Source: Secundilactobacillus similis DSM 23365 = JCM 2765 (GTDB lineage: Bacteria; Bacillota; Bacilli; Lactobacillales; Lactobacillaceae). Taken from it: a DNA stretch of 64,000 nt. Shown here one piece after another: positions 1 through 64,000 of this stretch. The stretch lies in NCBI RefSeq assembly GCF_001311075.1, contig NZ_BBAD01000002.1, positions 1 to 64,000 of the forward strand, read 5' to 3'. Position numbers and translations under genes: made by a program. The first letter of the stretch is position 1. Every line of letters begins with the position of its first letter. Under the pieces are notes generated by a model. The model had not been told where the DNA came from. It did no database searches and saw nothing but the letters and a program-made list of their open reading frames with translations.

Positions 1-10
1 AAACGACAGT

Positions 11-56
11 AAAAAAACCGCCATTCGCTTCCTTAACGGAAAGCGAATGGCGGTTT
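11..56 (-). terminator. Terminator of the trpDCFBA unit
   Basis: A 14-bp perfect stem (17-30 with 41-54) lies just after the trpA stop and is followed on the minus strand by a run of seven T (11-17). This is a standard intrinsic terminator closing the tryptophan operon. Confidence 0.9.
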
Positions 57-66
57 CAACAATCAG

Positions 67-845
67 CTACTTCGTAATCGCAGCTTTCATCTGTTGTGCA
101 TATTCAGTTAACTTAGCGGGTGCATCCGCACCATTTTCCGCCACGATGTTGACGCAGGCAGAACCGACGATGGCACCGTCAGCGATGCTGGTCATTTCGG
201 CAGCTTGTTCTGGGGTGTGGATCCCGAAGCCAATCGCGGTTGGGACGTCGGTGACGGCTTGATGCGGTCAATTAGGGAACCCAAGTCCTTGGCGAATTCA
301 CTCCGTTCGCCGGTAACGCCGAGGGAAGAAACCACGTAGATAAAGCCGGTAGCGGCCTTGGCGATTTTTTCGATTCGGTCAGCTGAAGTTGGGGTGATCA
401 GGGGAATCAAATCGATGTTGTGCTTTTCAGCGAATGGCACGATTTCACCACGTTCTTCGTATGGCATGTCAGGAATGACCAAACCGCGGATGTCGAGTTC
501 GTCACAGCGAGCAGTGAAGGCTTCGTAGCCGTATTGGAAGACGACGTTTAAGTAGGTCAAGAAGGCCAATGGCACGTCGGTTTGTTTCCGGATTTTGACT
601 ACGATATCAAACAAGGTATCCATTGGTAAGTCTGGATCAGCCTTTAACGCACGGATGTCAGCAGCTTGGATAACTGGACCATCGGCGACTGGATCTGAGA
701 ATGGCAGACCTAGTTCAACGATGTCGGCGCCACCCTTGGCGAGGGCGACCACGTTGTTGACCGTGCTGTCGAAGTCAGGATCGTTAGCGACAACGAATGG
801 AATGAAGGCTTTTTGGTTTGCGAAAACGGCTTTTAAATTACTCAT
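67..845 (-). CDS. trpA: Tryptophan synthase alpha chain (one-base frameshift)
   Basis: TrpA cleaves indole-3-glycerol phosphate to indole and glyceraldehyde-3-phosphate and passes indole to TrpB. Seen: N-terminus [14 protein letters not shown], the catalytic Asp in [15 protein letters not shown], and [12 protein letters not shown]. The start ATG overlaps the trpB stop by 8 bases. The frame breaks near 256-259 after SLIDRIK; adding one base in the GGC run restores [18 protein letters not shown], and the chain then ends ...KAAITK at a TAG at 67. The restored protein is 259 residues, normal for the family. I infer a sequence error, because the C-terminal part is fully conserved in the other frame; a real frameshift mutation is the alternative. 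Confidence 0.93.
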
Positions 846-2052
846 CAATATCGACTCCCTTGTATTTGGCGATTGAGGCAACGTCCTTGTCCCCACGGCC
901 GGAGAGGGTGCAGACAATGATTTGATCCTTACGCATCTTTGGTGCAATCTTTTGAACGTAGGCAACGGCGTGACAACTTTCGATTGCGGCGACGATCCCT
1001 TCGGTTTTAGCGATGTATTCAAATGCAGCGACGGCTTCATCATCGGTGATGCCGACATATTGGGCGCGGCCAGTCTTAGCTAAGTAGGCGTGTTCTGGAC
1101 CAACACCTGGGTAGTCCAACCCGGCTGAAATGGAGTAAACGGGGTTGATTTGACCGGTCTTGTTTTGCAGGAACATCGACTTCATACCGTGGAAAATACC
1201 GTCAGAACCACGTTCAACGGTGGCAGCGGTCAAGTTGGTTTCAACACCCTTCCCAGCAGCTTCGGCGCCAACAAGTTGAACACTTGGGTCGTCGATGTAG
1301 TTGGCGAAGGAACCGATGGCGTTTGACCCACCACCGACACAGGCAACGACCATGTCAGGCAATTGACCGGTTTTTTCCTGCAATTGAGCTTTTGATTCTT
1401 GGCTGATGATGCTTTGGAAATCGCGAACCATCAATGGGTATGGGTGAGGACCAGTTGCGGAACCCATGCAGTAGAACGTGTCGTCCACGCGTTTAGTCCA
1501 GTCTTGGAGTGCCGCGTTGATGGCATCCTTCAACACCATTGAACCGCTGGTAACGGGGTGCACCTTAGCGCCCAATAGTTCCATCCGGTAAACGTTCAAC
1601 TTTTGACGGTCGGTGTCTTCCTTACCCATGAAGACTTCACATTCCATACCAAAGTAAGCGGCGATGGTGGCAGTTGCGACCCCGTGTTGGCCAGCGCCAG
1701 TTTCGGCGATCAAACGGGTTTTACCCATGTGCTTAGCCAATAAAGCTTGGCCGATAACGTTGTTGATCTTGTGGGCCCCGGTGTGGTTCAAGTCTTCTCG
1801 TTTGAGGTAGATTTGAGCGCCGCCAAGGTCCTTGGTCATCCGTTCAGCGTAGTACAGTAATGATGGGCGGTTAGCATAGTCCACCAAAAGGTCGTGGAGT
1901 TCAGTTTTGAACTCAGGGTCGTTCTTGTAGTGGTCGTAAGCTTTGGCCATCCGGTCAAGTTCGTTCATCAAAGTTTCAGGAATGTATTGGCCCCCGTATT
2001 CGCCGTAGCGGCCAGAGGTGTTTTCGTTAAGGTTCAAATTGGTTTCGGTCAT
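838..2052 (-). CDS. trpB: Tryptophan synthase beta chain
   Basis: TrpB condenses indole and serine to tryptophan using PLP. The 404-residue frame is intact. Visible motifs are the PLP lysine in [14 protein letters not shown], the substrate loop ETGAGQHG, and the phosphate-binding glycine run [10 protein letters not shown]. The start is set by a GAAAGGAAG ribosome binding site upstream of ATG. It follows trpF and overlaps trpA by 8 bases, which suggests translational coupling of the two subunits of the complex. Confidence 0.98.
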
Positions 2053-2081
2053 GAGAAACTTCCTTTCAATATAAATACAAA

Positions 2082-2663
2082 TTAGTGGGTTGCATGGGCG
2101 GTTTTAACGATCGCCCGAATCTTGGCGGGGTCCTTTTGCCCATCGGTTTCAACGCCGCTGGACACGTCGACGACATCGGGGTGAACAACGTTGATGGCCT
2201 CGGCCACGTTAGCTGGCGTTAAGCCACCGGCCAAGATAAAGGGGTGGGACGCTTGTGGTACCCGGGACCAGTCGAGGGTGATCCCGGAACCGTTGCCGCT
2301 GTCTAACATCACGTAGTCGGCAGCGGTTGGCGTGATCGGTGCGTTTGGTTTAAAGACTTGAAACACCGTTGCGCCAGCGTCCTTTAACGTTTGAACCGTT
2401 GCTTCGGATTCGTGGCCGTGCAGTTGCACGATCGAGATGGCACCGCTGTTGAAGATGTGCAACATATTCTCTAGTGGCTCATCCACGAACACCCCCGCGG
2501 TTGGGATCGTTGGATCAATTAATTCGCGAAAGTGTAAGGCGGTCGCAAGTGAGAGTTGACGCCGACTTTTGGCAAATACGAAGCCTGCAAAATCCGGTTT
2601 CGCTTCATTAATAACTTGGGTATCTTGCTCACGCATCAACCCGCAGATTTTGATTTGCGTCAT
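2082..2663 (-). CDS. trpF: Phosphoribosylanthranilate isomerase
   Basis: TrpF performs the Amadori rearrangement of N-(5-phosphoribosyl)anthranilate to CdRP. The 193-residue frame is complete, begins [14 protein letters not shown] with the family's KICG motif and catalytic Cys, and contains [12 protein letters not shown] and, late, the phosphate-binding [11 protein letters not shown] and VDVSSGVE segments. It starts 12 bases after the trpC stop with a GGAG site. It is a separate polypeptide here, not fused to TrpC as in enteric bacteria. Confidence 0.97.
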
Positions 2664-2675
2664 CTCATCACGCTC

Positions 2676-3451
2676 CTATCCGAGTAATTCTTTGATTTTG
2701 GCGGCTTTATCAGGGGCCGTCATTAAGGCTTCACCAATCAGGATACCGTTGACGTGGTTGGCTTCTAAGACCTGAACGTCTGCCCGGGTGTGAATGCCGC
2801 TTTCAGCGATGAAGGCGATGTTTTCAGGAACCAGTTGGCGTAACCGTTCACTGTTGTCTAAGGCAACGGTAAAGTTCTTGAGGTTGCGGTTGTTGACGCC
2901 GATCATCTTGGCACCGACAGCGATGGCCGTTTTGATTTCATCCTCATCGTGGGCTTCCACGATGGCGGCTAATCCAAGTTGGTGAGCGAGTTTCAAGTAA
3001 TCGTTCAATTGTTGCTCGCTTAGAATCGCCACGATCAGTAACACGATGCTGGCACCGGCAGCTTTAGCTTGGTACAGCATGTAAGGATCGATGACGAAAT
3101 CCTTGCGGAGGACCGGCACGCTGACTTCACTCGCGATTTCTTGCAAATAGTGAATGTCGCCCTTAAAGTAGTCGGGTTCGGTCAAAACTGAAATGGCACT
3201 AACGCCGTTTTGATCGTAATCCTTCGCGATATCCAAGTAGGGAAAGTCAGCGGCAATCAATCCTTTAGACGGAGACGCCTTTTTAACTTCGCCAATCAGG
3301 TGAATGCCAGGAGCGGTGAAGCGGTCGTAGACCTGTTGCGGATCTTGGTAGGGACGTTATCAGCCCGCTTTACCATTTCAGCCAATGGGACGGCTGCTTG
3401 TTCAGTTGTTAAGCGGCGCTGGGTCGCTGCCACGAGATCATCTAAAATCAT
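2676..3451 (-). CDS. trpC: Indole-3-glycerol phosphate synthase (one-base frameshift)
   Basis: TrpC closes the indole ring of CdRP. Seen: [14 protein letters not shown] at the start, then after one missing base near 3349-3354 the chain continues through [20 protein letters not shown] (substrate lysine and SPSKG loop), [24 protein letters not shown] and AESGI. The restored length is 258 residues, normal for the family. Its ATG overlaps the trpD TGA as ATGA, so the two are translationally coupled. The break is probably an error in a C run, as both halves are well conserved. Confidence 0.94.
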
Positions 3452-4475
3452 GCAACTTGGTCTCCCTTCGTTAAAGCAATTAATTCGTTTAATTTCGTTT
3501 GCGCCTTACCACTATCGATCATGTCAGCAGCTTGTTGAACGGCGGCTTCAATGGAGAGTTCTGGATGAGCGGTGTAGAGGCTAAGCCGGCGTTTAAGAGC
3601 ACGATGTCGCGCTTAGGGCCCTTCTTACCAGCTAAGATATCGCGGGTGATTTGAGCATTGTCAGCAGGGGTGCCACCAACGATGTCGGCTTTAGCAGCCC
3701 GGGTTAAACCAAATTGTTCTGGCGTGATTTCGTAACTCTTGAAGTCATCGCCGCGAACTTCAACGACTTTGGTTGGCGCTGAGATGGAAGCTTCATCTAA
3801 GCCGTCGGTACCGTGAATGACCAAGGCATTTTTAACGCCTAATTCGTGTAACACGTGCGCCATTGGTTCAAGTAGGGCGTCATCGTAAACGCCCAAGAGT
3901 TGCATGCCGGCGTGGGCTGGATTGGCCAAAGGGCCTAAGACGTTGAAAATCGTCCGGATACCCAAGGTCTTACGAACTGGGGCAACGAAGCGCATGGCTT
4001 GGTGATACTCTTGCGCGAATAAGAAGCAGATACCGATTTGGTTAAGAATGGCTTCGCTGGTTTCTGGGGTAACGTTGATGTTAACACCTAAGGCTTCAAG
4101 AACATCAGCGGCACCACTCTTTGAAGAAGCGGCCCGGTTACCGTGCTTTGCAACTGGGGTGCCAGCAGCGGCAACGACCAATGAAGACGTGGTTGAAATG
4201 TTGAATGAGTTGGCATGGTCACCACCAGTCCCAACGATTTCAAGCACCGGTTCGCCGGCCTTAAAGGTTAAAGCATGGTCGCGCATGGCGTCAGCGGCGC
4301 CGGCAATTTCGGCAACCGTTTCGTGCTTCACGGTCAAGGCAGTGAGTAAACTTGAGATTTGAATGTCAGTGGCTTTGCCTTCCATGATGGCGTTCATCAC
4401 GTCGTTCATTTCAGCGAAAGTTAAGTCGGTCCGGTCTGCTACTTTAGCGATTGCAGTTTCAATAGTCATAGTCAT
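3448..4475 (-). CDS. trpD: Anthranilate phosphoribosyltransferase (one-base frameshift)
   Basis: TrpD transfers phosphoribose from PRPP to anthranilate. Motifs seen: [15 protein letters not shown] (PRPP-binding glycine loop), [12 protein letters not shown], and [12 protein letters not shown]. One C/G is missing near 3579-3581; with it the C-terminus reads [16 protein letters not shown] and ends in a TGA overlapping trpC. The restored length is 342 residues. The ATG at 4475 is placed by a GGAGGAA site that is partly within an 8-bp stem (see the hairpin at 4487-4537). It is the first gene of the second trp unit, behind its own promoter and T-box. Confidence 0.95.
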
Positions 4476-4563
4476 GGGTAATTCCTCCAGTTAGTTGGTT
4501 GTATGTGGGTGTCGGTAATTGAGATGCTGCTAACTGGTTTTGCCATCGAATGTTGTTTGTCAT
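4459..4563 (-). CDS. Short Trp-codon leader ORF between T-box and trpD
   Basis: A 34-codon frame starting [14 protein letters not shown] lies directly after the T-box terminator, with an AAGGGAG site in front of its ATG. Its single Trp codon is codon 7 (4543-4545). The frame runs through the trpD ribosome binding site and stops 17 bases inside trpD. The corresponding place before trpE has a five-residue frame MFNRW with the same CGA-TGG pair, there followed by TAA where this copy has CAA. I infer a regulatory leader whose stop codon was lost by one transition. It could instead be a chance frame, but the ribosome binding site and the parallel with trpE argue against that. Confidence 0.6.
4487..4537 (-). 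promoter_or_regulatory. Hairpin partly masking the trpD ribosome binding site
   Basis: CCAGTTAG (4537-4530), beginning 5 bases after the leader Trp codon, is perfectly complementary to CTAACTGG (4494-4487), which overlaps the GGAGG of trpD. A ribosome waiting at the Trp codon would cover the upstream arm. The equivalent hairpin before trpE has unrelated sequence but the same 5-base spacing. Confidence 0.6.
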
Positions 4564-4585
4564 AATTTAAGATCTCCCTTGGAAT

Positions 4586-4893
4586 AGAAAAATCCGCCCA
4601 TAACAATCACGCAATATGCGCTTTGTTAAGGACGGATATTAATTCCGCGGTGCCACCTTAATTTGATGCAGGGACTGCTCCCTCGCATCACCCTTAGCGA
4701 GATGCGTATTCACATCTCCGACAACTGACGTATGTCTGTACGTTTCCCCGTACTCAATCGGTCTTTCAGGGGAACCCTCTGTGGTCCATTTAACTGCCTG
4801 CGTTCGGTCGTACTCTCAGCAACGACGACTCTCTTTACGTGCACAACAATCTTGATCTCCACATCATAGGTTTATATGGACGAATTTATTTGA
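4586..4893 (-). promoter_or_regulatory. Tryptophan T-box leader of trpDCFBA
   Basis: Read on the minus strand it carries the T-box signature AAGGTGGCACCGCG (complement of 4645-4660), a long Stem I region, and a specifier TGG (4786-4788) followed by ACC as expected for Trp. The terminator pairs ATCCGTCCTTAACAA with TTGTTATGGGCGGAT followed by TTTTT (4586-4640). By family knowledge, uncharged tRNA-Trp binds and stabilises the antiterminator. It is closely similar to the T-box before trpE, so one probably arose by duplication of the other. Confidence 0.93.
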
Positions 4894-4901
4894 TTGGCAC
4901 T

Positions 4902-4930
4902 AGATTAAAGCTTTATGAGAGTATTGTCAA
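4902..4930 (-). promoter_or_regulatory. Promoter of trpDCFBA
   Basis: TTGACA (complement of 4925-4930), a 17-base spacer and TAATCT (complement of 4902-4907) lie between trpG and the second T-box. A consensus promoter here means trpDCFBA is a separate unit and not only read-through from trpEG. Confidence 0.85.
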
Positions 4931-4960
4931 CACTTTTCCTCAAACTTTTTAATGGTCTAG

Positions 4961-5560
4961 TTAGTTAATCGTTGATGTTGCGCGGATTTTAGCCAAATAA
5001 TTTTTAATGATCTGGGCACCAACTGCACCATCAGTCATGATGGATTCGGGATGGAATTGGACGCCGTAGACTTGATTGGCTTCATCGGCGATTCCCTGAA
5101 TCGTGCCATCGTCCGCAGTGGCGGTGATGGCTAAGTTGGCAGGCATGGTTTCTGGATCGATTACCAATGAGTGATAACGGGCAGCTTCAAACTGATTAGG
5201 GCAGTTCGCAAACAGGGTGGTTGGTGTTTGACGCGTCATCAGGGATGGCTTGCCGTGCATCAGTTGTGGCGCGTGGATCACCTTTGCGCCATAAGCTTCG
5301 CCGATAGCTTGGTGGCCAAGGCAGACGCCTAAAATTGGGACTTTGCCTAAGAAGGCATCTAAAATCGCTGGCATATTACCTGCATTTTCTGGACGACCAG
5401 GACCAGGGGAGAGGATGATGCCACTCGGGTGCTTAGCCAGTAGTTCGTCAGCAGTCAGTTCATCGTTTTTGACGACGGTGATGGGTTCCTCACTCAAGTT
5501 ACCGATCAGTTGGTACAGGTTGTAAGTGAAACTATCGTAATTATCAATTAGATAAAGCAT
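4961..5560 (-). CDS. trpG: Anthranilate synthase glutamine amidotransferase subunit
   Basis: TrpG releases ammonia from glutamine for TrpE. The 199-residue frame is complete: MLYLIDNYDSFTYNLYQ, the oxyanion region ILSPGPGRPENAG, the nucleophile cysteine in ILGVCLGHQAIGEAYG, and the His-Glu pair in YGVQFHPESIMT. The start follows an AAGGAGGAG site and overlaps the trpE end by 17 bases. It is a stand-alone amidotransferase, and may also serve folate synthesis as in other Firmicutes, though no pab gene is near. Confidence 0.97.
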   Translation of the reverse strand: MLYLIDNYDSFTYNLYQLIGNLSEEPITVVKNDELTADELLAKHPSGIILSPGPGRPENAGNMPAILDAFLGKVPILGVCLGHQAIGEAYGAKVIHAPQLMHGKPSLMTRQTPTTLFANCPNQFEAARYHSLVIDPETMPANLAITATADDGTIQGIADEANQVYGVQFHPESIMTDGAVGAQIIKNYLAKIRATSTIN

Positions 5561-7019
5561 GGGCGACTCCTCCTTGATCAGCGGTGTTAATGGCGTTTAC
5601 CACGGCGCGCGCTTTGTTGTTGAATTCTTGATATTCGTATTTGGCAACACTGTCGGCAACGATACCGGCACCGGAGTGGACGACGATGTGGTCGCCCTTG
5701 CGGTAGGTGAGACGGATGCCGATGCAGAGGTCCAGATCACCACTGAAGTCGAGGTACCCGAGGCAGCCACCGTAGACGCCACGTTTGCGGTTTTCCAGTT
5801 GGCTAATGATCTGCATGGCGGAAATCTTGGGTGCGCCTGAGAGCGTGCCGGCTGGTAAAACGGCGTTTACAACGTCGATTGCGGAGGCTTTCGGATTGGC
5901 TGTACTTTCAACGGTGGAACCGAGGTGCATGACGTTGACGAATTTGAGTAAGTTGCGGGTCTTCGTGACGTTCACGGAACCGAACTTGCTGACCATCCCG
6001 AGGTCATTACGGCCAAGGTCGATCAACATGTTGTGTTCCGACTTTTCCTTTTCGCTGGTCTGCAGTTCGTGCGCAAACTTAGCGTCTTCTTCGGGTGTCT
6101 TGCCCCGACGTCGAGTCCCGGCTAGTGGGTAAGTGAAGAGGGTTTCGCCGCGCTTCGTGATCAGCGTTTCGGGTGAAGCACCTAGGGTTTCAAAGTCACG
6201 GTGGTGGAAGTAGAACTGGTAAGGCGATGGACTGTCATGGAACAGCGTTGGCGCCGCACCCAGCAATGATCCGCTCATGGTTGCTTGTTGCGGATTGGAG
6301 AAAATCAGTTGGAAAATGTCACCGTCCACAATGTGTTGTTGGGCCTTAGCGACTTTTTCGGAAAATTCACTCAGGCTAAATTGAAAGTGGAATGGGGCAG
6401 TTAGTGCGAAATGTGGCAACGACTTTGGGGTCAACGTTGTGATGAGCGTTTGAAGCCGTTTGAGGGCGGCCATGGTGTCATCGTAAACGTTAGCGAGGTC
6501 TTCGGTTGCCACAATTTGGCTGAGGGTAACTTCGTGGCGCTTGTGGTTGTAGGCAATTACCCGGTCAACGAGTAGTAAGTCAGCGTCATCGAGGCCCATT
6601 GGGTCGGTAACGGCTTGCTTGAGCGCTGTTGTAGCGTATTTGGCGTAGTCGTAACTGAAGTAACCAATCAAGCCACCGGTAAATGGCGGGAGTTCGGGCA
6701 GTCGGGGCGTCCGGTGCTTAGCGAGAATGTCCTCCAAGATGGGTTTGAGTTCAGCGTCTGTTACCGTTTCATTACCGTTTTGATCGGTTTGGGTCAACAC
6801 GTGGTCGCGGTAGGTGTAGGTTTGTTTTGGTGCCAGGCCGATGAAGGTGTAGCCATCTTCAGTTTCCTTGGGTTTACCGGTTAGGAGAAAGCCGGGTTCG
6901 TTAGCAGCTTTCAACGCGTTAAAAATGGTGACGGGATCAAAATCAGTCATCTCGAACTGAAGGGTTACGGGAACGGCTGGGTAGCCTTTACTTTGTTGTG
7001 TTAATGTTTCAATTGTCAT
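5544..7019 (-). CDS. trpE: Anthranilate synthase component I
   Basis: TrpE makes anthranilate from chorismate and ammonia. The 491-residue frame contains the chorismate-binding core: FSNPQQ, LGASPETLI, PLAGTRRRGKT, NMLIDLGRNDLG and LPAGTLSGAPKISAMQII. I place the start at the ATG at 7019 behind GAGGTGATTG; an ATG ten codons upstream has no good site. Where feedback-sensitive TrpE proteins have LLES for tryptophan binding, this one reads LLTG (residues 45-48), so inhibition by tryptophan may be changed. It overlaps trpG by 17 bases. Confidence 0.96.
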   Translation of the reverse strand: MTIETLTQQSKGYPAVPVTLQFEMTDFDPVTIFNALKAANEPGFLLTGKPKETEDGYTFIGLAPKQTYTYRDHVLTQTDQNGNETVTDAELKPILEDILAKHRTPRLPELPPFTGGLIGYFSYDYAKYATTALKQAVTDPMGLDDADLLLVDRVIAYNHKRHEVTLSQIVATEDLANVYDDTMAALKRLQTLITTLTPKSLPHFALTAPFHFQFSLSEFSEKVAKAQQHIVDGDIFQLIFSNPQQATMSGSLLGAAPTLFHDSPSPYQFYFHHRDFETLGASPETLITKRGETLFTYPLAGTRRRGKTPEEDAKFAHELQTSEKEKSEHNMLIDLGRNDLGMVSKFGSVNVTKTRNLLKFVNVMHLGSTVESTANPKASAIDVVNAVLPAGTLSGAPKISAMQIISQLENRKRGVYGGCLGYLDFSGDLDLCIGIRLTYRKGDHIVVHSGAGIVADSVAKYEYQEFNNKARAVVNAINTADQGGVAHALSN

Positions 7020-7021
7020 AT

Positions 7022-7066
7022 CAATCACCTCGTATAGTTTGTGGGTCAAATGCGATTTAGTGATTG
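7022..7066 (-). promoter_or_regulatory. Hairpin partly masking the trpE ribosome binding site
   Basis: CAATCAC (7066-7060) pairs with GTGATTG (7028-7022), with one extra G-U pair (7059 with 7029). The downstream arm is part of the trpE site GAGGTGATTG. The upstream arm begins 5 bases after the Trp codon of the MFNRW leader, so a ribosome paused there would keep the hairpin open. Confidence 0.6.
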
Positions 7067-7068
7067 CG

Positions 7069-7086
7069 TTACCATCGGTTAAACAT
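7069..7086 (-). CDS. Five-residue Trp leader peptide before trpE
   Basis: ATG TTT AAC CGA TGG TAA encodes MFNRW. It is preceded by a strong AAGGGGGAA ribosome binding site (7092-7100) and sits just after the T-box terminator, so it is transcribed only when the T-box allows read-through. The Trp codon is directly followed by the stop. The design resembles the rtpLP leader of the Bacillus at operon, where ribosome pausing at Trp codons controls translation of the next gene. The function is inferred. Confidence 0.6.
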   Translation of the reverse strand: MFNRW

Positions 7087-7106
7087 GTGAATTTCCCCCT
7101 TGAACT

Positions 7107-7405
7107 AAAAAACTATCCGCCCATAACAACGCAATGACTGCTTTGTTATAAGGACGGATAGTTTTTTATTCCGCGGTGCCACCTTACTTTGACGGGAAGA
7201 TTCCCGTCACCCTTAGCGAAGTGCGTGTTCACACTTCCGGCAACTGACGTATGCCAACACGTTTTCCCCTACTTGTTTCAGGGAAACCCTCTGTGGTCCA
7301 TTTAACTGCCTGCGTTCGGTCGTACTCTCAGCAACGACGACTCTCTTTACGTGCACAACAATCTTGATCTCCACATCATCGGTTTTTATGGACGGTATTT
7401 AATTG
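7107..7405 (-). promoter_or_regulatory. Tryptophan T-box leader of trpEG
   Basis: The minus strand shows AAGGTGGCACCGCG (complement of 7171-7186), specifier TGG (7298-7300) followed by ACC, and a terminator in which AAAACTATCCGTCC pairs with GGGCGGATAGTTTT followed by T (7107-7166). Stem I is nearly identical to that of the trpD T-box. Uncharged tRNA-Trp should switch on trpEG. Confidence 0.94.
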
Positions 7406-7411
7406 GTGCTT

Positions 7412-7440
7412 AGAATACCCGGATGGGGAAAACTTGTCAA
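7412..7440 (-). promoter_or_regulatory. Promoter of trpEG
   Basis: TTGACA (complement of 7435-7440), 17-base spacer, TATTCT (complement of 7412-7417), immediately upstream of the first T-box. Confidence 0.85.
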
Positions 7441-7541
7441 GCAGGTTGTTACAGAGACAGCGACCAGTTTTGGGACGTCTTGTAGAAGAAAAAAATTTTA
7501 AAAATTAGTGAAATTCATGCTTAAAGCAAATCGCTAGAACG

Positions 7542-8450
7542 CTAGTTAGTTGAGTTGACCCAGTCTCGAATAAGCTGACCATGCCAAGTCCGACTACTAA
7601 AATCTTGATAAATTGCTTGGTTAAAGCAGGTTAACAGCTCAGCCTCCGTCAGTTCGCGATCCAAAGTGATTCGCTGGTGATCCGCGCGAACGATAACGTT
7701 GCTGAGGAGTTCAAGCAGTAGGAATCGAGAGCCAATCAAGACGCTAGGATCAAGCACTTGAACCTCAGTTGATTGACCATCGGTTAGAATAATCGGCGTT
7801 AGTTCAGGCTTATCCAGGAGATACAGCGTGTTTGGCTGACAGTCTTCAAATGGATACGCTTGGAGTTGATGATTGCCACTGATGATGGCGACTTGTTGGA
7901 GGTTGAATTGGTCGAGCAGGAATTGGTAAACGTGTTGCCAAGTAGTGAGGGAATCGTTGCTTGGGGTGAGTTGTTTGACGGTGAGTCCCCAATCGGCAGC
8001 ATTGGTAGCTAGTTCTGGTTGGCTGCCTAGTTGAAGGATGAACGGACTGGTGCCGGAGTAGGTGTGGCGTGGTCGATCATATAGTGGTGCGGGGGCAAGC
8101 GGTAAGTCAAAAATGGGATCAATATAGGTGAAATTAACCAGCCGTTGGGAACGGTCGGTAATGTAAAGATACTGGTCGCGGTCCACGATTTCGGGTGGCG
8201 TAAACGTCATGTAAACTTTCCCGGCGTCATCGCTGAGCTCAAGTACCTGACGTTGTTCGTCAAACGCCCACTGGGTAAACTGAGGGTTGAATTTCATATT
8301 CGTTGGAAAATCAAAGCCGCCATCGGAACGAAAAATTAAGATCAATTCCCCGCCATCGTGACCCATTGCGATACTCTTCCAGAAATTGGTTTTGGCCTCT
8401 AATCGCCAACGTTTATGAATGATGAGTTGTTTAAAATCATTAGTTTTCAA
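7542..8450 (-). CDS. Glycosyltransferase-like protein, probably degenerate, with N-terminal domain
   Basis: 302 residues from a TTG start placed by a TTGGAGG site. The second half resembles the product of the neighbouring gene at 8474: compare AIISGNHQLQAYPFEDCQPN here with FFVDLTDVQMRNYPFDHLQP there, and near the ends IYQDFSSRTWHGQLIRDW with AYHDFSDCLVHGRLVASR. The acidic D-x-x-D stretch of the neighbour (VDLTD) is absent here (ISGNH), so catalysis is doubtful. The first ~110 residues (SIAMGHDGGELILIFRSDGG, then a Phe/Tyr-rich stretch) form an extra domain I do not recognise. The two genes are 23 bases apart and probably cotranscribed. Role unknown. Confidence 0.75.
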   Translation of the reverse strand: MKTNDFKQLIIHKRWRLEAKTNFWKSIAMGHDGGELILIFRSDGGFDFPTNMKFNPQFTQWAFDEQRQVLELSDDAGKVYMTFTPPEIVDRDQYLYITDRSQRLVNFTYIDPIFDLPLAPAPLYDRPRHTYSGTSPFILQLGSQPELATNAADWGLTVKQLTPSNDSLTTWQHVYQFLLDQFNLQQVAIISGNHQLQAYPFEDCQPNTLYLLDKPELTPIILTDGQSTEVQVLDPSVLIGSRFLLLELLSNVIVRADHQRITLDRELTEAELLTCFNQAIYQDFSSRTWHGQLIRDWVNSTN

Positions 8451-8473
8451 ATCAAATAACCTCCAATCTGACG

Positions 8474-9262
8474 CTATTTATGTTGAAACCAAGCGGTTGT
8501 TGATGGTTCGTGAAAGGCCAGTCGGGATGCGACCAGCCGACCGTGAACGAGACAATCGCTGAAATCGTGATAGGCAACGTAATTAACCAGTGCCATTTCT
8601 AAGTTACCGATGGTGTTAGGCTGGTGAGCCAGTTGGTCAGTTGCTTCGGCATTAGCAATGTGGACGGTTAAACTACCTAAAAAGGCCATCACAACGTCCC
8701 GATAACCACCAACGACGCCTGGATTAAGAACCTGAAGGGTTTTATTTTCGGCGAAGAAGGTTTTGGTGGTGGCTAGGGTGGCGTGGGCTTGAATGATATC
8801 AGCGGATAGGTCGGAAAGTTCATCCCCAAAGTAGAGTTTACCAGGTTGAAGGTGATCAAACGGATAGTTGCGCATTTGAACATCAGTTAAGTCAACGAAG
8901 AAGACCTTTTCGATTTCTGGATGTTGTTTGAGAAAAGTGAACGCCATTTCCCAACGATAAAAATAGAGGGTTAGCTGGTTGTAACCGGTGAATAGCGGGA
9001 CTTTAGTGACGGTTAACCCGGGCCGTTCAATGACTTGATCCGTATTGGTTAACACGATTGTACGAGTCCCAAAGTGGTGGGTAGAAGCTGCCAGCTTTTG
9101 AGCATGCTTTAAAAGGGCATCATTGTCTTCGTATTCTTGATGACGCTGAACGTCTTTCATATTGGTAATGTATTCCCCGATGACGGCAGTTGATTCGAAG
9201 GTCCGGTGCATCGTTTGGGGCATCGGCACGCGTTGAAGGGATGAAACTCGATCCAGATCCAT
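8474..9262 (-). CDS. Putative glycosyltransferase-fold protein
   Basis: 262 residues; I place the start at ATG 9262 because AGGTGA lies 5 bases upstream. The order TRTIVLTNTD, FLKQHPEIEKVFFVDLTDVQM, GKLYFGDE, LQVLNPGVVGGYRDVV and ALVNYVAYHDF is what a GT-A nucleotide-sugar fold would give: an acidic D-x-x-D site after a beta strand, then a conserved NPGVVGG loop. The family is inferred from fold-like motifs only, and the sugar and acceptor are unknown. It is first in a two-gene unit with the degenerate paralogue at 7542. Confidence 0.7.
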   Translation of the reverse strand: MDLDRVSSLQRVPMPQTMHRTFESTAVIGEYITNMKDVQRHQEYEDNDALLKHAQKLAASTHHFGTRTIVLTNTDQVIERPGLTVTKVPLFTGYNQLTLYFYRWEMAFTFLKQHPEIEKVFFVDLTDVQMRNYPFDHLQPGKLYFGDELSDLSADIIQAHATLATTKTFFAENKTLQVLNPGVVGGYRDVVMAFLGSLTVHIANAEATDQLAHQPNTIGNLEMALVNYVAYHDFSDCLVHGRLVASRLAFHEPSTTAWFQHK

Positions 9263-9534
9263 AAGAGTCACCTAGCTTTCGTTATGATTCAATTAACCTA
9301 ATAGTACAAAAGTTTCAGAGGCAACGCTAGTGCGGAATGGTAGCGGTAACTTTGAGTGATGAGTACCAAGGGTAACGTGAAGCCGCGATTGAATAATGTG
9401 AAACTGATAAAACGATGATGAGAGTCGCTTAGATAGACAATCTCTATAAAAAATTAAAAAAATTCTATGATTTTGAATCCCTTGGCGCACAAGGGATTAA
9501 GCGCACTTTTGTAAAATTAAAATTTGATTAGTGG
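9263..9534. other. Divergent intergenic region
   Basis: AT-rich from about 9430, separating the minus-strand glycosyltransferase pair from the aro leader. I could not assign a convincing minus-strand promoter. Confidence 0.5.
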
Positions 9535-9563
9535 TTGACAGATGAATTCTAATAGTTTAAAGT
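9535..9563 (+). promoter_or_regulatory. Promoter of the aro operon
   Basis: TTGACA (9535-9540), 17-base spacer, TAAAGT (9558-9563), about 40 bases before the leader peptide ATG. Confidence 0.75.
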
Positions 9564-9605
9564 CAGAGACAATCAAAATCTAATAAAGTTTTAGGAGTCC
9601 TTATC

Positions 9606-9671
9606 ATGAATCTGAATTTGAAAGCATTAAACCGACAATTAAATCGATTTAGTTACTATTGGCTAAAGTAG
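9606..9671 (+). CDS. Aromatic leader peptide of the aro operon
   Basis: A 21-residue frame with an AGGAG site 8 bases before the ATG. It starts MNLNLKALNRQ and ends RFSYYWLK, so one Phe, two Tyr and one Trp codon cluster just before the stop. It heads shikimate pathway genes, whose end products are exactly these three amino acids. The Tyr-Tyr-Trp codons overlap one arm of a stem that can form with 9718-9726. I infer a ribosome-mediated attenuation leader. Confidence 0.8.
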   Translation: MNLNLKALNRQLNRFSYYWLK

Positions 9672-9860
9672 TGTTCACACCCTCACAGGTTGCGGACACC
9701 CATCCACAATCTGTGCGGCCAATAGTTTTTCAGCATGATAAATGCCGGTCACACAGCTAAGTTTCAAAAACACTGTGTGGCACGGCCAAAATATTTGGAC
9801 CGTTGTTAATGAGTTGAACTTTTAACTTCCCGCAGTGTTAATCACACTGCGGGATTTTTT
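9655..9860 (+). promoter_or_regulatory. Attenuator region of the aro operon
   Basis: Seen: (a) leader codon arm ACTATTGGC (9655-9663) perfectly complementary to GCCAATAGT (9718-9726), followed by TTTT; (b) between them a hairpin 9684-9695 with 9704-9715; (c) a hairpin of GCCG and ACACAG (9744-9756) with CTGTGT and CGGC (9773-9786); (d) an 11-bp perfect terminator stem 9828-9838 with 9844-9854, then six T; (e) 9769-9777 complementary to 9831-9839, a candidate antiterminator competing with both (c) and (d). The terminator ends 50 bases before aroE. The switching order is inferred. Confidence 0.75.
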
Positions 9861-9909
9861 ATGGCCAGTATCACGACGATAGATTTTGAGCGACTAAGGA
9901 GGCTACGGA

Positions 9910-10791
9910 TTGTTTGACGGACACACAAGTTTATACGAATTCATTGCGAATCCAGCGAAGCACAGTTTATCACCGCTGATTCACAACACTAGCTTCCAAG
10001 CGCTTCACATCAATAGCGTTTACCTGGCGGCCGAAATTGAACCAGATCACTTAGAAGATGTGATTCGAGCGATGCGGGCGAACATCATTACGGGGATCAA
10101 CGTCTCGATGCCCTACAAGGAAAGTATTATCCCGTATCTCGATGAACTCACGCCGGTTGCGAAACAGTTAAAAGCCGTAAATACGGTGATCAACCGGGAC
10201 GGCCACCTCGTTGGTGACAGTACGGATGGCGAAGGGTTCCTGAACGCGTTACGAGATGAAGGGGTGACGGTTACCAATCAGCAAGTCGTGGTGCTCGGTG
10301 CTGGCGGTGCCGGCAGAGCCATCATTGAAGCCTGTGCGACTGCGGGCGCAACGGTTACCGTGTTTAAACGGTCTAACGCAACGTTCGATGCCATCCAACA
10401 TCGGTTAACGAGTTGGTCATCTCGTATCACGGTTCAGTCCTATGAAAACGAGACCGAGATGAATCGGCGAATCGCCCAAGCGGATGTGGTTGTGAACACG
10501 ACCAACGTCGGCATGGGTGCTGATGAACGATTACCACTGAGTTCATCGGCCATGCGGCAACTCCACCACGGCCAAGTTGTTGCGGATGTGATTTATGCCC
10601 CACTTGAAACCCCGTTTTTAAGGCAAGCACAAGCGCAAGGGTGTCAAACCACCAATGGTATCGGCATGTTGGTCCATCAAGCAGCGGGGGCGTTGACCCG
10701 CTGGACCGGCCAACGGATGCCAGTTAGTCAAGTGAAGCAAGTTGTTCACCAGTATTTAGAAAATGAAACCAAAACCCAAATTAAAGAATAG
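9910..10791 (+). CDS. aroE: Shikimate dehydrogenase
   Basis: AroE reduces 3-dehydroshikimate to shikimate. 293 residues from a TTG start, chosen because AAGGAGG lies 7 bases upstream and no ATG is near. Seen: the substrate serines in KHSLSPLIHN, the catalytic lysine in NVSMPYKES, the Asn and Asp in AVNTVINRDG and STDGEGF, the dinucleotide loop VLGAGGAGRA, and GIGMLVHQAAGAL with the substrate Gln. Basic residues after strand two (VFKRSN) suit NADP(H). First enzyme gene after the attenuator; a YdiB-like paralogue lies at 14404. Confidence 0.95.
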   Translation: MFDGHTSLYEFIANPAKHSLSPLIHNTSFQALHINSVYLAAEIEPDHLEDVIRAMRANIITGINVSMPYKESIIPYLDELTPVAKQLKAVNTVINRDGHLVGDSTDGEGFLNALRDEGVTVTNQQVVVLGAGGAGRAIIEACATAGATVTVFKRSNATFDAIQHRLTSWSSRITVQSYENETEMNRRIAQADVVVNTTNVGMGADERLPLSSSAMRQLHHGQVVADVIYAPLETPFLRQAQAQGCQTTNGIGMLVHQAAGALTRWTGQRMPVSQVKQVVHQYLENETKTQIKE

Positions 10792-10803
10792 AGGATGAGA
10801 AAT

Positions 10804-11820
10804 ATGATTATTGTACTTAAACCAACTGATAACACCACCATTGCAGAACTGAAGAACCACTTCGAAGGCACCCATGATATCTTTGTTCACCATAACCGGG
10901 TTGCTGTTCAAGGCATCACGCGTGACGACTTAAACGACGTTGAATTAGCCGCCGCTGACGAAATCATTGAAGACGTGCCAGCCGCTGTTCAAGGCAGTCG
11001 TCAATTCCACCCAGAAGACACGGTGATCCGGACGGCACACAGCGTGATCGGTGGGGACCACTTCACCTTGATGGCGGGGCCATGTTCCGTTGAATCATTG
11101 GAACACGTCACCAAGATGGCCGCTGTGGCTAAAGCCAGCGGTGCCACGATCCTCCGGGGTGGCGCCTTCAAGCCACGGACCTCACCATACTCCTTCCAAG
11201 GATTGGGTGAAGATGGGTTGAAATACCTCCGTCAAGCCGCTGACAAATACGGCATGGACGTCCTCACCGAAGTCATGGACGACGAACACGTCAAGATGGT
11301 CGCTAAGTACACCGACATCTTCCAAATTGGCGCGCGTAACATGCAAAACTTCTCACTGTTGAAAGCCGTTGGCAAGACCAACATTCCAGTGATGTTGAAG
11401 CGTGGGATGTCCGCTACGATCGATGACGTGTTGAACGCAACGGAATACATCGCCGCTGGTGGCAACCACAACATCATGATTGCCGAACGGGGTATCCGGA
11501 CGTTTGATAACAAGTACACGCGTAACACTATGGATGTTAGCATCGTGCCAGTGATGCAAAAGTTGACCCACTACCCAGTGATCATCGACCCAAGTCACGC
11601 CGCTGGTCACACGGAATTCGTTACCCCATTGGCCTTAGCCGGAACCGCTGCTGGTGCATCAGGCTTAGTGGTTGAAATTCACGATGATCCAAAACACGCC
11701 TTCTCAGATGGTCCTCAAGCCTTGAAGCCTAACGAATACGCCGATATGGCAGAAAAGGCCTTGGCCATTCGGGAATTGTTGACGGGCATGAAGACTGAAC
11801 AAGCGGAAGCGGGGCGTTAA
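10804..11820 (+). CDS. aroF: 3-deoxy-7-phosphoheptulonate (DAHP) synthase, type I-beta
   Basis: Condenses PEP and erythrose-4-phosphate, the entry step to aromatics. The first ~70 residues (MIIVLKPTDNTTIAELKNHF) form the small ferredoxin-like domain found in some type I-beta enzymes and linked to feedback control. The barrel shows LMAGPCSVES, GGAFKPRTSPYSFQGLG, QIGARNMQNF and PVIIDPSHAAGH. I start at 10804; an ATG three codons earlier overlaps the GAGG site. Twelve bases after aroE. The locus symbol is a choice among several in use. Confidence 0.94.
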   Translation: MIIVLKPTDNTTIAELKNHFEGTHDIFVHHNRVAVQGITRDDLNDVELAAADEIIEDVPAAVQGSRQFHPEDTVIRTAHSVIGGDHFTLMAGPCSVESLEHVTKMAAVAKASGATILRGGAFKPRTSPYSFQGLGEDGLKYLRQAADKYGMDVLTEVMDDEHVKMVAKYTDIFQIGARNMQNFSLLKAVGKTNIPVMLKRGMSATIDDVLNATEYIAAGGNHNIMIAERGIRTFDNKYTRNTMDVSIVPVMQKLTHYPVIIDPSHAAGHTEFVTPLALAGTAAGASGLVVEIHDDPKHAFSDGPQALKPNEYADMAEKALAIRELLTGMKTEQAEAGR

Positions 11821-11824
11821 TCAC

Positions 11825-12880
11825 ATGACAGAAATTTCGGTGACGTTACCCGAAAAACAGTACCAAGTTAAAATCGACCGCGGCTTGTTAGCTCAAGTCG
11901 GAACGCTAGTAGCTGAACAGTGGTCACCACGTAAAATCGCGTTAGTGAGTGACGACAACGTCGCACCGTTGTATCAAGAGCGGGTAGCCACCTCGTTGAC
12001 TGAGGCTGGCTTCACCGTTCACTGTTACGACTTTCCGGCTGGTGAAGCGTCCAAATCACTGACGGTGTTAGCTGATTTGGCGCGTGAGATGGCCAAGGAT
12101 GCCTTTAACCGCGATGATGGCGTGATTGCCTTAGGTGGTGGCGTAACTGGTGACTTAGCTGGCTTCCTAGCAGCAAGTTACATGCGTGGTATCAGCCTCA
12201 TTCAGATCCCCACATCATTACTGGCACAAGTTGACAGTTCGGTGGGCGGCAAAACGGCCGTTGATCTAGATACCATCAAGAACATCATCGGGGTATTTTA
12301 CGAACCAGACCTCGTTATCGTCGATCCAGATACCCTGAAAACGTTGACCCAACGGGATCTCGTTGAAGGGTACGGTGAAATCGTGAAGACGGCAGCTTTG
12401 AAAGGTGGTGAATTCTGGCAACTGATCGAAACGATCAATTCACCTGCCGACATCATGGCGCATTCGCCTGAGCTCAGTGCTCGGTCGATCCAGTACAAGG
12501 CCAACGTGGTCATGGCAGATGAAACCGAAAGCGGTCAACGTCAACTGCTAAACTTCGGCCATACCATTGGTCACGCGGTTGAAGCGTTAGCTGATGGCGG
12601 GTTACGACATGGTGAAGCCGTCAGCATCGGGATGATTGCGTTGATGCAAATCTTTGAAGATGCTGGTCGAGCCGAAGCGGGCATTACCGCCCAAATCAAG
12701 GCGCGTTCCGAGGCGGTTGGCTTACCAACCACCTCACCGTTGTTAACCTCTACTAAAGTATTGGACAAGGTTAAGAACGATAAGAAGAACCGCCACGGGC
12801 ATTTGAACCTTGTGTCACTTAAGGCCATTGGCGAACCTGAAATTACGTCGGTGCCAAGTGAGAGATTGCATCGTTTTTAA
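11825..12880 (+). CDS. aroB: 3-dehydroquinate synthase
   Basis: Converts DAHP to 3-dehydroquinate with NAD and a divalent metal. 351 intact residues: GEASKSL, DGVIALGGGVTGDLAGF, PTSLLAQVDSSVGGKTAVD, the metal ligands in EGYGEIVKTA, FGHTIGHAVEAL and RHGEAVSIGM. The ATG is 4 bases after the DAHP synthase stop, with only a modest GGGGCG site, so coupling is likely. Last gene of the biosynthetic part of the aro unit. Confidence 0.97.
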   Translation: MTEISVTLPEKQYQVKIDRGLLAQVGTLVAEQWSPRKIALVSDDNVAPLYQERVATSLTEAGFTVHCYDFPAGEASKSLTVLADLAREMAKDAFNRDDGVIALGGGVTGDLAGFLAASYMRGISLIQIPTSLLAQVDSSVGGKTAVDLDTIKNIIGVFYEPDLVIVDPDTLKTLTQRDLVEGYGEIVKTAALKGGEFWQLIETINSPADIMAHSPELSARSIQYKANVVMADETESGQRQLLNFGHTIGHAVEALADGGLRHGEAVSIGMIALMQIFEDAGRAEAGITAQIKARSEAVGLPTTSPLLTSTKVLDKVKNDKKNRHGHLNLVSLKAIGEPEITSVPSERLHRF

Positions 12881-12888
12881 AGTTACCA

Positions 12889-13075
12889 ACTCGTGATGCC
12901 GAGTAAGTTAAGTGTTAATCAAAAATGAGGGCTGACAACTGTCAGTCATGGCAACACCCGTTAACGCTGCCCGGGAATGTAGCGTTAACGACCGACCGTT
13001 ACGGGAATGACGGTTGGTCAGATGAGTTCAAAGCACGAAGATTCTGAGATAAAGGACGCTCAGAATTTTTGTGCG
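12889..13075 (+). promoter_or_regulatory. Structured leader before the quinate/shikimate module
   Basis: Five stem-loops follow each other in 187 bases: 12889-12905; 12932-12945; a 9-bp stem 12960-12968 with 12981-12989; a 10-bp stem 12990-12999 with 13010-13019; and a 16-bp stem 13033-13048 with 13059-13074 whose core is followed by TTTTT, like a terminator. The third and fourth both expose the same loop word CGGGAATG. No T-box signature is present. I see a likely regulated terminator; the ligand or protein is unknown. Confidence 0.6.
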
Positions 13076-13112
13076 TTACGGCAAACCAATTAGAAAAGTG
13101 TAGGTGATCAAA

Positions 13113-14372
13113 ATGTCCCATGCGGAACGAATGAAAACAGCGATTTGTCTGTACCTGAACTACTTGGTTCACGGAATGGCCATTGTGATTCTGGCGCAGA
13201 ACATGATCGTATTAGGTAAAGAATGGCACGTTGGCGACGCTGGCGTTGCTTACGTCATCTCGTCATTAGGAATTGGTCGGTTAATTGTGTTATATCTCGG
13301 CGGTGAAATTTCAGACCGCATGGGTCGGCGCTTTATGGTTAAAATCGGCGTCGTTACATACGCCCTGTTTTTCGTGGGGATCTTAATTTCGAAGAATATG
13401 TATGAAGCATACTTCTTCGGCATCTTAGCTGGCATGGCCAACTCATTCTTAGATACCGGGACTTATCCCGCATTGATGGAATTGTTCCCCCGCAAGCAAG
13501 CATCTGCCAACATTTTGATCAAGGCCTTCGTGTCAGTTGGCGAACTGATTTTACCGATCTTCGTTGCTAGTTTGGAACACTTTGACCTGTGGTACGGTTG
13601 GTCATTCTCAGTTTGTGCCGTCCTGTTAGCAGCTAACTTTATCTTCCTATGGAATCGCGAATTTCCTGATATGGCCGCCCACAAAGCAAAACGGGCCGCT
13701 AAATTAGCCGCTAAGCAAGCTGGTCAAACGCCGGTCGAAGCGGCTGCGGCTAACCCAGCTGAACCTAAGCAACCATTAACCGGTAGTCAGTGGGCGTTGG
13801 GCATCGTGCTCACCATCTTCGGCTACGTTTCAATGTCGACCTTCTACCTCATTAGTCAATGGTTGACCCAGTACGGCAAAGACGTTGTGAACTTGGACAT
13901 GACACACGCGCGGTTACTCGTTAGTATCTACAGTATCGGGTCGATCAGCGGCGTGTTGTTAACGGTCATCCTAGTAGAACGGGTCCTTAAACCAGCCTGG
14001 TTCATGTTGCTGGATACCACCATTTCATTCATCACGCTATTATTAATGGCCAGCACACCGGTTCTTCCCGTCATGTTAGTTGGGTCATTTGTCATCGGCG
14101 CCTCCGCTGCAAGTGGCGTCATGCAGATGGGAATGACCATCATGGGGATCGCCTTTCCAAAGGCCAAGGGCCGGATCACTGGGATCTACAACATGGCCGG
14201 TGCCTTATCCTCCTTCACAATTCCAATCGTGACCGGGGTACTTTCTAAAACCAGTGTTCACAGTATCATGTGTTTCGACGTGTTTATCGCCGCCATCGGC
14301 ATCGTCTGCAGTTTATGCGTGATCCTGATCTTCAAGAAGAGTCACGTCTCAGTCACAGAAGAAGTTGCTTAA
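13113..14372 (+). CDS. MFS permease, probably for quinate or shikimate
   Basis: 419 residues with about twelve hydrophobic segments and the MFS loop DRMGRRFMVK after the second one; a basic, Ala-rich central loop (residues ~190-225) separates the halves. The start at 13113 follows AGGTGA. The substrate is inferred from position: it is followed by a YdiB-like dehydrogenase and a 3-dehydroquinase, and preceded by the aro genes. Uptake of another cyclic acid is possible. Confidence 0.8.
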   Translation: MSHAERMKTAICLYLNYLVHGMAIVILAQNMIVLGKEWHVGDAGVAYVISSLGIGRLIVLYLGGEISDRMGRRFMVKIGVVTYALFFVGILISKNMYEAYFFGILAGMANSFLDTGTYPALMELFPRKQASANILIKAFVSVGELILPIFVASLEHFDLWYGWSFSVCAVLLAANFIFLWNREFPDMAAHKAKRAAKLAAKQAGQTPVEAAAANPAEPKQPLTGSQWALGIVLTIFGYVSMSTFYLISQWLTQYGKDVVNLDMTHARLLVSIYSIGSISGVLLTVILVERVLKPAWFMLLDTTISFITLLLMASTPVLPVMLVGSFVIGASAASGVMQMGMTIMGIAFPKAKGRITGIYNMAGALSSFTIPIVTGVLSKTSVHSIMCFDVFIAAIGIVCSLCVILIFKKSHVSVTEEVA

Positions 14373-14403
14373 ATCAAATACATTCATCAAGGAGCGCAAA
14401 CTT

Positions 14404-15282
14404 ATGTTAAATCAATTAGACGGACACACCATTTTAATCGGCTTGATGGCTTACCCCATTCGCCATTCCATGTCACCAACCATGCACAACCATTCATTTG
14501 AAAAGTTAGGCTTGAACTACGCCTACTTAGCTTTCGAAGTCGACGATAAGACCTTGCCTAAAGCAATCGACTCGATCCGGGCGCTAGACATGCGCGGTTC
14601 TAACATTTCGATGCCAAACAAGCAAACCGTTATTCCACTTTTGGATAAGTTGGACCCAACGGCTGAAATGATTGGGGCAGTTAACACCATTGTGAACGAC
14701 AACGGCGTTTTGACTGGCTACACCACTGACGGGGTTGGCTTCATGCAGTCCTTAGATGATGAAAACCTCAACATTCGCGGCCAAAAGATGGTCTTAAGCG
14801 GTGCCGGTGGTGCGGGGACGGCGATTGCCATCCAAGCGGCATTTGACGGTGTTAAGGAAATGGCGATCTTCAACCGGGACGATGAGTTCTTGGAAAATGC
14901 GCAACGCAACGTTGATATCATTAACGAAAAGACCGATTGTAAGGCCACGTTACACCATTTGGAAGACCAAGACGACTTCAAGGCGCAATTGGCGGACGCC
15001 TTCATCTACTGTGATTCAACCAGCGTCGGCATGAACCCATTGGAAGGGCAAACACTGATCAGCGACCCAAGTTGGTTCCGTAAAGACCTGATCGTGTACG
15101 ATACGGTTTACGCGCCACGGACAACGAAGCTGATGGAAGTCGCTGAAGCCGGTCACGTGGACCACGTCTTCAACGGTTTGGGCATGATGCTTGAACAGGG
15201 AGCTGCGGCCTTCAAGTTGTGGACTGGTGAAGATATGCCAGTCGACTACATCCATGACATTTTATTTAGCGAAGACAAATAA
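14404..15282 (+). CDS. YdiB-like quinate/shikimate dehydrogenase
   Basis: 292 residues of the shikimate dehydrogenase family with RHSMSPTMHN, NISMPNKQTV (catalytic Lys), AVNTIVNDNG, TTDGVGF and LSGAGGAGTAIA. After the second strand it reads IFNRDDEFLENAQ, close to the FNRRDEFF segment of E. coli YdiB, whose acidic residue lets it use NAD. This separates it from the biosynthetic AroE at 9910. Start at 14404 with a CAAGGAG site, 31 bases after the permease. Expected role: interconversion of quinate or shikimate with the dehydro acids. Confidence 0.88.
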   Translation: MLNQLDGHTILIGLMAYPIRHSMSPTMHNHSFEKLGLNYAYLAFEVDDKTLPKAIDSIRALDMRGSNISMPNKQTVIPLLDKLDPTAEMIGAVNTIVNDNGVLTGYTTDGVGFMQSLDDENLNIRGQKMVLSGAGGAGTAIAIQAAFDGVKEMAIFNRDDEFLENAQRNVDIINEKTDCKATLHHLEDQDDFKAQLADAFIYCDSTSVGMNPLEGQTLISDPSWFRKDLIVYDTVYAPRTTKLMEVAEAGHVDHVFNGLGMMLEQGAAAFKLWTGEDMPVDYIHDILFSEDK

Positions 15283-15299
15283 GGTAAGGGGCGACAAAC

Positions 15300-16063
15300 G
15301 TGGTGGTTAAACAGACGGTAACATTACGACAAACGGTTCTCGGTAGTGGCCGGCCAAAGTTGGCGGTACCGGTAACGGGTCGAACGGCAAAGGCGATTTT
15401 AAGCCAGGCAGCGGATGCGGTTGCAGCCAAGCCGGACTTAGTGGAATGGCGGATCGACTTCTTCGATGACGTTCAAGATGCGCTGGCGCTGCAACGCGTT
15501 GGGGCACAGTTGCGTGACGTTTTAGGGGACGTGGCGTTGCTGACAACCTTCCGGACGAAGCAGGAGGGCGGCGAATTGGCGTTGCCAGATGAGGATTACT
15601 TCCAAATCTGCGCCACGGTGATCAACGGGAACTTCACGGATGCGTTGGATTTGGAACGCTACCATGATGAGGGCCGAATCGAGCATTAGTGACTCAGGCC
15701 CACGCCAAGCAAGTTGCTATCGTGATGAGTAACCACGACTTTGACCAAACCCCAACCGAGGCCGAACTCATTCGGCGGTTAGGTGATATGGCTGATTTGA
15801 AGGCGGACGTCCTCAAAGTTGCCGTAATGCCACAGTCGGTTGACGATGTGCTGACGTTGTTGGCAGCAACGCACCATGCCAACCAGGCGTTAGCACAGCC
15901 CATCATCACCATGTCCATGGGCGACCTTGGTAAGGTGACCCGCATGGCCGGCGAACTCGTCGGCTCCGTTGTCAGTTTCGCCACGGTCGGCGCTGCTTCA
16001 GCACCGGGACAGATTGCGTTAACGCATCTGAAGGGCGAATTAGACGATTTGAAATTAAGTTAG
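15300..16063 (+). CDS. aroD: Type I 3-dehydroquinate dehydratase (one-base frameshift)
   Basis: Interconverts 3-dehydroquinate and 3-dehydroshikimate through a Schiff base. GTG start behind AAGGGG. Seen: LVEWRIDFF (substrate Glu and Arg), the catalytic histidine in VMSNHDF, the Schiff-base lysine in VLKVAVMPQS, and TMSMGDLGKVTRM. The frame breaks at 15681-15684; adding one G gives RIEALVTQAHAK and a 254-residue protein of normal length. Last gene of the module, followed at once by a strong terminator. Confidence 0.93.
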
Positions 16064-16070
16064 CATGACG

Positions 16071-16118
16071 AAAAGCGCAGCTACCTGACCGTTTCGGTCG
16101 GGTAGCTGCGCTTTTTCT
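16071..16118 (+). terminator. Terminator of the aro/quinate unit
   Basis: Long stem AAAAGCGCAGCTACC ... GGTAGCTGCGCTTTTT with a four-base TTTC loop, 8 bases after aroD. Confidence 0.93.
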
Positions 16119-16121
16119 ATT

Positions 16122-16412
16122 GCTTGTGTCCAGCGTAAGCATATTGCGGTTTACTTTGTGAAGTGCGGTGATTTGCTTGGATTGTCGATTCCGGTAAGCG
16201 ACTAGGTTCCTGCTGTGGGGCCGGTCTGAGCCAAAGAGCGGTCTCAGACCTCAAATGTAAGCCTCGCTAAACCCCGTGCGAGTCTTACATTTGTCCCCGA
16301 TGATTGGCGGTTGTCGGAAGGTCACCAACAACCACCAATCATCGCGACACACATACACCTAGTCGCTTACCTACATCTCACGTTGGCGCAATTCAGCACT
16401 ATCGCAGAACAT
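16122..16412. repeat. Extragenic repeat family, copy 1, cloverleaf-like
   Basis: Begins with the family end GCTTGTGTCCAGCGTAAG and finishes with CACTATCGC-GAAC, as other copies do. Inside, a 14-bp perfect outer stem (16194-16207 with 16357-16370) encloses three hairpins: 16223-16230/16243-16250; 16253-16267/16278-16292; 16298-16314/16328-16344. It fills the gap between the aroD terminator and the convergent lysR gene. No protein is encoded. Confidence 0.7.
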
Positions 16413-16484
16413 CTCAAGACGCGTTGAACGGCAACGTTAGCTTATCAAAGCAGCCTGAACGATAGTCGTTAAGGCCGCTACAAA

Positions 16485-17406
16485 TCATAATTTCTGATGC
16501 GCAAAGTGTTGTTTACAGTATTGTCGGATAAAAGTGTCAAAGCGCTGGACAGCCGGTGTTAAGAAGTGTTGTTTGCGCGTGATGAGGAAGAGCTCATGGC
16601 TAAGCGGGTTATCCGTGATTTCACGGAGGATGACTTGGCTTTGGTCGAGTTGCGGTAGGTTAGGTACTAGCGCGATACCCATGCCGTACTGCACTAGGCC
16701 GATGATGGTGTGATCTTCTTCAATCTCGTATTTGATTTTCGGGGTCAACTCAGCTTGCTTTAGGATGCGGTCGATCAAGGGCCGTAAGCCACTTTTTTGC
16801 GAAAACATGATGAGATCGTATGGCGCGATGTCGCGTAATTTAATGGTTGGTTTAGTCGCTAGCGGATGATTGACTGGGACGGCGAGTTTGATGGCCTGTT
16901 TGACGATGGGAGTGAATTGGAAACGTTCCTTAGTGGCTTGGCCGTGAACCCGGTCGGCATAGGAGGCCAAAACTAGGTCAAATTGATCATCGACTAGTTT
17001 TTCCAGTAGGTGCTCCGTGGTGTCCTGACCAAGTTGAAAGCTGATGCGTTCGTTATCGGGCTGCTGAGTGAACTGCTGCATCAGTTCCGGCACTAACCGT
17101 TGGCCCATCGTATAGGTGAACCCCAGTCGAACGTGGCCGCTTTTGGGATCGTTAAGTTGCTGAATGGCAACGTTGCTTGATCAAGGCTATTCAACCGTCA
17201 TTAATGTAGTTCAGGTAAGTTTTACCAAATGCCGTCAGTTTAATATTGCGACCATCGGGCTCTACTAAAGGTACCCCGAGTTCCTGCTCAAGCTTATTGA
17301 TAGCGTAACTCAGCGATGGCTGAGAAATACCGAGATTTTCGGCCGCTTTGGACATGTGTTGCGTTCGCGCGAGTTCTTGAAAAAATTGGAGATGGTGTAG
17401 GTTCAT
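16485..17406 (-). CDS. LysR-type regulator (two one-base frameshifts)
   Basis: N-terminal winged helix MNLHHLQFFQELARTQHMSKAAENLGISQPSLSYAINKLEQ..., then a co-inducer domain (VRLGFTYTMGQRLVPELMQQF ... YGMGIALVPNLPQL). Two bases are missing, near 17192-17197 and 17174-17177; restoring both gives the linker GLNSLDQANVAIQQLNDPKSGHV and a 307-residue protein of normal length. It faces the quinate/shikimate module convergently, so it is a candidate regulator of it, but nothing in the sequence proves this. Confidence 0.9.
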
Positions 17407-17425
17407 GACGATCCTCCTTTGCGGA

Positions 17426-18271
17426 TTATTCCACGAGGTAGACGCGATCGTGAATTAAATCAAACGGTAAGTAGTGTTTATTAAGGGCGGTCACGTCTGC
17501 ATTGTCCAGCAACGTTGCGTTGTCCCAGAACACCTTTGAGTTCGTTGCGCCGTACTTTTCGCCGATCACGATGAAGTCGTAGTCCTTATCAGCGGCGCGA
17601 ATTTGTTGGAGCAATTCCCAGTCAATTGGCAGGCCATCGGGAGACCAAGCCATGACGATGACGTCAACTTGGTCGCGGTATTTGGCAAAGGCCTCGCTGG
17701 CTGGTAGGGGTTCGATTTCAGTTACTGGGTGGCGGCCGGTTTCGTTTTCCTTGGTCCAGTCCTTGCTGTCGGTGGCGATGACGGTTTGGTGGTTATCGCG
17801 CAAGCCTTTAGAGACGTAACCGTTACCCGCCATGACTTCTAGTGTTGGCCGGCCGTTAATGAACGCGGCCAGGTCCTTAGCAACCGGAGCGGAGATGTAG
17901 GCCCACATGCCATAGGTGTCTTCCAAATAGTCCCGGAAGCCTCGCAGTTTCGCATCGAGGTCGGGGAGCGCTTGGGTGAGTTGGTTCCATAGCTTGTCAC
18001 CTTGAGGATCACCGGCTGGGTAGGTTTGGTTCAACGTTTTGAAAATCGTATCCTGAATGTTGTCCGGTAATAGCAACTCCGGCAACGTCTGTGGTAGGCG
18101 ACCAGCGGCGAGTGCGTGGTCGGCAGTCAAGGCGTTATTGATGAGAAGCTTGACCTGCGGATAGTCGTTGAACTGTTGGGCGTAGCGTTGCAATGCTGCG
18201 ATGTAACTGGTGGGTTTAGCGGGTTGTTGCTTCGCTCGTTTGAGTAGTTTACGTTTCTGTTTCGGATTCAT
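17426..18271 (-). CDS. Putative SAM-dependent methyltransferase
   Basis: 281 residues from ATG 18271 (GGAGG site 7 bases upstream). A basic start (MNPKQKRKLLKRAKQQ) is followed by a helical region and, from about residue 140, a Rossmann-like part with LEVMAGNGYVSKGLRD, which fits methyltransferase motif I, then VIATDSKDW and VDVIVMAWSPDGLP. The substrate is unknown. It ends 20 bases before lysR begins and may be cotranscribed with it. Confidence 0.7.
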   Translation of the reverse strand: MNPKQKRKLLKRAKQQPAKPTSYIAALQRYAQQFNDYPQVKLLINNALTADHALAAGRLPQTLPELLLPDNIQDTIFKTLNQTYPAGDPQGDKLWNQLTQALPDLDAKLRGFRDYLEDTYGMWAYISAPVAKDLAAFINGRPTLEVMAGNGYVSKGLRDNHQTVIATDSKDWTKENETGRHPVTEIEPLPASEAFAKYRDQVDVIVMAWSPDGLPIDWELLQQIRAADKDYDFIVIGEKYGATNSKVFWDNATLLDNADVTALNKHYLPFDLIHDRVYLVE

Positions 18272-18337
18272 ATTACGGCCTCCAAAAAACACGTGTCATT
18301 TCGACCGGCTCAACCGGTTTAAACGCCACGTGCTAGG

Positions 18338-18769
18338 TTAATTGTTTTGTGATGGGTTTCCAAGATCGAGTTCCAATGATTCTTGTTGGCTGTGAGGTTG
18401 GTCACTGTGCCGGCGTTCTTTGCCATGCATGTAGCCATCGAGAAGTTGGAATAACTCGTAACTATCTTCTGAGGTGAGTGGTTGGTGGTTAAACGTCAAT
18501 TGCTTGCCAGATAGGAAGAGGCGGCTGAGATCGTAATCGTCTCGTTCGGCTTTGCCGGCTAAGTAATCCATGGTGACGTCGAAAAATTCAGCGAGTTTAC
18601 GGACCTCCATAAAGGAAGGCACTCGGATGCCACGTTCCCAGTTACCAATCTGTGCCGGCGTGTTCAGGTGGTCCTCATCAGGTTTAAATTGTTGGTTTAA
18701 GGCGGTTGCCAGTTGGTCCAGCGTTAAATCCTGACCACGGCGCAGCGCCCGAAGTCGTTCGGAAAACAT
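18338..18769 (-). CDS. XRE-family DNA-binding regulator
   Basis: 143 residues; residues 1-70 form a helix-turn-helix domain (FSERLRALRRGQDLTLDQLATAL ... AQIGNWERGIRVPSFMEVRKLAEFFDVTMDYLAGK). The rest is polar and uncharacterised. I prefer the ATG at 18769 over one two codons earlier, because AAGGAG is 8 bases upstream. An inverted repeat overlaps its promoter, which suggests autoregulation. Confidence 0.85.
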   Translation of the reverse strand: MFSERLRALRRGQDLTLDQLATALNQQFKPDEDHLNTPAQIGNWERGIRVPSFMEVRKLAEFFDVTMDYLAGKAERDDYDLSRLFLSGKQLTFNHQPLTSEDSYELFQLLDGYMHGKERRHSDQPHSQQESLELDLGNPSQNN

Positions 18770-18782
18770 GCACATCGCTCCT

Positions 18783-18811
18783 TATAATAGCTAGATATTA
18801 CTACTATTATA
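18783..18811 (-). promoter_or_regulatory. Inverted repeat at the XRE regulator promoter
   Basis: TATAATAG (18783-18790) and CTATTATA (18804-18811) form an 8-bp inverted repeat with a 13-base gap. On the minus strand the second arm contains TATAAT, a likely -10 box. Candidate autoregulatory operator. Confidence 0.45.
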
Positions 18812-18881
18812 GCGCGTTCGGCGACGGTTGTGGGGTGTTAACGATGGGAAAGTATCGCTAAGTTGTTTTAGATGAGTTGAG

Positions 18882-18910
18882 TTGACAGATTTCGTGATGA
18901 CCGCCATAAT
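18882..18910 (+). promoter_or_regulatory. Promoter of the membrane-anchored hydrolase
   Basis: TTGACA (18882-18887), 17-base spacer, CATAAT (18905-18910), 45 bases before the GTG start at 18956. Confidence 0.75.
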
Positions 18911-18955
18911 TTCTACTATTGCAAATAACGGCATAAGAAGAGGAGCGAAAACAGC

Positions 18956-19900
18956 GTGACAAAACGAACAAAACATTGGTTAACGGGGGTCATCATCGTC
19001 ATCTTGGTGGCCATGATCGGCATCGGTGCAGCGGGCTATTATTTCTATAATATGGCGGTTGCGAGAGGCAAGAAGTCGTTTATCCATAACACAACGGCAG
19101 TCAAGAAGAGTGACCCGCTTTATAAGGAAAAGACCTGGTACGCCGGCACGAAGAAGCTGGTATGGCATGAAACCTCGGCGACCGATCATTTGAAACTGGT
19201 GGCGAATTACGTACCCGCAGCGAAGACCACGAAAAAAACGATTGTTATCGCGCACGGTTTTGGTGGGAGTAGCGCTCACATGGCAGAGTATGCGGGGTTA
19301 TTTCATGAACTTGGTTATAACGTGCTGTTGCCGGATGATCGGGGAAATGGTAAGAGTCAGGGGAATTATACGGGCTACGGCTGGCCGGACCGCCTCGACT
19401 ACCTCAAGTGGATCCACCAAGTGATTCGTCGAAACGGACAGGACTCCCAAATCGTCGTCTTCGGTGTCAGCATGGGTGGTGCCACGACAATGATGATCAG
19501 CGGTGAGAAGACACCATCGCAGGTGAAAGCCTTCATTGAAGATTGCGGTTATACGAGTGTGTATGATGAAATTAAGTACCAAGCGAAATCCATGTATAAT
19601 TTACCGGAATATCCGTTGGTACCGGTTGTGAGTGAGATCAATAAACTGAAAAACGGCTATTCGTTTAAGCAGGCCAGTGCGCTCAAACAGGTGGCGAAGA
19701 ACCATAAGCCGATGCTGTTCATTCACGGAACTGCCGATACGTTTGTGCCAACGCGGATGGTCTACCCACTGTACCGAGCGGATGCTGGTCCCAAGCAGTT
19801 AGTGCTGGTGAAGGGTGCGGCCCATGCCAAATCCTTTGCGCATAACCCGAAGTTGTACCGGCAGACGGTGACGGCGTTCCTAGCTCGGTATTTCAAATAA
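18956..19900 (+). CDS. Membrane-anchored alpha/beta hydrolase
   Basis: 314 residues from a GTG start behind AAGAGGAG. Residues ~7-32 form one transmembrane anchor (WLTGVIIVILVAMIGIGAA), with the enzyme outside. The hydrolase core shows IAHGFGGSSAHM (oxyanion), DDRGNGKSQGN, the nucleophile elbow FGVSMGG, the acid in HGTADTFVP and the histidine in GAAHAKSF. This matches the YqkD/cinnamoyl-esterase-like group. The substrate cannot be read from sequence. Confidence 0.88.
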   Translation: MTKRTKHWLTGVIIVILVAMIGIGAAGYYFYNMAVARGKKSFIHNTTAVKKSDPLYKEKTWYAGTKKLVWHETSATDHLKLVANYVPAAKTTKKTIVIAHGFGGSSAHMAEYAGLFHELGYNVLLPDDRGNGKSQGNYTGYGWPDRLDYLKWIHQVIRRNGQDSQIVVFGVSMGGATTMMISGEKTPSQVKAFIEDCGYTSVYDEIKYQAKSMYNLPEYPLVPVVSEINKLKNGYSFKQASALKQVAKNHKPMLFIHGTADTFVPTRMVYPLYRADAGPKQLVLVKGAAHAKSFAHNPKLYRQTVTAFLARYFK

Positions 19901-19944
19901 GTGATAAAATAAAGTCAGCTTGATGTGAAACGGAGGGGAGTCCG

Positions 19945-20615
19945 ATTTCTAAATCAAAGTATGAATACGGTTGGATCACGTTTTTAGCTACGTTTACCAT
20001 GGGGGCCATCGATGCCTACACCTACATCGCGCATGACGCGGTGTTTGCGAGCGCCCAAACGGGGAACATGATCGTGTTTGCGGTGAAGCTGTTTGATGGC
20101 GGCATTTCCCGTGCTTGGGTCAATATTCCCGTGTGGTTGGGATTTGCGTTGGGCTGTCTTATGGCACAAAGTATGCTGACAGCGTTGAACGAACGGCCGA
20201 CCATGCGCGAACGGTACGGCCGGTTGATGTTACTGGTTGTGGCAATTCTGCTGGTCGTTGCGGTCGGGCAAAACTGGTTTAATCCCTATGTGCTAATTGT
20301 AATCTTAGGTTGGCTATCCGGGTATGAACTGACCACTTTCCGGCAAGTTAAGGCTCAGCCATTAATAATGGCATCATGACGGGGAATACGAAAAATCTCA
20401 TGACGGCGCTGTATTTATGGCTTTATGGCCACGACCAAAAAGCAAAGCATCAGTTTGTCTGGACTGGGTTGATCATGCTGATGTTCATCTTCGGCGCGTA
20501 CATTTCCGCAATGATCTGTACCTGGGTCAGCACGAAACTGATTCTTTGGCTGTGTCTAGCGATTAATGCGCTGGGATTGATTGGTATCTGGTTATCGAAA
20601 GAACGTATGGAATGA
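19945..20615 (+). CDS. YoaK/DUF1275-family membrane protein (one-base frameshift)
   Basis: Six hydrophobic segments with FTMGAIDAYTYI near the start and NNGIMTGNTKNL in the middle, typical of the family; function unknown. A base is missing near 20350-20353; restoring G gives VKGSAINNGIMTGN and 223 residues. The start is odd: behind the GGAGGGG site the only sensible codon is ATT (19945), giving SKSKYEYGWITFLATF. It may be a rare ATT start or a miscalled ATG. The next in-frame ATG (19999) would remove the first helix. Confidence 0.82.
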
Positions 20616-20654
20616 TAATGGGGACTCAACGAATGGTTGGGTCTTTTTGTTTAC

Positions 20655-20980
20655 GCTTGTGTCCAGTGTAAGCATTGGGTGGATTTTGGGTGAAGGCTGT
20701 TTGTCATCGCTTCGCTCGCCAAAGCCGCATAAAAATCAGCGCTCTCAGGCTACAAAATTCGGCGTCACTTAAACTGTCATTTCTAGGGTTCCTGAAGTTG
20801 TGGAAGCTTGTCAACCACGCGCTTTCTGGCCACCACGCCGAATGGTGCTGCGCGAGACTGAGAGCTGCATGTAGGGGCACTTCGATAAAACCGCCAGGCC
20901 CGGGCGCTTTCACCGAAGTGCCCCTACACACCGCTCTCAACCCGTCTCGCTCCGCACACTATCGCTGGACACAAACGACA
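20655..20980. repeat. Extragenic repeat family, copy 2
   Basis: Ends GCTTGTGTCCAG (left) and CGCTGGACACAAACGA (right) form terminal inverted repeats. Inside, TTCGGCG ... CGCCGAA pairs (20759/20835) and the variable stem GTAGGGGCACTTCG (20871-20884) with CGAAGTGCCCCTAC (20914-20927), framed by GAGAGCTGCAT and GCTCTC. No coding capacity. Lies between the YoaK-like gene and rny. Confidence 0.8.
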
Positions 20981-21062
20981 GCAACTCTTTAGTATTTAAA
21001 CAAGATAGCGTATAATGAACAATGTCTGTAAACATTTAAAAATGGAAGGGAGTGCCGAGTAA

Positions 21063-22655
21063 ATGATGATTGTATTAACCGTTGTGGTCGCGTTGATCGT
21101 GGGTCTGGTGATTGGTGGTGTTAGCCGGCGTCGTCAGTATCGTCACGAGTTAGCGGTCGCGACCCAAAAAGCAGCGGCACTTCGGGCGGCTGCGCAACAG
21201 ACGGCTGCTCAGCAGGCAACTGATTATCAAACGAAAGCTAAAGCGACTGTTCAAAAGGAACGGGTAACGACTGAAGCAGAGTTGGCTAGCCAACAAGCAG
21301 ATATTAAGACGCGAAACGATCGATTAGAGCAACGACAAACGATGTTGAATCAGATGGCGAATCGTTTGGATCAACGCCAAGGCGGCATCGATGAGACGCA
21401 AGCGGCGTTGGATAATGACCAAACTACGTTGAATACAACGCGAGATCAAGCACGGCAGTTGCATACGCAGCGCCAAACTGAAATTGCGACACGGGCGGAG
21501 TTGTCGATCAACGATGCCAAGCAAATGATTCGAACGGAAACGGAACAGCATTTGTCCCGAGAAGCGGATGTTACGGTGCGAGAATTGACCGATAATGCGG
21601 AAGCTTCAGCCGATAAAATGGCTCGAAATCTCATTATTGAGTCGATTCAACGGGGACCGGTTGATTGGCCACGTGAACATGCCGAACACAGTGTGTTGGT
21701 ACCAACTAACGATACCAAGAGTAAATTGATTGGTCGCGATGGGCAGCATATTCGCTTGCTGGAGTCGTTGACTGGGACGGATTTGATTTTTGATCCGGAA
21801 CAAGCCAATGTGTTGCTGATCAGCACGCATGATCCAGTTCGACGCGAAACGGCCCGGATTGCGATTGAGGGCTTGTTGGCGTCACGTAAGATCACCACGG
21901 CTTCGATTGAAAAACAGGTTGTCGCAGCTGAAAGTGACGTTTTAAAGGACCTTCGCCAAACTGGTGAACGGGTTGTCAGCCTCTTGAAGATTGGCTTCAT
22001 GCACCCAGATTTCATGAAGATTATTGGTCGGCTTAAATACCGGACTTCCTACGGTCAAAATGTGCTGAATCACTCGATTGAAGTAGCTCAAATGAGCGGG
22101 GTATTGGCGGCAGAACTTGGCGAAAACGTCCGTTTAGCGGTTCGCGCCGGCTTGTTGCATGATATCGGGAAAGCGGTTGACCACGAAATTGAGGGAACTC
22201 ACGTTGAAATTGGGGTCGCTTTAGCCACGGCATTTGACGAAGATCCCGTGATTATCAACGCCATTGCGGCGCACCATGGTGACGTGGAAGCAACGTCGCC
22301 AATTGCCACGTTGGTCGCAACGGCTGATGCAGTGTCTGGTTCACGGCCTGGTGCCCGGAGTGAGTCGGTCGAGGAATACATTAACCGGCTACACAGTTTG
22401 GAAAAAATTGCTAACGACCACACCGGTGTGCAGGATAGCTATGCCATCCAAGCGGGTCGTGAGATTCGAATCGTGGTTCAGCCGAAGGTGCTGGATGATG
22501 AAGCAAGCGCCAAGTTGACCAACGATGTGAAGGATCAAATCGAACGCGATTTAACGTATCCAGGTAAAATCAAGGTCACAACGATTCGCGAATTGCGGGC
22601 TGTTGAGTATGTTGGGGATAAGCCAACGAAGAAGAAGAAACGGAAGCGTGCGTAG
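21063..22655 (+). CDS. rny: Ribonuclease Y
   Basis: 530 residues: N-terminal membrane anchor (IVLTVVVALIVGLVIGGV), a long charged coiled coil (~25-200), a KH domain (VLVPTNDTKSKLIGRDGQHIRLLE), and an HD domain with the metal motif LLHDIGKAVDHE and AAHHGDVE. It starts the endonucleolytic decay of mRNA in Firmicutes. A TATAAT (21011-21016) precedes it without a clear -35. Some lactobacilli carry two RNase Y genes; with no recA or cinA nearby, this may be the second one. Confidence 0.93.
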   Translation: MMIVLTVVVALIVGLVIGGVSRRRQYRHELAVATQKAAALRAAAQQTAAQQATDYQTKAKATVQKERVTTEAELASQQADIKTRNDRLEQRQTMLNQMANRLDQRQGGIDETQAALDNDQTTLNTTRDQARQLHTQRQTEIATRAELSINDAKQMIRTETEQHLSREADVTVRELTDNAEASADKMARNLIIESIQRGPVDWPREHAEHSVLVPTNDTKSKLIGRDGQHIRLLESLTGTDLIFDPEQANVLLISTHDPVRRETARIAIEGLLASRKITTASIEKQVVAAESDVLKDLRQTGERVVSLLKIGFMHPDFMKIIGRLKYRTSYGQNVLNHSIEVAQMSGVLAAELGENVRLAVRAGLLHDIGKAVDHEIEGTHVEIGVALATAFDEDPVIINAIAAHHGDVEATSPIATLVATADAVSGSRPGARSESVEEYINRLHSLEKIANDHTGVQDSYAIQAGREIRIVVQPKVLDDEASAKLTNDVKDQIERDLTYPGKIKVTTIRELRAVEYVGDKPTKKKKRKRA

Positions 22656-22660
22656 AGCGT

Positions 22661-22870
22661 GGAACAAAGCGTTTAAAGAGCGGAGTGTAAGGGCATTAAG
22701 GTGAAGCCCCTGGGTCTGGGGGTTCGCCTTAATGCCCTTGCATGCAGCTCTTTGCTTTGTTCCGCGCGTTTCGGCGCAGTAGGCACAAAACGGTAACGCA
22801 GACCAACGACTCAATACAGTCGATAAACCGTGAAACTACAGCACAGCTAGCGCCGAAAATCAGTAATAGC
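22661..22870. repeat. Extragenic repeat family, copy 3 (inverted order)
   Basis: Outer stem GGAACAAAGC/GCTTTGTTCC, then AAAGAGC/GCTCTTT, then the variable 20-bp stem 22686-22705 with 22723-22742 (TGTAAGGGCATTAAGG core). It is followed by TTTCGGCGC (22769) paired with GCGCCGAAA (22850). The hairpin comes before the CGGCG pair, the reverse of copies 2, 6 and 7, so this copy is inserted in the opposite direction. Confidence 0.75.
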
Positions 22871-22924
22871 AAAACACATCGCCGATTACCACTCGGTCAC
22901 ATCCAACGATGTATCCAAAATCAA

Positions 22925-22976
22925 AAAACAGGTTGCCGCATTCTCCTAAAACTAGGGGAATGCGACAACCCGTTTT
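22925..22976 (-). terminator. Terminator of the nucleotidase gene
   Basis: Stem GGTTG-CGCATTC-CCT with AGG-GAATGCG-CAACC, with a T run on the minus strand (complement of 22923-22928), directly after the stop at 22980. Confidence 0.85.
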
Positions 22977-22979
22977 CAT

Positions 22980-24543
22980 TTACGGCATCACCGTAAAATT
23001 CTGATCAGCTTCAGCCGTAATCACCGGATGCCGCCGGAGGTAATCAGCGATGATTTGGCTCATCGGGGTCTTATTCTCAGCGATGATCTTATCAGCTTGG
23101 AACATATCATAGTGGCCACCACCACCAGCGCGATAACGGTTAAGGGCAATTTTGAATTCTTGTTCATCGCGAACGGGTTGCCTTGGTAGGTGAGATTACT
23201 GATCCGCTTACCAATTGGTTGGGCAACGTTGATCTGGTAGTTGATGCCTTCGTACATATCATAATTATAATGGCGTAATTTCGGTGAATAGAAGGCGGGA
23301 TTGACCACGATTTGTTGATCCGCGGACATGGTGAAGTAAGTTGCCGTTTTTTCGAGAGCGGCTTTAAGGTCCTTGCCCGTAATCAGTTCAAGTGCCAGTC
23401 CATCGGGATAGACGTAGTTGGTCATGATGTTGCGCATCGTAATCGGATTTTCGAACCCGTGACCTTCATTGTTAAAGATGGACGTTGCTGAAATGTCAGC
23501 GCCCATGGTCTCGAGTTGAACCCGTTGAATAAATTCAGTGTAGGGGGTTTCGACCATTCTAGCCTTGGCAGCGCTCTTAAACGTGAGGTCGCCATTGATC
23601 TGAGCCAAGGGTTCGGCCAGCCAGTAGTCTACCGTTTTATCAAGTTGACGACTATGGGTGGCAATGGCTTCGTCAAACTTACTGGATTTGGTATCGATCA
23701 CGTGAACTGTGTGGACGGTGACGACGTAGCCACCGTCCACTGGGGTCAGGTCCAGTACGATTTTACCCACGGCCTCGCCGCGGTAACCAGGTTGAGTCAC
23801 GGGGACACCAAAGAGCGTTGTGGCGATTTTACGGTGTTGGTGGCCGGTGATCAGGCATCGATTCCCTTAACCTCTTCTAGGAGTTGGTAAGCTTCGTTTT
23901 CGCCGTTACTGAGCGATTCAATTAGTTTACCCGTTTTTAGGCTTCGTTCAAAGCCGCCATGGTAGGCGACGATGACGATGTCAGCGATTTTTTTGAGGTA
24001 GGGAACGAGTTCTTTCGCCACTGACACAGCAGTCCGAAAATGGACGTCATTGGCAACGTTGGCGTGATTCTTCCACTGCATCACCGCCCGAGTTGTCAGG
24101 CCAAGAATCGCAATTTTAACGCCGCCACGTTCGATGATGCGATACCGCTGTCCAAAGAGTGGTCGCCCGGCGTTGTCGAGAATATTGGCGTTAACGATGG
24201 GACGCTCAGTGGCATTTAACGCTCGTTCAAGGTACTGGGTGCCATAGTCAAATTCATGGTTGCCCATTACGGCCGCATCGTAGTGGATTTGATTATAAAT
24301 GCGCGTGAGGGGTAACGGATCTGGTGGCGTTTGAACCTGCGCCACGTAGTAAGCTAATGGCGATCCCGCCAAAAAATCACCATCGTCAATGGTGATCGTG
24401 GGTCCCGGCGCCGCCCGTTGCTCTGCAGCAATGACAGTGGCAGCCCGAATTAAACCAAAGGGCATGTGCGCTCTTGGTTTGACGTAGTTTGTTGGAAAGA
24501 TATAACCATGAGTATCACTGGTTGAAAGGATGGTCAGCTGCAT
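22980..24543 (-). CDS. 5'-nucleotidase / 2',3'-cyclic nucleotide phosphodiesterase family (two frameshifts)
   Basis: Calcineurin-type phosphatase domain: STSDTHGYIFPTNY, DDGDFLAGSPL, AVMGNHEFDYG, VAYHGGFE and ITGHQH carry the metal ligands. It is followed by the substrate-binding nucleotidase domain, with FNEGHG-type and NRYRAGGGGHYD segments. Bases are missing near 23852-23856 and 23173-23180; restored length is 521 residues. The start ATG 24543 follows GGAGGAAG. There is no signal peptide, so unlike UshA or CpdB it should act inside the cell. Confidence 0.87.
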
Positions 24544-24879
24544 GCTTCTTCCTCCATCGGCAAGATTCAATTTGCCTTATAGTTAACTAGAATTATAGGC
24601 CTGAACGGGAGGGACGGCAAGCCTGCTTTTGGGGAGGTGGGGGAAGTTGAGGGTGGTATGGTGCGGGATTGTGGCGGTGAAGGTGGGACTGTAACATTGT
24701 TGTCATATTTGGTGGAGGTTGGTTAGTTAAAACTGGTGAATGCTGGATAATTGGGGAAGTGATGGTTGTTGATGGTTAGGGTGTTGGTGTTTTTTGGTAA
24801 TTGGATCGAAACGTGTGGCTGTATGTATGAGACTGCTAGAACCGAGTGTATTGGCGACGTTCATTGATATTACGTTTGT
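24544..24879. other. Gene-free stretch rich in G and T on the plus strand
   Basis: From about 24605 to 24870 the plus strand is dominated by G and T (GGGGAGGTGGGGGAAG and similar). No reading frame with a start signal, hairpin or repeat of its own was found. Confidence 0.5.
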
Positions 24880-25087
24880 TTCGGCTGAGGTGGCTGGTTG
24901 ATTCCTGGTAATCGGTGATTTAGTGAAGTTTGTGTGGTTGGTAATTTTAGGCGACCACGCCGAAACGTGCGAAAAAAGTAGAGCGCTGCATGTAAGGGAC
25001 GCTAAGCAAAACTACCCAAAAACCGGGTAGTTTCACTTAGCGTCCCTTACAAACCGCGCTCTGACCACTTTTTTTCGCACTATAAAA
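24880..25087. repeat. Extragenic repeat family, copy 4
   Basis: GTTTCGGC (about 24880) pairs with GCCGAAAC (about 24960); then GTGCG-AAAA, GAGCGCTGCA and the variable stem TGTAAGGGACGCTAAG (24991-25006) with CTTAGCGTCCCTTACA (25036-25051), extended by AAACTACCC/GGGTAGTTT. Right side CGCGCTCT, then CGCAC. Confidence 0.75.
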
Positions 25088-25185
25088 GAAAAAACCCATC
25101 CGGGGGAGGATAGGTTTTACACATAGGAGTAGGCATTTTCGTGATGGGGTTCACGAAAATATTAATTTTACTTTGGAGGAGTAAA

Positions 25186-25203
25186 ATGAAAAAGCTTACT
25201 TAA
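25186..25203 (+). other. Five-codon frame MKKLT with strong ribosome binding site
   Basis: ATG AAA AAG CTT ACT TAA sits behind TTTGGAGGAG and two hairpins: AAAACCC-ATCC/GGAT-GGTTTT (about 25091-25117) and ATTTTCGTGA/TCACGAAAAT (25135-25160). The start looks like the 5' end of a secreted or small peptide gene cut short at once. It may be a peptide, a remnant or a small RNA region. No function is assigned. Confidence 0.35.
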
Positions 25204-25322
25204 ATATTTATCTAATAAATATTAAGCTATGAGTACAATATAAAGCGAAATTGTGAAGAAAGTGTGAACATAGCATAACAAATAAGTAACTGAAACGACT
25301 TAAAAAATAGTTAACCCCATAA

Positions 25323-27521
25323 CTAATTCGTGGACTGCATGTAGACCAATTGATCCATGGAGATTTTTTTATGCAACTCACCGATAAGTTCCGGTGACAG
25401 TTGTTCTTGTTTGCCGGCGGTTTGAACGTAGGTGTACTCAAACTGGAAGGCCATGATGAACAGTTCGTTTTCGAGTTCGGCCGTTGTTGTCGACTGGTTG
25501 AAGCGATTATGACGGACAGTGTAATAGTGTCGAATCACGTTAACTTCTTGCTGGTTATCATCGGTTTCGATGCTATCAAGAAAGGCAGTCACCGTGTTGA
25601 ATCCGGTTTGTTCCAATTTAGCGATGTTAGACCAATACTGTGATTTCACCGTTGAACTTTGGAATTGACGACGCACTTCCCGGCGCTGTTGACGAGTCAA
25701 AGTGTGACGAACTTCTCGTCGTTGCTGGTGATCTAGGTTGTGGCGATGATTGGTAGGACGATTTGATGCTTGATCTGTTTGAATTAATTGCTGGCGTTGA
25801 GGCGTAGTTGCAGGTAATGCGAGTTGACCATCGGGACGCCGAGTGGTCAATTCTTGCATCAGTTGCTGTTTAGCTTTCTTTTTAGCGGCAATCGTTTGCG
25901 AAAGTTGTTTGTGGTAACGCTTCTTGGCTTGATGTGGGAACAGACGGAAGGCAACCAACCGGAACCAGAGTGTGAGGCGGGCAAAGGGGTTGAGAAAGGC
26001 AAATTGAACCTGCATCAGTTGCATCCGATCGTACTGCCAACCAATTTGAGCCTCCACATCACCAGCATCAATCAATTCGAAGATGGCCGCATGTTCGGCA
26101 TTTTCGGCCAATTGGAGGAGTTTGTGTACCTGTTTAGAATCGGCGGTGCTTCGAAGTTCATTTTTTTGGCTACTGAGAACTTCAATGACGGGGTTTAACG
26201 CCGTGCTATCGGCCTCGGTTTGTTTCAGTTGCGTGATGGCGAAATTTACCATTCGAACCAGTTGATCGTTGAATTCTTCTTGAGTAAACGCTTCTTGTTT
26301 CTTAGGTAGCAGTAACGGCAAAATCAACGTTGGCACGAGAAGGCTTAGTAAAATTACGATTCCAGCAACGAAGATTAGGGCCGTCCGGAATGGAAATGCA
26401 TGGCCGTTTAACGTCAATGGGAGGGAGAACGCCATCGCTAGGGTGATCGTCCCGTGGACGCCGCTAAGCGATAAAATCAGGCCATCTTTAAGGCGCGTTT
26501 CCTTGGATTTTAAATCCACCAGATTTAACTGGCACCAGACGAAGCGGAGGATGCCCATTAGGAGGTACAAGCCAACTGCAATCATCACTAACAAGGGGAG
26601 GTGTTTCGAATCAGAATGAGATAAGTTAGCCCAGACGCTTGGCATCGCTTCACCTAATAAGACGAAAACGAATCCGTTAAGCAGGTTAGTGAGTACCTCC
26701 CAAGTCGTTGTTGTCACTACTTGGGTCTGGGTCGACGTTAACCGTAAACGCCGTTGCTGAATCCCGTGGATGATCCCGGTAGCAACAACCGCTAAGATGC
26801 CAGAAACGCCGAGGTGTTCAGCCGCAAGGTAAACGATGAATGGGGTAAGTAAGTTGAAAGGTAAGATGACGGCAATGGCGTCCAGCCCCCGACGTTGAAA
26901 GTAGAGTCGCAGGAGCACGATGGCGCCACCCAAAATGATGCCGACTAAGATCCCGCCGAGAAAGACGATGAGGAAGTGCTCGATCCCTTGGCCAAGTGAA
27001 AAATGGCCGGTACTAAAAGCAGTTAGCGCCAGATCCAGCGCTACGATCCCGGAAGCATCATTAAAGAGGGATTCATTTTCAAGCGCGCCCAAGACATGTT
27101 CAGGCATGTCGATCCCCGTTGTAATGGAAGAAACGGCAACGGCATCGGTGGGTGTTACAATTGCTGCGAGTCCAAAAGCCAGGGCTAGCGGAATGGCGGG
27201 CCACATCGCATGACTTAATAAGCCGCCGCCGATAATGGTAACGAGTGCCAGAACGACCGCTAACGATAATGTTGACCGAATGTTTTTCTTTAAAACGTGG
27301 TAATCCGTGCTCTGACCGTCGTTAAACATCAGTGGCGCAATGATGACGAGCAGAAAAATTTCTGGTTCAAGCTGAAAATGACCGAAAGTCGGTAGCAGGG
27401 ACAAAACCAGCCCAGCCCCGATTTGGTAAAATGCGAGTGGAATCTTTGGATAAATGGCATAAACAATGTTAGCAGCAATGGCTGCGACAACTAGTAATAC
27501 GACCATGAAGAAAACAAACAC
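25323..27521 (-). CDS. CPA1-family Na+(K+)/H+ antiporter
   Basis: 732 residues. About 400 residues of membrane segments include IIAPLMFNDGQ, AAIVTPTDAVAVSSI and LENESLFNDASGIVAL, with the two ion-binding aspartates of NhaP/NHE-type exchangers. The remaining ~330 residues are a hydrophilic tail rich in Gln, Arg and Lys, longer than in most bacterial NhaP proteins. GTG start behind GGGGGAG. The protein exchanges cations for protons at the cell membrane; the cation is not readable. Confidence 0.9.
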   Translation of the reverse strand: MFVFFMVVLLVVAAIAANIVYAIYPKIPLAFYQIGAGLVLSLLPTFGHFQLEPEIFLLVIIAPLMFNDGQSTDYHVLKKNIRSTLSLAVVLALVTIIGGGLLSHAMWPAIPLALAFGLAAIVTPTDAVAVSSITTGIDMPEHVLGALENESLFNDASGIVALDLALTAFSTGHFSLGQGIEHFLIVFLGGILVGIILGGAIVLLRLYFQRRGLDAIAVILPFNLLTPFIVYLAAEHLGVSGILAVVATGIIHGIQQRRLRLTSTQTQVVTTTTWEVLTNLLNGFVFVLLGEAMPSVWANLSHSDSKHLPLLVMIAVGLYLLMGILRFVWCQLNLVDLKSKETRLKDGLILSLSGVHGTITLAMAFSLPLTLNGHAFPFRTALIFVAGIVILLSLLVPTLILPLLLPKKQEAFTQEEFNDQLVRMVNFAITQLKQTEADSTALNPVIEVLSSQKNELRSTADSKQVHKLLQLAENAEHAAIFELIDAGDVEAQIGWQYDRMQLMQVQFAFLNPFARLTLWFRLVAFRLFPHQAKKRYHKQLSQTIAAKKKAKQQLMQELTTRRPDGQLALPATTPQRQQLIQTDQASNRPTNHRHNLDHQQRREVRHTLTRQQRREVRRQFQSSTVKSQYWSNIAKLEQTGFNTVTAFLDSIETDDNQQEVNVIRHYYTVRHNRFNQSTTTAELENELFIMAFQFEYTYVQTAGKQEQLSPELIGELHKKISMDQLVYMQSTN

Positions 27522-27822
27522 GGTGAATCACTCCCCCAAGCTAAGATAGTTAAATTCTACCCCATTTTGAAGTGAATATGAACTAGCAGTGGTGAAACGT
27601 CGCGGTTTGTAGCTTCTTTAAGGAATAAGTAATTAATAAACAAAGCTGTAGCTAAATTTTCACTTGATAAGTAAAACAAGCTTATCCGGATAAATCCAGT
27701 TATTAATTTTATAAACCTACACAAAGTAAAACCGGTATAAATTCCTGTTTAATAGTATTTATAGCGAAAATAATATCACACATTACATCTTTTTTCACAA
27801 GCTAAAAAATATAAAAGGTAAC
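27522..27822. other. AT-rich intergenic region upstream of the Spx gene
   Basis: About 300 bases, strongly AT-rich, between divergent antiporter and spx genes. I see no stem-loop or frame I can support before the spx promoter. Confidence 0.5.
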
Positions 27823-27850
27823 TTGAATAATTCTGTGAATGTGGTATGAT
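27823..27850 (+). promoter_or_regulatory. Promoter of the Spx-family gene
   Basis: TTGAAT (27823-27828), 16-base spacer, TATGAT (27845-27850), leaving a leader of about 95 bases before the ATG. Confidence 0.65.
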
Positions 27851-27952
27851 AAGAGTGTTCATTATGATGTGTTGGGGACGGAGTAATGGATGGTTTAAAC
27901 TTAGTTTTATGTTTGTCGCTAGGGGAAAGCGAAATGAAGGAAGTGCTTAAAT

Positions 27953-28351
27953 ATGATTAACTTATATGTTGCACCAAGTAGCGCATCTAGTCGTAAAGCT
28001 CGTGCATGGTTAGAAGACCATCACATCCCATTTAAGGAACGTAATATTAAATCAAACCCGTTAAACGCGGACGAAGTGAAGCAGATCCTTCGATTGACTG
28101 AAAACGGGAGTGAAGATATTATCTCAACTCGGTCAAACGTGTTTAAAAAGTTGAACGTGGAACTCGACGATTTATCAGTCAGCGAGCTGGTAAAGTTAGT
28201 TGTTGAATATCCAGACTTGATCAAGCGCCCAATTATCTTTGATGACAAGCGTTTGGAAGTCGGCTACAACGAAGAAGAGATTCGTCGCTTCTTACCACGC
28301 AACGTCCGGGTAGCAGAATTGCGTAATTTGGAAGCTCAATTAAGTTCATAA
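27953..28351 (+). CDS. spx: Spx-family regulator lacking the CXXC redox switch
   Basis: 132 residues, the normal ArsC/Spx length, starting MINLYVAPSSASSRKARAW. Spx binds the alpha subunit of RNA polymerase and redirects transcription during thiol stress. In B. subtilis Spx, Cys10 and Cys13 form the switch (PSCTSCRKAR); both are serine here. Other family marks are kept: IISTRSNVFKKL, LIKRPIIFDDKRLEVGYN. The protein should bind polymerase without oxidation control, or through another paralogue. AAGGAAG site; terminator follows. Confidence 0.92.
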   Translation: MINLYVAPSSASSRKARAWLEDHHIPFKERNIKSNPLNADEVKQILRLTENGSEDIISTRSNVFKKLNVELDDLSVSELVKLVVEYPDLIKRPIIFDDKRLEVGYNEEEIRRFLPRNVRVAELRNLEAQLSS

Positions 28352-28359
28352 ATTAGTGG

Positions 28360-28387
28360 AAGAGGCTGAAAAAGCCTCTTTTTTTGT
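28360..28387 (+). terminator. Terminator of spx
   Basis: AAGAGGCTGAAAAAGCCTCTT followed by T residues, starting 9 bases after the stop. Confidence 0.9.
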
Positions 28388-28835
28388 AGAGTGCGGAAAA
28401 CAGCGTTTAGAGAGCGTAGTGTAAGGGCCAACCCAATGAAGCTACCGGTCTTTGGTAGGTTTGTTGGGTTGGCCCTTACATGTAGCTCTCTGCTGTTTTC
28501 CGCACGTTTCGGCGCAGTAGCCAACAAAGCGATAAAGTAGGCAATTCCGCAATGCTGCCCAAAAAAAGCAAAGCGAAAAATTAAAATCGGCGCCGAAAAC
28601 AAAGTAATCGCAATGAGCGATGCCAAAAGCATTCGATAACAGAGCTGTGGGTAGCTTTAGTTACTCCGCTCTTTGTTTTTCTCCGCACGTTTCGGCGCAG
28701 TAGCCGACAAGCAATAAAGTAAGCAACCCCACAATGCTGCCCAAAAAACCAAACGAAAAATCAAAATCGGCGCCGAAAACAAAGTAACTGCAATGAGCGT
28801 CGCCTGAATCACTCGATAGCAGAGCTATGGTGAGC
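28388..28835. repeat. Extragenic repeat family, copy 5, with internal duplication
   Basis: Outer stem GTGCGGAAAACAGC/GCTGTTTTCCGCAC, AGAGAGC/GCTCTCT, then the variable stem TGTAAGGGCCAACCCAA (28420-28436) with its exact complement 28464-28480. It is followed by TTTCGGCGCAGTAG ... GGCGCCGAAA. The right part (28501-28645) is repeated with changes at 28684-28831. No gene. Confidence 0.75.
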
Positions 28836-28954
28836 ACCGTTTGTTTGGGAGAGGGTGGTTTTTTCTATAAAACCTACCCCAAATTCAAAACAAGCCAAAA
28901 AAACGGCCACTCAGCTCCCAAACCTCAACCCCACAGAATGAGTCACCCAAACAA

Positions 28955-29002
28955 AACAAACGCCCCAACAGGTCACTAAAATAGTCCTGTTGGGGCGTTT
29001 TG
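28955..29002 (-). terminator. Terminator of the ATP-cone gene
   Basis: CGCCCCAACAGG and CCTGTTGGGGCG, 12-bp perfect stem, with T/A runs on both sides, 30 bases beyond the minus-strand gene at 29031. May act in both directions. Confidence 0.85.
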
Positions 29003-29030
29003 ACGTCAATACGACTTATTATCTTCTAAG

Positions 29031-29366
29031 TTAGAAAAATGACAGTTGCTGAAATTCGGTTTTCTTAACCGCGGATGGCCGGTATTCTTCGTAGCGCTTC
29101 GCCAGTTCCGGGTGATCCAGCTGAATTAGGGTGGAGGTGATCAATTGACGGATGGTCAACGTGTCAATCTGTGCGTAGCCGGCAATCTGGGCGAGAACCA
29201 GGGCGTTAATGCGTCGAATAAGCCGGTCATCGTGAGTTAAATGATTGAGACTACGTAAGATCTTACGCGCGTCAAAAACGGCTTTTTTACCGTTCTTTTT
29301 CTCCACAAAGCGAACCGTAATTTGAATGTGTGATTGTTGCGGTTTTTGTTTGTTCACGATGAGCAC
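29031..29366 (-). CDS. Stand-alone ATP-cone-like protein
   Basis: Up to 111 residues. ITVRFVEKKNGKKAVFDARKILRSL, then IRRINALVLAQIAGYAQIDTLTIRQLI and ELAKRYEEYR follow the pattern of the ATP-cone domain that senses dATP/ATP in ribonucleotide reductases and NrdR. Here it is alone, without the NrdR zinc ribbon or any reductase nearby. The start is unsure: the GTG at 29366 is too close to AAGGAG, and the GTG at 29357 (VNKQKP) fits better. Family call tentative. Confidence 0.65.
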   Translation of the reverse strand: MLIVNKQKPQQSHIQITVRFVEKKNGKKAVFDARKILRSLNHLTHDDRLIRRINALVLAQIAGYAQIDTLTIRQLITSTLIQLDHPELAKRYEEYRPSAVKKTEFQQLSFF

Positions 29367-29706
29367 TTCTCCTTTTAGTCAATATGTTTATCCTAGAACA
29401 TCTGTTTGAAAAAAGCAACTAGATATAGCGCGACTTAATAAATTCACGCAAGATGTGGTAGTAGTGGGGCGAAATGAAGTAACGCTAAGTTAGGCGTTAA
29501 CAAGGGGATGTGCAGCTGCCAAAATTCAATTAGAGAATCCTTGGCGGTAAATTTATTAGTTAATGGTGCTTACTACATTAGAGTACAGTTACTTAAGATG
29601 TTTAGCAAGGGAAAAGCTTGGTGGTGAGTTGGGTGATGCGCGCAATCCCTACCCAATTAACGGTTATACCATCATTTAAATATAATATCGAAGTCATGGT
29701 ATAAAA
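29367..29706. other. Intergenic region, nothing assigned
   Basis: About 340 bases between the ATP-cone gene and the terminator of the NlpC/P60 gene. No frame with a start signal, and no hairpin I would defend. Confidence 0.5.
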
Positions 29707-29746
29707 AAGAAGCCAACGACCAGTTCAGGCCATTAGCTTCAGGGAA
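29707..29746 (-). terminator. Terminator of the NlpC/P60 gene
   Basis: On the minus strand GAAGC-AA-G-CC pairs with GG-C-TT-GCTTC with a few mismatches, followed by TTTTTT. Confidence 0.7.
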
Positions 29747-29767
29747 TTGTTCAATTTTAACGTTAAA

Positions 29768-30244
29768 TTAGTCGTCTAAGTCAGTAACGTGAGCAGCGCC
29801 AACGTAGTGCCACCATGGGGCCTTAACGTTTTCGGTGATCACACCGCGGTTTTGAGCATCGATCATCTTACCCTTACCAACGTACAAACCAACGTGGCTG
29901 ATACCCCAAACACTGCTACCGAAGAAAACCAAGTCACCCTTTTGGGCGTTCTTGTAGCTAACGTGTTCGTACTTGTTGTATTGAGCTTGGGCAGTCCGTG
30001 GTAACGTGGTTGAAGCGCCCTTCTTGTAAACGTATGACGTAAAGCCAGAGCAATCAAATGCTGAAGGACCAGTAGCACCGTAAACGTAACGCTTGCCTAA
30101 TTGTTGCTTGGCAACTTTGTAGATGCTTGAGTATGAAGCATCCGTATCTGCACTTGCAGTAGTTGGTTGAACCAAGCTAGTAGTAACAGTGAACCCTAAA
30201 ACTGCAATCGCAGTAGCAGCTAATTTAACAAACCAATTTTTCAT
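29768..30244 (-). CDS. Secreted NlpC/P60 cell-wall endopeptidase
   Basis: 158 residues. Signal peptide MKNWFVKLAATAIAVLGFTV with cleavage near TASADT; the rest is a single NlpC/P60 domain: YVYGATGPSAFDCSGFTSYVY (nucleophile Cys), GDLVFFG, ISHVGLYVGKGKMIDA (His) and a distal WWHYVGAAHV. Such enzymes cut gamma-D-Glu-diamino-acid bonds in peptidoglycan. There is no LysM or SH3 binding part. ATG 30244 follows AAGGGGA; an upstream extension of the frame lacks a signal. Confidence 0.9.
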   Translation of the reverse strand: MKNWFVKLAATAIAVLGFTVTTSLVQPTTASADTDASYSSIYKVAKQQLGKRYVYGATGPSAFDCSGFTSYVYKKGASTTLPRTAQAQYNKYEHVSYKNAQKGDLVFFGSSVWGISHVGLYVGKGKMIDAQNRGVITENVKAPWWHYVGAAHVTDLDD

Positions 30245-30507
30245 ATCGAACAACAATCCCCTTATTTTTCGTTGTTTTTTTAAATTTCGTTTTAATAGCT
30301 TAATCAATTGAACGAGACTAAGTGTATCAATTGTAAGTTACAAACGTGTTTCAACGGGTTGTCGATTCGGTTAACGAAATTTGCTAGATTGTAATTTTGA
30401 GGTTGTTTTTGGTTTGTGAAGTTGGTGATAAGCTTGGTATATCAAGGTTTAATGAAATATTTCAGAATTGTAACAAAATGGGGTTAATCGATGAAATAAA
30501 TCGGAAA
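30245..30507. other. Intergenic region upstream of the NlpC/P60 gene
   Basis: AT-rich; must contain the promoter of the minus-strand endopeptidase, but I cannot pick a -35/-10 pair with confidence. Confidence 0.45.
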
Positions 30508-30541
30508 AAACCGCTCTTTTTTGAAAAAAAGAGCGGTTTCA
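30508..30541 (-). terminator. Terminator of the choloylglycine-hydrolase-like gene
   Basis: AAACCGCTCTTTTTT with AAAAAAGAGCGGTTT, 15-bp perfect stem and one-base centre, 30 bases beyond the stop. Confidence 0.85.
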
Positions 30542-30570
30542 GGTCATCAATCGAGAATTTTTGAGGTTAA

Positions 30571-31452
30571 TTACAAGAAATATTGCGTTAAATCTTCGGT
30601 ATCGATCGGATAATGCGTATAGGTCAAATGGGTGACATCGAGGACACTAATATAGTGGGTAAAGTTGTGGTTGGTAACGCCCGGTCGAACCTCTTTGCGA
30701 GGAATCACAACCTGTTTCAGGGTATCAAGGGCCTGCGTGATTGTCGTTTCACCAGTTTCAGGCGTTGGCCGGCCCAGGCAATTGATTGCTGTTCTAATGA
30801 AGCGATCGGTTGGAATTGGGCCATCGGGAAGTGGTTTTTGGTCTCGTAACCAGTCTGCAGCTGCGTCAGTAAGCCGGTCAGAGCCGAGGTAACGGGATAA
30901 GCGCGCAAGATGGTCAGGGAGTGCTGGCGTATTCGTTAAAACGTGGACGGGGTCACTTTGAAAGTGCAGCCCGAGTTCAGTGGGTTCTAGCACGGCAGTT
31001 CGGCCGGTCGCATCGGCTAGGATCCAGTGAAAGGGGTAAATCTTATTTTCGGCGTACCAAATGTGGCTCACCAACGCAACGTTAGGTAAGTCCCGTTCAA
31101 CGTCCGCAATCGTTTCGTGGTTACTGAGCACCCATAAAATGAAATCTTGGGGCGTTAAGTTAATCATCTTAGGTTGTACATCATCGTAATAGTGGGTGCG
31201 GTTGGGAAAGTAGAGTTCCGCACAGCTAAGCCCAGCGGCATTTAAGCCATCGCCAAATAAATGGTGGTGATTCAGATGTCGTGCAGCTCCGATGATGTCA
31301 AATTGAGTCGTTTGTGGTTCACCAAAGAACGGTTGCCAGCGGGTACCGGCAGATAAGCGAGTCGGCGTCCAAGGATCAACGTTTGGAAAATCCATGGTCC
31401 GGGCTAAAACGGTGGTGTGATCAGTAGCGGTAAGGGTGAGACTAGTGCACAT
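30571..31452 (-). CDS. Choloylglycine hydrolase family protein (bile salt hydrolase / penicillin V acylase type)
   Basis: 293 residues of the Ntn-hydrolase family. The nucleophile Cys2 follows Met (MCTSL). Other active-site residues fit: Arg and Asp in LARTMDFP, Asn in LTNTPALPDHLAR, and Arg in TDRFIRT. Residues 70-90 read GLNAAGLSCAELYFPN where bile salt hydrolases have an Asn-containing loop. Linear amides are the substrates of the family; whether bile salts, penicillin V or acyl-homoserine lactones are used cannot be told. AAAGGAGG site, intact frame. Confidence 0.88.
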   Translation of the reverse strand: MCTSLTLTATDHTTVLARTMDFPNVDPWTPTRLSAGTRWQPFFGEPQTTQFDIIGAARHLNHHHLFGDGLNAAGLSCAELYFPNRTHYYDDVQPKMINLTPQDFILWVLSNHETIADVERDLPNVALVSHIWYAENKIYPFHWILADATGRTAVLEPTELGLHFQSDPVHVLTNTPALPDHLARLSRYLGSDRLTDAAADWLRDQKPLPDGPIPTDRFIRTAINCLGRPTPETGETTITQALDTLKQVVIPRKEVRPGVTNHNFTHYISVLDVTHLTYTHYPIDTEDLTQYFL

Positions 31453-31581
31453 AAGGCGCGCCTCCTTTATGAATTAGTTCTATTATAGGTCCGGAAAAGA
31501 TTTTAACCTAAAGACTTGTTTTTACCCGAGGCTTCCTTTAATCTTAATGGTGAATCAAATGCGGGCAAAGGGGATATCAAC

Positions 31582-32226
31582 ATGCAATCGGCTTGGAATT
31601 TAATCGGGATGGGGCTCTGGCTCCTATTAGTGGTCTATTTAGTTTGGATGGTTCACGATATGCGTGTGCGTCGCATTAAATTGATCGTTGAAGAAAAGCG
31701 GTCGTTTTCACGACAGAATTTAACGAAATCAACAATCGAGTTGGTAATTTTCTTACTAGCACTTTGGGGAATGGGCTACGCAACGTTGTTCCAAGACGTC
31801 AGCAAGCTCGATACGAATCGCGTTACGGTGGCCTACAAGTACAAGCCATTAGTGTTGGACACCAGTGCTTCGAGTCGTTCATCGTACGTGTCAGTTAAGA
31901 CGGGGAACGGTCGCAAACCAGTTCAGTTCTACACCTACTACACGGCGGGTGAAAAGGACCGGGTTTCTAGCAACAGTGCGACAATTTCAGTTGGAACGCA
32001 CCCAATCAACGTGGCGGCTTCCGCTTACAAGTGGGATCAAACCAAGGTTAAACAGATGGATGCGCAACACCAAAGCGCTTGGGTCGGTGTTGTTGAAACC
32101 ACCTACAAGAAAACCTTCCTAAACGGCATCGGCCTACACGCCGGCCGCTTGGCCAACCGCTTCACGCTGATTCGGATTCCGGATCATTCGTTTATCAAAC
32201 AAACTGCGGATGCTGATGAACAGTAA
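31582..32226 (+). CDS. Lactobacillus-type membrane protein of unknown function
   Basis: 214 residues from ATG 31582 behind AAAGGGGAT; the frame is open further upstream but without a signal. Two transmembrane segments (LIGMGLWLLLVVYLVWMV and ELVIFLLALWGMGYATLF) are joined by a basic loop, then an outside domain of ~130 residues with RVTVAYKYKPLVLDTSASS. It recalls the LVIS_2131 family known only from lactobacilli; this match is from memory. Strong terminator follows. Confidence 0.7.
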   Translation: MQSAWNLIGMGLWLLLVVYLVWMVHDMRVRRIKLIVEEKRSFSRQNLTKSTIELVIFLLALWGMGYATLFQDVSKLDTNRVTVAYKYKPLVLDTSASSRSSYVSVKTGNGRKPVQFYTYYTAGEKDRVSSNSATISVGTHPINVAASAYKWDQTKVKQMDAQHQSAWVGVVETTYKKTFLNGIGLHAGRLANRFTLIRIPDHSFIKQTADADEQ

Positions 32227-32237
32227 CCGGTTAAGTT

Positions 32238-32287
32238 AAAGGCACTAACACCATTGTGATTTATCGCGATGGTGTTGGTGCCTTTTT
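32238..32287 (+). terminator. Terminator of the membrane protein gene
   Basis: AAAGGCACTAACACCAT ... ATGGTGTTGGTGCCTTTTT, 12 bases after the stop. Confidence 0.9.
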
Positions 32288-32290
32288 GTT

Positions 32291-32620
32291 TATGCTTGTG
32301 TTTAGCGTAAGGGTTGAGTGCGATTGGGGGTGTTGGCTGTTTGTCGTCGCTTCGCTCGCCAAAGCCGCATTGAAAAGCGTTCGTTCAGGCGACAAAATTC
32401 GGCGCCACTTAAACTGTTATTTCCGGGGTTCCTGAAGTTGCAGGAAGTTGTCAACCATGCGCTTTTTGGCCACCGCGCCGAATGGTGCTGCGCGAGACTG
32501 AGAGCTGCATGCAAGGTAACATCGGTAAATCCGCCAGGCCCGGGCGCCTTCACCGATGTTACCTTGCACACCGCTCTCAACCCATCTCGCTCCGCACACT
32601 GTCGATGGACACAAACGAAC
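32291..32620. repeat. Extragenic repeat family, copy 6
   Basis: Left end TGCTTGTGTTTAGCGTAAG, right end CACTGTCGATGGACACAAACGA. Contains ATTCGGCG ... CGCCGAAT and the variable stem GCAAGGTAACATCGGT (32511-32526) with ACCGATGTTACCTTGC (32552-32567). Compared with copy 7, one base pair of this stem differs on both arms. Confidence 0.8.
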
Positions 32621-32657
32621 CCGCACGTAGTAACCAAGGGTTACTGCATGCGGGTTC
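32617..32657. other. Hairpin beside repeat copy 6
   Basis: GAACCCGCA ... TGCGGGTTC encloses TAGTAACC/GGTTACTG, just beyond the repeat end. No T run on either side, so not a clear terminator. The remaining stretch to 32856 shows no gene. Confidence 0.5.
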
Positions 32658-32856
32658 TAGTTAATCATCATCTTAAGCCCGGTTCGTTTTGTGGAGCTGG
32701 GTTGTTCAGCGATTGCGGTCAATTGCGAAGCGAAGTTAATTAGGAAATGAGCGAAGTGCTCAATTGAAATGGTTTGGGGGTCCGCAACCGCCTGGCCTCT
32801 ATTATACGCAGATTACCCACGAATGTTAAGGCGAGCGATTGCCAACTTAAAAACGG

Positions 32857-33414
32857 TTAGGCGTAGTCGTTAGGATCGACTTGTTTAGGACCGTAGTCAT
32901 CCATATCAGTATCGCGATAGTCCCACCATTCGTTTTCGTAGCCGACAAAACCGGCTTCGGTCATAGCTTGCAGCAAAATCTGGTAGTGTTTTTCTTGTTC
33001 AGGGGTTCGTGGATAGTCACGAACGGCTTTACCGGTGAAATCATCAAAGCCAGACTGCATCTCGACGTCGTTACCGTCCATGTCCGTTAGGGTCAGATCA
33101 AAGGTCACGCCTTTTTGATGAGAGTAGTTCGGATTGGGCTTGGCGACCCAGGTTGGGTCAGAGACCACTTCGAAGAGTTTGGCCTGAGCGGTGACGGGAC
33201 GAAAGGCGTCCCAAACTTTGAGTCGGTAGCCTTGTTGCTTCAGTAATCCGCTCGCAACGCCCAGTTTCTTAGCGGTACCTTCGCGAGCCACCGCCGTCTT
33301 AAAATCATAAATCACCCGGCCAGTAAAGTTATCGGGGGTGGCGTACTTTAAATCAACAATAATCTCGGGATCGACACTTTGAACGTTTAAAAATCCTGCA
33401 TCTGCTTCAACCAT
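32857..33414 (-). CDS. VanX-like D-Ala-D-Ala dipeptidase with altered zinc ligand
   Basis: 185 residues from ATG 33414 (AGGAG 10 bases upstream). Family pattern: YDLKYAT-type VDLKYATPDNF, VWDAFRPVTAQ, YSHQKGVTFDLTL (zinc His and Asp). VanX has EWWHF, with His as third zinc ligand and Glu as base; here it is ENEWWDYRD, so Asp replaces His. The enzyme may still bind zinc through Asp. A role in D-Ala-D-Ala recycling rather than glycopeptide resistance is likely, since no van cluster is present. Confidence 0.85.
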   Translation of the reverse strand: MVEADAGFLNVQSVDPEIIVDLKYATPDNFTGRVIYDFKTAVAREGTAKKLGVASGLLKQQGYRLKVWDAFRPVTAQAKLFEVVSDPTWVAKPNPNYSHQKGVTFDLTLTDMDGNDVEMQSGFDDFTGKAVRDYPRTPEQEKHYQILLQAMTEAGFVGYENEWWDYRDTDMDDYGPKQVDPNDYA

Positions 33415-33813
33415 TAAGTTTGACGCTCCTTTCAAAGGGAACCTGTTGAGAAATTGGGGTCGGTACGGTCAGGAGGGGCGTGATTTTCGGCCCAATTTAC
33501 CACACGTGATGACCCACTACCAATTGATGACCTCAGTATACCGTTTATGAGCTGGATTTGGAACTGGCGACGTTAGAAATTTGACGGAGGCAAAAACGTT
33601 GACAATCCGGGAAATGACGCCTGATTTAGGTGGTTGATTTAACTTGAAAACCGGCTAGCCGTGGTTAAAAATCCATGATTTGTCACGCTTATTAATGTTT
33701 ACTTATCTAAATAATCAAATTTAACTAAAAAAGTTCAAACAATCTTCATAGAATGGTTAACAATTCCCGATAAACTAAAAGTGTTAAAGAATAGTAGTAA
33801 GGAGATGAGAACA
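33415..33813. other. Divergent intergenic region
   Basis: About 400 bases between the dipeptidase gene (minus) and the YfcC-type carrier (plus), AT-rich in its second half. No promoter pair or hairpin I can defend; both genes must be started from here. Confidence 0.45.
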
Positions 33814-35327
33814 ATGCAAGCACCTAACAGTCAACCTAAAAAACGGTTTAAGATGCCGTCCGCGTTTACGATTTTATTTATCATTATCGCTTTGGTTGCC
33901 GTGTTGACCTGGATCATTCCGGCCGGGCAGTACGCGACCGATAAGGCTGGCAATATCATTGCCCATACGTACAAGTCAGTGTCGTCTAATCCTCAAGGTA
34001 TTTGGGACATCTTCATGGCTCCGGTATACGGCATGGTTGGGAACGACCATACGGAAGGCGCCATTTCTATCTCGCTATTTATTCTCGTTATTGGTGGTTT
34101 CTTGGGTGTTGTGAATAAGACTAAGGCTCTGGACGACGGCATCGGTGCCGTGGTTCGTAAATACAAAGGTAAGGAAAAAATGCTGATTCCGATTCTGATG
34201 ATCCTCTTCGCGTTAGGCGGATCAACTTACGGGATGGCAGAAGAAACAATCGCGTTTTACCCACTGTTAATTCCGGTAATGATTGGGGTGGGGTTTGACT
34301 CACTCACAGCCGTTGCCATCATCTTGGTGGGGTCGCAAATTGGGTGTCTGGCGTCAACGGTGAATCCGTTCGCAACGGGGGTGGCATCGCAAACCATGAA
34401 TTTATCCATGGGCGAAGGGCTACTACCACGACTGCTGTTACTGGTGATCGCGTTGGCCGTTGGGATTTGGTACGTTTACCGCTACGCTTCTAAGATTGAA
34501 AAGGATCCAAGTAAGTCCGCTATCTACGAACAACGTCAAGAAGACTTGGATCGGTTCGCAGTGACGGATAACGAGGAAAGCGCTGGCATGACGGGTCGTC
34601 AAAAAGGCGTGTTATGGCTCTTCGGTGGCACCTTTATCCTGATGATCGTTGGGCTGATTCCTTGGAGCACGATCAACGATAAATGGACCTTCTTCGAAAG
34701 TGCAACCAAGTGGCTGACGGGGATTCCCGTACTGGGTAACCTGTTTGGGAGCGACGCAGTACCGTTGGGCGACTGGTATTTCTCAGAAATTACGATGTTG
34801 TTCCTGTTGATGGCAGTAGTGATCATGTTTGTTTATAAGATGAAGGAAACGGAATTCATCAACGCCTTTATGGGCGGGATGGCAGAATTCCTGAGCGTGG
34901 CCATTATCGTAGCGGTTGCTCGTGGGATCCAAGTAGTGATGAACGATGGGCTGATTACCGACACCGTGTTACACTGGGGCGAAATGGGGCTCAAGGGCCT
35001 GTCCGAAAGTGTCTTCATCATCATCACTTACATCTTCTACATTCCAATGTCCTTCTTGATTCCATCGACTTCCGGTTTAGCTTCGGCAACGATGGGTATC
35101 ATTGGGCCAATGGGTAAGTTTGCGGGCGTTGACGGTAGCGTGGTCATCACGGCCTACCAAGCAGCGTCTGGCTGGGTGAACTTGATCACCCCAACTTCCG
35201 GCGTGGTAATGGGCGCTTGGCAATTGCCCACATCGGCATTGGTACTTGGTGGAAGTGGATCGCCAAACTGATGATCTACCTCTTCATTACAAGCTGTATC
35301 TTCCTAGGAGTTCTAGCGATCTTATAG
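33814..35327 (+). CDS. YfcC-family membrane carrier (one-base frameshift near the end)
   Basis: About 12 membrane segments. YfcC/ArcD-like features: ALGGSTYGMAEETIAFYPLLIPVM and VGSQIGCLASTVNPFATGVA in the first half, IPSTSGLASATMGIIGPM and LITPTSGVVMGAWQLA in the second. One base is missing near 35225-35229; restored, the end reads HIGIGTWWKWIAKLMIYL and the protein has 504 residues. Start ATG 33814 behind AAGGAG. Substrate unknown, likely an amino acid or peptide, because the next gene is a dipeptidase. Confidence 0.88.
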
Positions 35328-35414
35328 TTGCGGTATAAAAGAGAATTGAGTACGGTGGGTCGAAGGTTGGTGAAACCCTCGGCCCTTTTGGTGAAAGACA
35401 AAGGAGGACTCGTC

Positions 35415-36754
35415 ATGAAACTTACATCACGAAGCAACATCAAGCAGACGCAGTGAAGGCGTTGGAACGATTGGTTAAGCATCCCTCGTATTTGGCTACC
35501 GCAGCTCCCGGTGCGCCCTTTGGCGTTGGGGTTCGAGCAGCACTAGATGAAATGATGGCATTGTGTGATGAGCTGGGGTTTAAGACTTACACGGATCCGG
35601 ATGGCAACTACGGTTATGCGGAAGTGGGTGAAGGTGATGACATCTTTGGCATCCTGGGCCACGTTGACGTGGTGCCCGCCGGTGATGCGGCTGATTGGGC
35701 GACTGATCCGTATCAAGCGGTGATTAAAGACGGTGTAATCCACGGCCGGGGTGTTCAAGATGATAAGGGGCCGTCAGTGGCGGCACTGTTTGCGGTGAAG
35801 GCGTTGATGGACGCTGGTGTGACGTTCAAGGAACGGGTACGGTTTATTTTCGGCACGGATGAGGAAAATCTATGGCGGGGTATCGCGGTTTACACCGAAA
35901 AGGAAGCGCAAATCACCCATGGTATCGCGCCAGATTCGGAATTTCCGGTAACTTACGCGGAAAAAGGGCTACAGCAAGCTTACCTGATTGGCCCGGGGAC
36001 GAGCGACTTCAGTCTTGATCTGGACCAGCCATTTAACGCGGTGCCTGCGAAAGCGGCGTATGATGGACCGAAGTTAGCGGAAGTGACGCAAGCACTGGAT
36101 GACTTCGGGTTTGCGTACGAGACGACTGATACTGGTATCGTGGTGACAGGAAAGGCGATTCATGCCATGTTGGCGCCGGAAGGGACTAACGCTGTGTTGC
36201 GGTTAGCGATGGCGTTGGACAAGGTATTTCCGGATGGGCCACTTAGTTTGATTGGGCAGTGTGTTAAGGAAGACGCAACGGGCGCCAACCTGTTGGGCGA
36301 CATTTCGGATGAGGCCTCGGGGCATTTGACGATCAACCTCTCTGGCATCAAGGTTACGCCGGAAGAGACCCGGATCCAACTGGATATGCGAGTACCAGTA
36401 ACGGTGAACCACAAGGCGCTGTTGACGCAATTACAAGAGGCGGTTGGCAAATACGGTCTACGCTACGAAGATTTCGACTACCTCGCACCGCTCTACGTAC
36501 CACGGGATAGCGCGTTGGTTGAAACCTTGATGGGTGTCTACCAAGATGTGACTGGTGACCAGACACCGCCACAAGTATCAGGGGGTGCCACTTATGCGCG
36601 GACGATGCACCAATGTGTGGCCTTTGGCGCGATGTTGCCGGGGGTGCCGGATTATATGCATCAGGTGGATGAGCAGTGGGAATTGGCGAAGATGTATGAG
36701 GCGATGACGATTTATGCGGAGGCGGTGGCTAGGATTGTTGGAAATGTGGAGTGA
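35415..36754 (+). CDS. M20 family dipeptidase, PepV-like (frameshift at the start codon)
   Basis: Dinuclear zinc peptidase: ILGHVDVVPAGD, HGRGVQDDKGP, FGTDEENLWRGI (PepV has DEE-tWK here) and APDSEFPVTYAEKG. Directly after the ATG at 35415 one base is missing (35415-35418); with it the start reads METYITKQHQADAVKALERL, giving 446 residues. AAAGGAGGA site. It lies 87 bases after the carrier and in the same direction, suggesting uptake and cleavage of a dipeptide. Confidence 0.88.
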
Positions 36755-36925
36755 TGACGGTTCGCAAATGTTGAGATTGGTAAGTATTGAACGGACTGCT
36801 TAACTCGACATTAATTAAGTAGCTTATTCAATTTCGAGACTGTTATCTAGCTTAAACGCCAAATAGGCTCTCAGCTACGCCGGGTCGTGGTCCAAAAAGC
36901 AGGTCCCGTCCATATAAGCAGCGTA

Positions 36926-36962
36926 AAAAAGGTACGACCAAAAAACGGCCGTACCTTTTTTG
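36926..36962 (+). terminator. Terminator of the carrier/dipeptidase unit
   Basis: AAAAAAGGTACG ... CGTACCTTTTTT. It also lies in the right place to end the minus-strand nnr gene. Confidence 0.85.
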
Positions 36963-37003
36963 CGTTACTTATATTCTGAGACCTAACCGAGTTTTAGTTC
37001 ACT

Positions 37004-37644
37004 CTAATCCGGAAACACATCATTTAAGTAAACACCAATATCTTCAACAAATAACTTCCCAGTATATTGTTCTCCACTCGACGTCACAAACCCTTGCTTG
37101 GCATACGCAAAGGTGCTAGTGGCTGTTGCCTTAACGGTGGCGCCCTGAGGCTCACCCGTATCAGCGTTAAGCCGGATGGGACGTCAACGCTTAAAATTGG
37201 CGTGCCAGTCGCGTTCATGGCGTTGATCCAATCGGCGAATTTGCCGGTGACGGTCCGGTCTAAGCCGATCCCGAAGATGGCGTCGACAATCGTTGTGTAG
37301 CCGTCCATCGCGGTAGTGGCTGGCACAACCGGAATGTGATAGTAGGTCAGGGCGTGAAGTTGCTGGCCGGTTTCAGTAGAGGTTCGGTTGGCATCACCCG
37401 TTAACATCACGGTGACGGGCACGTGGCGGGCGTGCAATAGTCGGGCGATAGCAAGGCCATCACCACCATTGTTGCCGGTACCAGCGACAACGAGCACGTG
37501 GGTTAAATCAAAGTCGCCGTCTAAGAGACGTTGAGTTGCACCAAGCGCAGCGCGTTCCATGAGCACCATTGATGGGATGCCAATCGTTTGAATGGTATGT
37601 TGATCAGCTTCGCGAGCTTCAGCAATCGTAACGGTTTTTGACAT
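37004..37644 (-). CDS. nnr: NAD(P)HX epimerase (one-base frameshift)
   Basis: YjeF N-terminal domain, which epimerises hydrated NAD(P)H. Seen: SMVLMERAALG, VVAGTGNNGGDGLAIARLL, VDAIFGIGLDRTVTG and SVDVPSGL. One base is missing near 37166-37171; with it the chain continues NADTGEPQGATVKATATSTF and ends in a TAG at 37004, 213 residues. This is the epimerase domain only; the ADP-dependent dehydratase must be elsewhere. ATG 37644 behind AAGGAAG. Confidence 0.9.
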
Positions 37645-37767
37645 ATTGAACACTTCCTTATCTTAATCGTTATCTGAATCGTAGTGCAGAAGTTGGTGGG
37701 TGTCAAAGAAAGGGAGTGTTGCCAAAATTATGGGTGACAGAAAATGCCGTGTTTTAGCGATGTTGCT

Positions 37768-38076
37768 GTCGTTTGTGTCCAGCGTAAGGGTTGGGTGTGA
37801 TTTGGGTGCAGGCTGTTTGTCGTCGCTTCGCTCGCCGAAGCCGCATTTAAAAGTGCTCGTTCAGACTACAAAATTCGGCGCCACTTAAACTGTTATTTCC
37901 AGGGTTCCTGAAGATGTAGGAACTTGTCAACCACGCGCTTTCTGGCCACCACGCCGAATGGTGCTGCGCGAGACTGAGAGCTGCATGCAAGGCAACATCG
38001 GTAAACCCGCCAGACCCGGCGCCTTCACCGATGTTGCCTTGCACACTGCTCTCAACCCGTCTCGCTCCGCACACTA
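37768..38076. repeat. Extragenic repeat family, copy 7
   Basis: Left end GTCGTTTGTGTCCAGCGTAAG; the right end stops at CCGCACACT, so the right terminal repeat is missing. Variable stem GCAAGGCAACATCGGT (37987-38002) with ACCGATGTTGCCTTGC (38027-38042). Confidence 0.8.
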
Positions 38077-38079
38077 AAC

Positions 38080-38116
38080 AAAAAAGCCCCGGAGAATACA
38101 CTCCAGAGCTTTCTTA
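38080..38116 (-). terminator. Terminator of the MarR gene
   Basis: On the minus strand AAAGC-C-GGAG pairs with CTCC-G-GCTTT, followed by TTTT. Confidence 0.8.
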
Positions 38117-38121
38117 ACGCA

Positions 38122-38623
38122 TTAAAGATCTTTTTTCATACCCTGTGACGAAATGCGATCATTTCTCAACGGGGTTTGGTGCCGGTCAGACAACACAACC
38201 TTCGAAATATCGAAGAGTTCATCGCCCAATTGGTTGATGTTGACGCCGTTTAAGTCTGATTCAAAGGAGTGCCACCAGTCGTTGAACTGCTTGAGACCGT
38301 AGTCCAAGAGCTTTTCACCCTCGGAAGTCAGCGTCAGTTCCTTGACCCGCTTATCACGTGCGGAACTCTCCTTGTTGATCAATTGTAGCTTGGTGAGATG
38401 CTTGACCATGCGCGTCATGAGCTTCATCAACTGCTAACGTGGTTGCTGCTTGCCGTTGACTGATAGGGTGGCTTTCCATGATCAACACCATCAGATACAT
38501 TTCGGTAATGTTTACGGGAAGGTCGTCCTTCAATAACAACTGATTCATGTCCCGTTGTAATTGCCGGTGCAGGATGGCGTTGTAGGTTGCTAACGTCAGA
38601 TAGTCATTTGCTGGTTGTTCCAT
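38122..38623 (-). CDS. MarR-family regulator (one-base insertion)
   Basis: 166 residues after removing one extra base near 38417-38422, which joins QRQAATTLAVDEA to MTRMVKHLTKLQLINKESSARDKRVKELTLTSEG. These are the recognition helix and wing of the MarR fold, with the conserved DKR of the wing. N- and C-terminal helices form the dimer part. Target genes are unknown; the closest same-strand gene is thrC. Confidence 0.87.
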
Positions 38624-38699
38624 AAAACTTCACCTCGATCGCCCTAAGATAGTTGACAATTAAAGTATAATCGGTTTTCGGGCGTTTGAATACCTTTAG

Positions 38700-40195
38700 T
38701 TAGTCAATTTTTAGGATTTTTGCAATGGCGGCGGGCATTTCGGCCGGCTGTACCGTCATATCGTGGCGAACAGGGGCGTCAAATAGCGTCGTGATTGCCT
38801 TTGGTAATGGTACGTTAATCAGGCCTTGCAGTTTTTGAACGGCGTCGAGACCGTCAACGTCTTCGTTGTGGTCTTCAATGGCCGTCAACACGGCGTTCGG
38901 GAACTTGTATGGGCTGGCGGTTGAAACAATTACCATTGGATGGGCATCGCCGGTCTTTTGCCGGTAACCGTCAGCAACGGCTTTCGCAATCGCCGTGTGA
39001 GGGTCGATAGCGAACTTGGTCTCGTCAAATACCGTGGCGATGGCCTGCTTATCATCATCACCAGAAGCAAATCCTGCTGAGAAGGTTGCGCCTAATTGCG
39101 ATAAAATCTCAGGGGTCACTTGGTAGCTACCGTTGGCTTCTAGGTCGTGCATGTAAGCAGCTGTTTGGTCGGCGTTGTCGCCCGTGGCGTGGAAGATGAG
39201 CCGTTCCAAGTTGCTGGAGACCAGAATGTCCATCGATGGGGACGTGGTGGTGAAGAATGGCCGTTGCCGGTCGTATTTGCCAGTTGCGAAGAAGTCCGTT
39301 AAGACGTTGTTTTGGTTTGAGGCACAGATCAAGCGGTTGACGGGGAGGCCCAGTTGCTTAGAGTAGTAACCGGCAAGGATATCACCGAAGTTCCCGGTTG
39401 GCACACTGAAGTTGATGGTGTCGCCGTTCTTGATGGCACCTTGCTTGATCAGTTGACCGTAAGCGTAGAAGTAGTAGCCACTTGTGGTACGAGACGGCCA
39501 ATGTTGATCGAATTAGCGGATGAGAACTGGTAGTCGTGGTCCGCCAGCTGTTGCATGAAGGCCTTGTCGTTGAAAATTTCCTTCACGTTGGTTTGGGCTT
39601 GGTCGAAGTTACCGTTGATGGCAACCACGTAGGTGTTTTCACCAACCTGAGTGATCATTTGTTGCTTCTGGATGGCACTAACGCCGTCGTTAGGATAGAA
39701 GACGATGATCTTAGTGCCTTCAACATCGGCAAAACCCGCCATGGCCGCTTTCCCAGTATCACCAGAGGTCGCAGTGAGAATCACGATTTCCTTGTTGAAG
39801 TTGTTCTTCTTAGCTGCCGTCGTCATCAAGTGTGGCAGAATCGAAAGCGCCAAGTCCTTGAAGGCGATGGTTGAGCCGTGGAACAGCTCCAGGTAGAAGT
39901 CGTCACCGTGGTGGCTAACGGGGGCAATTTGAGGATCATCGAATTTGTCATCATAGGCGGCGTTCACGCAAGCGCGGAGTTCGTCGTCTGTATAGTCGGT
40001 TAAAAATGCTTTGAGGACCTTGAAGGCCACGTCTTGGTAGCTCAAGTTTGGCAGTTGCGCCAAATCAAGGTCAAGTTGAGGGGCTTCGGTCGGTACGTAC
40101 AGGCCGCCGTCTGGGCTCAGCCCCTGTAAGATTGCTTGAGATGCAGTGAGGGCGTTATCTTTAGCGCCGCGAGTACTCCGGTATAAGAGTGTCAT
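38700..40195 (-). CDS. thrC: Threonine synthase (one-base frameshift)
   Basis: Makes threonine from O-phosphohomoserine with PLP. Seen: STRG near the start, the PLP lysine in LFHGSTIAFKDLALS, TATSGDTGKAA, SINIGRLVPQ, and after one missing base (39476-39481) VYYFYAYGQLIKQG and VPTGNFGDILAGYY, the phosphate-binding loop. Restored length 498, typical of the long thrC type. AAGGAGG site. hom and thrB are not in the window. Confidence 0.93.
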
Positions 40196-40399
40196 GTTAT
40201 CCTCCTTGGTGGGTGGTCATCAGTTATTGTAACTAGTTTAACTGATTTGATGAGGATTTGCAGTGAAGTTTCTAATTTTTCTGGGAAATTGTTGTGAGAT
40301 TGGTCAGTTTTGGGTCGAAATCTGGAAATGCAAAGGTCTTGGCCGCCGTTTTCATCACCAACCGTGCTAAAATGGAAAGAAACGAAACGAGGGATTCAA

Positions 40400-40726
40400 T
40401 TGGAAATCGACGTACCAGCAACCATGGCAGAAGTAGAACAAGCCGTCGCCGACCGCCAAGCCGCGGGCGAAACCGTTACGGTGGATGACGTGATCAAGCA
40501 AACCGTTAAGGACTCGTTGCAGGCCTACCTGGACTATTCTGAAGAGGGCCATTACGATAGCGCAAAGTGGCAAGATGCTGATTTAGCAGTATTTGACGTC
40601 ACCAACGACCCCATTGCAACGGTTAAGCCGCAAGGGGAGAGCTTCGTAGCCGACTTCAAACAAAGCCCCGATGCGCTGTTCTTCTACCTCCAAGACGAAG
40701 CAATGAAGATCGCCGGCGTACGCTAA
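40400..40726 (+). CDS. Hypothetical acidic protein
   Basis: 108 residues if the TTG at 40400 is used; it follows CGAGGGATTCAA. The frame is open upstream to 40310 but without a site. Strongly acidic (LEIDVPATMAEVEQAVADR ... SEEGHYDSAKWQDADLAVFD). I recognise no family. Lies just before the tRNA gene, same strand. Confidence 0.6.
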   Translation: MEIDVPATMAEVEQAVADRQAAGETVTVDDVIKQTVKDSLQAYLDYSEEGHYDSAKWQDADLAVFDVTNDPIATVKPQGESFVADFKQSPDALFFYLQDEAMKIAGVR

Positions 40727-40770
40727 ATACTTGTTTTCATACAATATTCCGCTTATTATGGGGATGTTGG

Positions 40771-40842
40771 GCGCCCTTAGTGTAATGGATAGCACGTGAG
40801 ATTTCGGTCCTTACGATCTCGGTTCGATTCCGAGGGGGCGCA
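40771..40842 (+). tRNA. tRNA-Arg (anticodon UCG)
   Basis: 72 bases fold as a cloverleaf: acceptor GCGCCCT with GGGGCGC, D arm, anticodon loop TTTCGGT giving TCG, T arm CTCGG-TTCGATT-CCGAG, discriminator A, no encoded CCA. The last pair of the anticodon stem is A-C rather than A-U, so either a natural mismatch or a base error. Confidence 0.88.
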
Positions 40843-40854
40843 TTTAGATAGTGG

Positions 40855-40890
40855 TAAAAGCCTCTGCAGGTGGTCTGCGGAGGCTTTTTT
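40855..40890 (+). terminator. Terminator after tRNA-Arg
   Basis: AAAGCCTC-GCAG ... CTGCGGAGGCTTT followed by T residues, 12 bases after the tRNA. Confidence 0.9.
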
Positions 40891-41078
40891 GAATACTTAG
40901 CAGATTTCAAAATAGCATACAATGTTCTTCTCTTCCACATGTATTAGGTGGCACCGACATTTTCTAAACTTTGCCCGAACTCATAAATGGCATAGACCAT
41001 AATAATGATACATGATAAAATCAAGGATGTAGGAAAGTTAGTGACGGTTGGCGATCCCAAACAAAGGAGTTGGTGTTT

Positions 41079-41316
41079 ATGAAACATCGTGGCACTTGTT
41101 TTTATCCCGATGGCAAGGAACGTCTTGGTGGCAGCCATCATTTGGTTGTTTTTTGTACTCATTCCATTTTTGATTGGTCTGAGACGCGCAACTCATCATT
41201 TGAGATTGTGGGTCATCGAACTGATTGGACTGACGATTGTAGTGCAAATATTAGCGATAATCATCAAAAAGACCGCACATAAACTTTTGGCGAAGTTTGC
41301 GGTCTTTTTTGACTAA
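41079..41316 (+). CDS. Small membrane protein (probable one-base insertion)
   Basis: AAAGGAG precedes ATG 41079. Reading that frame on gives a polar 67-residue chain with no membrane character; shifting by one base at 41086-41090 gives MKHVALVFIPMARN and then a clear helix pair (LVAAIIWLFFVLIPFLIGL and LWVIELIGLTIVVQILAIII), 78 residues. I prefer the membrane version. Its last residues overlap the terminator stem, so the true end may be a little earlier. Confidence 0.5.
41265..41312 (+). terminator. Terminator
   Basis: AAAAAGACCGCA ... TGCGGTCTTTTTT overlapping the end of the small membrane protein gene. Confidence 0.85.
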
Positions 41317-41458
41317 ATAATCAAGCCAGCCGTCATTAACGGCACTACGGCGGGTGGTGTTACAGCACCACTTGCTTACATAAGTAGTTTAGCATTTAGA
41401 ACATGACATCGTCAACTAAAGCAAGATGTGAATTTGATTAATATAAAGGTGGCATTAC

Positions 41459-41650
41459 ATGGTATTTAATTTAGATTTATTAATGCAGGTAGATCAGCTA
41501 ACCCACGGACTAGTCGCGGGCTTTTGGGTGCTGTTAGTAGTTGATGCAATCTTGGTTGGGTTGATCATCGTCACTCGGATGTTAACTTGGGGAATTATGC
41601 TGTTGGCTTGGCTAATTGAGCGTCACGATGACCGACGGATGAAAGAGTAG
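41459..41650 (+). CDS. Small membrane protein
   Basis: 63 residues from ATG 41459 with an AAAGGTGG site. One long or two short membrane segments (FWVLLVVDAILVGLIIV, WGIMLLAWLI) and a charged end ERHDDRRMKE. A terminator follows. No family recognised. Confidence 0.7.
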   Translation: MVFNLDLLMQVDQLTHGLVAGFWVLLVVDAILVGLIIVTRMLTWGIMLLAWLIERHDDRRMKE

Positions 41651-41679
41651 CGCTGAACGGCGGTATTAACCAGATAGCG

Positions 41680-41723
41680 GAAAAGCCCACTAACCTATGA
41701 TTGGTAGTTAGCGGGCTTTTTCG
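41680..41723 (+). terminator. Terminator
   Basis: AAAAGCCCACTAAC ... AGTTAGCGGGCTTTTT, 30 bases after the small membrane protein gene. Confidence 0.88.
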
Positions 41724-41926
41724 GATTATCTCGGTATCAAACAGCGCTAACCCTCAGTCGAACTGATGCAGTAAGCGCCTCAACAGCCGTCACCGGAAAA
41801 ATCTAATTTTCTCATTTAATTGCCATTAATTGTGTTATACTGTTCACATACCCAGTAAAATAAACAAAGGGTGTCACACATAATAAAGTTCATAGCAGTT
41901 CACTACATAACTAAGGGGTGTTTCAT

Positions 41927-43123
41927 ATGACCTACAAATTTTCAAAGCGCGTTCCACAATCCGACACTGATGCTGTTGGCGATATCTTAAAAGTTGCTGG
42001 TGATCCAAAAGTCATGTCGTTTGCGGGTGGCTTGCCTGCACCAGAATTGTTCCCAGTTGAACAAGTTAAGAAAGCGGCCGACAAGGTCTTAGATGAAAAG
42101 GGCCAATCAGCGTTGCAGTACGGTTCTTCACAAGGCGTGCCAGAATTACGGGACGTGATTTTAAAGCGGCTTAAGGTTGAAGGCATCGATACCGATACGG
42201 ACCACGTGATGGTCGCAACCGGGTCACAACAGTCGATTGACTTAACGGGGAAGATGTTCATCGATGAGGGTAGTACCGTTATCGTTGAAGATCCGACCTA
42301 CCTGACCGCGATTGACGTGTTCCGTTCATACGGTGCGCGGTTCGTTGGCGTCGACATGGACGAAGATGGGATGCGGATGGATTCGCTGGAAGAAGCCCTC
42401 AAGGCCAACCCAGATACCCGCCTCATCTACACGGTGCCAACGTTCCAAAACCCAACCGGCCGGACAATGACCTTGGCACGGCGGAAGAAGTTAGTTGAAT
42501 TAGCCGAAAAATACGACGTCATGATCCTCGAAGACAACCCATACGGCGCCATTCGTTGGGAAGGTGAAAACTTACCAGCCCTGAAGTCCCTCGACAAGAG
42601 TAACCACGTCATCTACATGGGCACGATGTCGAAAATCTTCGCACCTGGCTTACGGTTAGGCTGGGTCGTTGCTGACCCCAAGTTGATCAAGAAGTACACG
42701 ATGATGAAGCAGTCCGCCGACTTACATACGGACAGTTTCGCCCAGTACGTTGCCGCGGAGTATTTTGCCGAAAACGACATCAACGAACACATCGCCGCCA
42801 TCACTGCACTCTACCACAAGCGTGAACAGATCATGGTGAACGCCGTTGATAAATATTTCCCAGAAGGCGTCACCCACAGTAATCCTGAAGGTGGCATGTT
42901 CCTCTGGGTCATGGTTCCCGGCGTTGAGGACTCACAAAAGTTGTTTGACGCAGCCCTCAAACGCAACGTGGCTATCGTGCCTGGTGATCCATTCTTCGGT
43001 AACCAAACGATTCCCGGGACGTTCAGAATGAACTACTCGAACACGCCGGAAGATAAGATTGAAGATGGCGTAAAGCGCTTGGCTGAAGCCATTGAGGAAG
43101 TTATGGCGGATGGTGAGAAGTAA
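41927..43123 (+). CDS. Class I PLP aminotransferase (aromatic / 2-aminoadipate type)
   Basis: 398 residues. Seen: FAGGLPAPELFP, LQYGSSQGVPELRD, TGSQQSIDL, VEDPTYLTAIDVF, TFQNPTGRTM, LEDNPYGAIRW, the PLP lysine in YMGTMSKIFAPGLRLGWV, and FRMNYSNTP with the substrate Arg. This pattern belongs to the subgroup of 2-aminoadipate and aromatic aminotransferases. ATG 41927 behind AAGGGG, with an extended -10 TGTTATACT about 90 bases upstream. Intact. In this window it is a natural candidate for the last step of phenylalanine or tyrosine metabolism. Confidence 0.92.
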   Translation: MTYKFSKRVPQSDTDAVGDILKVAGDPKVMSFAGGLPAPELFPVEQVKKAADKVLDEKGQSALQYGSSQGVPELRDVILKRLKVEGIDTDTDHVMVATGSQQSIDLTGKMFIDEGSTVIVEDPTYLTAIDVFRSYGARFVGVDMDEDGMRMDSLEEALKANPDTRLIYTVPTFQNPTGRTMTLARRKKLVELAEKYDVMILEDNPYGAIRWEGENLPALKSLDKSNHVIYMGTMSKIFAPGLRLGWVVADPKLIKKYTMMKQSADLHTDSFAQYVAAEYFAENDINEHIAAITALYHKREQIMVNAVDKYFPEGVTHSNPEGGMFLWVMVPGVEDSQKLFDAALKRNVAIVPGDPFFGNQTIPGTFRMNYSNTPEDKIEDGVKRLAEAIEEVMADGEK

Positions 43124-43153
43124 CTGTTAGTTTTAAGAATTAGTTGAATAATG

Positions 43154-43203
43154 CGAAAAGGTCTCGTAAGTTCTCAGATTGAGGGCCTTGCGAGACTTTT
43201 TTT
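43154..43203 (+). terminator. Terminator of the aminotransferase gene
   Basis: AAGGTCTCG-AAG ... C-TTGCGAGACTTTTTTT, 30 bases after the stop. Confidence 0.85.
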
Positions 43204-43297
43204 GATCACTAGATTCAAGTAATTTCACTATAATAGAAAAGTTCTAAAAACGGTTAATCAATTGATTAGAGTTGTGATATTATTAATTTGTAAACGG

Positions 43298-43344
43298 ATC
43301 GATTTAGTCAGCCACCTGGAGAATGGCTGACGGTTAGAATCGAT
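43298..43344 (+). promoter_or_regulatory. Leader hairpin before the surface protein gene
   Basis: ATCGATT (43298-43304) pairs with AATCGAT (43338-43344), and inside GTCAGCCA (43307-43314) pairs with TGGCTGAC (43324-43331). It ends 29 bases before the ATG and 12 before the ribosome binding site. No T run follows; a 5' mRNA-stabilising stem is likely. Confidence 0.55.
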
Positions 43345-43372
43345 GCGGTCACCTTTGGAGGGGGATTTTATT

Positions 43373-46300
43373 ATGAATAAGCATGGGCGTAGTCTAGGTG
43401 AAACCAAGACTCATTTTAAAATGTATAAAAAAGGCCGTAACTGGATGGTAGCAGGGGTTGCCATGACGAGTTTCGGTCTAAGTGTGGTTGGGTTTGGAAC
43501 CCAGACCGCTAAGGCGGATACGGCGACTACGGACGCTGATGCAACGGCCGTCAGCACCGCTACGACTGATAATCAGGAAGTCGCGTTAAAGACGGGGAGC
43601 ACCAGTCAGGCTGAGTCGACTGGAACGGCGCAAGCAGCAACTAGTTCGACGACTGCTGCGACAAGTAAGCAAACATCAACGACGGCAGCGTCAACTACTG
43701 ATGCTGTTAAGACGGTAACCGAAGCGGATGAGAGTGCATCGACAACTGTTGCTAAAGCAACGGCGAGTGATAATGCCACAACTGCTACAACGCCTGATAC
43801 GACAACAGCGACAAAGTCTGGATCAACTAATAGTGAGACAGCTAAAGCGACATCAGCAACAGGGACAACTGACACTACCGCCAACACGGATAACCAAATA
43901 ACAGCGACGAGCGCTTCAGTTGAAACGCCAACGTCAATTCAGGGTAGCGAAACCGTCACTAACTTAAAGACGGCTGGTGATGCTGCTTTTGAAGCGGCCA
44001 AGAAGGTTGCTAGTGAAAATTATAAGACGCTGGGAACGGCGCAGAAAATCGTGCGGATGGCGGATAGTGCGGTTTATACCCTTGCAAATGGGGATACAAT
44101 GACAACTGGTGCAGACTTTACTATTAATACCACGCCGACTGGAACGGATATTGCTGATGGGACCTTTGGTACTAGTCAGTGGCAAGTATCTGATGATGGT
44201 ATTTTGCATATCGGTGCGGGCGAACTGGGTACAAGCCACGCAACGTTAAGTCGTTCGAATGGTTATTATACCTGGTCAGCTAGTAATTGGACTATTTTTC
44301 AAGATGATATTAAAGCAATCGATATTGAAGAAGGGGTAACTGCATCAGTTGATGCGAGCTATTTGTTTGCATCATTAGCGCACGTCACATATATTAACGG
44401 CTTGAAGAATTTGGATACTTCGAAAACGCAGAATTTTACAAGAATGTTTGCGGGTGTTAATGATATTAGTGGTGTAGATGTAAGTACCTTTGATACCTCA
44501 TCGGCCACTACTTTGTCTGGGATGTTTGCCGGTGATGGAAATCTTTACTCGGTAAACGCTAAAAACTGGGATGTCTCTAAAGTCACTGATTTTTCTTACA
44601 TGTTTAGTTACACTGGGATACAATCTCTAGATCTATCAGGTTGGAATACAAGCAGTGGGCGCTCGTATGACTACATGTTTCAAGAAATGTCGAAGTTAAC
44701 ACAAATCACATTGGGTAGTGGCTTTACGATCACCCTAAGATGCCCACGATTGTCACCAGAGATGATAATGATCAACTGATTACACTTGCAGATTGGATTG
44801 GTCAAGGAACGGGCACGATATTAGCTCCTCAAGGCCGTGAATTTGTGAATACAACTTACAGCGGCAATGCTGCGGATGCCGATACGTACTTTCTAAACAC
44901 AACTGGTAAGAAAACCTTTCTCTACAATGATACTTCCACGGGTGCAATCATTAAAACTGAAACAGTAACGGGGAAGGTCGGTTCTAGCTTAACCTATCAA
45001 GTTGCCATTCCAGATGGGTACACAGCAGTCATCGGTGATCCAACGACGTATGATGTTTGGTTTACGGTTGACGATGGTTATACCCAGTACATCAACATTG
45101 ATCCAATTACGGAAGAAACGTATACCCAGACGTATAAGAGTTCAGTAACCAAAGCAGATGGTACACCTGTTGCGACCCAATCTGGGACAACAACTTATGA
45201 TTTGGTAGTTGTTAAGCCTTCATTAATGGAAACGCTGACGCGTGGGCAAATTGAAGCTATCAATTCGGTGACTTATGAAAATGAAATTGCTGAAAATGCA
45301 TCGATTACGGATACGATTCCAGACGGCTATGAAATTAGCGCTGTTCACGTATCCTTAACAGGACCTACTGGTGTGGTTGCGATGTACTATAATTATCAAA
45401 CGCAAGATGCCACAATGACGACAACTAGCATTGATGCTAATGGTCAAAAAACGGTTTTGGATTGGGCAACGCTTTTGGACAAAGAAGGCGTGACGGTAGC
45501 TCAAAATAATAAGCAGGCATTGGATCAACTTTTGAAAGTGAATGGTAATCAAGTAACTGTCCCATTTGATAAAATGGTCGCGGGTGGTAATTTAGCCTAC
45601 AGCATCGAATCCATCGCCTACACCATCTCCCCAACCGCGCAAACCCGCACCGTAAACTACATCAACAAACTCGACAACACTCAAGTCTCAAGCGACACCA
45701 TCAGCGGCGTAACGGACGAGAGTGGCACCTACACTGTGACTGCGCCAGCGGGCTATGCCTTAGCACCCGGTCAAGCAACGGCGATTGCGTACACGTTGGC
45801 CGCGGATAATACGGCACCGTTTGAAGTGAGCGTCATTCCAGCAATCAGCAAGTTGCCGGATGAATCCCAGACGCCAAGTACATTAACGGTCCACTATGTT
45901 GATCAAAATGGCAAGCCGGTGTCGTCAAGTGTTGCACAGAATGGCACTATCGGCACCCCATTCACCGTGACCGCCCCAACGATTTCGGGTTACACGTTAG
46001 TTGATCCAAATCAGGCAACGGTTGATGGCACTTACGCTGGTAACGCAATGGCGTTGACGCTGGTCTACAAAGCACTTCCAGCAACCACCGGTACTGATAC
46101 GACTGGCGATGACACCACTGCACCGGCGACAACGACAACCTCGACCACGCCAGCACAAGTCGTCACCACACCAACGACCGAAACAACCTCAACGTCTGAA
46201 GCTAACGCCAACGTGACGCCGGCAACGGCCGAACCAGAGGCGGTCGTGACGGATAAAAATGCGGCCCAAGCAACGACCGATAATGGTGAAAAGCCAGTTA

Positions 46301-46542
46301 CCACAACCGATAACGGTAAGACGATTGCCTCAGTTGCAACGATTAACGTGAGTTCGGCAAATGCCGCGGCTGTATCGACGAGTTCGAAAACGACTGCCAC
46401 GAAGGTGACTGCCGCTTCAGCAACCGCTAAGCTACCACAAACCAGTGAAACAACCGGTACGCTTGGCGCACTGATTGGTGCGGTCTTATTATCAGCTGCC
46501 AGTTTGCTGGGCTTTGGCATTAAGAAGCAACGGCGAAACTAA
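43373..46542 (+). CDS. Large sortase-anchored surface protein with BspA-type repeats (one-base frameshift)
   Basis: 1056 residues after adding one C near 44732-44736, joining LGSGFTIT to PKMPTIVTRDDND. Order: KxYKxGKxW-type signal (FKMYKKGRNWMVAG) with cleavage near AKADTA; a Thr/Ser/Ala-rich region to ~200; from ~330 BspA/DUF285-like repeats (YMFSYTGIQSLDLSGWNTSS and relatives); MucBP-like beta domains (TVHYVDQNGKPVSSS, RTVNYINKLDNTQVSSD); a second Thr-rich stalk; and the wall anchor LPQTSE, hydrophobic helix, KKQRRN. The anchor fits the LPQTxE form of the L. plantarum group. Likely an adhesin. GGAGGGGGA site. Confidence 0.92.
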
Positions 46543-46559
46543 ACGAAACAACCAGAACA

Positions 46560-46592
46560 GAAAGTCCTAACCGCAGATGGTTGGGGCTTTTT
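46560..46592 (+). terminator. Terminator of the surface protein gene
   Basis: AAAGTCCTAACC ... GGTTGGGGCTTTTT, about 25 bases after the stop. Confidence 0.8.
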
Positions 46593-46672
46593 GCCGTCAT
46601 TAAGATTACGCTCAGCCAACAACAAGCCTATAATAAAGTTATCAAAGCGCAGTGACGTAGGAGGTCTCAGCC

Positions 46673-47833
46673 ATGACACAGAAATTTCAGTTCACAGATG
46701 CAGAAAAGGTTCAGTTATTAGCAGATTTAATTGCAATCAAATCAGTCAACGATAACGAAGTAACGGTTGCGCAGTATTTGCAAAAATTGTTAGCGAAATA
46801 CGATATCTCGGCGCAGATTTTGCCCGTTGAAGGCAATCGGGCGGATTTAGTAGCCGAAATTGGGAGCGGTCAGCCAGTGCTGGGCATCTCCGGTCACATG
46901 GACGTGGTGTCTGCCGGCGATGAAAGTCAGTGGACGAGTGCCCCTTACACGTTGACTGAGCGTGACGGGAAGCTGTACGGCCGTGGTGCAGCGGATATGA
47001 AGTCCGGGTTGGCCGCGATGGTGATTGCGATGATTGAAATTAAACAGAATCGCCTGTTGAAGCAGGGAACTTTGCGGCTGATGGCAACGATGGGTGAAGA
47101 AGTCGGCGAGCTTGGCTCCAAGAAGTTCGCGGATGACGGTTATATGGCTGATGTCGATGCGTTAGTGATTGGCGAACCTTCCGGCTATGCGATTGGTTAT
47201 GCGCATAAGGGATCGATTGATATTCGACTCACTTCAACTGGTAAGGCCGCGCACAGTTCCATGCCAGAACAGGGCTATAACGCTATTGATCCGCTGATTG
47301 ATCTGCTGGGCAAGGCAAACCACACCTTTCGGGATACGGACCGTCACAGTGAGCTGATGGGAAAGTTGCTGTTCAACACTACCATCTTTAACGGCGGCAA
47401 CCAAGTTAATTCGATTCCGGAAAAGGCAACCGCTGAAATCAACATTCGGACGGTACCGGAATTCAACAACGATGAGGTCGCTGAAAAGATGACGGCGTTA
47501 GTTGATGAACAGAATGCTAAGGGTGCTGACATTGCGATGGATATCTACATGTCACAACCGTCCATCGAGACCAGCGGGAAGTCAACCTTAGTGACGTTGG
47601 GACAAGAAATCGGTGCGCAGTACGCTGGTGAGGACGTGCCAACCAATGCGATTACGGCGGTGACGGATGCGTCCAACATGGTTTACGGGAAAGGATTGGA
47701 TTATCCGTTGGCGATTTTTGGACCGGGCAGTTTGACGGTCCATCAAGTTAATGAGTACGTTGGTAAGCAGATGTACCTTGATTTTTCGAAGCTCTATGTG
47801 GCTTGGTTTAGTCGGTATTTGAACGAAAATTAA
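46673..47833 (+). CDS. M20 family deacylase/peptidase, ArgE/DapE type
   Basis: 386 intact residues. Seen: the zinc sites ISGHMDVVSAGD, GRGAADMKSGLAAMV, MGEEVGELGSKK and VIGEPSG, the dimerisation domain with HSSMPEQGYNAI, and the last ligand in FGPGSLTVHQVNEY. This pattern belongs to the ArgE/DapE/Acy1 group; succinyl-diaminopimelate, acetylornithine or another N-acyl amino acid may be the substrate. AGGAGG site, own terminator. Distinct from the PepV-like enzyme at 35415. Confidence 0.9.
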   Translation: MTQKFQFTDAEKVQLLADLIAIKSVNDNEVTVAQYLQKLLAKYDISAQILPVEGNRADLVAEIGSGQPVLGISGHMDVVSAGDESQWTSAPYTLTERDGKLYGRGAADMKSGLAAMVIAMIEIKQNRLLKQGTLRLMATMGEEVGELGSKKFADDGYMADVDALVIGEPSGYAIGYAHKGSIDIRLTSTGKAAHSSMPEQGYNAIDPLIDLLGKANHTFRDTDRHSELMGKLLFNTTIFNGGNQVNSIPEKATAEINIRTVPEFNNDEVAEKMTALVDEQNAKGADIAMDIYMSQPSIETSGKSTLVTLGQEIGAQYAGEDVPTNAITAVTDASNMVYGKGLDYPLAIFGPGSLTVHQVNEYVGKQMYLDFSKLYVAWFSRYLNEN

Positions 47834-47846
47834 TAGTATGAATGCA

Positions 47847-47888
47847 GAAAGGGCATCTCATCGTTTTTTGGATGAGGTGCCCTTTTCG
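47847..47888 (+). terminator. Terminator of the deacylase gene
   Basis: AAAGGGCATCTCATC ... GATGAGGTGCCCTTTT, 14 bases after the stop. Confidence 0.92.
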
Positions 47889-47917
47889 TGTCGTTAATAA
47901 AAATATGCCGGAAATTC

Positions 47918-47945
47918 CGTGATTTTAGTCAGGAGGTGGATTGGT
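47918..47945 (+). mobile_element. Possible old IS200/IS605 right-end scar
   Basis: TTCCGTGATTTTAGTC-AGGAGGTGG resembles the right end of the tnpB element at 49560 (CCCTGACTTTAGTC-GGGGGTGG) with several changes. The rest of the gap 47946-48151 is AT-rich with no gene; it should contain the left end of the tnpB element, which I could not delimit. Confidence 0.35.
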
Positions 47946-48151
47946 CGCCGCGTTGCGGTTTTTTTAAACAAAAAATTGTGTCATTATTATTAATCGAATC
48001 GATCACTTGAAATAGTTCTAAAAATGAGTAATTTCGCATTCCATTCACCCTGAAAATAAATTATATCTTAAAAGTGATAAAGAGTATTATTTATTACTAA
48101 TTATTGATATACTCAATTTATACCAGATTGGGGGTGAAAAAACATGAAACA

Positions 48152-49399
48152 ATGAGCAAATTGGCGTATCATTACGGTTTAAAAGTACGTATTTATCCAA
48201 GTGATGAACAAAAACAAATTATCAAAGTTAACTCAGATGCCAGTCGTTTTATTTATAATCAAATGGTGGGAATCAACCAAGAAATTCATCAACTAAAGCG
48301 AGTTAGTTTGCCCATCGATACTATTCAAATGCGACTGGCGCAACTTGAAAAACGGCGTAATGCCCGTGAACTTACGAACCATTTTAGCTTTTTAGCGGAT
48401 CCACAGATCGATAGCTTAACCAAAGCTAATGCGATTCAGAACTACCAAAAAGCTTGGCAGCAGTTTTTGAAGGTCCATCATGCCGGTGTACCGAAGTTTC
48501 ATCGTAAAAGTGCCGTTTGGCAATATCAAACAAACTGTCAGTATCCTGGTCAAACAGAAGCTAAGTTGACTAATGGCACCGTTCGTTTTGTCAGTACGAA
48601 TCAGCTAATCGTTCCTAAGTTGGGGAAACTGCGGATTCGTGGTTCTCACAAGCGCCTTTTGAAGCGCTTATTAGACACTCGAATTGGCACGGTAACGATT
48701 ATGAAAGATGCTTCGGACCGATTCTATTTAGCCATGCAGTTAGCTTCCGACTGGCCATTCGTGGTCTATGAAGAATCGCAACCGGGGTCAGTGGGTATCG
48801 ATTTAAACATCGAAAATTTCTTAACTGATAGTAACGGGCAGGTAGTCGCTAATCCACGGCACTATCGAAACAGTAGAAAACGGTTAGCCAAGGAACAACG
48901 AACTCTCTCCCGTCGAGCGCGTCGGGCTAAACGCGAACATCGCTCATTAAAGACCAGTCAGAACTATCAAAAACAACGGCGCCTAGTTGCTCAGTTGCAT
49001 GATAAAGTGCGGACGCAACGACAACACTTCCTTCATCAACTCTCCACCACACTGATCAAAAGTCACGATCTAGTGGTTGCCGAAGAGTTGCGGAGTAAGA
49101 ACTTGTTGAAAAACCATGCTTTAGCAATGAGCATAAGTGATGTTGGCTGGCGAACTTTTTTAGGGATGCTGACTTATAAAGCAGCCTTATATGGCACGAC
49201 TTTTATGACCGTTAATCCACGTAATACAACACAGACTTGTTCTAAATGTACGTTTGTGATGGGTACGGAAGGTACTAAGAAGTTAACCCTAGATCAACGG
49301 AAATGGCAATGTCCTCGTTGTCAAACAGAACATATTCGTGATTGGAATGCCGCACAAAATATACTGAATAAAGGACTCAAAAAAATCAAATTAGCCTGA
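48152..49399 (+). CDS. tnpB: IS605-family TnpB RNA-guided nuclease (no TnpA nearby)
   Basis: 415 residues. N-terminal part MSKLAYHYGLKVRIYPSDEQ; RuvC-like acids in GIDLNIENFLTD, VVAEELRSKNL and RDWNAAQNIL; the Cys4 zinc finger CSKC ... CPRC. TnpB enzymes cut DNA under guidance of an omega RNA made from the element's right end. No tnpA transposase lies beside it, so it moves in trans or is stranded. Start 48152 is the best ATG, although GGGGGTG is about 17 bases away; an ATG at 48144 is out of frame. Confidence 0.92.
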   Translation: MSKLAYHYGLKVRIYPSDEQKQIIKVNSDASRFIYNQMVGINQEIHQLKRVSLPIDTIQMRLAQLEKRRNARELTNHFSFLADPQIDSLTKANAIQNYQKAWQQFLKVHHAGVPKFHRKSAVWQYQTNCQYPGQTEAKLTNGTVRFVSTNQLIVPKLGKLRIRGSHKRLLKRLLDTRIGTVTIMKDASDRFYLAMQLASDWPFVVYEESQPGSVGIDLNIENFLTDSNGQVVANPRHYRNSRKRLAKEQRTLSRRARRAKREHRSLKTSQNYQKQRRLVAQLHDKVRTQRQHFLHQLSTTLIKSHDLVVAEELRSKNLLKNHALAMSISDVGWRTFLGMLTYKAALYGTTFMTVNPRNTTQTCSKCTFVMGTEGTKKLTLDQRKWQCPRCQTEHIRDWNAAQNILNKGLKKIKLA

Positions 49400-49586
49400 A
49401 TCAAGGCGGTTCCTATGGCAACCTGGGAACCTAAACGGCGTTGGTAATTAGATGACCTCCACTTAGCGACCAACGGTAACTAAGCGCGTTATCCGTATCT
49501 ACGCAAATTGTGGTTCGAAACCAGAGTAACAACCGTCAAAACTGGTTTTGGCTCACAAGCCCCTGACTTTAGTCGGGGGTGGTTGA
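49400..49586 (+). ncRNA. Predicted omega RNA and right end of the tnpB element
   Basis: Non-coding bases after tnpB contain hairpins such as GGTTCC-ATGGCAACCTGGGAACC and end with the typical IS605 right-end stem CCCCTGACTTTAGTCGGGG then GTGGTTGAC. By knowledge of the family, the omega RNA includes this part and takes its guide from the bases directly outside, here starting near 49587. The exact end is a guess within a few bases. Confidence 0.65.
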
Positions 49587-50873
49587 CCTGAAGACGCGAT
49601 CCAAAACTTTATGGCTGACCACGACTTAGAATCATCGATCATTAGCTACAGCGAAAGCCGACCTGATTTATTACAAACGGGTCAAGCTGTGACGTTGTTA
49701 TCGTCAGAACGCCGCCGACTAACGAGACGTCAAAATCGATATCAACTTTATGATATCTACGGCGTTTGCACGGTCGATGGCGTGGCCTTGCCTGAGTTTC
49801 AAGCCGCTTTGGAGAAGGGCGTTGATCTTGATGCTGTCGAACATTGGTCGTACGATGTGCCGAACCCTGATGTGATTATTCGACTCGTTCAAGCCGTTAA
49901 CCAGCAAGGTTTTAAGGTTTACGGCGCTCGTCATGAACAGCTTGCCACTTGGGATGTGACTGACGAGGAACATTTGAAACGCGCATTGAGCAAACAACGC
50001 ACCGTTGATTATGATTAACTCATTCGAATTGAGCCGGGCGAGGCGGCCAATCCGACGGCCGAAACAGTGATGGTCGACCTTGGCGATCATCCCGTCATGA
50101 CGCGCTACGAACCGAGTGAAGTTCGTCGCATGATCTACGAAGAAGACTTCTATGACGTCCGTGATGCAACCGGTCACGCTGTCTTAACTGCCATTCCACT
50201 CGCTAGTCTGGGAGCCGTTCTGTTGTGCCTGCTGTTAAGCATGCGTCCTGAAACGATTGCGCGCTTACTATTATGGCCACGACTTTCCGCTGAAGAAGTC
50301 GAAACTGCTGCCCTAATCTACCACGAAGACTATTGCTCTGCTGAACGTGAAGTGACGACCGTGTCTGATCTCCACTTAATGGCCCACTTGCCAGTCGTTA
50401 AAGACGATGCGCACGTGACGACCTATTTTCAATTTCACCATGAAGTTAACAATGAAGCATACGGCCCAATCAGCAACGCCATTTTGAATGAAGACTTGCT
50501 GACCACGCCGAACCGAACCTACCACAGCCAATACGATGACGTTGCCCAAGTCGACCGCCAATTGACCGACTGGTTGGTGCGGACGGCCTTTCGTGCCGAT
50601 ATGTTCATTGAACGCATCGAACGCCGAAAGATTGGCACATTTAATATTCATAAAATTTGCGTTGACGACGCCGGCAACCTTGGCGAATTTGAAGGCAAGG
50701 ACCGCTGGTATGGCGAAGATTATCCACATTCGACGGTCTTTAACGTGATTGAACGTAACCTTGAAGAACTTGAACGCTACGACCTAACGTTTGAAGCGCT
50801 CGTGACCTACGTGCTGAGTAAGCCGGAGGTCGCGTTGCCGAAACCAGAGACGTTGATGACGTTACCAGCCTAA
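49587..50873 (+). pseudogene. Broken gene of unknown function beside tnpB
   Basis: One frame runs from the right end of the tnpB element to 50873, interrupted by TAA at 50016-50018. Both sides are in the same frame: ...ALSKQRTVDYD, stop, LIRIEPGEAANPTAETVMVDLG... This is a nonsense change and not an indel. No ribosome binding site precedes ATG 49611, and codons continue back to the element edge (PEDAIQNF), so the 5' part appears lost. The second half has one membrane-like segment (VLTAIPLASLGAVLLCLLL). I recognise no family. Confidence 0.75.
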
Positions 50874-50876
50874 TTC

Positions 50877-50916
50877 AAAAAACGCGTACTGAGATGATCA
50901 GTGCGCGTTTTTTGAA
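50877..50916 (+). terminator. Terminator after the broken gene
   Basis: AAAAAACGCGTACTGA ... TCAGTGCGCGTTTTTT, directly after the stop. Confidence 0.88.
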
Positions 50917-50934
50917 TTGATCAACCATGTTCTG

Positions 50935-50962
50935 TTGACACCGTTTTTCACAATGGTATGGT
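50935..50962 (+). promoter_or_regulatory. Promoter of the amino acid permease
   Basis: TTGACA (50935-50940), 16-base spacer, TATGGT (50957-50962). Confidence 0.7.
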
Positions 50963-51049
50963 AAACTTAATTTTGATTTTTACATGGTTAGACAACGTTT
51001 CAGACTGTGAAGAATCACTTTGGTTAAGTTATTTGGAGGCGTAAGAGAA

Positions 51050-52447
51050 ATGAAAACAAAACCAAACGGTGCCCCTAAGCTGCAGCGGTCGATGACGGCT
51101 GGGCAGATGGAAATGATTTCCTTGGGTGGCGCGATTGGCGTGGGGCTCTTTATGGGGGCCACCTCGACCATTAAGTGGACGGGACCGTCCGTCCTGTTGG
51201 CCTACATGTTTGTGGGGTTGATCCTCTACATCGTCATGCGGGCGTTGGGGGAAATGATTTACGTGAATCCGGGAACCGGGTCGTTTGCGGATTATGCGAC
51301 CGAATACGTGCATCCGTTAGCCGGGTATTTGGCGAAATGGGCGAACGTGTTTGAGTATATCGTGGTTGGGATGTCTGAAGTAGTGGCAGCGACTGCTTAC
51401 CTGCACTACTGGTGGCCGCACCTGAACGATTTTGCGGTGGGGTTGATCATTATCGGGTTTCTGGTAGCGGCCAACCTTGCGAGTGCCAAGGCGTACGGGT
51501 CGCTGGAGTTTTGGTTTGCGATGATCAAAGTGGTGACGATCATTGCAATGATTATTCTCGGCCTATTGGTGATCCTCTTTGGTATCGGCAATGGCGGCCA
51601 TCCCGTGGGCTTCGGCAACCTCTGGCAGCACGGCGGTTTCTTCACCGGTGGTGTGACCGGGTTCTTCTTCTCGATGTCGATCATCGTCGGCTCGTATCAG
51701 GGGATCGAACTCTTGGGCATCTCCGCTGGTGAAGTGGCCAACCCGCAAAAGGCGATTATCAAATCCGTGAAGTCGGTGCTCTTCCGGATTCTGATCTTCT
51801 ACGTGGGTGCGATTTTCGTGATTGTAACGATCTATCCGTGGAACCAACTCAGTAGCGTAGGCTCGCCGTTTGTGTCGACCTTTGCGAAGGTTGGCATCAC
51901 GGCTGCCGCATCGATCATCAACTTCGTGGTGCTGACGGCGGCGCTTTCCGGTGCGAACTCGGGGATTTATTCCTCTAGCCGGATGCTGTTTAAGTTAGCG
52001 CACGAGGGCGATGCTCCCAAGATTTTCGGACGGTTATCCAAACGCGTGGTTCCGGATGCCGCAATTTTAGGTATCTCAGGCGGCATCCTATTAGGCTTCA
52101 TCTTGGACATCTGGGTCTCAGCCACCGGCAAATCCACCGCGGACCTCTTCGTGGTGGTGTTCAGTTCTTCCGTGCTCCCCGGAATGGTGCCGTGGTTCGT
52201 GATCCTGCTTGCTGAATTACGGTTCCGCCGGCATAATGCACTGATTATGGAAGACCATCCGTTCAAGTTACCGCTGTACCCAGCCTCGAACTACTTTGCG
52301 CTGGTGATGTTGGTGGTCATTGTGATCTTTATGGGCATCAACCCGGATACCCGAGTTTCAGTTGGCGTTGGGGCGGCGGTCCTGATCGTGGCAACTGGCT
52401 GGTACCTGTTCCGGCACCGGCATGACCAACCTGATGCGAATGACTAG
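51050..52447 (+). CDS. APC-superfamily amino acid permease (AAT type)
   Basis: 465 residues, 12 hydrophobic segments. The first, ISLGGAIGVGLFMGA, carries the GxG substrate loop of the family, followed by ALGEMIYVNPGTGSFADYATEY and later ALSGANSGIYSSSRMLFKLAHEGDAP, all typical of GabP/AnsP/LysP-like proton symporters. ATG 51050 behind GGAGG; an in-frame GTG/TTG stretch upstream lacks a site. Specific amino acid unknown. Confidence 0.92.
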   Translation: MKTKPNGAPKLQRSMTAGQMEMISLGGAIGVGLFMGATSTIKWTGPSVLLAYMFVGLILYIVMRALGEMIYVNPGTGSFADYATEYVHPLAGYLAKWANVFEYIVVGMSEVVAATAYLHYWWPHLNDFAVGLIIIGFLVAANLASAKAYGSLEFWFAMIKVVTIIAMIILGLLVILFGIGNGGHPVGFGNLWQHGGFFTGGVTGFFFSMSIIVGSYQGIELLGISAGEVANPQKAIIKSVKSVLFRILIFYVGAIFVIVTIYPWNQLSSVGSPFVSTFAKVGITAAASIINFVVLTAALSGANSGIYSSSRMLFKLAHEGDAPKIFGRLSKRVVPDAAILGISGGILLGFILDIWVSATGKSTADLFVVVFSSSVLPGMVPWFVILLAELRFRRHNALIMEDHPFKLPLYPASNYFALVMLVVIVIFMGINPDTRVSVGVGAAVLIVATGWYLFRHRHDQPDAND

Positions 52448-52466
52448 GTAAACTTTGGAGGTTAAA

Positions 52467-53002
52467 ATGGACGACTACGTACTCTTGCTTCGCGGCGTTA
52501 ACGTGGGTGGTAATCGCCGGGTCGTGATGGCTGAGCTAAAGGCACAGTTAGCGGCGCTGGTGCGACGACCGTGGTGAGTTACATTAATAGCGGTAATTTG
52601 ATTTTCAGCTATGATGGCGATGCAACTAAGTTGGTGGCTGATGTGCTGGCCGCGCATTACGACTTTTCAATCGACCACTTAGTGTTGACGAAGGCGGCTT
52701 ATTTGGCTGAAATCGCGCAAGCGCCGGATTGGTGGCAGGCGGCGGACGACCGGCGGCACAACGCGTTATTCAAACTACCGGGGTATCAGATTGAATTTGA
52801 CGCTGATATTTTGAGTAGCTTGACCGACTTGGACCAAGCGGTGATCACCGACCACGTGATTTTCTGGTGCGCGCCGCAAAAGGTGCATTACCACCAGTCG
52901 GCGTTTGCGAAGCTTATGGGCACGCCGTTCTACAAGCAGGTGTCGATCCGTAATCGGAACACAACGGTGAAATTGGCGACCTTATTAAATGAACGTGACT
53001 AA
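52467..53002 (+). CDS. DUF1697 family protein (one-base frameshift)
   Basis: 178 residues after adding one G near 52557-52562, which joins YVLLLRGVNVGGNRRVVMAELKAQLAALG to ATTVVSYINSGNLIFS. The pattern LLRGVNVGG ... INSGN ... FYKQVSIRNRNTTVKLATLL is that of DUF1697, small cytoplasmic proteins without known role. GGAGG site, 19 bases after the permease. Confidence 0.88.
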
Positions 53003-53045
53003 TCAAAAACGACTCCTCGAATGTGTTTCGGGAAGTCGTTTTTTA
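53003..53045. terminator. Terminator between convergent genes
   Basis: AAAACGACT-C-CGA ... TCGGGAAGTCGTTTT with A/T runs on both sides, serving both the DUF1697 gene and pepI. Confidence 0.8.
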
Positions 53046-53046
53046 G

Positions 53047-53925
53047 TTAGTCGTTTTGCGTTAACCAGTTATCCAAAACGCTGATAAATTCATCATGTTG
53101 ATCCAACAGCGCAAGGTGCCGGCTGTTCGCAAACAGGTGCCACTTAGCGCCCGGAATGTGGTCAACCACGGACTTCGCAACCAGTGGTGTGCAAAGGTCG
53201 TCGGTCCCGCTGGTCACTAAAACGGGCACGTGGATCTTATGCAGGTCATCGGTCACGTCGTAGTCACTGATTGTCCCGTTTTCGGTAAATTCATTGGGGC
53301 CTTCAGCAATCAAACTAGCACGCTTACCGTTGGTTGGCCGACGGAGCGGTTCCGGTGAGTTTTCATCGGGATCGTCCCAGCAGTAACGCTCCATGTAGCG
53401 GTCGTTGGCAGCCAGGTATTTTGGCCCGCTGAAATTACCGGTTCGTTCTGCTTCGGCAATGGCGGCGCGGTCTTCGTAGCTGAGGTAGGAGATCAGGCGG
53501 TGCTGTTCTTGCGTCCAGAGCTTGATGGAAGCCGGGGAGCCGTCGATCATGACACTCTTGATGCCCTCTGGGTCAAACTGTGTCAGGTAGTACATTTCCA
53601 GCATGCCACCCCAGGATTGCCCCAGCATGTGCACTTGGTCTAAGTGGAGGTATTTGCGTAACGCAATTAACTCTTCCGCCCAAGTTTCCTTGACGTAGAT
53701 GCTTTCATCTTCGGGAAGCGAGGACTTGCCACAGCCCACTTGGTCGTACATGATCAGCTGACGGCCAGTTTTGGCGTAGTCGTCGATCAGTTCAAAGTAG
53801 TTGTGCGATGACCCGGGGCCACCATGAATCAGTAATAACGGCGCCTTGTCTGGGTTGGGTTCCCCCACGATGCGGTAGTAGGTCTGGTACTCGTGAAACG
53901 GCATGTAACCTTCTTGAATCTTCAA
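53047..53925 (-). CDS. pepI: Proline iminopeptidase
   Basis: Removes N-terminal proline from peptides. 292 residues of the alpha/beta hydrolase S33 family: LLLIHGGPGSSHNY (HGGPG oxyanion), YDQVGCGKS, the nucleophile in MLGQSWGGMLEMYYL, TSGTDDLCTP (Asp) and ANSRHLALLD (His). TTG start at 53925 with an AAGGA-type site. Intact. Confidence 0.92.
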   Translation of the reverse strand: MKIQEGYMPFHEYQTYYRIVGEPNPDKAPLLLIHGGPGSSHNYFELIDDYAKTGRQLIMYDQVGCGKSSLPEDESIYVKETWAEELIALRKYLHLDQVHMLGQSWGGMLEMYYLTQFDPEGIKSVMIDGSPASIKLWTQEQHRLISYLSYEDRAAIAEAERTGNFSGPKYLAANDRYMERYCWDDPDENSPEPLRRPTNGKRASLIAEGPNEFTENGTISDYDVTDDLHKIHVPVLVTSGTDDLCTPLVAKSVVDHIPGAKWHLFANSRHLALLDQHDEFISVLDNWLTQND

Positions 53926-53988
53926 AATGCAGTCGGTCCTTTCTTGATAAATTCAGTGTACCACGCTGACGGAGAGATGCTAGCGGAC

Positions 53989-54042
53989 AATCAAAAGCAC
54001 CAAGAATTCCCGTTTAAGGCGTTCTTGGTGCTTTTGATTATT
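53989..54042 (-). terminator. Terminator of the SDR gene
   Basis: AATCAAAAGCACCAAGAA ... TTCTTGGTGCTTTTGATT, 18-bp perfect stem just beyond the SDR stop. Confidence 0.88.
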
Positions 54043-54051
54043 GATTGGAAT

Positions 54052-54822
54052 TTACCGGGCAGTCCAGCCACCATCGGCTTTAATAATGTCGCCGTTCACG
54101 AAGGACGATTCATCGCTGGCTAAGAAGACCGCCACGGCTGCGATTTGCTCCGGCTGGCCCATTGGCGCATCCATTGAGCCGGCTGCCGCAATGGCTTGAC
54201 CGCCTAGTGGATCGGGGTCGGTGATTGTGTTGCCGATGTTGGTTGCCACGCCACCTGGCGCGATCGCGTTGCAACGGATGTTGCCAAAGGTACCGTAAGT
54301 GGCAGCGATGTTCTTGGTTAACCCAACCAAACCGTGCTTCGAAGCAGCGTAGGCGGCGCCACCACGAGCACCATAGAGGCCACCGACTGAGGCATTGTTG
54401 ATAATGATGCCACCATTTTTCTGATCCTTCATCACGTTGATGGCTTCCCGACAGGCTTGGAATGGCCCAGTTAAGTTGATGGCAATCACTTTATCCCAGA
54501 GGTCATCGGTGACGTTGCCCACGGTTTTAAAGTTGTCCATAATACCAGCGTTATTGACCAGAATATCGAGTTGACCGTAAGTATTTACGGCAGTTTCGAT
54601 AAGTGCTTTAATATCAGCTGACTTCGACATATCAGCAACCACGCTGGTAGCTGAATGACCAGATGCGGTAATTTCAGTAACGACTTCGTCAAGGGTGGTG
54701 GCGTTCACGTCGGCGAGCACGACCTTGGCGCCTTCGTTGGCGTAGGCGATGGCGATTGACTTGCCCATTCCTGAACCAGCACCGGTGATGATAGCGACTT
54801 TATCCAATAAACGAGTTGACAT
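54052..54822 (-). CDS. Short-chain dehydrogenase/reductase
   Basis: 256 residues of the classical SDR family: cofactor loop ITGAGSGMGKSIA with an Asp (LADVN) after the second strand, which suits NAD(H); NNAGIMD; catalytic Ser in NNASVGG and YAASK; C-terminus VNGDIIKADGGWTAR. The substrate is unknown. AGGAGG site. Divergent from a TetR-type gene across a palindromic operator, so it is probably that regulator's target. Confidence 0.9.
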   Translation of the reverse strand: MSTRLLDKVAIITGAGSGMGKSIAIAYANEGAKVVLADVNATTLDEVVTEITASGHSATSVVADMSKSADIKALIETAVNTYGQLDILVNNAGIMDNFKTVGNVTDDLWDKVIAINLTGPFQACREAINVMKDQKNGGIIINNASVGGLYGARGGAAYAASKHGLVGLTKNIAATYGTFGNIRCNAIAPGGVATNIGNTITDPDPLGGQAIAAAGSMDAPMGQPEQIAAVAVFLASDESSFVNGDIIKADGGWTAR

Positions 54823-54860
54823 AGTGATGACCTCCTAAAAGTTAATTTGCTGTTAGCTTT

Positions 54861-54890
54861 ATTATAAAAGGTCGGGGGAGTACGGTACAA
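54861..54890 (-). promoter_or_regulatory. Promoter of the SDR gene
   Basis: TTGTAC (complement of 54885-54890), 18-base spacer, TATAAT (complement of 54861-54866). Confidence 0.7.
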
Positions 54891-54895
54891 TATAG

Positions 54896-54916
54896 ATGCT
54901 CATCAGTGAACAGCAT
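54896..54916. promoter_or_regulatory. Palindromic operator between SDR and TetR genes
   Basis: A 21-base dyad centred on G54906: ATGCT-ca-TCA-G-TGA-ac-AGCAT, symmetric except for two positions per arm. It lies just upstream of the SDR -35 box and 60 bases before the TetR start, as expected for a TetR-family operator. Confidence 0.6.
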
Positions 54917-54975
54917 CTGTTTAGTTAACCATACAGATTAAATAAATGATGATTATTTCCGGGACGGTGATTATA

Positions 54976-55518
54976 GTGAATGATCAAGATTTACGGGTTC
55001 GAAAAACCAAGCGGGTGTTGCAACAGACACTTCAAGCGGCACTATTGCAGGAGCCCTTTTCAAAGGTTACCGTGAAGGCCCTTTGTGAAACGGCGTTGGT
55101 GAACCGGGCAACGTTTTATAAGCACTACCACGATAAGGCGGATCTGTTGTACGACGTATTTAAAGAATTGACGGCGAACAGTGACCAGATTTCAGTGGCG
55201 GAATTGATTCGTCAGCCATTTTCGGTATTTCCCAAGGTGGTGAAGGCACCGCTATCGGCTATTAATGTGAAGCAAATGGATGATGCCAGTTTCCAGTGGG
55301 TGTTTCGGCAGTATTTTTATAACTACTACATGGAGTGCTTTCAGGACGTGACGTTTAAGTCGGACGTGCCCAAAGCGTTGTTGTCGTATACGTTGGTGAA
55401 TAACGGGTTTAGTTTCTTTGAATGGCAACGTGATTTTCAGTTGGATGTGGATGAGGCGCGGATGAATGCGTACTTTCAGGAGTTGTTTAATGTTGATGCG
55501 TTGGAGGTCGAGGAATGA
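54976..55518 (+). CDS. TetR/AcrR-family regulator
   Basis: 180 residues from GTG 54976 (GGTGAT upstream); the frame is open earlier but without a site. Residues ~8-55 form the helix-turn-helix: TKRVLQQTLQAALLQ, FSKVTVKALCETALVNRATFYKHYHDKADLL. The C-terminal ligand domain resembles the DhaS-like group of small TetR regulators. Likely represses the divergent SDR gene and itself. Confidence 0.88.
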   Translation: MNDQDLRVRKTKRVLQQTLQAALLQEPFSKVTVKALCETALVNRATFYKHYHDKADLLYDVFKELTANSDQISVAELIRQPFSVFPKVVKAPLSAINVKQMDDASFQWVFRQYFYNYYMECFQDVTFKSDVPKALLSYTLVNNGFSFFEWQRDFQLDVDEARMNAYFQELFNVDALEVEE

Positions 55519-55520
55519 GA

Positions 55521-55566
55521 ATGAAAAAGCGGTGCAACTTCTGAGTGGGAGTTGCACCGCTTTTGG
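55521..55566 (+). terminator. Terminator of the TetR gene
   Basis: AAAAGCGGTGCAACT ... AGTTGCACCGCTTTT, 15-bp stem, right after the stop. Confidence 0.92.
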
Positions 55567-55604
55567 TTTGTTGTGAGGGTGGGGCGACGAGCGTTGCTGT
55601 TGTG

Positions 55605-55815
55605 TTGATTTCGGCGTTTTTTGTGACTATCATTTTCCGGATAATCGGGATGATTGTGAAGTTTGGCAGCAGGGTATTTTTAGGCAACCACGCCGAAATG
55701 CGCTCCGAAAAGCAAAGAGTTGCACACAAGCCCTGCCTACCACAAGTCCCCAAAACCAGGACTTATGGCAGGCAGGCTTGTGCTCCACTCTTTAACCGCT
55801 TTTCTCCGCGCTCTA
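55605..55815. repeat. Extragenic repeat family, copy 8
   Basis: TTTCGGCG (about 55609) pairs with CGCCGAAA (about 55691). Then AAAGAGT and a variable stem 55725-55749 with 55759-55782, imperfect here with one bulge and two weak pairs. Right flank ACTCTTT, then CTCCGCGCTC. It touches the end of the monooxygenase gene at 55813. Confidence 0.65.
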
Positions 55816-56097
55816 GGCGTCCATTCGAATAATCACCGGATCCTGCGTCAAAAAGTCACCAACGCCGGCTAAGAATTTTTGGAAATGTTCGGTACCGTTG
55901 TGTGATTCCACGGCATCGGCATCGCGCCAATGTTCGATGATTTCGTAATCGGTATCGCTGTCGACCTTCTTGAAGTGGTCGTAGCTGACGTTACCGGCTT
56001 CGGCTCTTGAACCCTTGACTAATTCTGCAATGAAGCTTTCGTAAGCGGCTTGCTTACCTGGGATAACGGCTAATTCTACGTTGATGACTTTCATCAT
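55813..56097 (-). CDS. Antibiotic-biosynthesis-monooxygenase-fold protein (YgiN-like)
   Basis: 94 residues. Dimeric ferredoxin-like ABM fold: INVELAVIPGKQAAYESFIAELVKGSRAEAGNVSYDHFK, then YEIIEHWRDADAVESHNGTEHFQKFLAGV with the conserved W and H. Such proteins oxidise quinols or degrade haem-like compounds; the substrate is unknown. AAAAGGATG site, ATG-ATG start. Confidence 0.85.
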   Translation of the reverse strand: MMKVINVELAVIPGKQAAYESFIAELVKGSRAEAGNVSYDHFKKVDSDTDYEIIEHWRDADAVESHNGTEHFQKFLAGVGDFLTQDPVIIRMDA

Positions 56098-56202
56098 GAC
56101 ACATCCTTTTCTGTTTGAGTTGAGAAGGGTGAGAACGTCTCAGCCCCTCTCATTAGGGTCATTTTAGTTGATTTAAGCTTGAAAAGCACTGATTTCCACT
56201 AA

Positions 56203-56242
56203 AAATGACGCGCGTAAACAGGTTACGGGCGTCATTTTAGGA
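56203..56242 (-). terminator. Terminator of gldA
   Basis: AAAATGACGC-CGTAA ... TTACG-GCGTCATTTT, 12 bases beyond the gldA stop. Confidence 0.85.
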
Positions 56243-56253
56243 TTAATTGTCAA

Positions 56254-57357
56254 TTAACAGTTAGCTTTAACATAGGTAGCGTAAGCATCAGCTGCCTTCA
56301 TCGCTTCAACGACGTCTTCTGGTTCAACGGTAAATGGCATTTCTTGCATCGTATCGCCATCGGCACACGATAACGTCCCAACTTTCAGTAAGTCTTCATC
56401 GCTGACGTTTGGAATGTTGAGGTCGGCGAAAGTGGTTGGCAGGTCTAACTTCAAGTATAGTTCAAGGAACTTATCAATTTTCTTTTGATCGGCACCTTCC
56501 AAGAAGAGTTGTGACAGGGTCCCGAAGGCCACTTTTTCGCCATGAGACTTCTTGTGAATGTCACCGTGAAGGGCGGTTAACCCGTTATGGATGGCATGAG
56601 CAGCTGATAAACCACCACTTTCGAAACCGACCCCACTCATTAAGGTGTTGGCTTCAACAACCTTGTCCAAAGCTTTGGATGTAACGTGAGATTTAACAGC
56701 AACGTAGGCTTCCATCCCGTATTCAAATAAGGTTTCTTCGCATTTTTCGGCAATCGCATTACCGACTAAGGTTTGGTTGGCACCTAACATGGTTTTACCT
56801 TTGCCTAACGCAACAGCTTGGGCTTCAACGTTAGTGGCCAATGCATCAGCAATCCCTGAAGCAAACAGAGAAGCTGGGGCACCAGCAACAACTTTGGTGT
56901 CAACTAACACAAGGTCGGGGTTCTTGCTGTAGAAGCGGTATTTAGAGAATTCACCGGCTGGGGTGTAGATAACGGACAACCGTGAACATGGGGCGTCGGT
57001 TGAGGCTAAGGTTGGCAAAATCACAACGGCAATGTGTAAGTCATCGCCAATGGCCTTGGCACTATCAAGAGTTTTCCCGCCGCCTAACCCAATAATCATT
57101 TCAGCGCCAAATTCCTTACCGATACCGCCAACACGGGTAACTTCTTCTTCGGAAGCTTCGCCACCAAAGACGACCTTCTTAACCGTGATGCCGTTCTTTT
57201 CCAAGTAGGCCAAGAAGTCAGTACCAACGATTTTATAAACAATCTCGTCAGCTAACAAAACGGCTTTGGTACCAAATTTCTTCAAGTGCTCCGCACTATC
57301 GTAAAGGGCACCTGGTCCTTGAATGTAAGTCGATGGGCTACCAAAAATCTTATCCAT
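56254..57357 (-). CDS. gldA: Glycerol dehydrogenase
   Basis: Oxidises glycerol to dihydroxyacetone with NAD. 367 residues of the iron/zinc alcohol dehydrogenase family: IIGLGGGKTLDSAKAIGDD (NAD), PTLASTDAPCSRLSVIYT (zinc Asp region), AHAIHNGLTAL and KKSHGEKVAFG (zinc His residues). AGGAGG site, intact. Divergent from sorC-fsa; in E. coli gldA also sits beside an fsa-type gene, which supports a joint dihydroxyacetone pathway. Confidence 0.95.
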   Translation of the reverse strand: MDKIFGSPSTYIQGPGALYDSAEHLKKFGTKAVLLADEIVYKIVGTDFLAYLEKNGITVKKVVFGGEASEEEVTRVGGIGKEFGAEMIIGLGGGKTLDSAKAIGDDLHIAVVILPTLASTDAPCSRLSVIYTPAGEFSKYRFYSKNPDLVLVDTKVVAGAPASLFASGIADALATNVEAQAVALGKGKTMLGANQTLVGNAIAEKCEETLFEYGMEAYVAVKSHVTSKALDKVVEANTLMSGVGFESGGLSAAHAIHNGLTALHGDIHKKSHGEKVAFGTLSQLFLEGADQKKIDKFLELYLKLDLPTTFADLNIPNVSDEDLLKVGTLSCADGDTMQEMPFTVEPEDVVEAMKAADAYATYVKANC

Positions 57358-57747
57358 GATGAATTCCTCCTAAGGCTTTAATGACTTTATTATGTGATGA
57401 ATTGTTCAATGTTGAAATGGTTTTGGTAGCTTAAATTATTTCTTTAACGTTAGATTATTGATTTAAAGGCGTTTATGAAGTGATAGGGCGATTATTTCGA
57501 TGATAAAAAGCTCAAATGTGCAATTAAACTATTTTAGAATAAAGTGTGCAATTGTGATAAACTTTAAGGAGTTACTCTGATGGTAAAGGTTGATATAACA
57601 ACGAATATGAGCAATCGTTCGAAAAAATATTAATCCGGATAAGTCATTTTATACAAAGAGATGTTAGAATAGGAAATTTTGTTTAGAAATCGTTTTCTTA
57701 GCTACATTGTGAAATTGTTATTTACATTTAAGAGAAGGTGATGAGGA
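57358..57747. promoter_or_regulatory. Divergent control region with TGTGCAATT repeats
   Basis: AT-rich 390 bases between gldA and the SorC-type regulator. TGTGCAATT occurs at 57517-57525 and 57545-57553, with a similar TGTGAAATT near 57709. Such spaced direct repeats are candidate binding sites for the SorC regulator. No clear -35/-10 pair was chosen. Confidence 0.45.
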
Positions 57748-58704
57748 GTGAAAGCGGAAAAACGGGCGTTACTTGCTAAAGTGGCCTACCTGTACTACGT
57801 CAAAAACCAGACGCAAGCGACCATTGCCAAAGAGCTTGATTTATATCGAACCACGATTAGCCGGTTACTCAAACAAGCGCGTGAAACTGGGGTCGTTACG
57901 ATTCAGATCAATGATTTTAATGCAGAACTGTTTCAGCTAGAAACCACGTTGAAGACGACTTTCGGTCTACGTCAGGTCGTGGTGGTCCCCAATTTTGAAG
58001 GTGAAACAGTTGCCCAGAAGGATCAACGGTTGGCGGCAGCGGCAGCCCAGTATTTAAAACAAATTATTCGGCCCCACAATGTTGTGGGGTTCGCTTGGGG
58101 CAGCACCTTGTCCGGCATGGTGGGACAGCTAGAACACCCAATGAAAACCGATGCCGTTTTTGTGCCATTAGTTGGCGGCCCCAGCCCGTCTAATGCGCAG
58201 TATCACGTTAACGGCATCGTATACGATGCGGCTCATCAATTTGGTGGACGGAGTTTATTTGTGGATGCGGCTGCGGTTCAGGAAACGCAGTATATCCGCG
58301 ATGGCATTATTAGTTCACAGTACTTTCGGGATATTCAGGATTACTGGCAAAAGCTAGACATTGCAGTTGTTGGCATTGGCGGCCCCATGACGAAAACGAC
58401 AAGTCGTTGGCGAGATTTATTACAGCCAGCTGATATTGACCTACTGCGTGAGCGGCAAGCGATTGGGGACTGTTGTTGTACGTTTTACGACCGAAACGGC
58501 AAGGTGTTGACAGGTGATCTTTTAAACCGAACGATTGCGATTTCCCTTGCGGAGCTGAAACGAGCACCACACAGTATCGGGGTCGCTCGGTCACTGACAA
58601 AGGCAGCCTCCATCAAGACGTTGATGGAGATGCACGTGTTAAACACATTAGTTACGGATGAAGAAACGGCGACCCGCATTTTAGCGCTGGCTACCGATCA
58701 ATGA
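57748..58704 (+). CDS. SorC-family sugar-responsive regulator
   Basis: 318 residues from GTG 57748 (AAGGTGATGAGGA). N-terminal HTH: AKVAYLYYVKNQTQATIAKELDLYRTTISRLLKQA; then the SorC sugar-phosphate-binding domain with VVGFAWGSTLSGMV, VPLVGGPSP and DIAVVGIGG. Effectors of the family are phosphorylated sugars. It precedes the fsa gene by 10 bases and is divergent from gldA, so it likely controls both. Confidence 0.93.
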   Translation: MKAEKRALLAKVAYLYYVKNQTQATIAKELDLYRTTISRLLKQARETGVVTIQINDFNAELFQLETTLKTTFGLRQVVVVPNFEGETVAQKDQRLAAAAAQYLKQIIRPHNVVGFAWGSTLSGMVGQLEHPMKTDAVFVPLVGGPSPSNAQYHVNGIVYDAAHQFGGRSLFVDAAAVQETQYIRDGIISSQYFRDIQDYWQKLDIAVVGIGGPMTKTTSRWRDLLQPADIDLLRERQAIGDCCCTFYDRNGKVLTGDLLNRTIAISLAELKRAPHSIGVARSLTKAASIKTLMEMHVLNTLVTDEETATRILALATDQ

Positions 58705-58714
58705 GGTGAAGATA

Positions 58715-59404
58715 ATGGAATGGTTATTAGATACAATCAACTTAGCAGCAATTGAAAAGGGCGTTCGGGACTTACCATTGGCGGGCGTGACGTCTAACCC
58801 AACGATCGTTCGTCGAGAAGGCAAGGTTGATGACTTTTTTGAACATTTGCGCCAAATTCGCCGGTTGATCGGTGATGAACGGACATTACACGTTCAAGCG
58901 GTGGGGCAGACAACGGCGGGAATTTTAGCCGATGCGCACCGCATCATGACTGAAGTTGACTCGGCGACCTATATTAAGATACCGACAAATGCGGCCGGTT
59001 TAGCTGCCATGAAGCAGTTGAAGGCGGAGGGTGGTCACGTGACGGCTACGGCAATTTATAGTGAATTTCAAGGGCGTTTAGCGATTGCGGCCGGTGCTGA
59101 CTACCTTGCGCCATACGTTAATCGGATGGTTAATATGAATATCGATGCGAATCAGGTTATTGCGCATTTGGCAGCTCAAATTGAACGCGACCATGCCGCA
59201 ACTAAAATCTTAGCAGCTAGTTTCCATACGGTTCAGCAGGTTAACGATGCCTTCACCGCTGGTGCGCAGGCGGTAACGATGGGCCCGGAACTCATTGACC
59301 AAGCTTTGGGGACGCCGGCGATTAACGATGCGGTTGCGCAATTTACAACAGACTGGGAGTCGCTGTATGGAGAAGGGAGTACGATTAATCAGCTGCCTGA
59401 ATAA
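58715..59404 (+). CDS. Fructose-6-phosphate aldolase / transaldolase-like protein
   Basis: 229 residues of the small transaldolase group: LLDTINLAAIEKG, LAGVTSNPTIVRREG, the Schiff-base lysine in TYIKIPTN, and ATAIYSEFQGRLAIAAGADYLAPYVNRM. FSA enzymes join dihydroxyacetone and glyceraldehyde-3-phosphate. With gldA making dihydroxyacetone from glycerol, the pair could feed glycerol into fructose-6-phosphate without a kinase; this is inference from neighbours. ATG 58715 behind GAGGTGA. Confidence 0.9.
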   Translation: MEWLLDTINLAAIEKGVRDLPLAGVTSNPTIVRREGKVDDFFEHLRQIRRLIGDERTLHVQAVGQTTAGILADAHRIMTEVDSATYIKIPTNAAGLAAMKQLKAEGGHVTATAIYSEFQGRLAIAAGADYLAPYVNRMVNMNIDANQVIAHLAAQIERDHAATKILAASFHTVQQVNDAFTAGAQAVTMGPELIDQALGTPAINDAVAQFTTDWESLYGEGSTINQLPE

Positions 59405-59591
59405 ACAAATTAATTAAAGTTATGAGATTTCCCTAAATTTCTAATTCGTTTCCAACGCCTTTATCGTTTCCGACCGGTATAATGTTTTTGAATTATGTAA
59501 CGGGTCGTTGAATTGGCGTCCAGCACCTGGCATTAGGGTGACAGCAAATGTCGTCAGTAGTTGCCGCTGGGCGGAGACAAGGAGAAGTGAT

Positions 59592-60937
59592 ATGGAAACT
59601 CAGAAACTTAGCACCAAAAACCTGATCTTCATTGGCATGATGTTGTTCGGGATGTTCTTTGGCGCCGGCAACTTGATTTTTCCGGTGTTCGTGGGGCAAC
59701 AGGCGGGGACTCAGTTTTGGCCAGCGTTGATTGGCTTTTTGGTCTCTGGTGTTGGCTTACCGCTATTAGGCGTGGCGGCCATTGGAGTCACTAAGACGGA
59801 TGGCGTGTTCACGTTAGCCCAAAAAGTTGGGCGGCTATACGCGTACTGCTTTACCATTCTATTGTATATGTGTATCGGGCCGTTATTCGCGCTACCTCGG
59901 TTGGCTTCAATTTCGTTTGAAGTTGGTCTGAGTCCGTTTATCAGTTCAGCGCATCAAAGTAGTAGCTTACTGATTTATTCAGTTGCCTTCTTCCTGATTG
60001 CTTGGCTGTTTGCGCGGAAGCCAAGCCAGATTATGGTATACGTGGGTAAGGTGCTCACGCCGGCTTTCTTAGTGTTGCTGGCCATTTTATTGGTGATGGT
60101 CATCATCAAACCGATGGGACATGGACAAGCGGCGGTTGGCGATTACGCTAGTGTGCCGTTAGTTGCGGGCTTTACGGCCGGTTATTCGACGATGGATGCG
60201 CTAGCCGCGTTGGCATTTGGTATCATCGTGGTCAATGCACTTAAGGTCTTGGCGTCACACAACCGGGACAAATTGCCAAGGATACGATTCGGGCTGGGAG
60301 TCTTGCAGTAGCGCTGATGGCGATTATTTACGGCCTGTTAGCACTACTGGGGCGAAATGCGCTTGGCACGTTCTCACGGGCAGCGAATGGCGGCCCGATT
60401 CTCGCCAACGTGGCCCACGCCTACTTTGGCAGTTTCGGGAACGTCTTGTTGATGGTGTTAGTCATCCTAGCCTGTTTAAAGACCGCTATCGGCTTGATTA
60501 CGGCGTTTGGGGACACCTTCAAGGAACTCTTCCCCAAGGTGCCTTACGCAGTGCTGATTGCGTTAGCGAGCGCCGTACCGTTAATCTTCGCTAATGTTGG
60601 CTTAGATCGGCTATTGTTATTCTCAACGCCAATCTTGTACTTCATTTATCCGTTAGCGATTACGTTGATCCTATTAGGGTTACTAACGCCAGTTCTGGGC
60701 GAATCACGCTGGCTGTTCGGAACGGTGACGCTGTTTACGGTAATTCCAGCGTTGTTGGATGGGCTAAATGCGTTGCCGGCTAACCTACACACTGGTGTTG
60801 TCGCGGCAACGTTGAAGTTGGGTGAGTGGTTACCGGGCTTCAGTATCGGTTTAGGTTGGACAGTGCCAGCCGTTATCGGTGTGATCGTTGGTTGGCTGTT
60901 AGCTAAGACGATGACCAAATCAGCAACGGTATCGTAA
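59592..60937 (+). CDS. brnQ: Branched-chain amino acid carrier (one-base frameshift)
   Basis: LIVCS family. FIGMMLFGMFFGAGNLIFPVFVGQQAG at the start and GYSTMDALAALAFGIIVVNAL are signature segments. One base is missing near 60249-60253; with it KVLGVTQPGQIAKDTIRAGSL joins both halves into 448 residues with 12 membrane segments. Takes up leucine, isoleucine and valine with Na+ or H+. ATG 59592 behind AAGGAG. No T-box precedes it. Confidence 0.92.
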
Positions 60938-60943
60938 TTTAAC

Positions 60944-60985
60944 ACAAAAAAAGCGCTTCTCGATTACTCGAGAGGCGCTTTTTTG
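60944..60985. terminator. Terminator between convergent brnQ and LysM genes
   Basis: AAAAAGCGCTTCTCGA ... TCGAGAGGCGCTTTTTT with A/T runs on both sides. Confidence 0.9.
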
Positions 60986-61000
60986 AGTTAAATTTAAATT

Positions 61001-61615
61001 TTAGTAACCCCAGGCGCTTAAACCTTGAGTGTTGTACAAGCTAACGGCTGCGTCAATTTGTGATTGAACATCGCCGCTGCTGATGTGCATGTTTTGGAAT
61101 AACCCGTAGGCGCCACTAGTGCTGTTCACAACACCAGATTGCCAGTTTGATTCACGGGTGATGATGGCGTTCCAAGTTGAAGCAGAAACACCGGTTCTAG
61201 CAGCCATTTGGCTTAACACGGCACTTTGTGAGCTGCTGCCGTAGCTTGAGCTGTTTGAAGTGGTCGTGTTGCTAGTGGTGTTTGATTGCGTTGACGTTGC
61301 TGGTTGGCTGTAAGTTGAAGTTGCAGCCTGGTTTGATGACGTAGTGGCTGCCGCATTGTTAGTAGCGGTAGTCGTACTAGTTGTCGTTGAGCCATCAGGA
61401 ATCGTCAACTTTTCGCCAGCGATGATCAAGTGGTTGTTGATGTTGTTAGCAGTTTCGATAGCGTTGATCGTGGTGTTGAAGTTTTGCGAAATCGCCCAAA
61501 CTGAGTCGCCTGACTTAACAGTGTAGGTCGTAGATGCACTTGCGCTAGTGCCGGCAAAGAACAAGCCTAAAGCTGCTGCGGAAGTGGCTAAGATAGTCGT
61601 TACTAATTTATTCAA
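61001..61615 (-). CDS. Secreted LysM protein with Apf-like C-terminal domain
   Basis: 204 residues from a TTG start (TAGGAG upstream). Signal peptide [19 protein letters not shown] cut near SASAST; one LysM ([16 protein letters not shown] ... [13 protein letters not shown]); a Ser/Thr/Asn/Gln-rich linker; and a C-terminal domain [23 protein letters not shown] ... GAYGLFQ ... LSAWGY, the soluble lytic transglycosylase-like fold of lactobacillus aggregation-promoting factors, with the Glu in ITRESN. A cell-wall-bound protein of cell shape or aggregation. Confidence 0.9.
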
Positions 61616-61920
61616 GAATATACACTCCTATTATTTAGAACCAAATCGGTCTCTTCAATGTGTCGATCAATATCAATCAACACGACACAGTCTACAGGCG
61701 GGGTGTTACCCTCGAATGTCAGTGACCTTAAGAACGTGCGTCAGACTATGACAATATTTCAAAATTCTGTAATTTTTGTAATATTGCCAAATTCAGGTCT
61801 AAAACCGGAGAAAGTGGTTGATAGCACTATCGAAAACGGTTAATTATGGGTAAAAGTGTATCGTACTATATTAAATATGTTACTGATTATCATTTTTTAG
61901 TGATGTGGTGTTCGGGGGTA
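61616..61920. other. Intergenic region, nothing assigned
   Basis: AT-rich bases upstream of the LysM gene; its promoter must lie here. No frame or hairpin I can support. Confidence 0.45.
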
Positions 61921-62045
61921 GTGTGCGGAGCACTATTCGGCGTAGTGGCCAGAAAGGACGTGGTTGACAAATACCTGAAACCTCAGGAACCCTAGAAAGA
62001 ACAAGTTTAGGTGGCGCCGAATTTCGTTGCCTGAAAGTTCGAGCG
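61921..62045 (-). repeat. Extragenic repeat family, copy 9 (partial)
   Basis: Minus-strand fragment matching the CGGCG-pair part of copies 2, 6 and 7: GTGTGCGGAGCACTATTCGGCG ... then TGGCCAGAAAG, GTTGACAA, CAGGAACCCTAGAAA and GGCGCCGAAT. The variable hairpin part is missing. Confidence 0.7.
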
Positions 62046-62060
62046 TCTTGCCGATTTGTA

Positions 62061-62153
62061 ATGGCAACAGTCAAGGCAGTACTTGGCGGCGCGTACCGCG
62101 ACGGTAATCTGCAGCAGGTTGCCAACGACTTAGGCTGGATGACTCATGAATGA
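62061..62153 (+). other. Short frame, possible gene remnant
   Basis: A 30-codon frame, MATVKAVLGGAYRDGNLQQV... ending LGWMTHE, with gene-like composition but no ribosome binding site; a stop directly precedes the ATG. It follows the partial repeat and may be the tail of a lost gene. Beyond it, GCGTGGGGAC/GTCCCCACGC (62193-62221) is a 10-bp hairpin without a T run. Confidence 0.3.
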
Positions 62154-62347
62154 TTTGCGTTAGTTTCACTTTTGACGCCAATACCACATCCGGCGTGGGG
62201 ACTAGTTACTCGTCCCCACGCTTTGTGCTAATATATAAACTATAAGCGACAGTTTGTGAAAAACGTTTTTGAAAAAACGGAGTCTGTGGTGCGGGCGTAA
62301 TTCAGGCCTGCATCCTTACTTGTAGATGTACTGGAGTGAAGCAGTTT

Positions 62348-63475
62348 ATGGTTGTAACCGGGAGTATTATGACATATCTATTGACGCTGGGCAGCGGCTT
62401 GTTGGTGATGGTCGGCGCAATTTCGTTTCTTTACTGGTTGAATGCCAGTACAGCAACCCCGTTTGTCATCGCGCATAACCGAATGCTGACGTACATCGCT
62501 GGGGGCGTGTTCCTGGTCTTTCTAGTCGCGCAGATTTGGCGCGACCCGGGCGCAGGACCATATCTGGTCATGTTGATCGTCACGCTGTACATGGTCAACC
62601 TGCAGCAGGGAATTCGTTGGCCAGCGCTTCTCAGCGCAGTGCTGATCGTAGTGCTTTATCTTTGGCTCGGCGCGCGGGTGTCGGTTTTTTCCGCGGTCGG
62701 TGTGGTGCTTGCGGTCGTGCTGATCTTCTTAACACAGCGGTTCGCGCGGCAAATGACGCAACACCTCACTATGAATGTCATTGCGCTGGTTGTATTTGGT
62801 GTGGCAGTACTGGTTAGTGATGTCAATGTGGCTGAAACCGACTCGCTATTCTGGGCACAACAGCTGGTGACACTGTTGGTGCTTGGCACTTTGTCTTTGA
62901 CCTTCGATGAACTCATGCGCGCAACCCGGCAGCGGACGGATAAGCTGCACGCGCTGAGTACGATTGACGAGCTAACCGGCGTGCAAAACTTCGGCACGTT
63001 CAATAAGGAACTCGACCAACTATTTGCTCAATTTCAAAAGGACGGCAAGCAGTACTCCGTTTTTGAAGGCGACCTCGATCATTTCAAACACATCAACGAC
63101 ACGTACGGCCATCCGGCGGGTAACGTGGTCTTGCGGCAGCTGGCTCTGGAGCTCGATTCGTTCGCTGTGACCTTACCGTTTCCCGCGACCGCATACCGGC
63201 TGGGTGGCGAGGAGTTTGCCATCATCGCCCACACGCAGTTGACCCACGAACAGGCGGTGGCGATTGGTGAACGGTTCCTGTATTTGCTGACGTTGGTGCG
63301 ATTCCCGGATGCTGATCCGAACCTGACCATCACGTGTTCAATTGGACAGGCACGTGTGGAGGCTGGCGATTACAGTGCCAATGACGTGTACAAGAAGGCT
63401 GACCGTAACCTGTACGCCGCCAAGCAGAGCGGGCGTAACTGTGTGCGGGCGCAGGGGGATGCGGCGACCGAGTAA
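62348..63475 (+). CDS. Membrane diguanylate cyclase (GGDEF)
   Basis: 375 residues: about six membrane helices to ~195, then a GGDEF domain: STIDELTGVQNFGTFNKELD, EGDLDHFKHINDTYGHPAGN (metal Asp), YRLGGEEFAII (active GGEEF), CSIGQA and KKADRNLYAAKQSGRN. Makes cyclic di-GMP from GTP. The five residues before GGEEF show no RxxD, so product inhibition at the I-site is not expected. ATG 62348 suits CTGGAG upstream; a GTG four codons earlier overlaps it. G/C-rich codons stand out from neighbours, which may mean transfer. Confidence 0.92.
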   Translation: MVVTGSIMTYLLTLGSGLLVMVGAISFLYWLNASTATPFVIAHNRMLTYIAGGVFLVFLVAQIWRDPGAGPYLVMLIVTLYMVNLQQGIRWPALLSAVLIVVLYLWLGARVSVFSAVGVVLAVVLIFLTQRFARQMTQHLTMNVIALVVFGVAVLVSDVNVAETDSLFWAQQLVTLLVLGTLSLTFDELMRATRQRTDKLHALSTIDELTGVQNFGTFNKELDQLFAQFQKDGKQYSVFEGDLDHFKHINDTYGHPAGNVVLRQLALELDSFAVTLPFPATAYRLGGEEFAIIAHTQLTHEQAVAIGERFLYLLTLVRFPDADPNLTITCSIGQARVEAGDYSANDVYKKADRNLYAAKQSGRNCVRAQGDAATE

Positions 63476-63499
63476 CGGGTTTGAAATTAAGCTACTAAT

Positions 63500-63538
63500 A
63501 AAGGCACCACGGACGTTTGCGGTCCGCGGTGCCTTTAT
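63500..63538. terminator. Terminator between convergent genes
   Basis: AAAGGCACCACGGAC ... GTCCGCGGTGCCTTT, between the GGDEF gene and the acyltransferase gene. Confidence 0.88.
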
Positions 63539-63578
63539 TAGTGTTGGATTTGTTGGGTGTTTTTTTCAAGCAAATTAA

Positions 63579-64000
63579 TTATTTAGATTCCAACGCTTTG
63601 CGTGCCGCTCTCGCTTTCGCCGCATCCCGGTTCTTCTTCAAAATGTGCCACTGTGGTCGGCCAATGAAGATGCCGAATGGCGGCACTTTATAACAGAAGA
63701 GCGCGATGAGGAAGGAAACCGCTAACGCGAAGGCGTAGCCAACGGGAATGAGTAGTAGGAAGCCCCAATCAGGCAGGTTGAAGTAACTGACGATTCGGGT
63801 CAAGATGTTGAGCCCCAGCGTTTGGTCAAGGTAGATCCCGAAACTGATGGTGGCGCCAGTTTTGATGAAGGCTTCAAACCAAGGCCAGATGCCGTGTTCG
63901 CGCCAGTACGCGTAGCATTTACCAATCCAAAAGACGAAGATGATCATCAACGTATCGTAAACCAGCATGTAGGGTTGGTGAGGCGACAAGGCTGCGGCGC
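63579..64000 (-). CDS. Acyltransferase-3 family membrane protein, C-terminal part
   Basis: The frame is open to the window edge, so the N-terminal part with the catalytic His is outside. About 140 residues are visible: three or four hydrophobic segments (YMLVYDTLMIIFVFWIG, FGIYLDQTLGLNILTRI, LLIPVGYAFALAVSFLIALF) and a basic tail ILKKNRDAAKARAARKALESK. FGIYL near a helix end is typical of OafA/WecH-like acyltransferases that acetylate cell-surface polymers. The family call is based on partial data. Confidence 0.65.
   Translation of the reverse strand, partial: AAALSPHQPYMLVYDTLMIIFVFWIGKCYAYWREHGIWPWFEAFIKTGATISFGIYLDQTLGLNILTRIVSYFNLPDWGFLLLIPVGYAFALAVSFLIALFCYKVPPFGIFIGRPQWHILKKNRDAAKARAARKALESK

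Follow-up and report, generated by a model that had tools for sequence, protein, structure and literature searches.

A probable aromatic leader-peptide attenuator 5' of aroE-aroF-aroB in Secundilactobacillus similis and its candidate relatives in the Lactobacillales

In the 64,000-nucleotide stretch of the Secundilactobacillus similis genome analyzed here (the window), the genes aroE, aroF, and aroB are preceded by an RNA element that is probably a leader-peptide (ribosome-mediated) transcription attenuator with an extra relay. The leader, its codons, the stems, and their alternatives are present in the sequence, and the codon stem is backed by covariation and the antiterminator stem 5:6 by shuffled controls, while we infer how the events follow one another and how the element responds to starvation. 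Our results support the attenuator interpretation of the initial annotation and add to it a stem that begins at the stop codon (9671-9676/9694-9699), a spread across the order, and relatives that are already in Rfam under other names. On balance, we lean toward the broader view that these elements form a Lactobacillales superfamily of aromatic leader-peptide attenuators (Phe/Tyr, Trp, and three-in-one) that would include sRNA_2410 and the trpB riboswitch candidate, and that the seven-segment relay would serve as a three-state ribosome sensor, OFF when the ribosome is absent, ON when it is stalled, and OFF when it has finished.

RESULTS

The leader and its surroundings in the window. The aromatic codons of the leader ORF are F, Y, Y, and W at codons 15, 17, 18, and 19 (Table 1), and the 21-codon leader ending in FSYYWLK that the initial annotation had described 5' of aroE-aroF-aroB, with its Shine-Dalgarno (SD) sequence and alternative stems, is confirmed in the sequence. 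The promoter and terminator that had also been proposed are both present and kept in the genus, but single matches of either kind are no better than chance (promoter, 2 found versus 2.1 expected; terminator, 1 found versus 0.9 expected). The two calls are credible because they are conserved in the genus: TTGACA can be read in 12 of 13 genus rows (the 13th row, L010, is cut short), and a hairpin followed by a T run can be seen by eye in 13/13. The leader RNA as a whole (9570-9862) folds at -89.9 kcal/mol versus -59.6 ± 4.7 kcal/mol in shuffled sequences (z = -6.5; 0/200).

An Rfam search of 9535-9909 returned no family, T-box included, at its cut-off, and a pattern search for YYW leaders across the source genome gave 4 matches versus 3 in the reversed control. 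As for the trp T-boxes that had been assigned to the same locus, one does stand 5' of trpE in the divergent trp operon, outside the device, but Rfam finds this single T-box and not several. Between it and the aro leader lie two neighboring minus-strand proteins (7542-8450 and 8474-9271) that share weak similarity (25% over 141 columns; E = 1e-8) and have no Pfam or NCBIfam hit at E 0.001. On the other side of the aro genes, the gene for type I 3-dehydroquinate dehydratase (aroD) falls into two adjoining frames (15300-15689 and 15689-16063), each of them one half of PF01487, which is a frameshift either in the strain or in the assembly. Near the split aroD, a second shikimate dehydrogenase paralogue stands next to an MFS transporter (13104-15282), and together these genes are perhaps a cluster for the uptake and use of quinate or shikimate.

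Table 1. Features of the aro leader and its context, with a recurrent pair of Rfam matches in other genomes of the order
Feature	Position	Strand	Details and basis
Promoter TTGACA, 17 nt, TAAAGT	9535-9563	+	10/12 consensus matches; TTGACA kept in genus
Shine-Dalgarno AGGAG of leader ORF	9593-9597	+	Sequence; SD-like sites also 5' of relatives' leaders
Leader ORF	9606-9671	+	ATG 9606 to TAG 9671, 21 codons; peptide MNLNLKALNRQLNRFSYYWLK (ends ..NRFSYYWLK)
Segment C, Tyr-Tyr-Trp codon stretch (codon lock)	9655-9662	+	ACUAUUGG; pairs with 9719-9726
Segment 1'	9671-9676	+	GUGUUC, begins at stop codon; can pair with GGACAC 9694-9699
Segment 2	9684-9692	+	CACAGGUUG; pairs with 3a
Segment 3	9707-9726	+	3a 9707-9715 (with segment 2), 3b 9719-9726 (with codons); 9711-9720 alternatively with segment 4
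Segment 4	9744-9756	+	Partner is segment 5 or 9711-9720
Segment 5	9769-9786	+	9773-9786 with segment 4; 9769-9777 can take 9831-9839 (antiterminator)
Intrinsic terminator, segments 6 and 7 plus U tract	9828-9860	+	Hairpin 9828-9854; sequence
aroE, shikimate dehydrogenase	9910-10791	+	TTG start, AAGGAGG 9896-9902; Pfam and NCBIfam
aroF, DAHP synthase (B. subtilis type)	10795-11820	+	Pfam and NCBIfam
aroB, 3-dehydroquinate synthase	11825-12880	+	Pfam and NCBIfam
T-box 5' of trpE, divergent trp operon (context, outside device)	7147-7388	-	Rfam RF00230
RF04312/RF02863 pair	G046, contig C1, 1410361 and 1413362; also G151, G099, G122, G258, and G250		Rfam matches

The codon stem is conserved and covaries. 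The leader codons are conserved in relatives: leader DNA was matched in 13 of 15 genomes of the genus, the window's own counted, and NRFSYYW is retained in all 13, the remainder of the peptide being variable. One of the two non-matching genomes (G008) has another leader, TRYYYYWFI, 5' of aroC, and the second (G014) has no match to the leader model R1 (see below) either. The pairing of the Tyr-Tyr-Trp codons with segment 3b, noted earlier as reaching from 9718 to 9726 and placed here at 9719-9726, is likewise borne out in the sequence, with a duplex that is matched by 3/100 shuffles, and the compensatory changes that such a stem should display were found across genera. In a 12-row alignment of three genera (10 of the 13 rows from the genus, the others from two further genera), every cell of the codon:3b helix pairs, and the helix contains a double change in Loigolactobacillus, where Tyr UAU becomes Phe UUU.

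For a wider covariation test, 74 leaders ending in a Trp cluster, 1 of which lacks a partner in the position range, were condensed to 23 distinct genus/codon/partner rows with five variable positions, the partner being chosen by position and not by fit. In these rows, 102 of 115 variable-position cells pair versus 84.7 (SD, 2.9) in reshufflings, none of 20,000 of which reaches 102; the count keeps two misread rows, L329 (partner at 26 nt) and L254 (last Trp taken instead of the YYYW Trp). The codon/3b rows include ACUAUUGG/CCAAUAGU, AUUACUGG/CCAGUAAU, ACUUCUGG/CCAGAAGU, and GCUAUUGG/CCAAUAGC. The change from the first of these to the second is synonymous, with Tyr-Tyr-Trp in both, yet compensated, which argues that the RNA pairing itself is under selection. 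With 119 of 126 rows used (duplicates or short rows were dropped), the codon duplex is equaled by at most 5 of 100 dinucleotide shuffles in 54/68 Lactobacillaceae leaders and in 46/51 leaders of the RF02863 type.

Support for the other stems is uneven. Segmentation succeeded for 122 of 126 rows, and the remaining stems were tested on 110 distinct rows of the 122. That 9769-9777 can pair with 9831-9839 and thereby open the terminator, as had been suggested, is seen in the sequence of the window, and this antiterminator (5:6) is equaled by at most 3 of 60 shuffles in 44/63 Lactobacillaceae and 41/47 RF02863-type leaders and beats 95% of other-class swaps in 50/63 and 42/47, respectively. The weakest stem is 3:4, for which at most 3 of 60 shuffles are as good in 37/63 Lactobacillaceae and 28/47 RF02863-type leaders; it is better than 95% of class swaps in only 27/63 and 2/47, respectively, numbers that do not test the stem because segments 3 and 4 are alike between the classes.

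The helix made by segment 1' reads GUGUUC:GGACAC in the window and GUGUCU:AGACAC or GUGUCU:AGGCAC in the other 12 genus genomes, with one pair changed on both sides. Longer 1' stems that share bases with 2:3 are seen by eye in enterococcal-type leaders and in some other Lactobacillaceae leaders. In the window, 1' and 3a use neighboring, non-overlapping parts of segment 2, so that 1':2 and 2:3 would be mutually exclusive there only if a pseudoknot is unfavorable.

Proposed mechanism and computed folding. We propose that the ribosome on the leader would report the charging of Phe-, Tyr-, and Trp-tRNA through two sets of stems, an ON set (1':2, 3:4, and 5:6) and an OFF set (codon:3b or 2:3, then 4:5 and the terminator). 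A ribosome that is done with the leader would sit on the stop codon and cover 1', which would give 2:3, 4:5, and terminator 6:7 (OFF). With no ribosome present, the Tyr-Tyr-Trp codons would pair with 3b and lock segment 3, and 4:5 and the terminator would again form (OFF). A ribosome stalled at an aromatic codon would cover the codons but leave 1' free, and 1':2, 3:4, and then 5:6 would follow, opening the terminator (ON).

This scheme was compared with equilibrium folding into pseudoknot-free structures under a 31-nt ribosome mask placed at each codon, with the transcript ending after segment 6. For the RF02863-type leaders (48 of 53 rows, those ending in FR), the mean balance of 5:6 minus 4:5 lies at -6.3 to -8.2 pairs as long as the ribosome has not reached the cluster. 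It moves to between -1.8 and -3.1 when the A site holds N, Y, Y, F, S, or Y and returns to between -5.2 and -5.6 at the final F, R, and stop; with no ribosome at all it is -6.2. Aromatic codons shift the balance by +2.4 pairs on average, and the shift is positive in 31/48. This profile fits the three-state logic, yet the mean remains on the terminator side and the medians shift less. Taken singly, 9/48 leaders are OFF both in the ribosome-free state and at the stop but cross over at an aromatic codon. In 2 more, crossing is confined to non-aromatic codons, whereas 19 never leave the OFF state and 5 never leave the ON state. Against the simple model, a mid-cluster mask makes the mean 1':2 pairs drop from 11.1 to 5.7 and the 2:3 pairs climb from 3.2 to 9.3. 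The 69 Lactobacillaceae leaders include 4 that cross at an aromatic codon and 3 that do so only at a non-aromatic one, while 36 are always OFF and 18 are always ON, with a mean shift at aromatic codons of +0.6 pairs that is positive in 39/69.

The window leader itself switches at no codon under the ribosome masks and is OFF throughout, and we rejected its masked equilibrium folding as proof of a switch. With the codons covered, its 3:4 fold is 3.4 kcal/mol worse than the best fold, a gap that ranges from 0.1 to 5.9 kcal/mol over 13 genus genomes and is smallest in L008 (0.1) and L013 (0.4). Because the window stays OFF and 3:4 lags the best fold, the case for the mechanism proposed for the window is carried by homology, codon content, and covariation and not by the folding energies of its RNA.

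Spread in the Lactobacillaceae. R1, a model of the leader built from 12 leaders, matches 110/397 Lactobacillaceae genomes in 21/40 genera at E values up to 0.01, a count in which the matches with E of about 0.001 to 0.01 lie mostly outside the 77 examined, and some of them may be due to chance. By script, 71 of these 77 have an SD-preceded aromatic ORF whose end lies 21 to 39 nt into the match. Among the remaining six, four (L305, L307, L308, and L321) have an NSYYYFWFM or NRYYYFWFM leader and a weak SD by eye, L331 has no aromatic leader by eye, and L267 is an incomplete locus in which the leader position was not located. F, Y, and W all occur within the last 12 codons in 67 of 72 leaders (these 71 and the window), a share that is partly circular since the model includes the codons, whereas start codon, SD, and gene context were not built in. 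The residues before W vary (FYYYW 25, YYYYW 14, FSYYW 5, FYSYW 4, YFYFW 4, YYYFW 4, and others).

The genes 3' of the 72 leaders, classed by crude motif matches, are transketolase (25), aroF (23), aroE (9), aminotransferase (8), ABC substrate-binding (3, among them L310, which looks like aroF by eye), aroC (1), PTS-like (1), and unclassified (2), and almost all are aromatic-pathway genes. One subtype (L329, L315, L318, L324, and L327) has a YYFWFF or YFWFF leader 5' of an aminotransferase-like gene; in two of these (L318 and L329), the codon partner that fits best is just 26 nt past the Trp codon. In Lentilactobacillus (L045 and L046), an aromatic leader stands about 4.5 kb 5' of aroE, and the genes in between read by eye, in L046, as a chorismate-mutase-like start, aroC, aroA, tyrA, and aroK.

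Two Rfam families look like sister families of the aro leader. The enterococcal-type aroE leaders match Rfam RF02863, sRNA_2410. This family (cut-off, 61 bits) has no match in the window, nor in the source genome at E 0.001, and it matches 214/395 Lactobacillales genomes (98 over cut-off) in 52/80 genera; among 249 genomes drawn from the phylum, it matches 1, which is itself within the Lactobacillales. Of the best 30 RF02863 loci, 29 have a leader ending in ..FYFSYFR or a close variant at a constant position, and in 60 further loci a leader was found by script in 54, the other six showing FYFSYFR or YYFSYFR codons by eye. By crude motifs, the 54 leaders stand 5' of genes for ABC substrate-binding proteins (24), aroE (22), aroF (2), pheA (1), and unclassified genes (5), and none of the 54 has a Trp within its last 12 codons. 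They share with the window's leader the aromatic codons, the codon duplex, 4:5, 5:6, and the terminator (by script), 1':2 and 2:3 (by reading), and a place 5' of aroE, pheA, aroF, and ABC substrate-binding genes; they differ in that FYFSYFR is without Trp, whereas the window's leader has F, Y, and W. In E. faecium, sRNA_2410 was seen by Northern blotting as two transcripts and listed at 195 nt, according to Sinel 2017 (PMC5593968), in whose text the words "leader" and "attenuat" are absent. Premature termination would leave just such a stable product, about 195 nt long.

The second family is RF04312, the trpB motif, which Narunsky 2024 (PMC11109978) presents as a strong riboswitch candidate while stating that a classic attenuator cannot be ruled out. 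RF04312 (cut-off, 59 bits) has no match in the window or source genome; it occurs at 25 places in 23/60 relatives and in 4/249 genomes of the phylum sample, of which 1 is over cut-off and within the Lactobacillales. A strict scan just 5' of the motif found an SD and an ORF with Trp in its last 8 codons at 18/25 places versus 0.29 expected from shuffles, and 16 of those ORFs have WQ or WH versus 0.03 expected; one of the 18 (L174) has a different peptide and another gene downstream. Four more places have a leader by eye (L156, L158, L163, and L172, the last without a clear SD), L176 carries an FYFSYFR leader, and L175 and L178, at 40 to 41 bits versus the cut-off of 59, have none. In a further set of over-cut-off loci, for which there was no shuffle control, 26/26 have an SD and a Trp ORF ending 9 to 27 nt 5' of the motif, 24/26 leaders have WQ or WH, typically as ..SWQNWRR, and three of the 26 loci precede a gene that reads as TrpB by eye.

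RF04312 resembles the window's element in its leader ORF with Trp codons just upstream, its place 5' of trpB and ABC substrate-binding genes, and its antiterminator and terminator, as described in Narunsky 2024 (PMC11109978); it differs in having been published as a riboswitch candidate and in having fewer segments. In several genomes of the order, RF04312 (Trp type) and RF02863 (Phe/Tyr type) matches lie about 3 kb apart on one contig (Table 1). Codon content follows class, with F, Y, and W in most Lactobacillaceae leaders (67/72), no W in RF02863 leaders (0/54), and W in 26/26 RF04312 leaders, the counterpoint being that enterococcal-type aroE leaders are without Trp although aroE serves all three amino acids. 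In L334 to L336, trpX-like genes (by eye) stand behind a Trp leader and are without a T-box by Rfam. A T-box upstream of trpX has been tested in S. suis and predicted in S. pneumoniae (PMC9382623).

DISCUSSION

The trp and pheA operons of E. coli are controlled by leader-peptide attenuators, and the element in the window shares with them a leader ORF with end-product codons, alternative stems, an intrinsic terminator, and codons that lie within a stem arm. It differs from them in that its proposed logic would be shifted by one segment, with a stem starting from the stop codon, in the added relay hairpin 4:5, and in the coverage of F, Y, and W by a single leader. The Leu/phe leader of Lactococcus lactis (Rfam RF01743), listed in Table 1 of Weinberg 2010 (PMC2864571), is similar by name, as a Leu or Phe operon leader in the Lactobacillales, and has no match in the window or in the loci of nine relatives. 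The histidine leader peptides 5' of hisS/hisZ in bacilli, described in Naville 2010 (PMC2965389), in whose text the word "aromatic" is absent, are alike as classic leader peptides in Firmicutes and differ in amino acid and genes. A full-text literature search, with most subscription journals outside its coverage, returned no description of this aro leader, and within the same scope RF02863 and RF04312 were not found described as leader-peptide attenuators. Leader-peptide attenuation as such has long been known; the features that appear to be new are the relay, a single leader for three amino acids, the spread over the order, and a different assignment for two Rfam families.

Other readings of the same element have to be weighed. 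It is improbable, though the strongest of the competing explanations, that the leader encodes an arrest peptide, whose nascent chain (..FSYYW, ..FYFSYFR) would sense a free amino acid or metabolite in the tunnel and whose stall would drive the same RNA switch. TnaC is such an arrest peptide, which responds to Trp in the ribosome tunnel. The conservation of residues other than aromatic ones in the enterococcal type (LNN..FSYFR) and the end of the leader shortly past the motif would both suit an arrest peptide, but the Lactobacillaceae residues before W turn over together with matching 3b changes (with less turnover in RF02863), and the codon content is, class by class, what tRNA reading predicts, with Trp 5' of trp genes.

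We give still less credence to the idea that these RNAs act without translation, either as a riboswitch or tRNA-sensing RNA, in line with the published view of the trpB motif (a strong riboswitch candidate in Narunsky 2024, PMC11109978), or as a trans-acting small RNA, in line with the published view of sRNA_2410 and its two Northern blot transcripts (Sinel 2017, PMC5593968). The failure of the ribosome masks to reproduce switching for most leaders would be expected if translation had no part in it, but every over-cut-off RF04312 locus of the further set (26/26) has an SD and a Trp ORF, the strict scan exceeds its expectation (18/25 versus 0.29), neither a T-box nor any other Rfam family reaches its cut-off in 9535-9909, and the roughly 195-nt RNA is the remnant that premature termination would be expected to produce. 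Least probable of all is a leader that sets only basal read-through by translation-transcription coupling, without specific amino acid sensing, which would agree with the weak or absent computed switching of most Lactobacillaceae leaders, the window included, but not with the match of aromatic codons to genes for the aromatic pathway and for transport that is seen in R1 as well as in two Rfam families.

Amino acid operons of Gram-positive bacteria are usually credited to T-boxes and TRAP. Under the attenuator reading that we prefer, the aromatic pathway and its transporters appear to be governed by classic leader peptides across an order that comprises food, gut, and clinical bacteria, and both an orphan enterococcal small RNA and a published riboswitch candidate gain a simple function. 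Because the same kind of gene (trpX or trpX-like) is under a T-box in some species and stands behind a Trp leader in others, the exchange of RNA strategies becomes directly open to study. In the leader described here, one short peptide seems to integrate three amino acids on their shared shikimate trunk.
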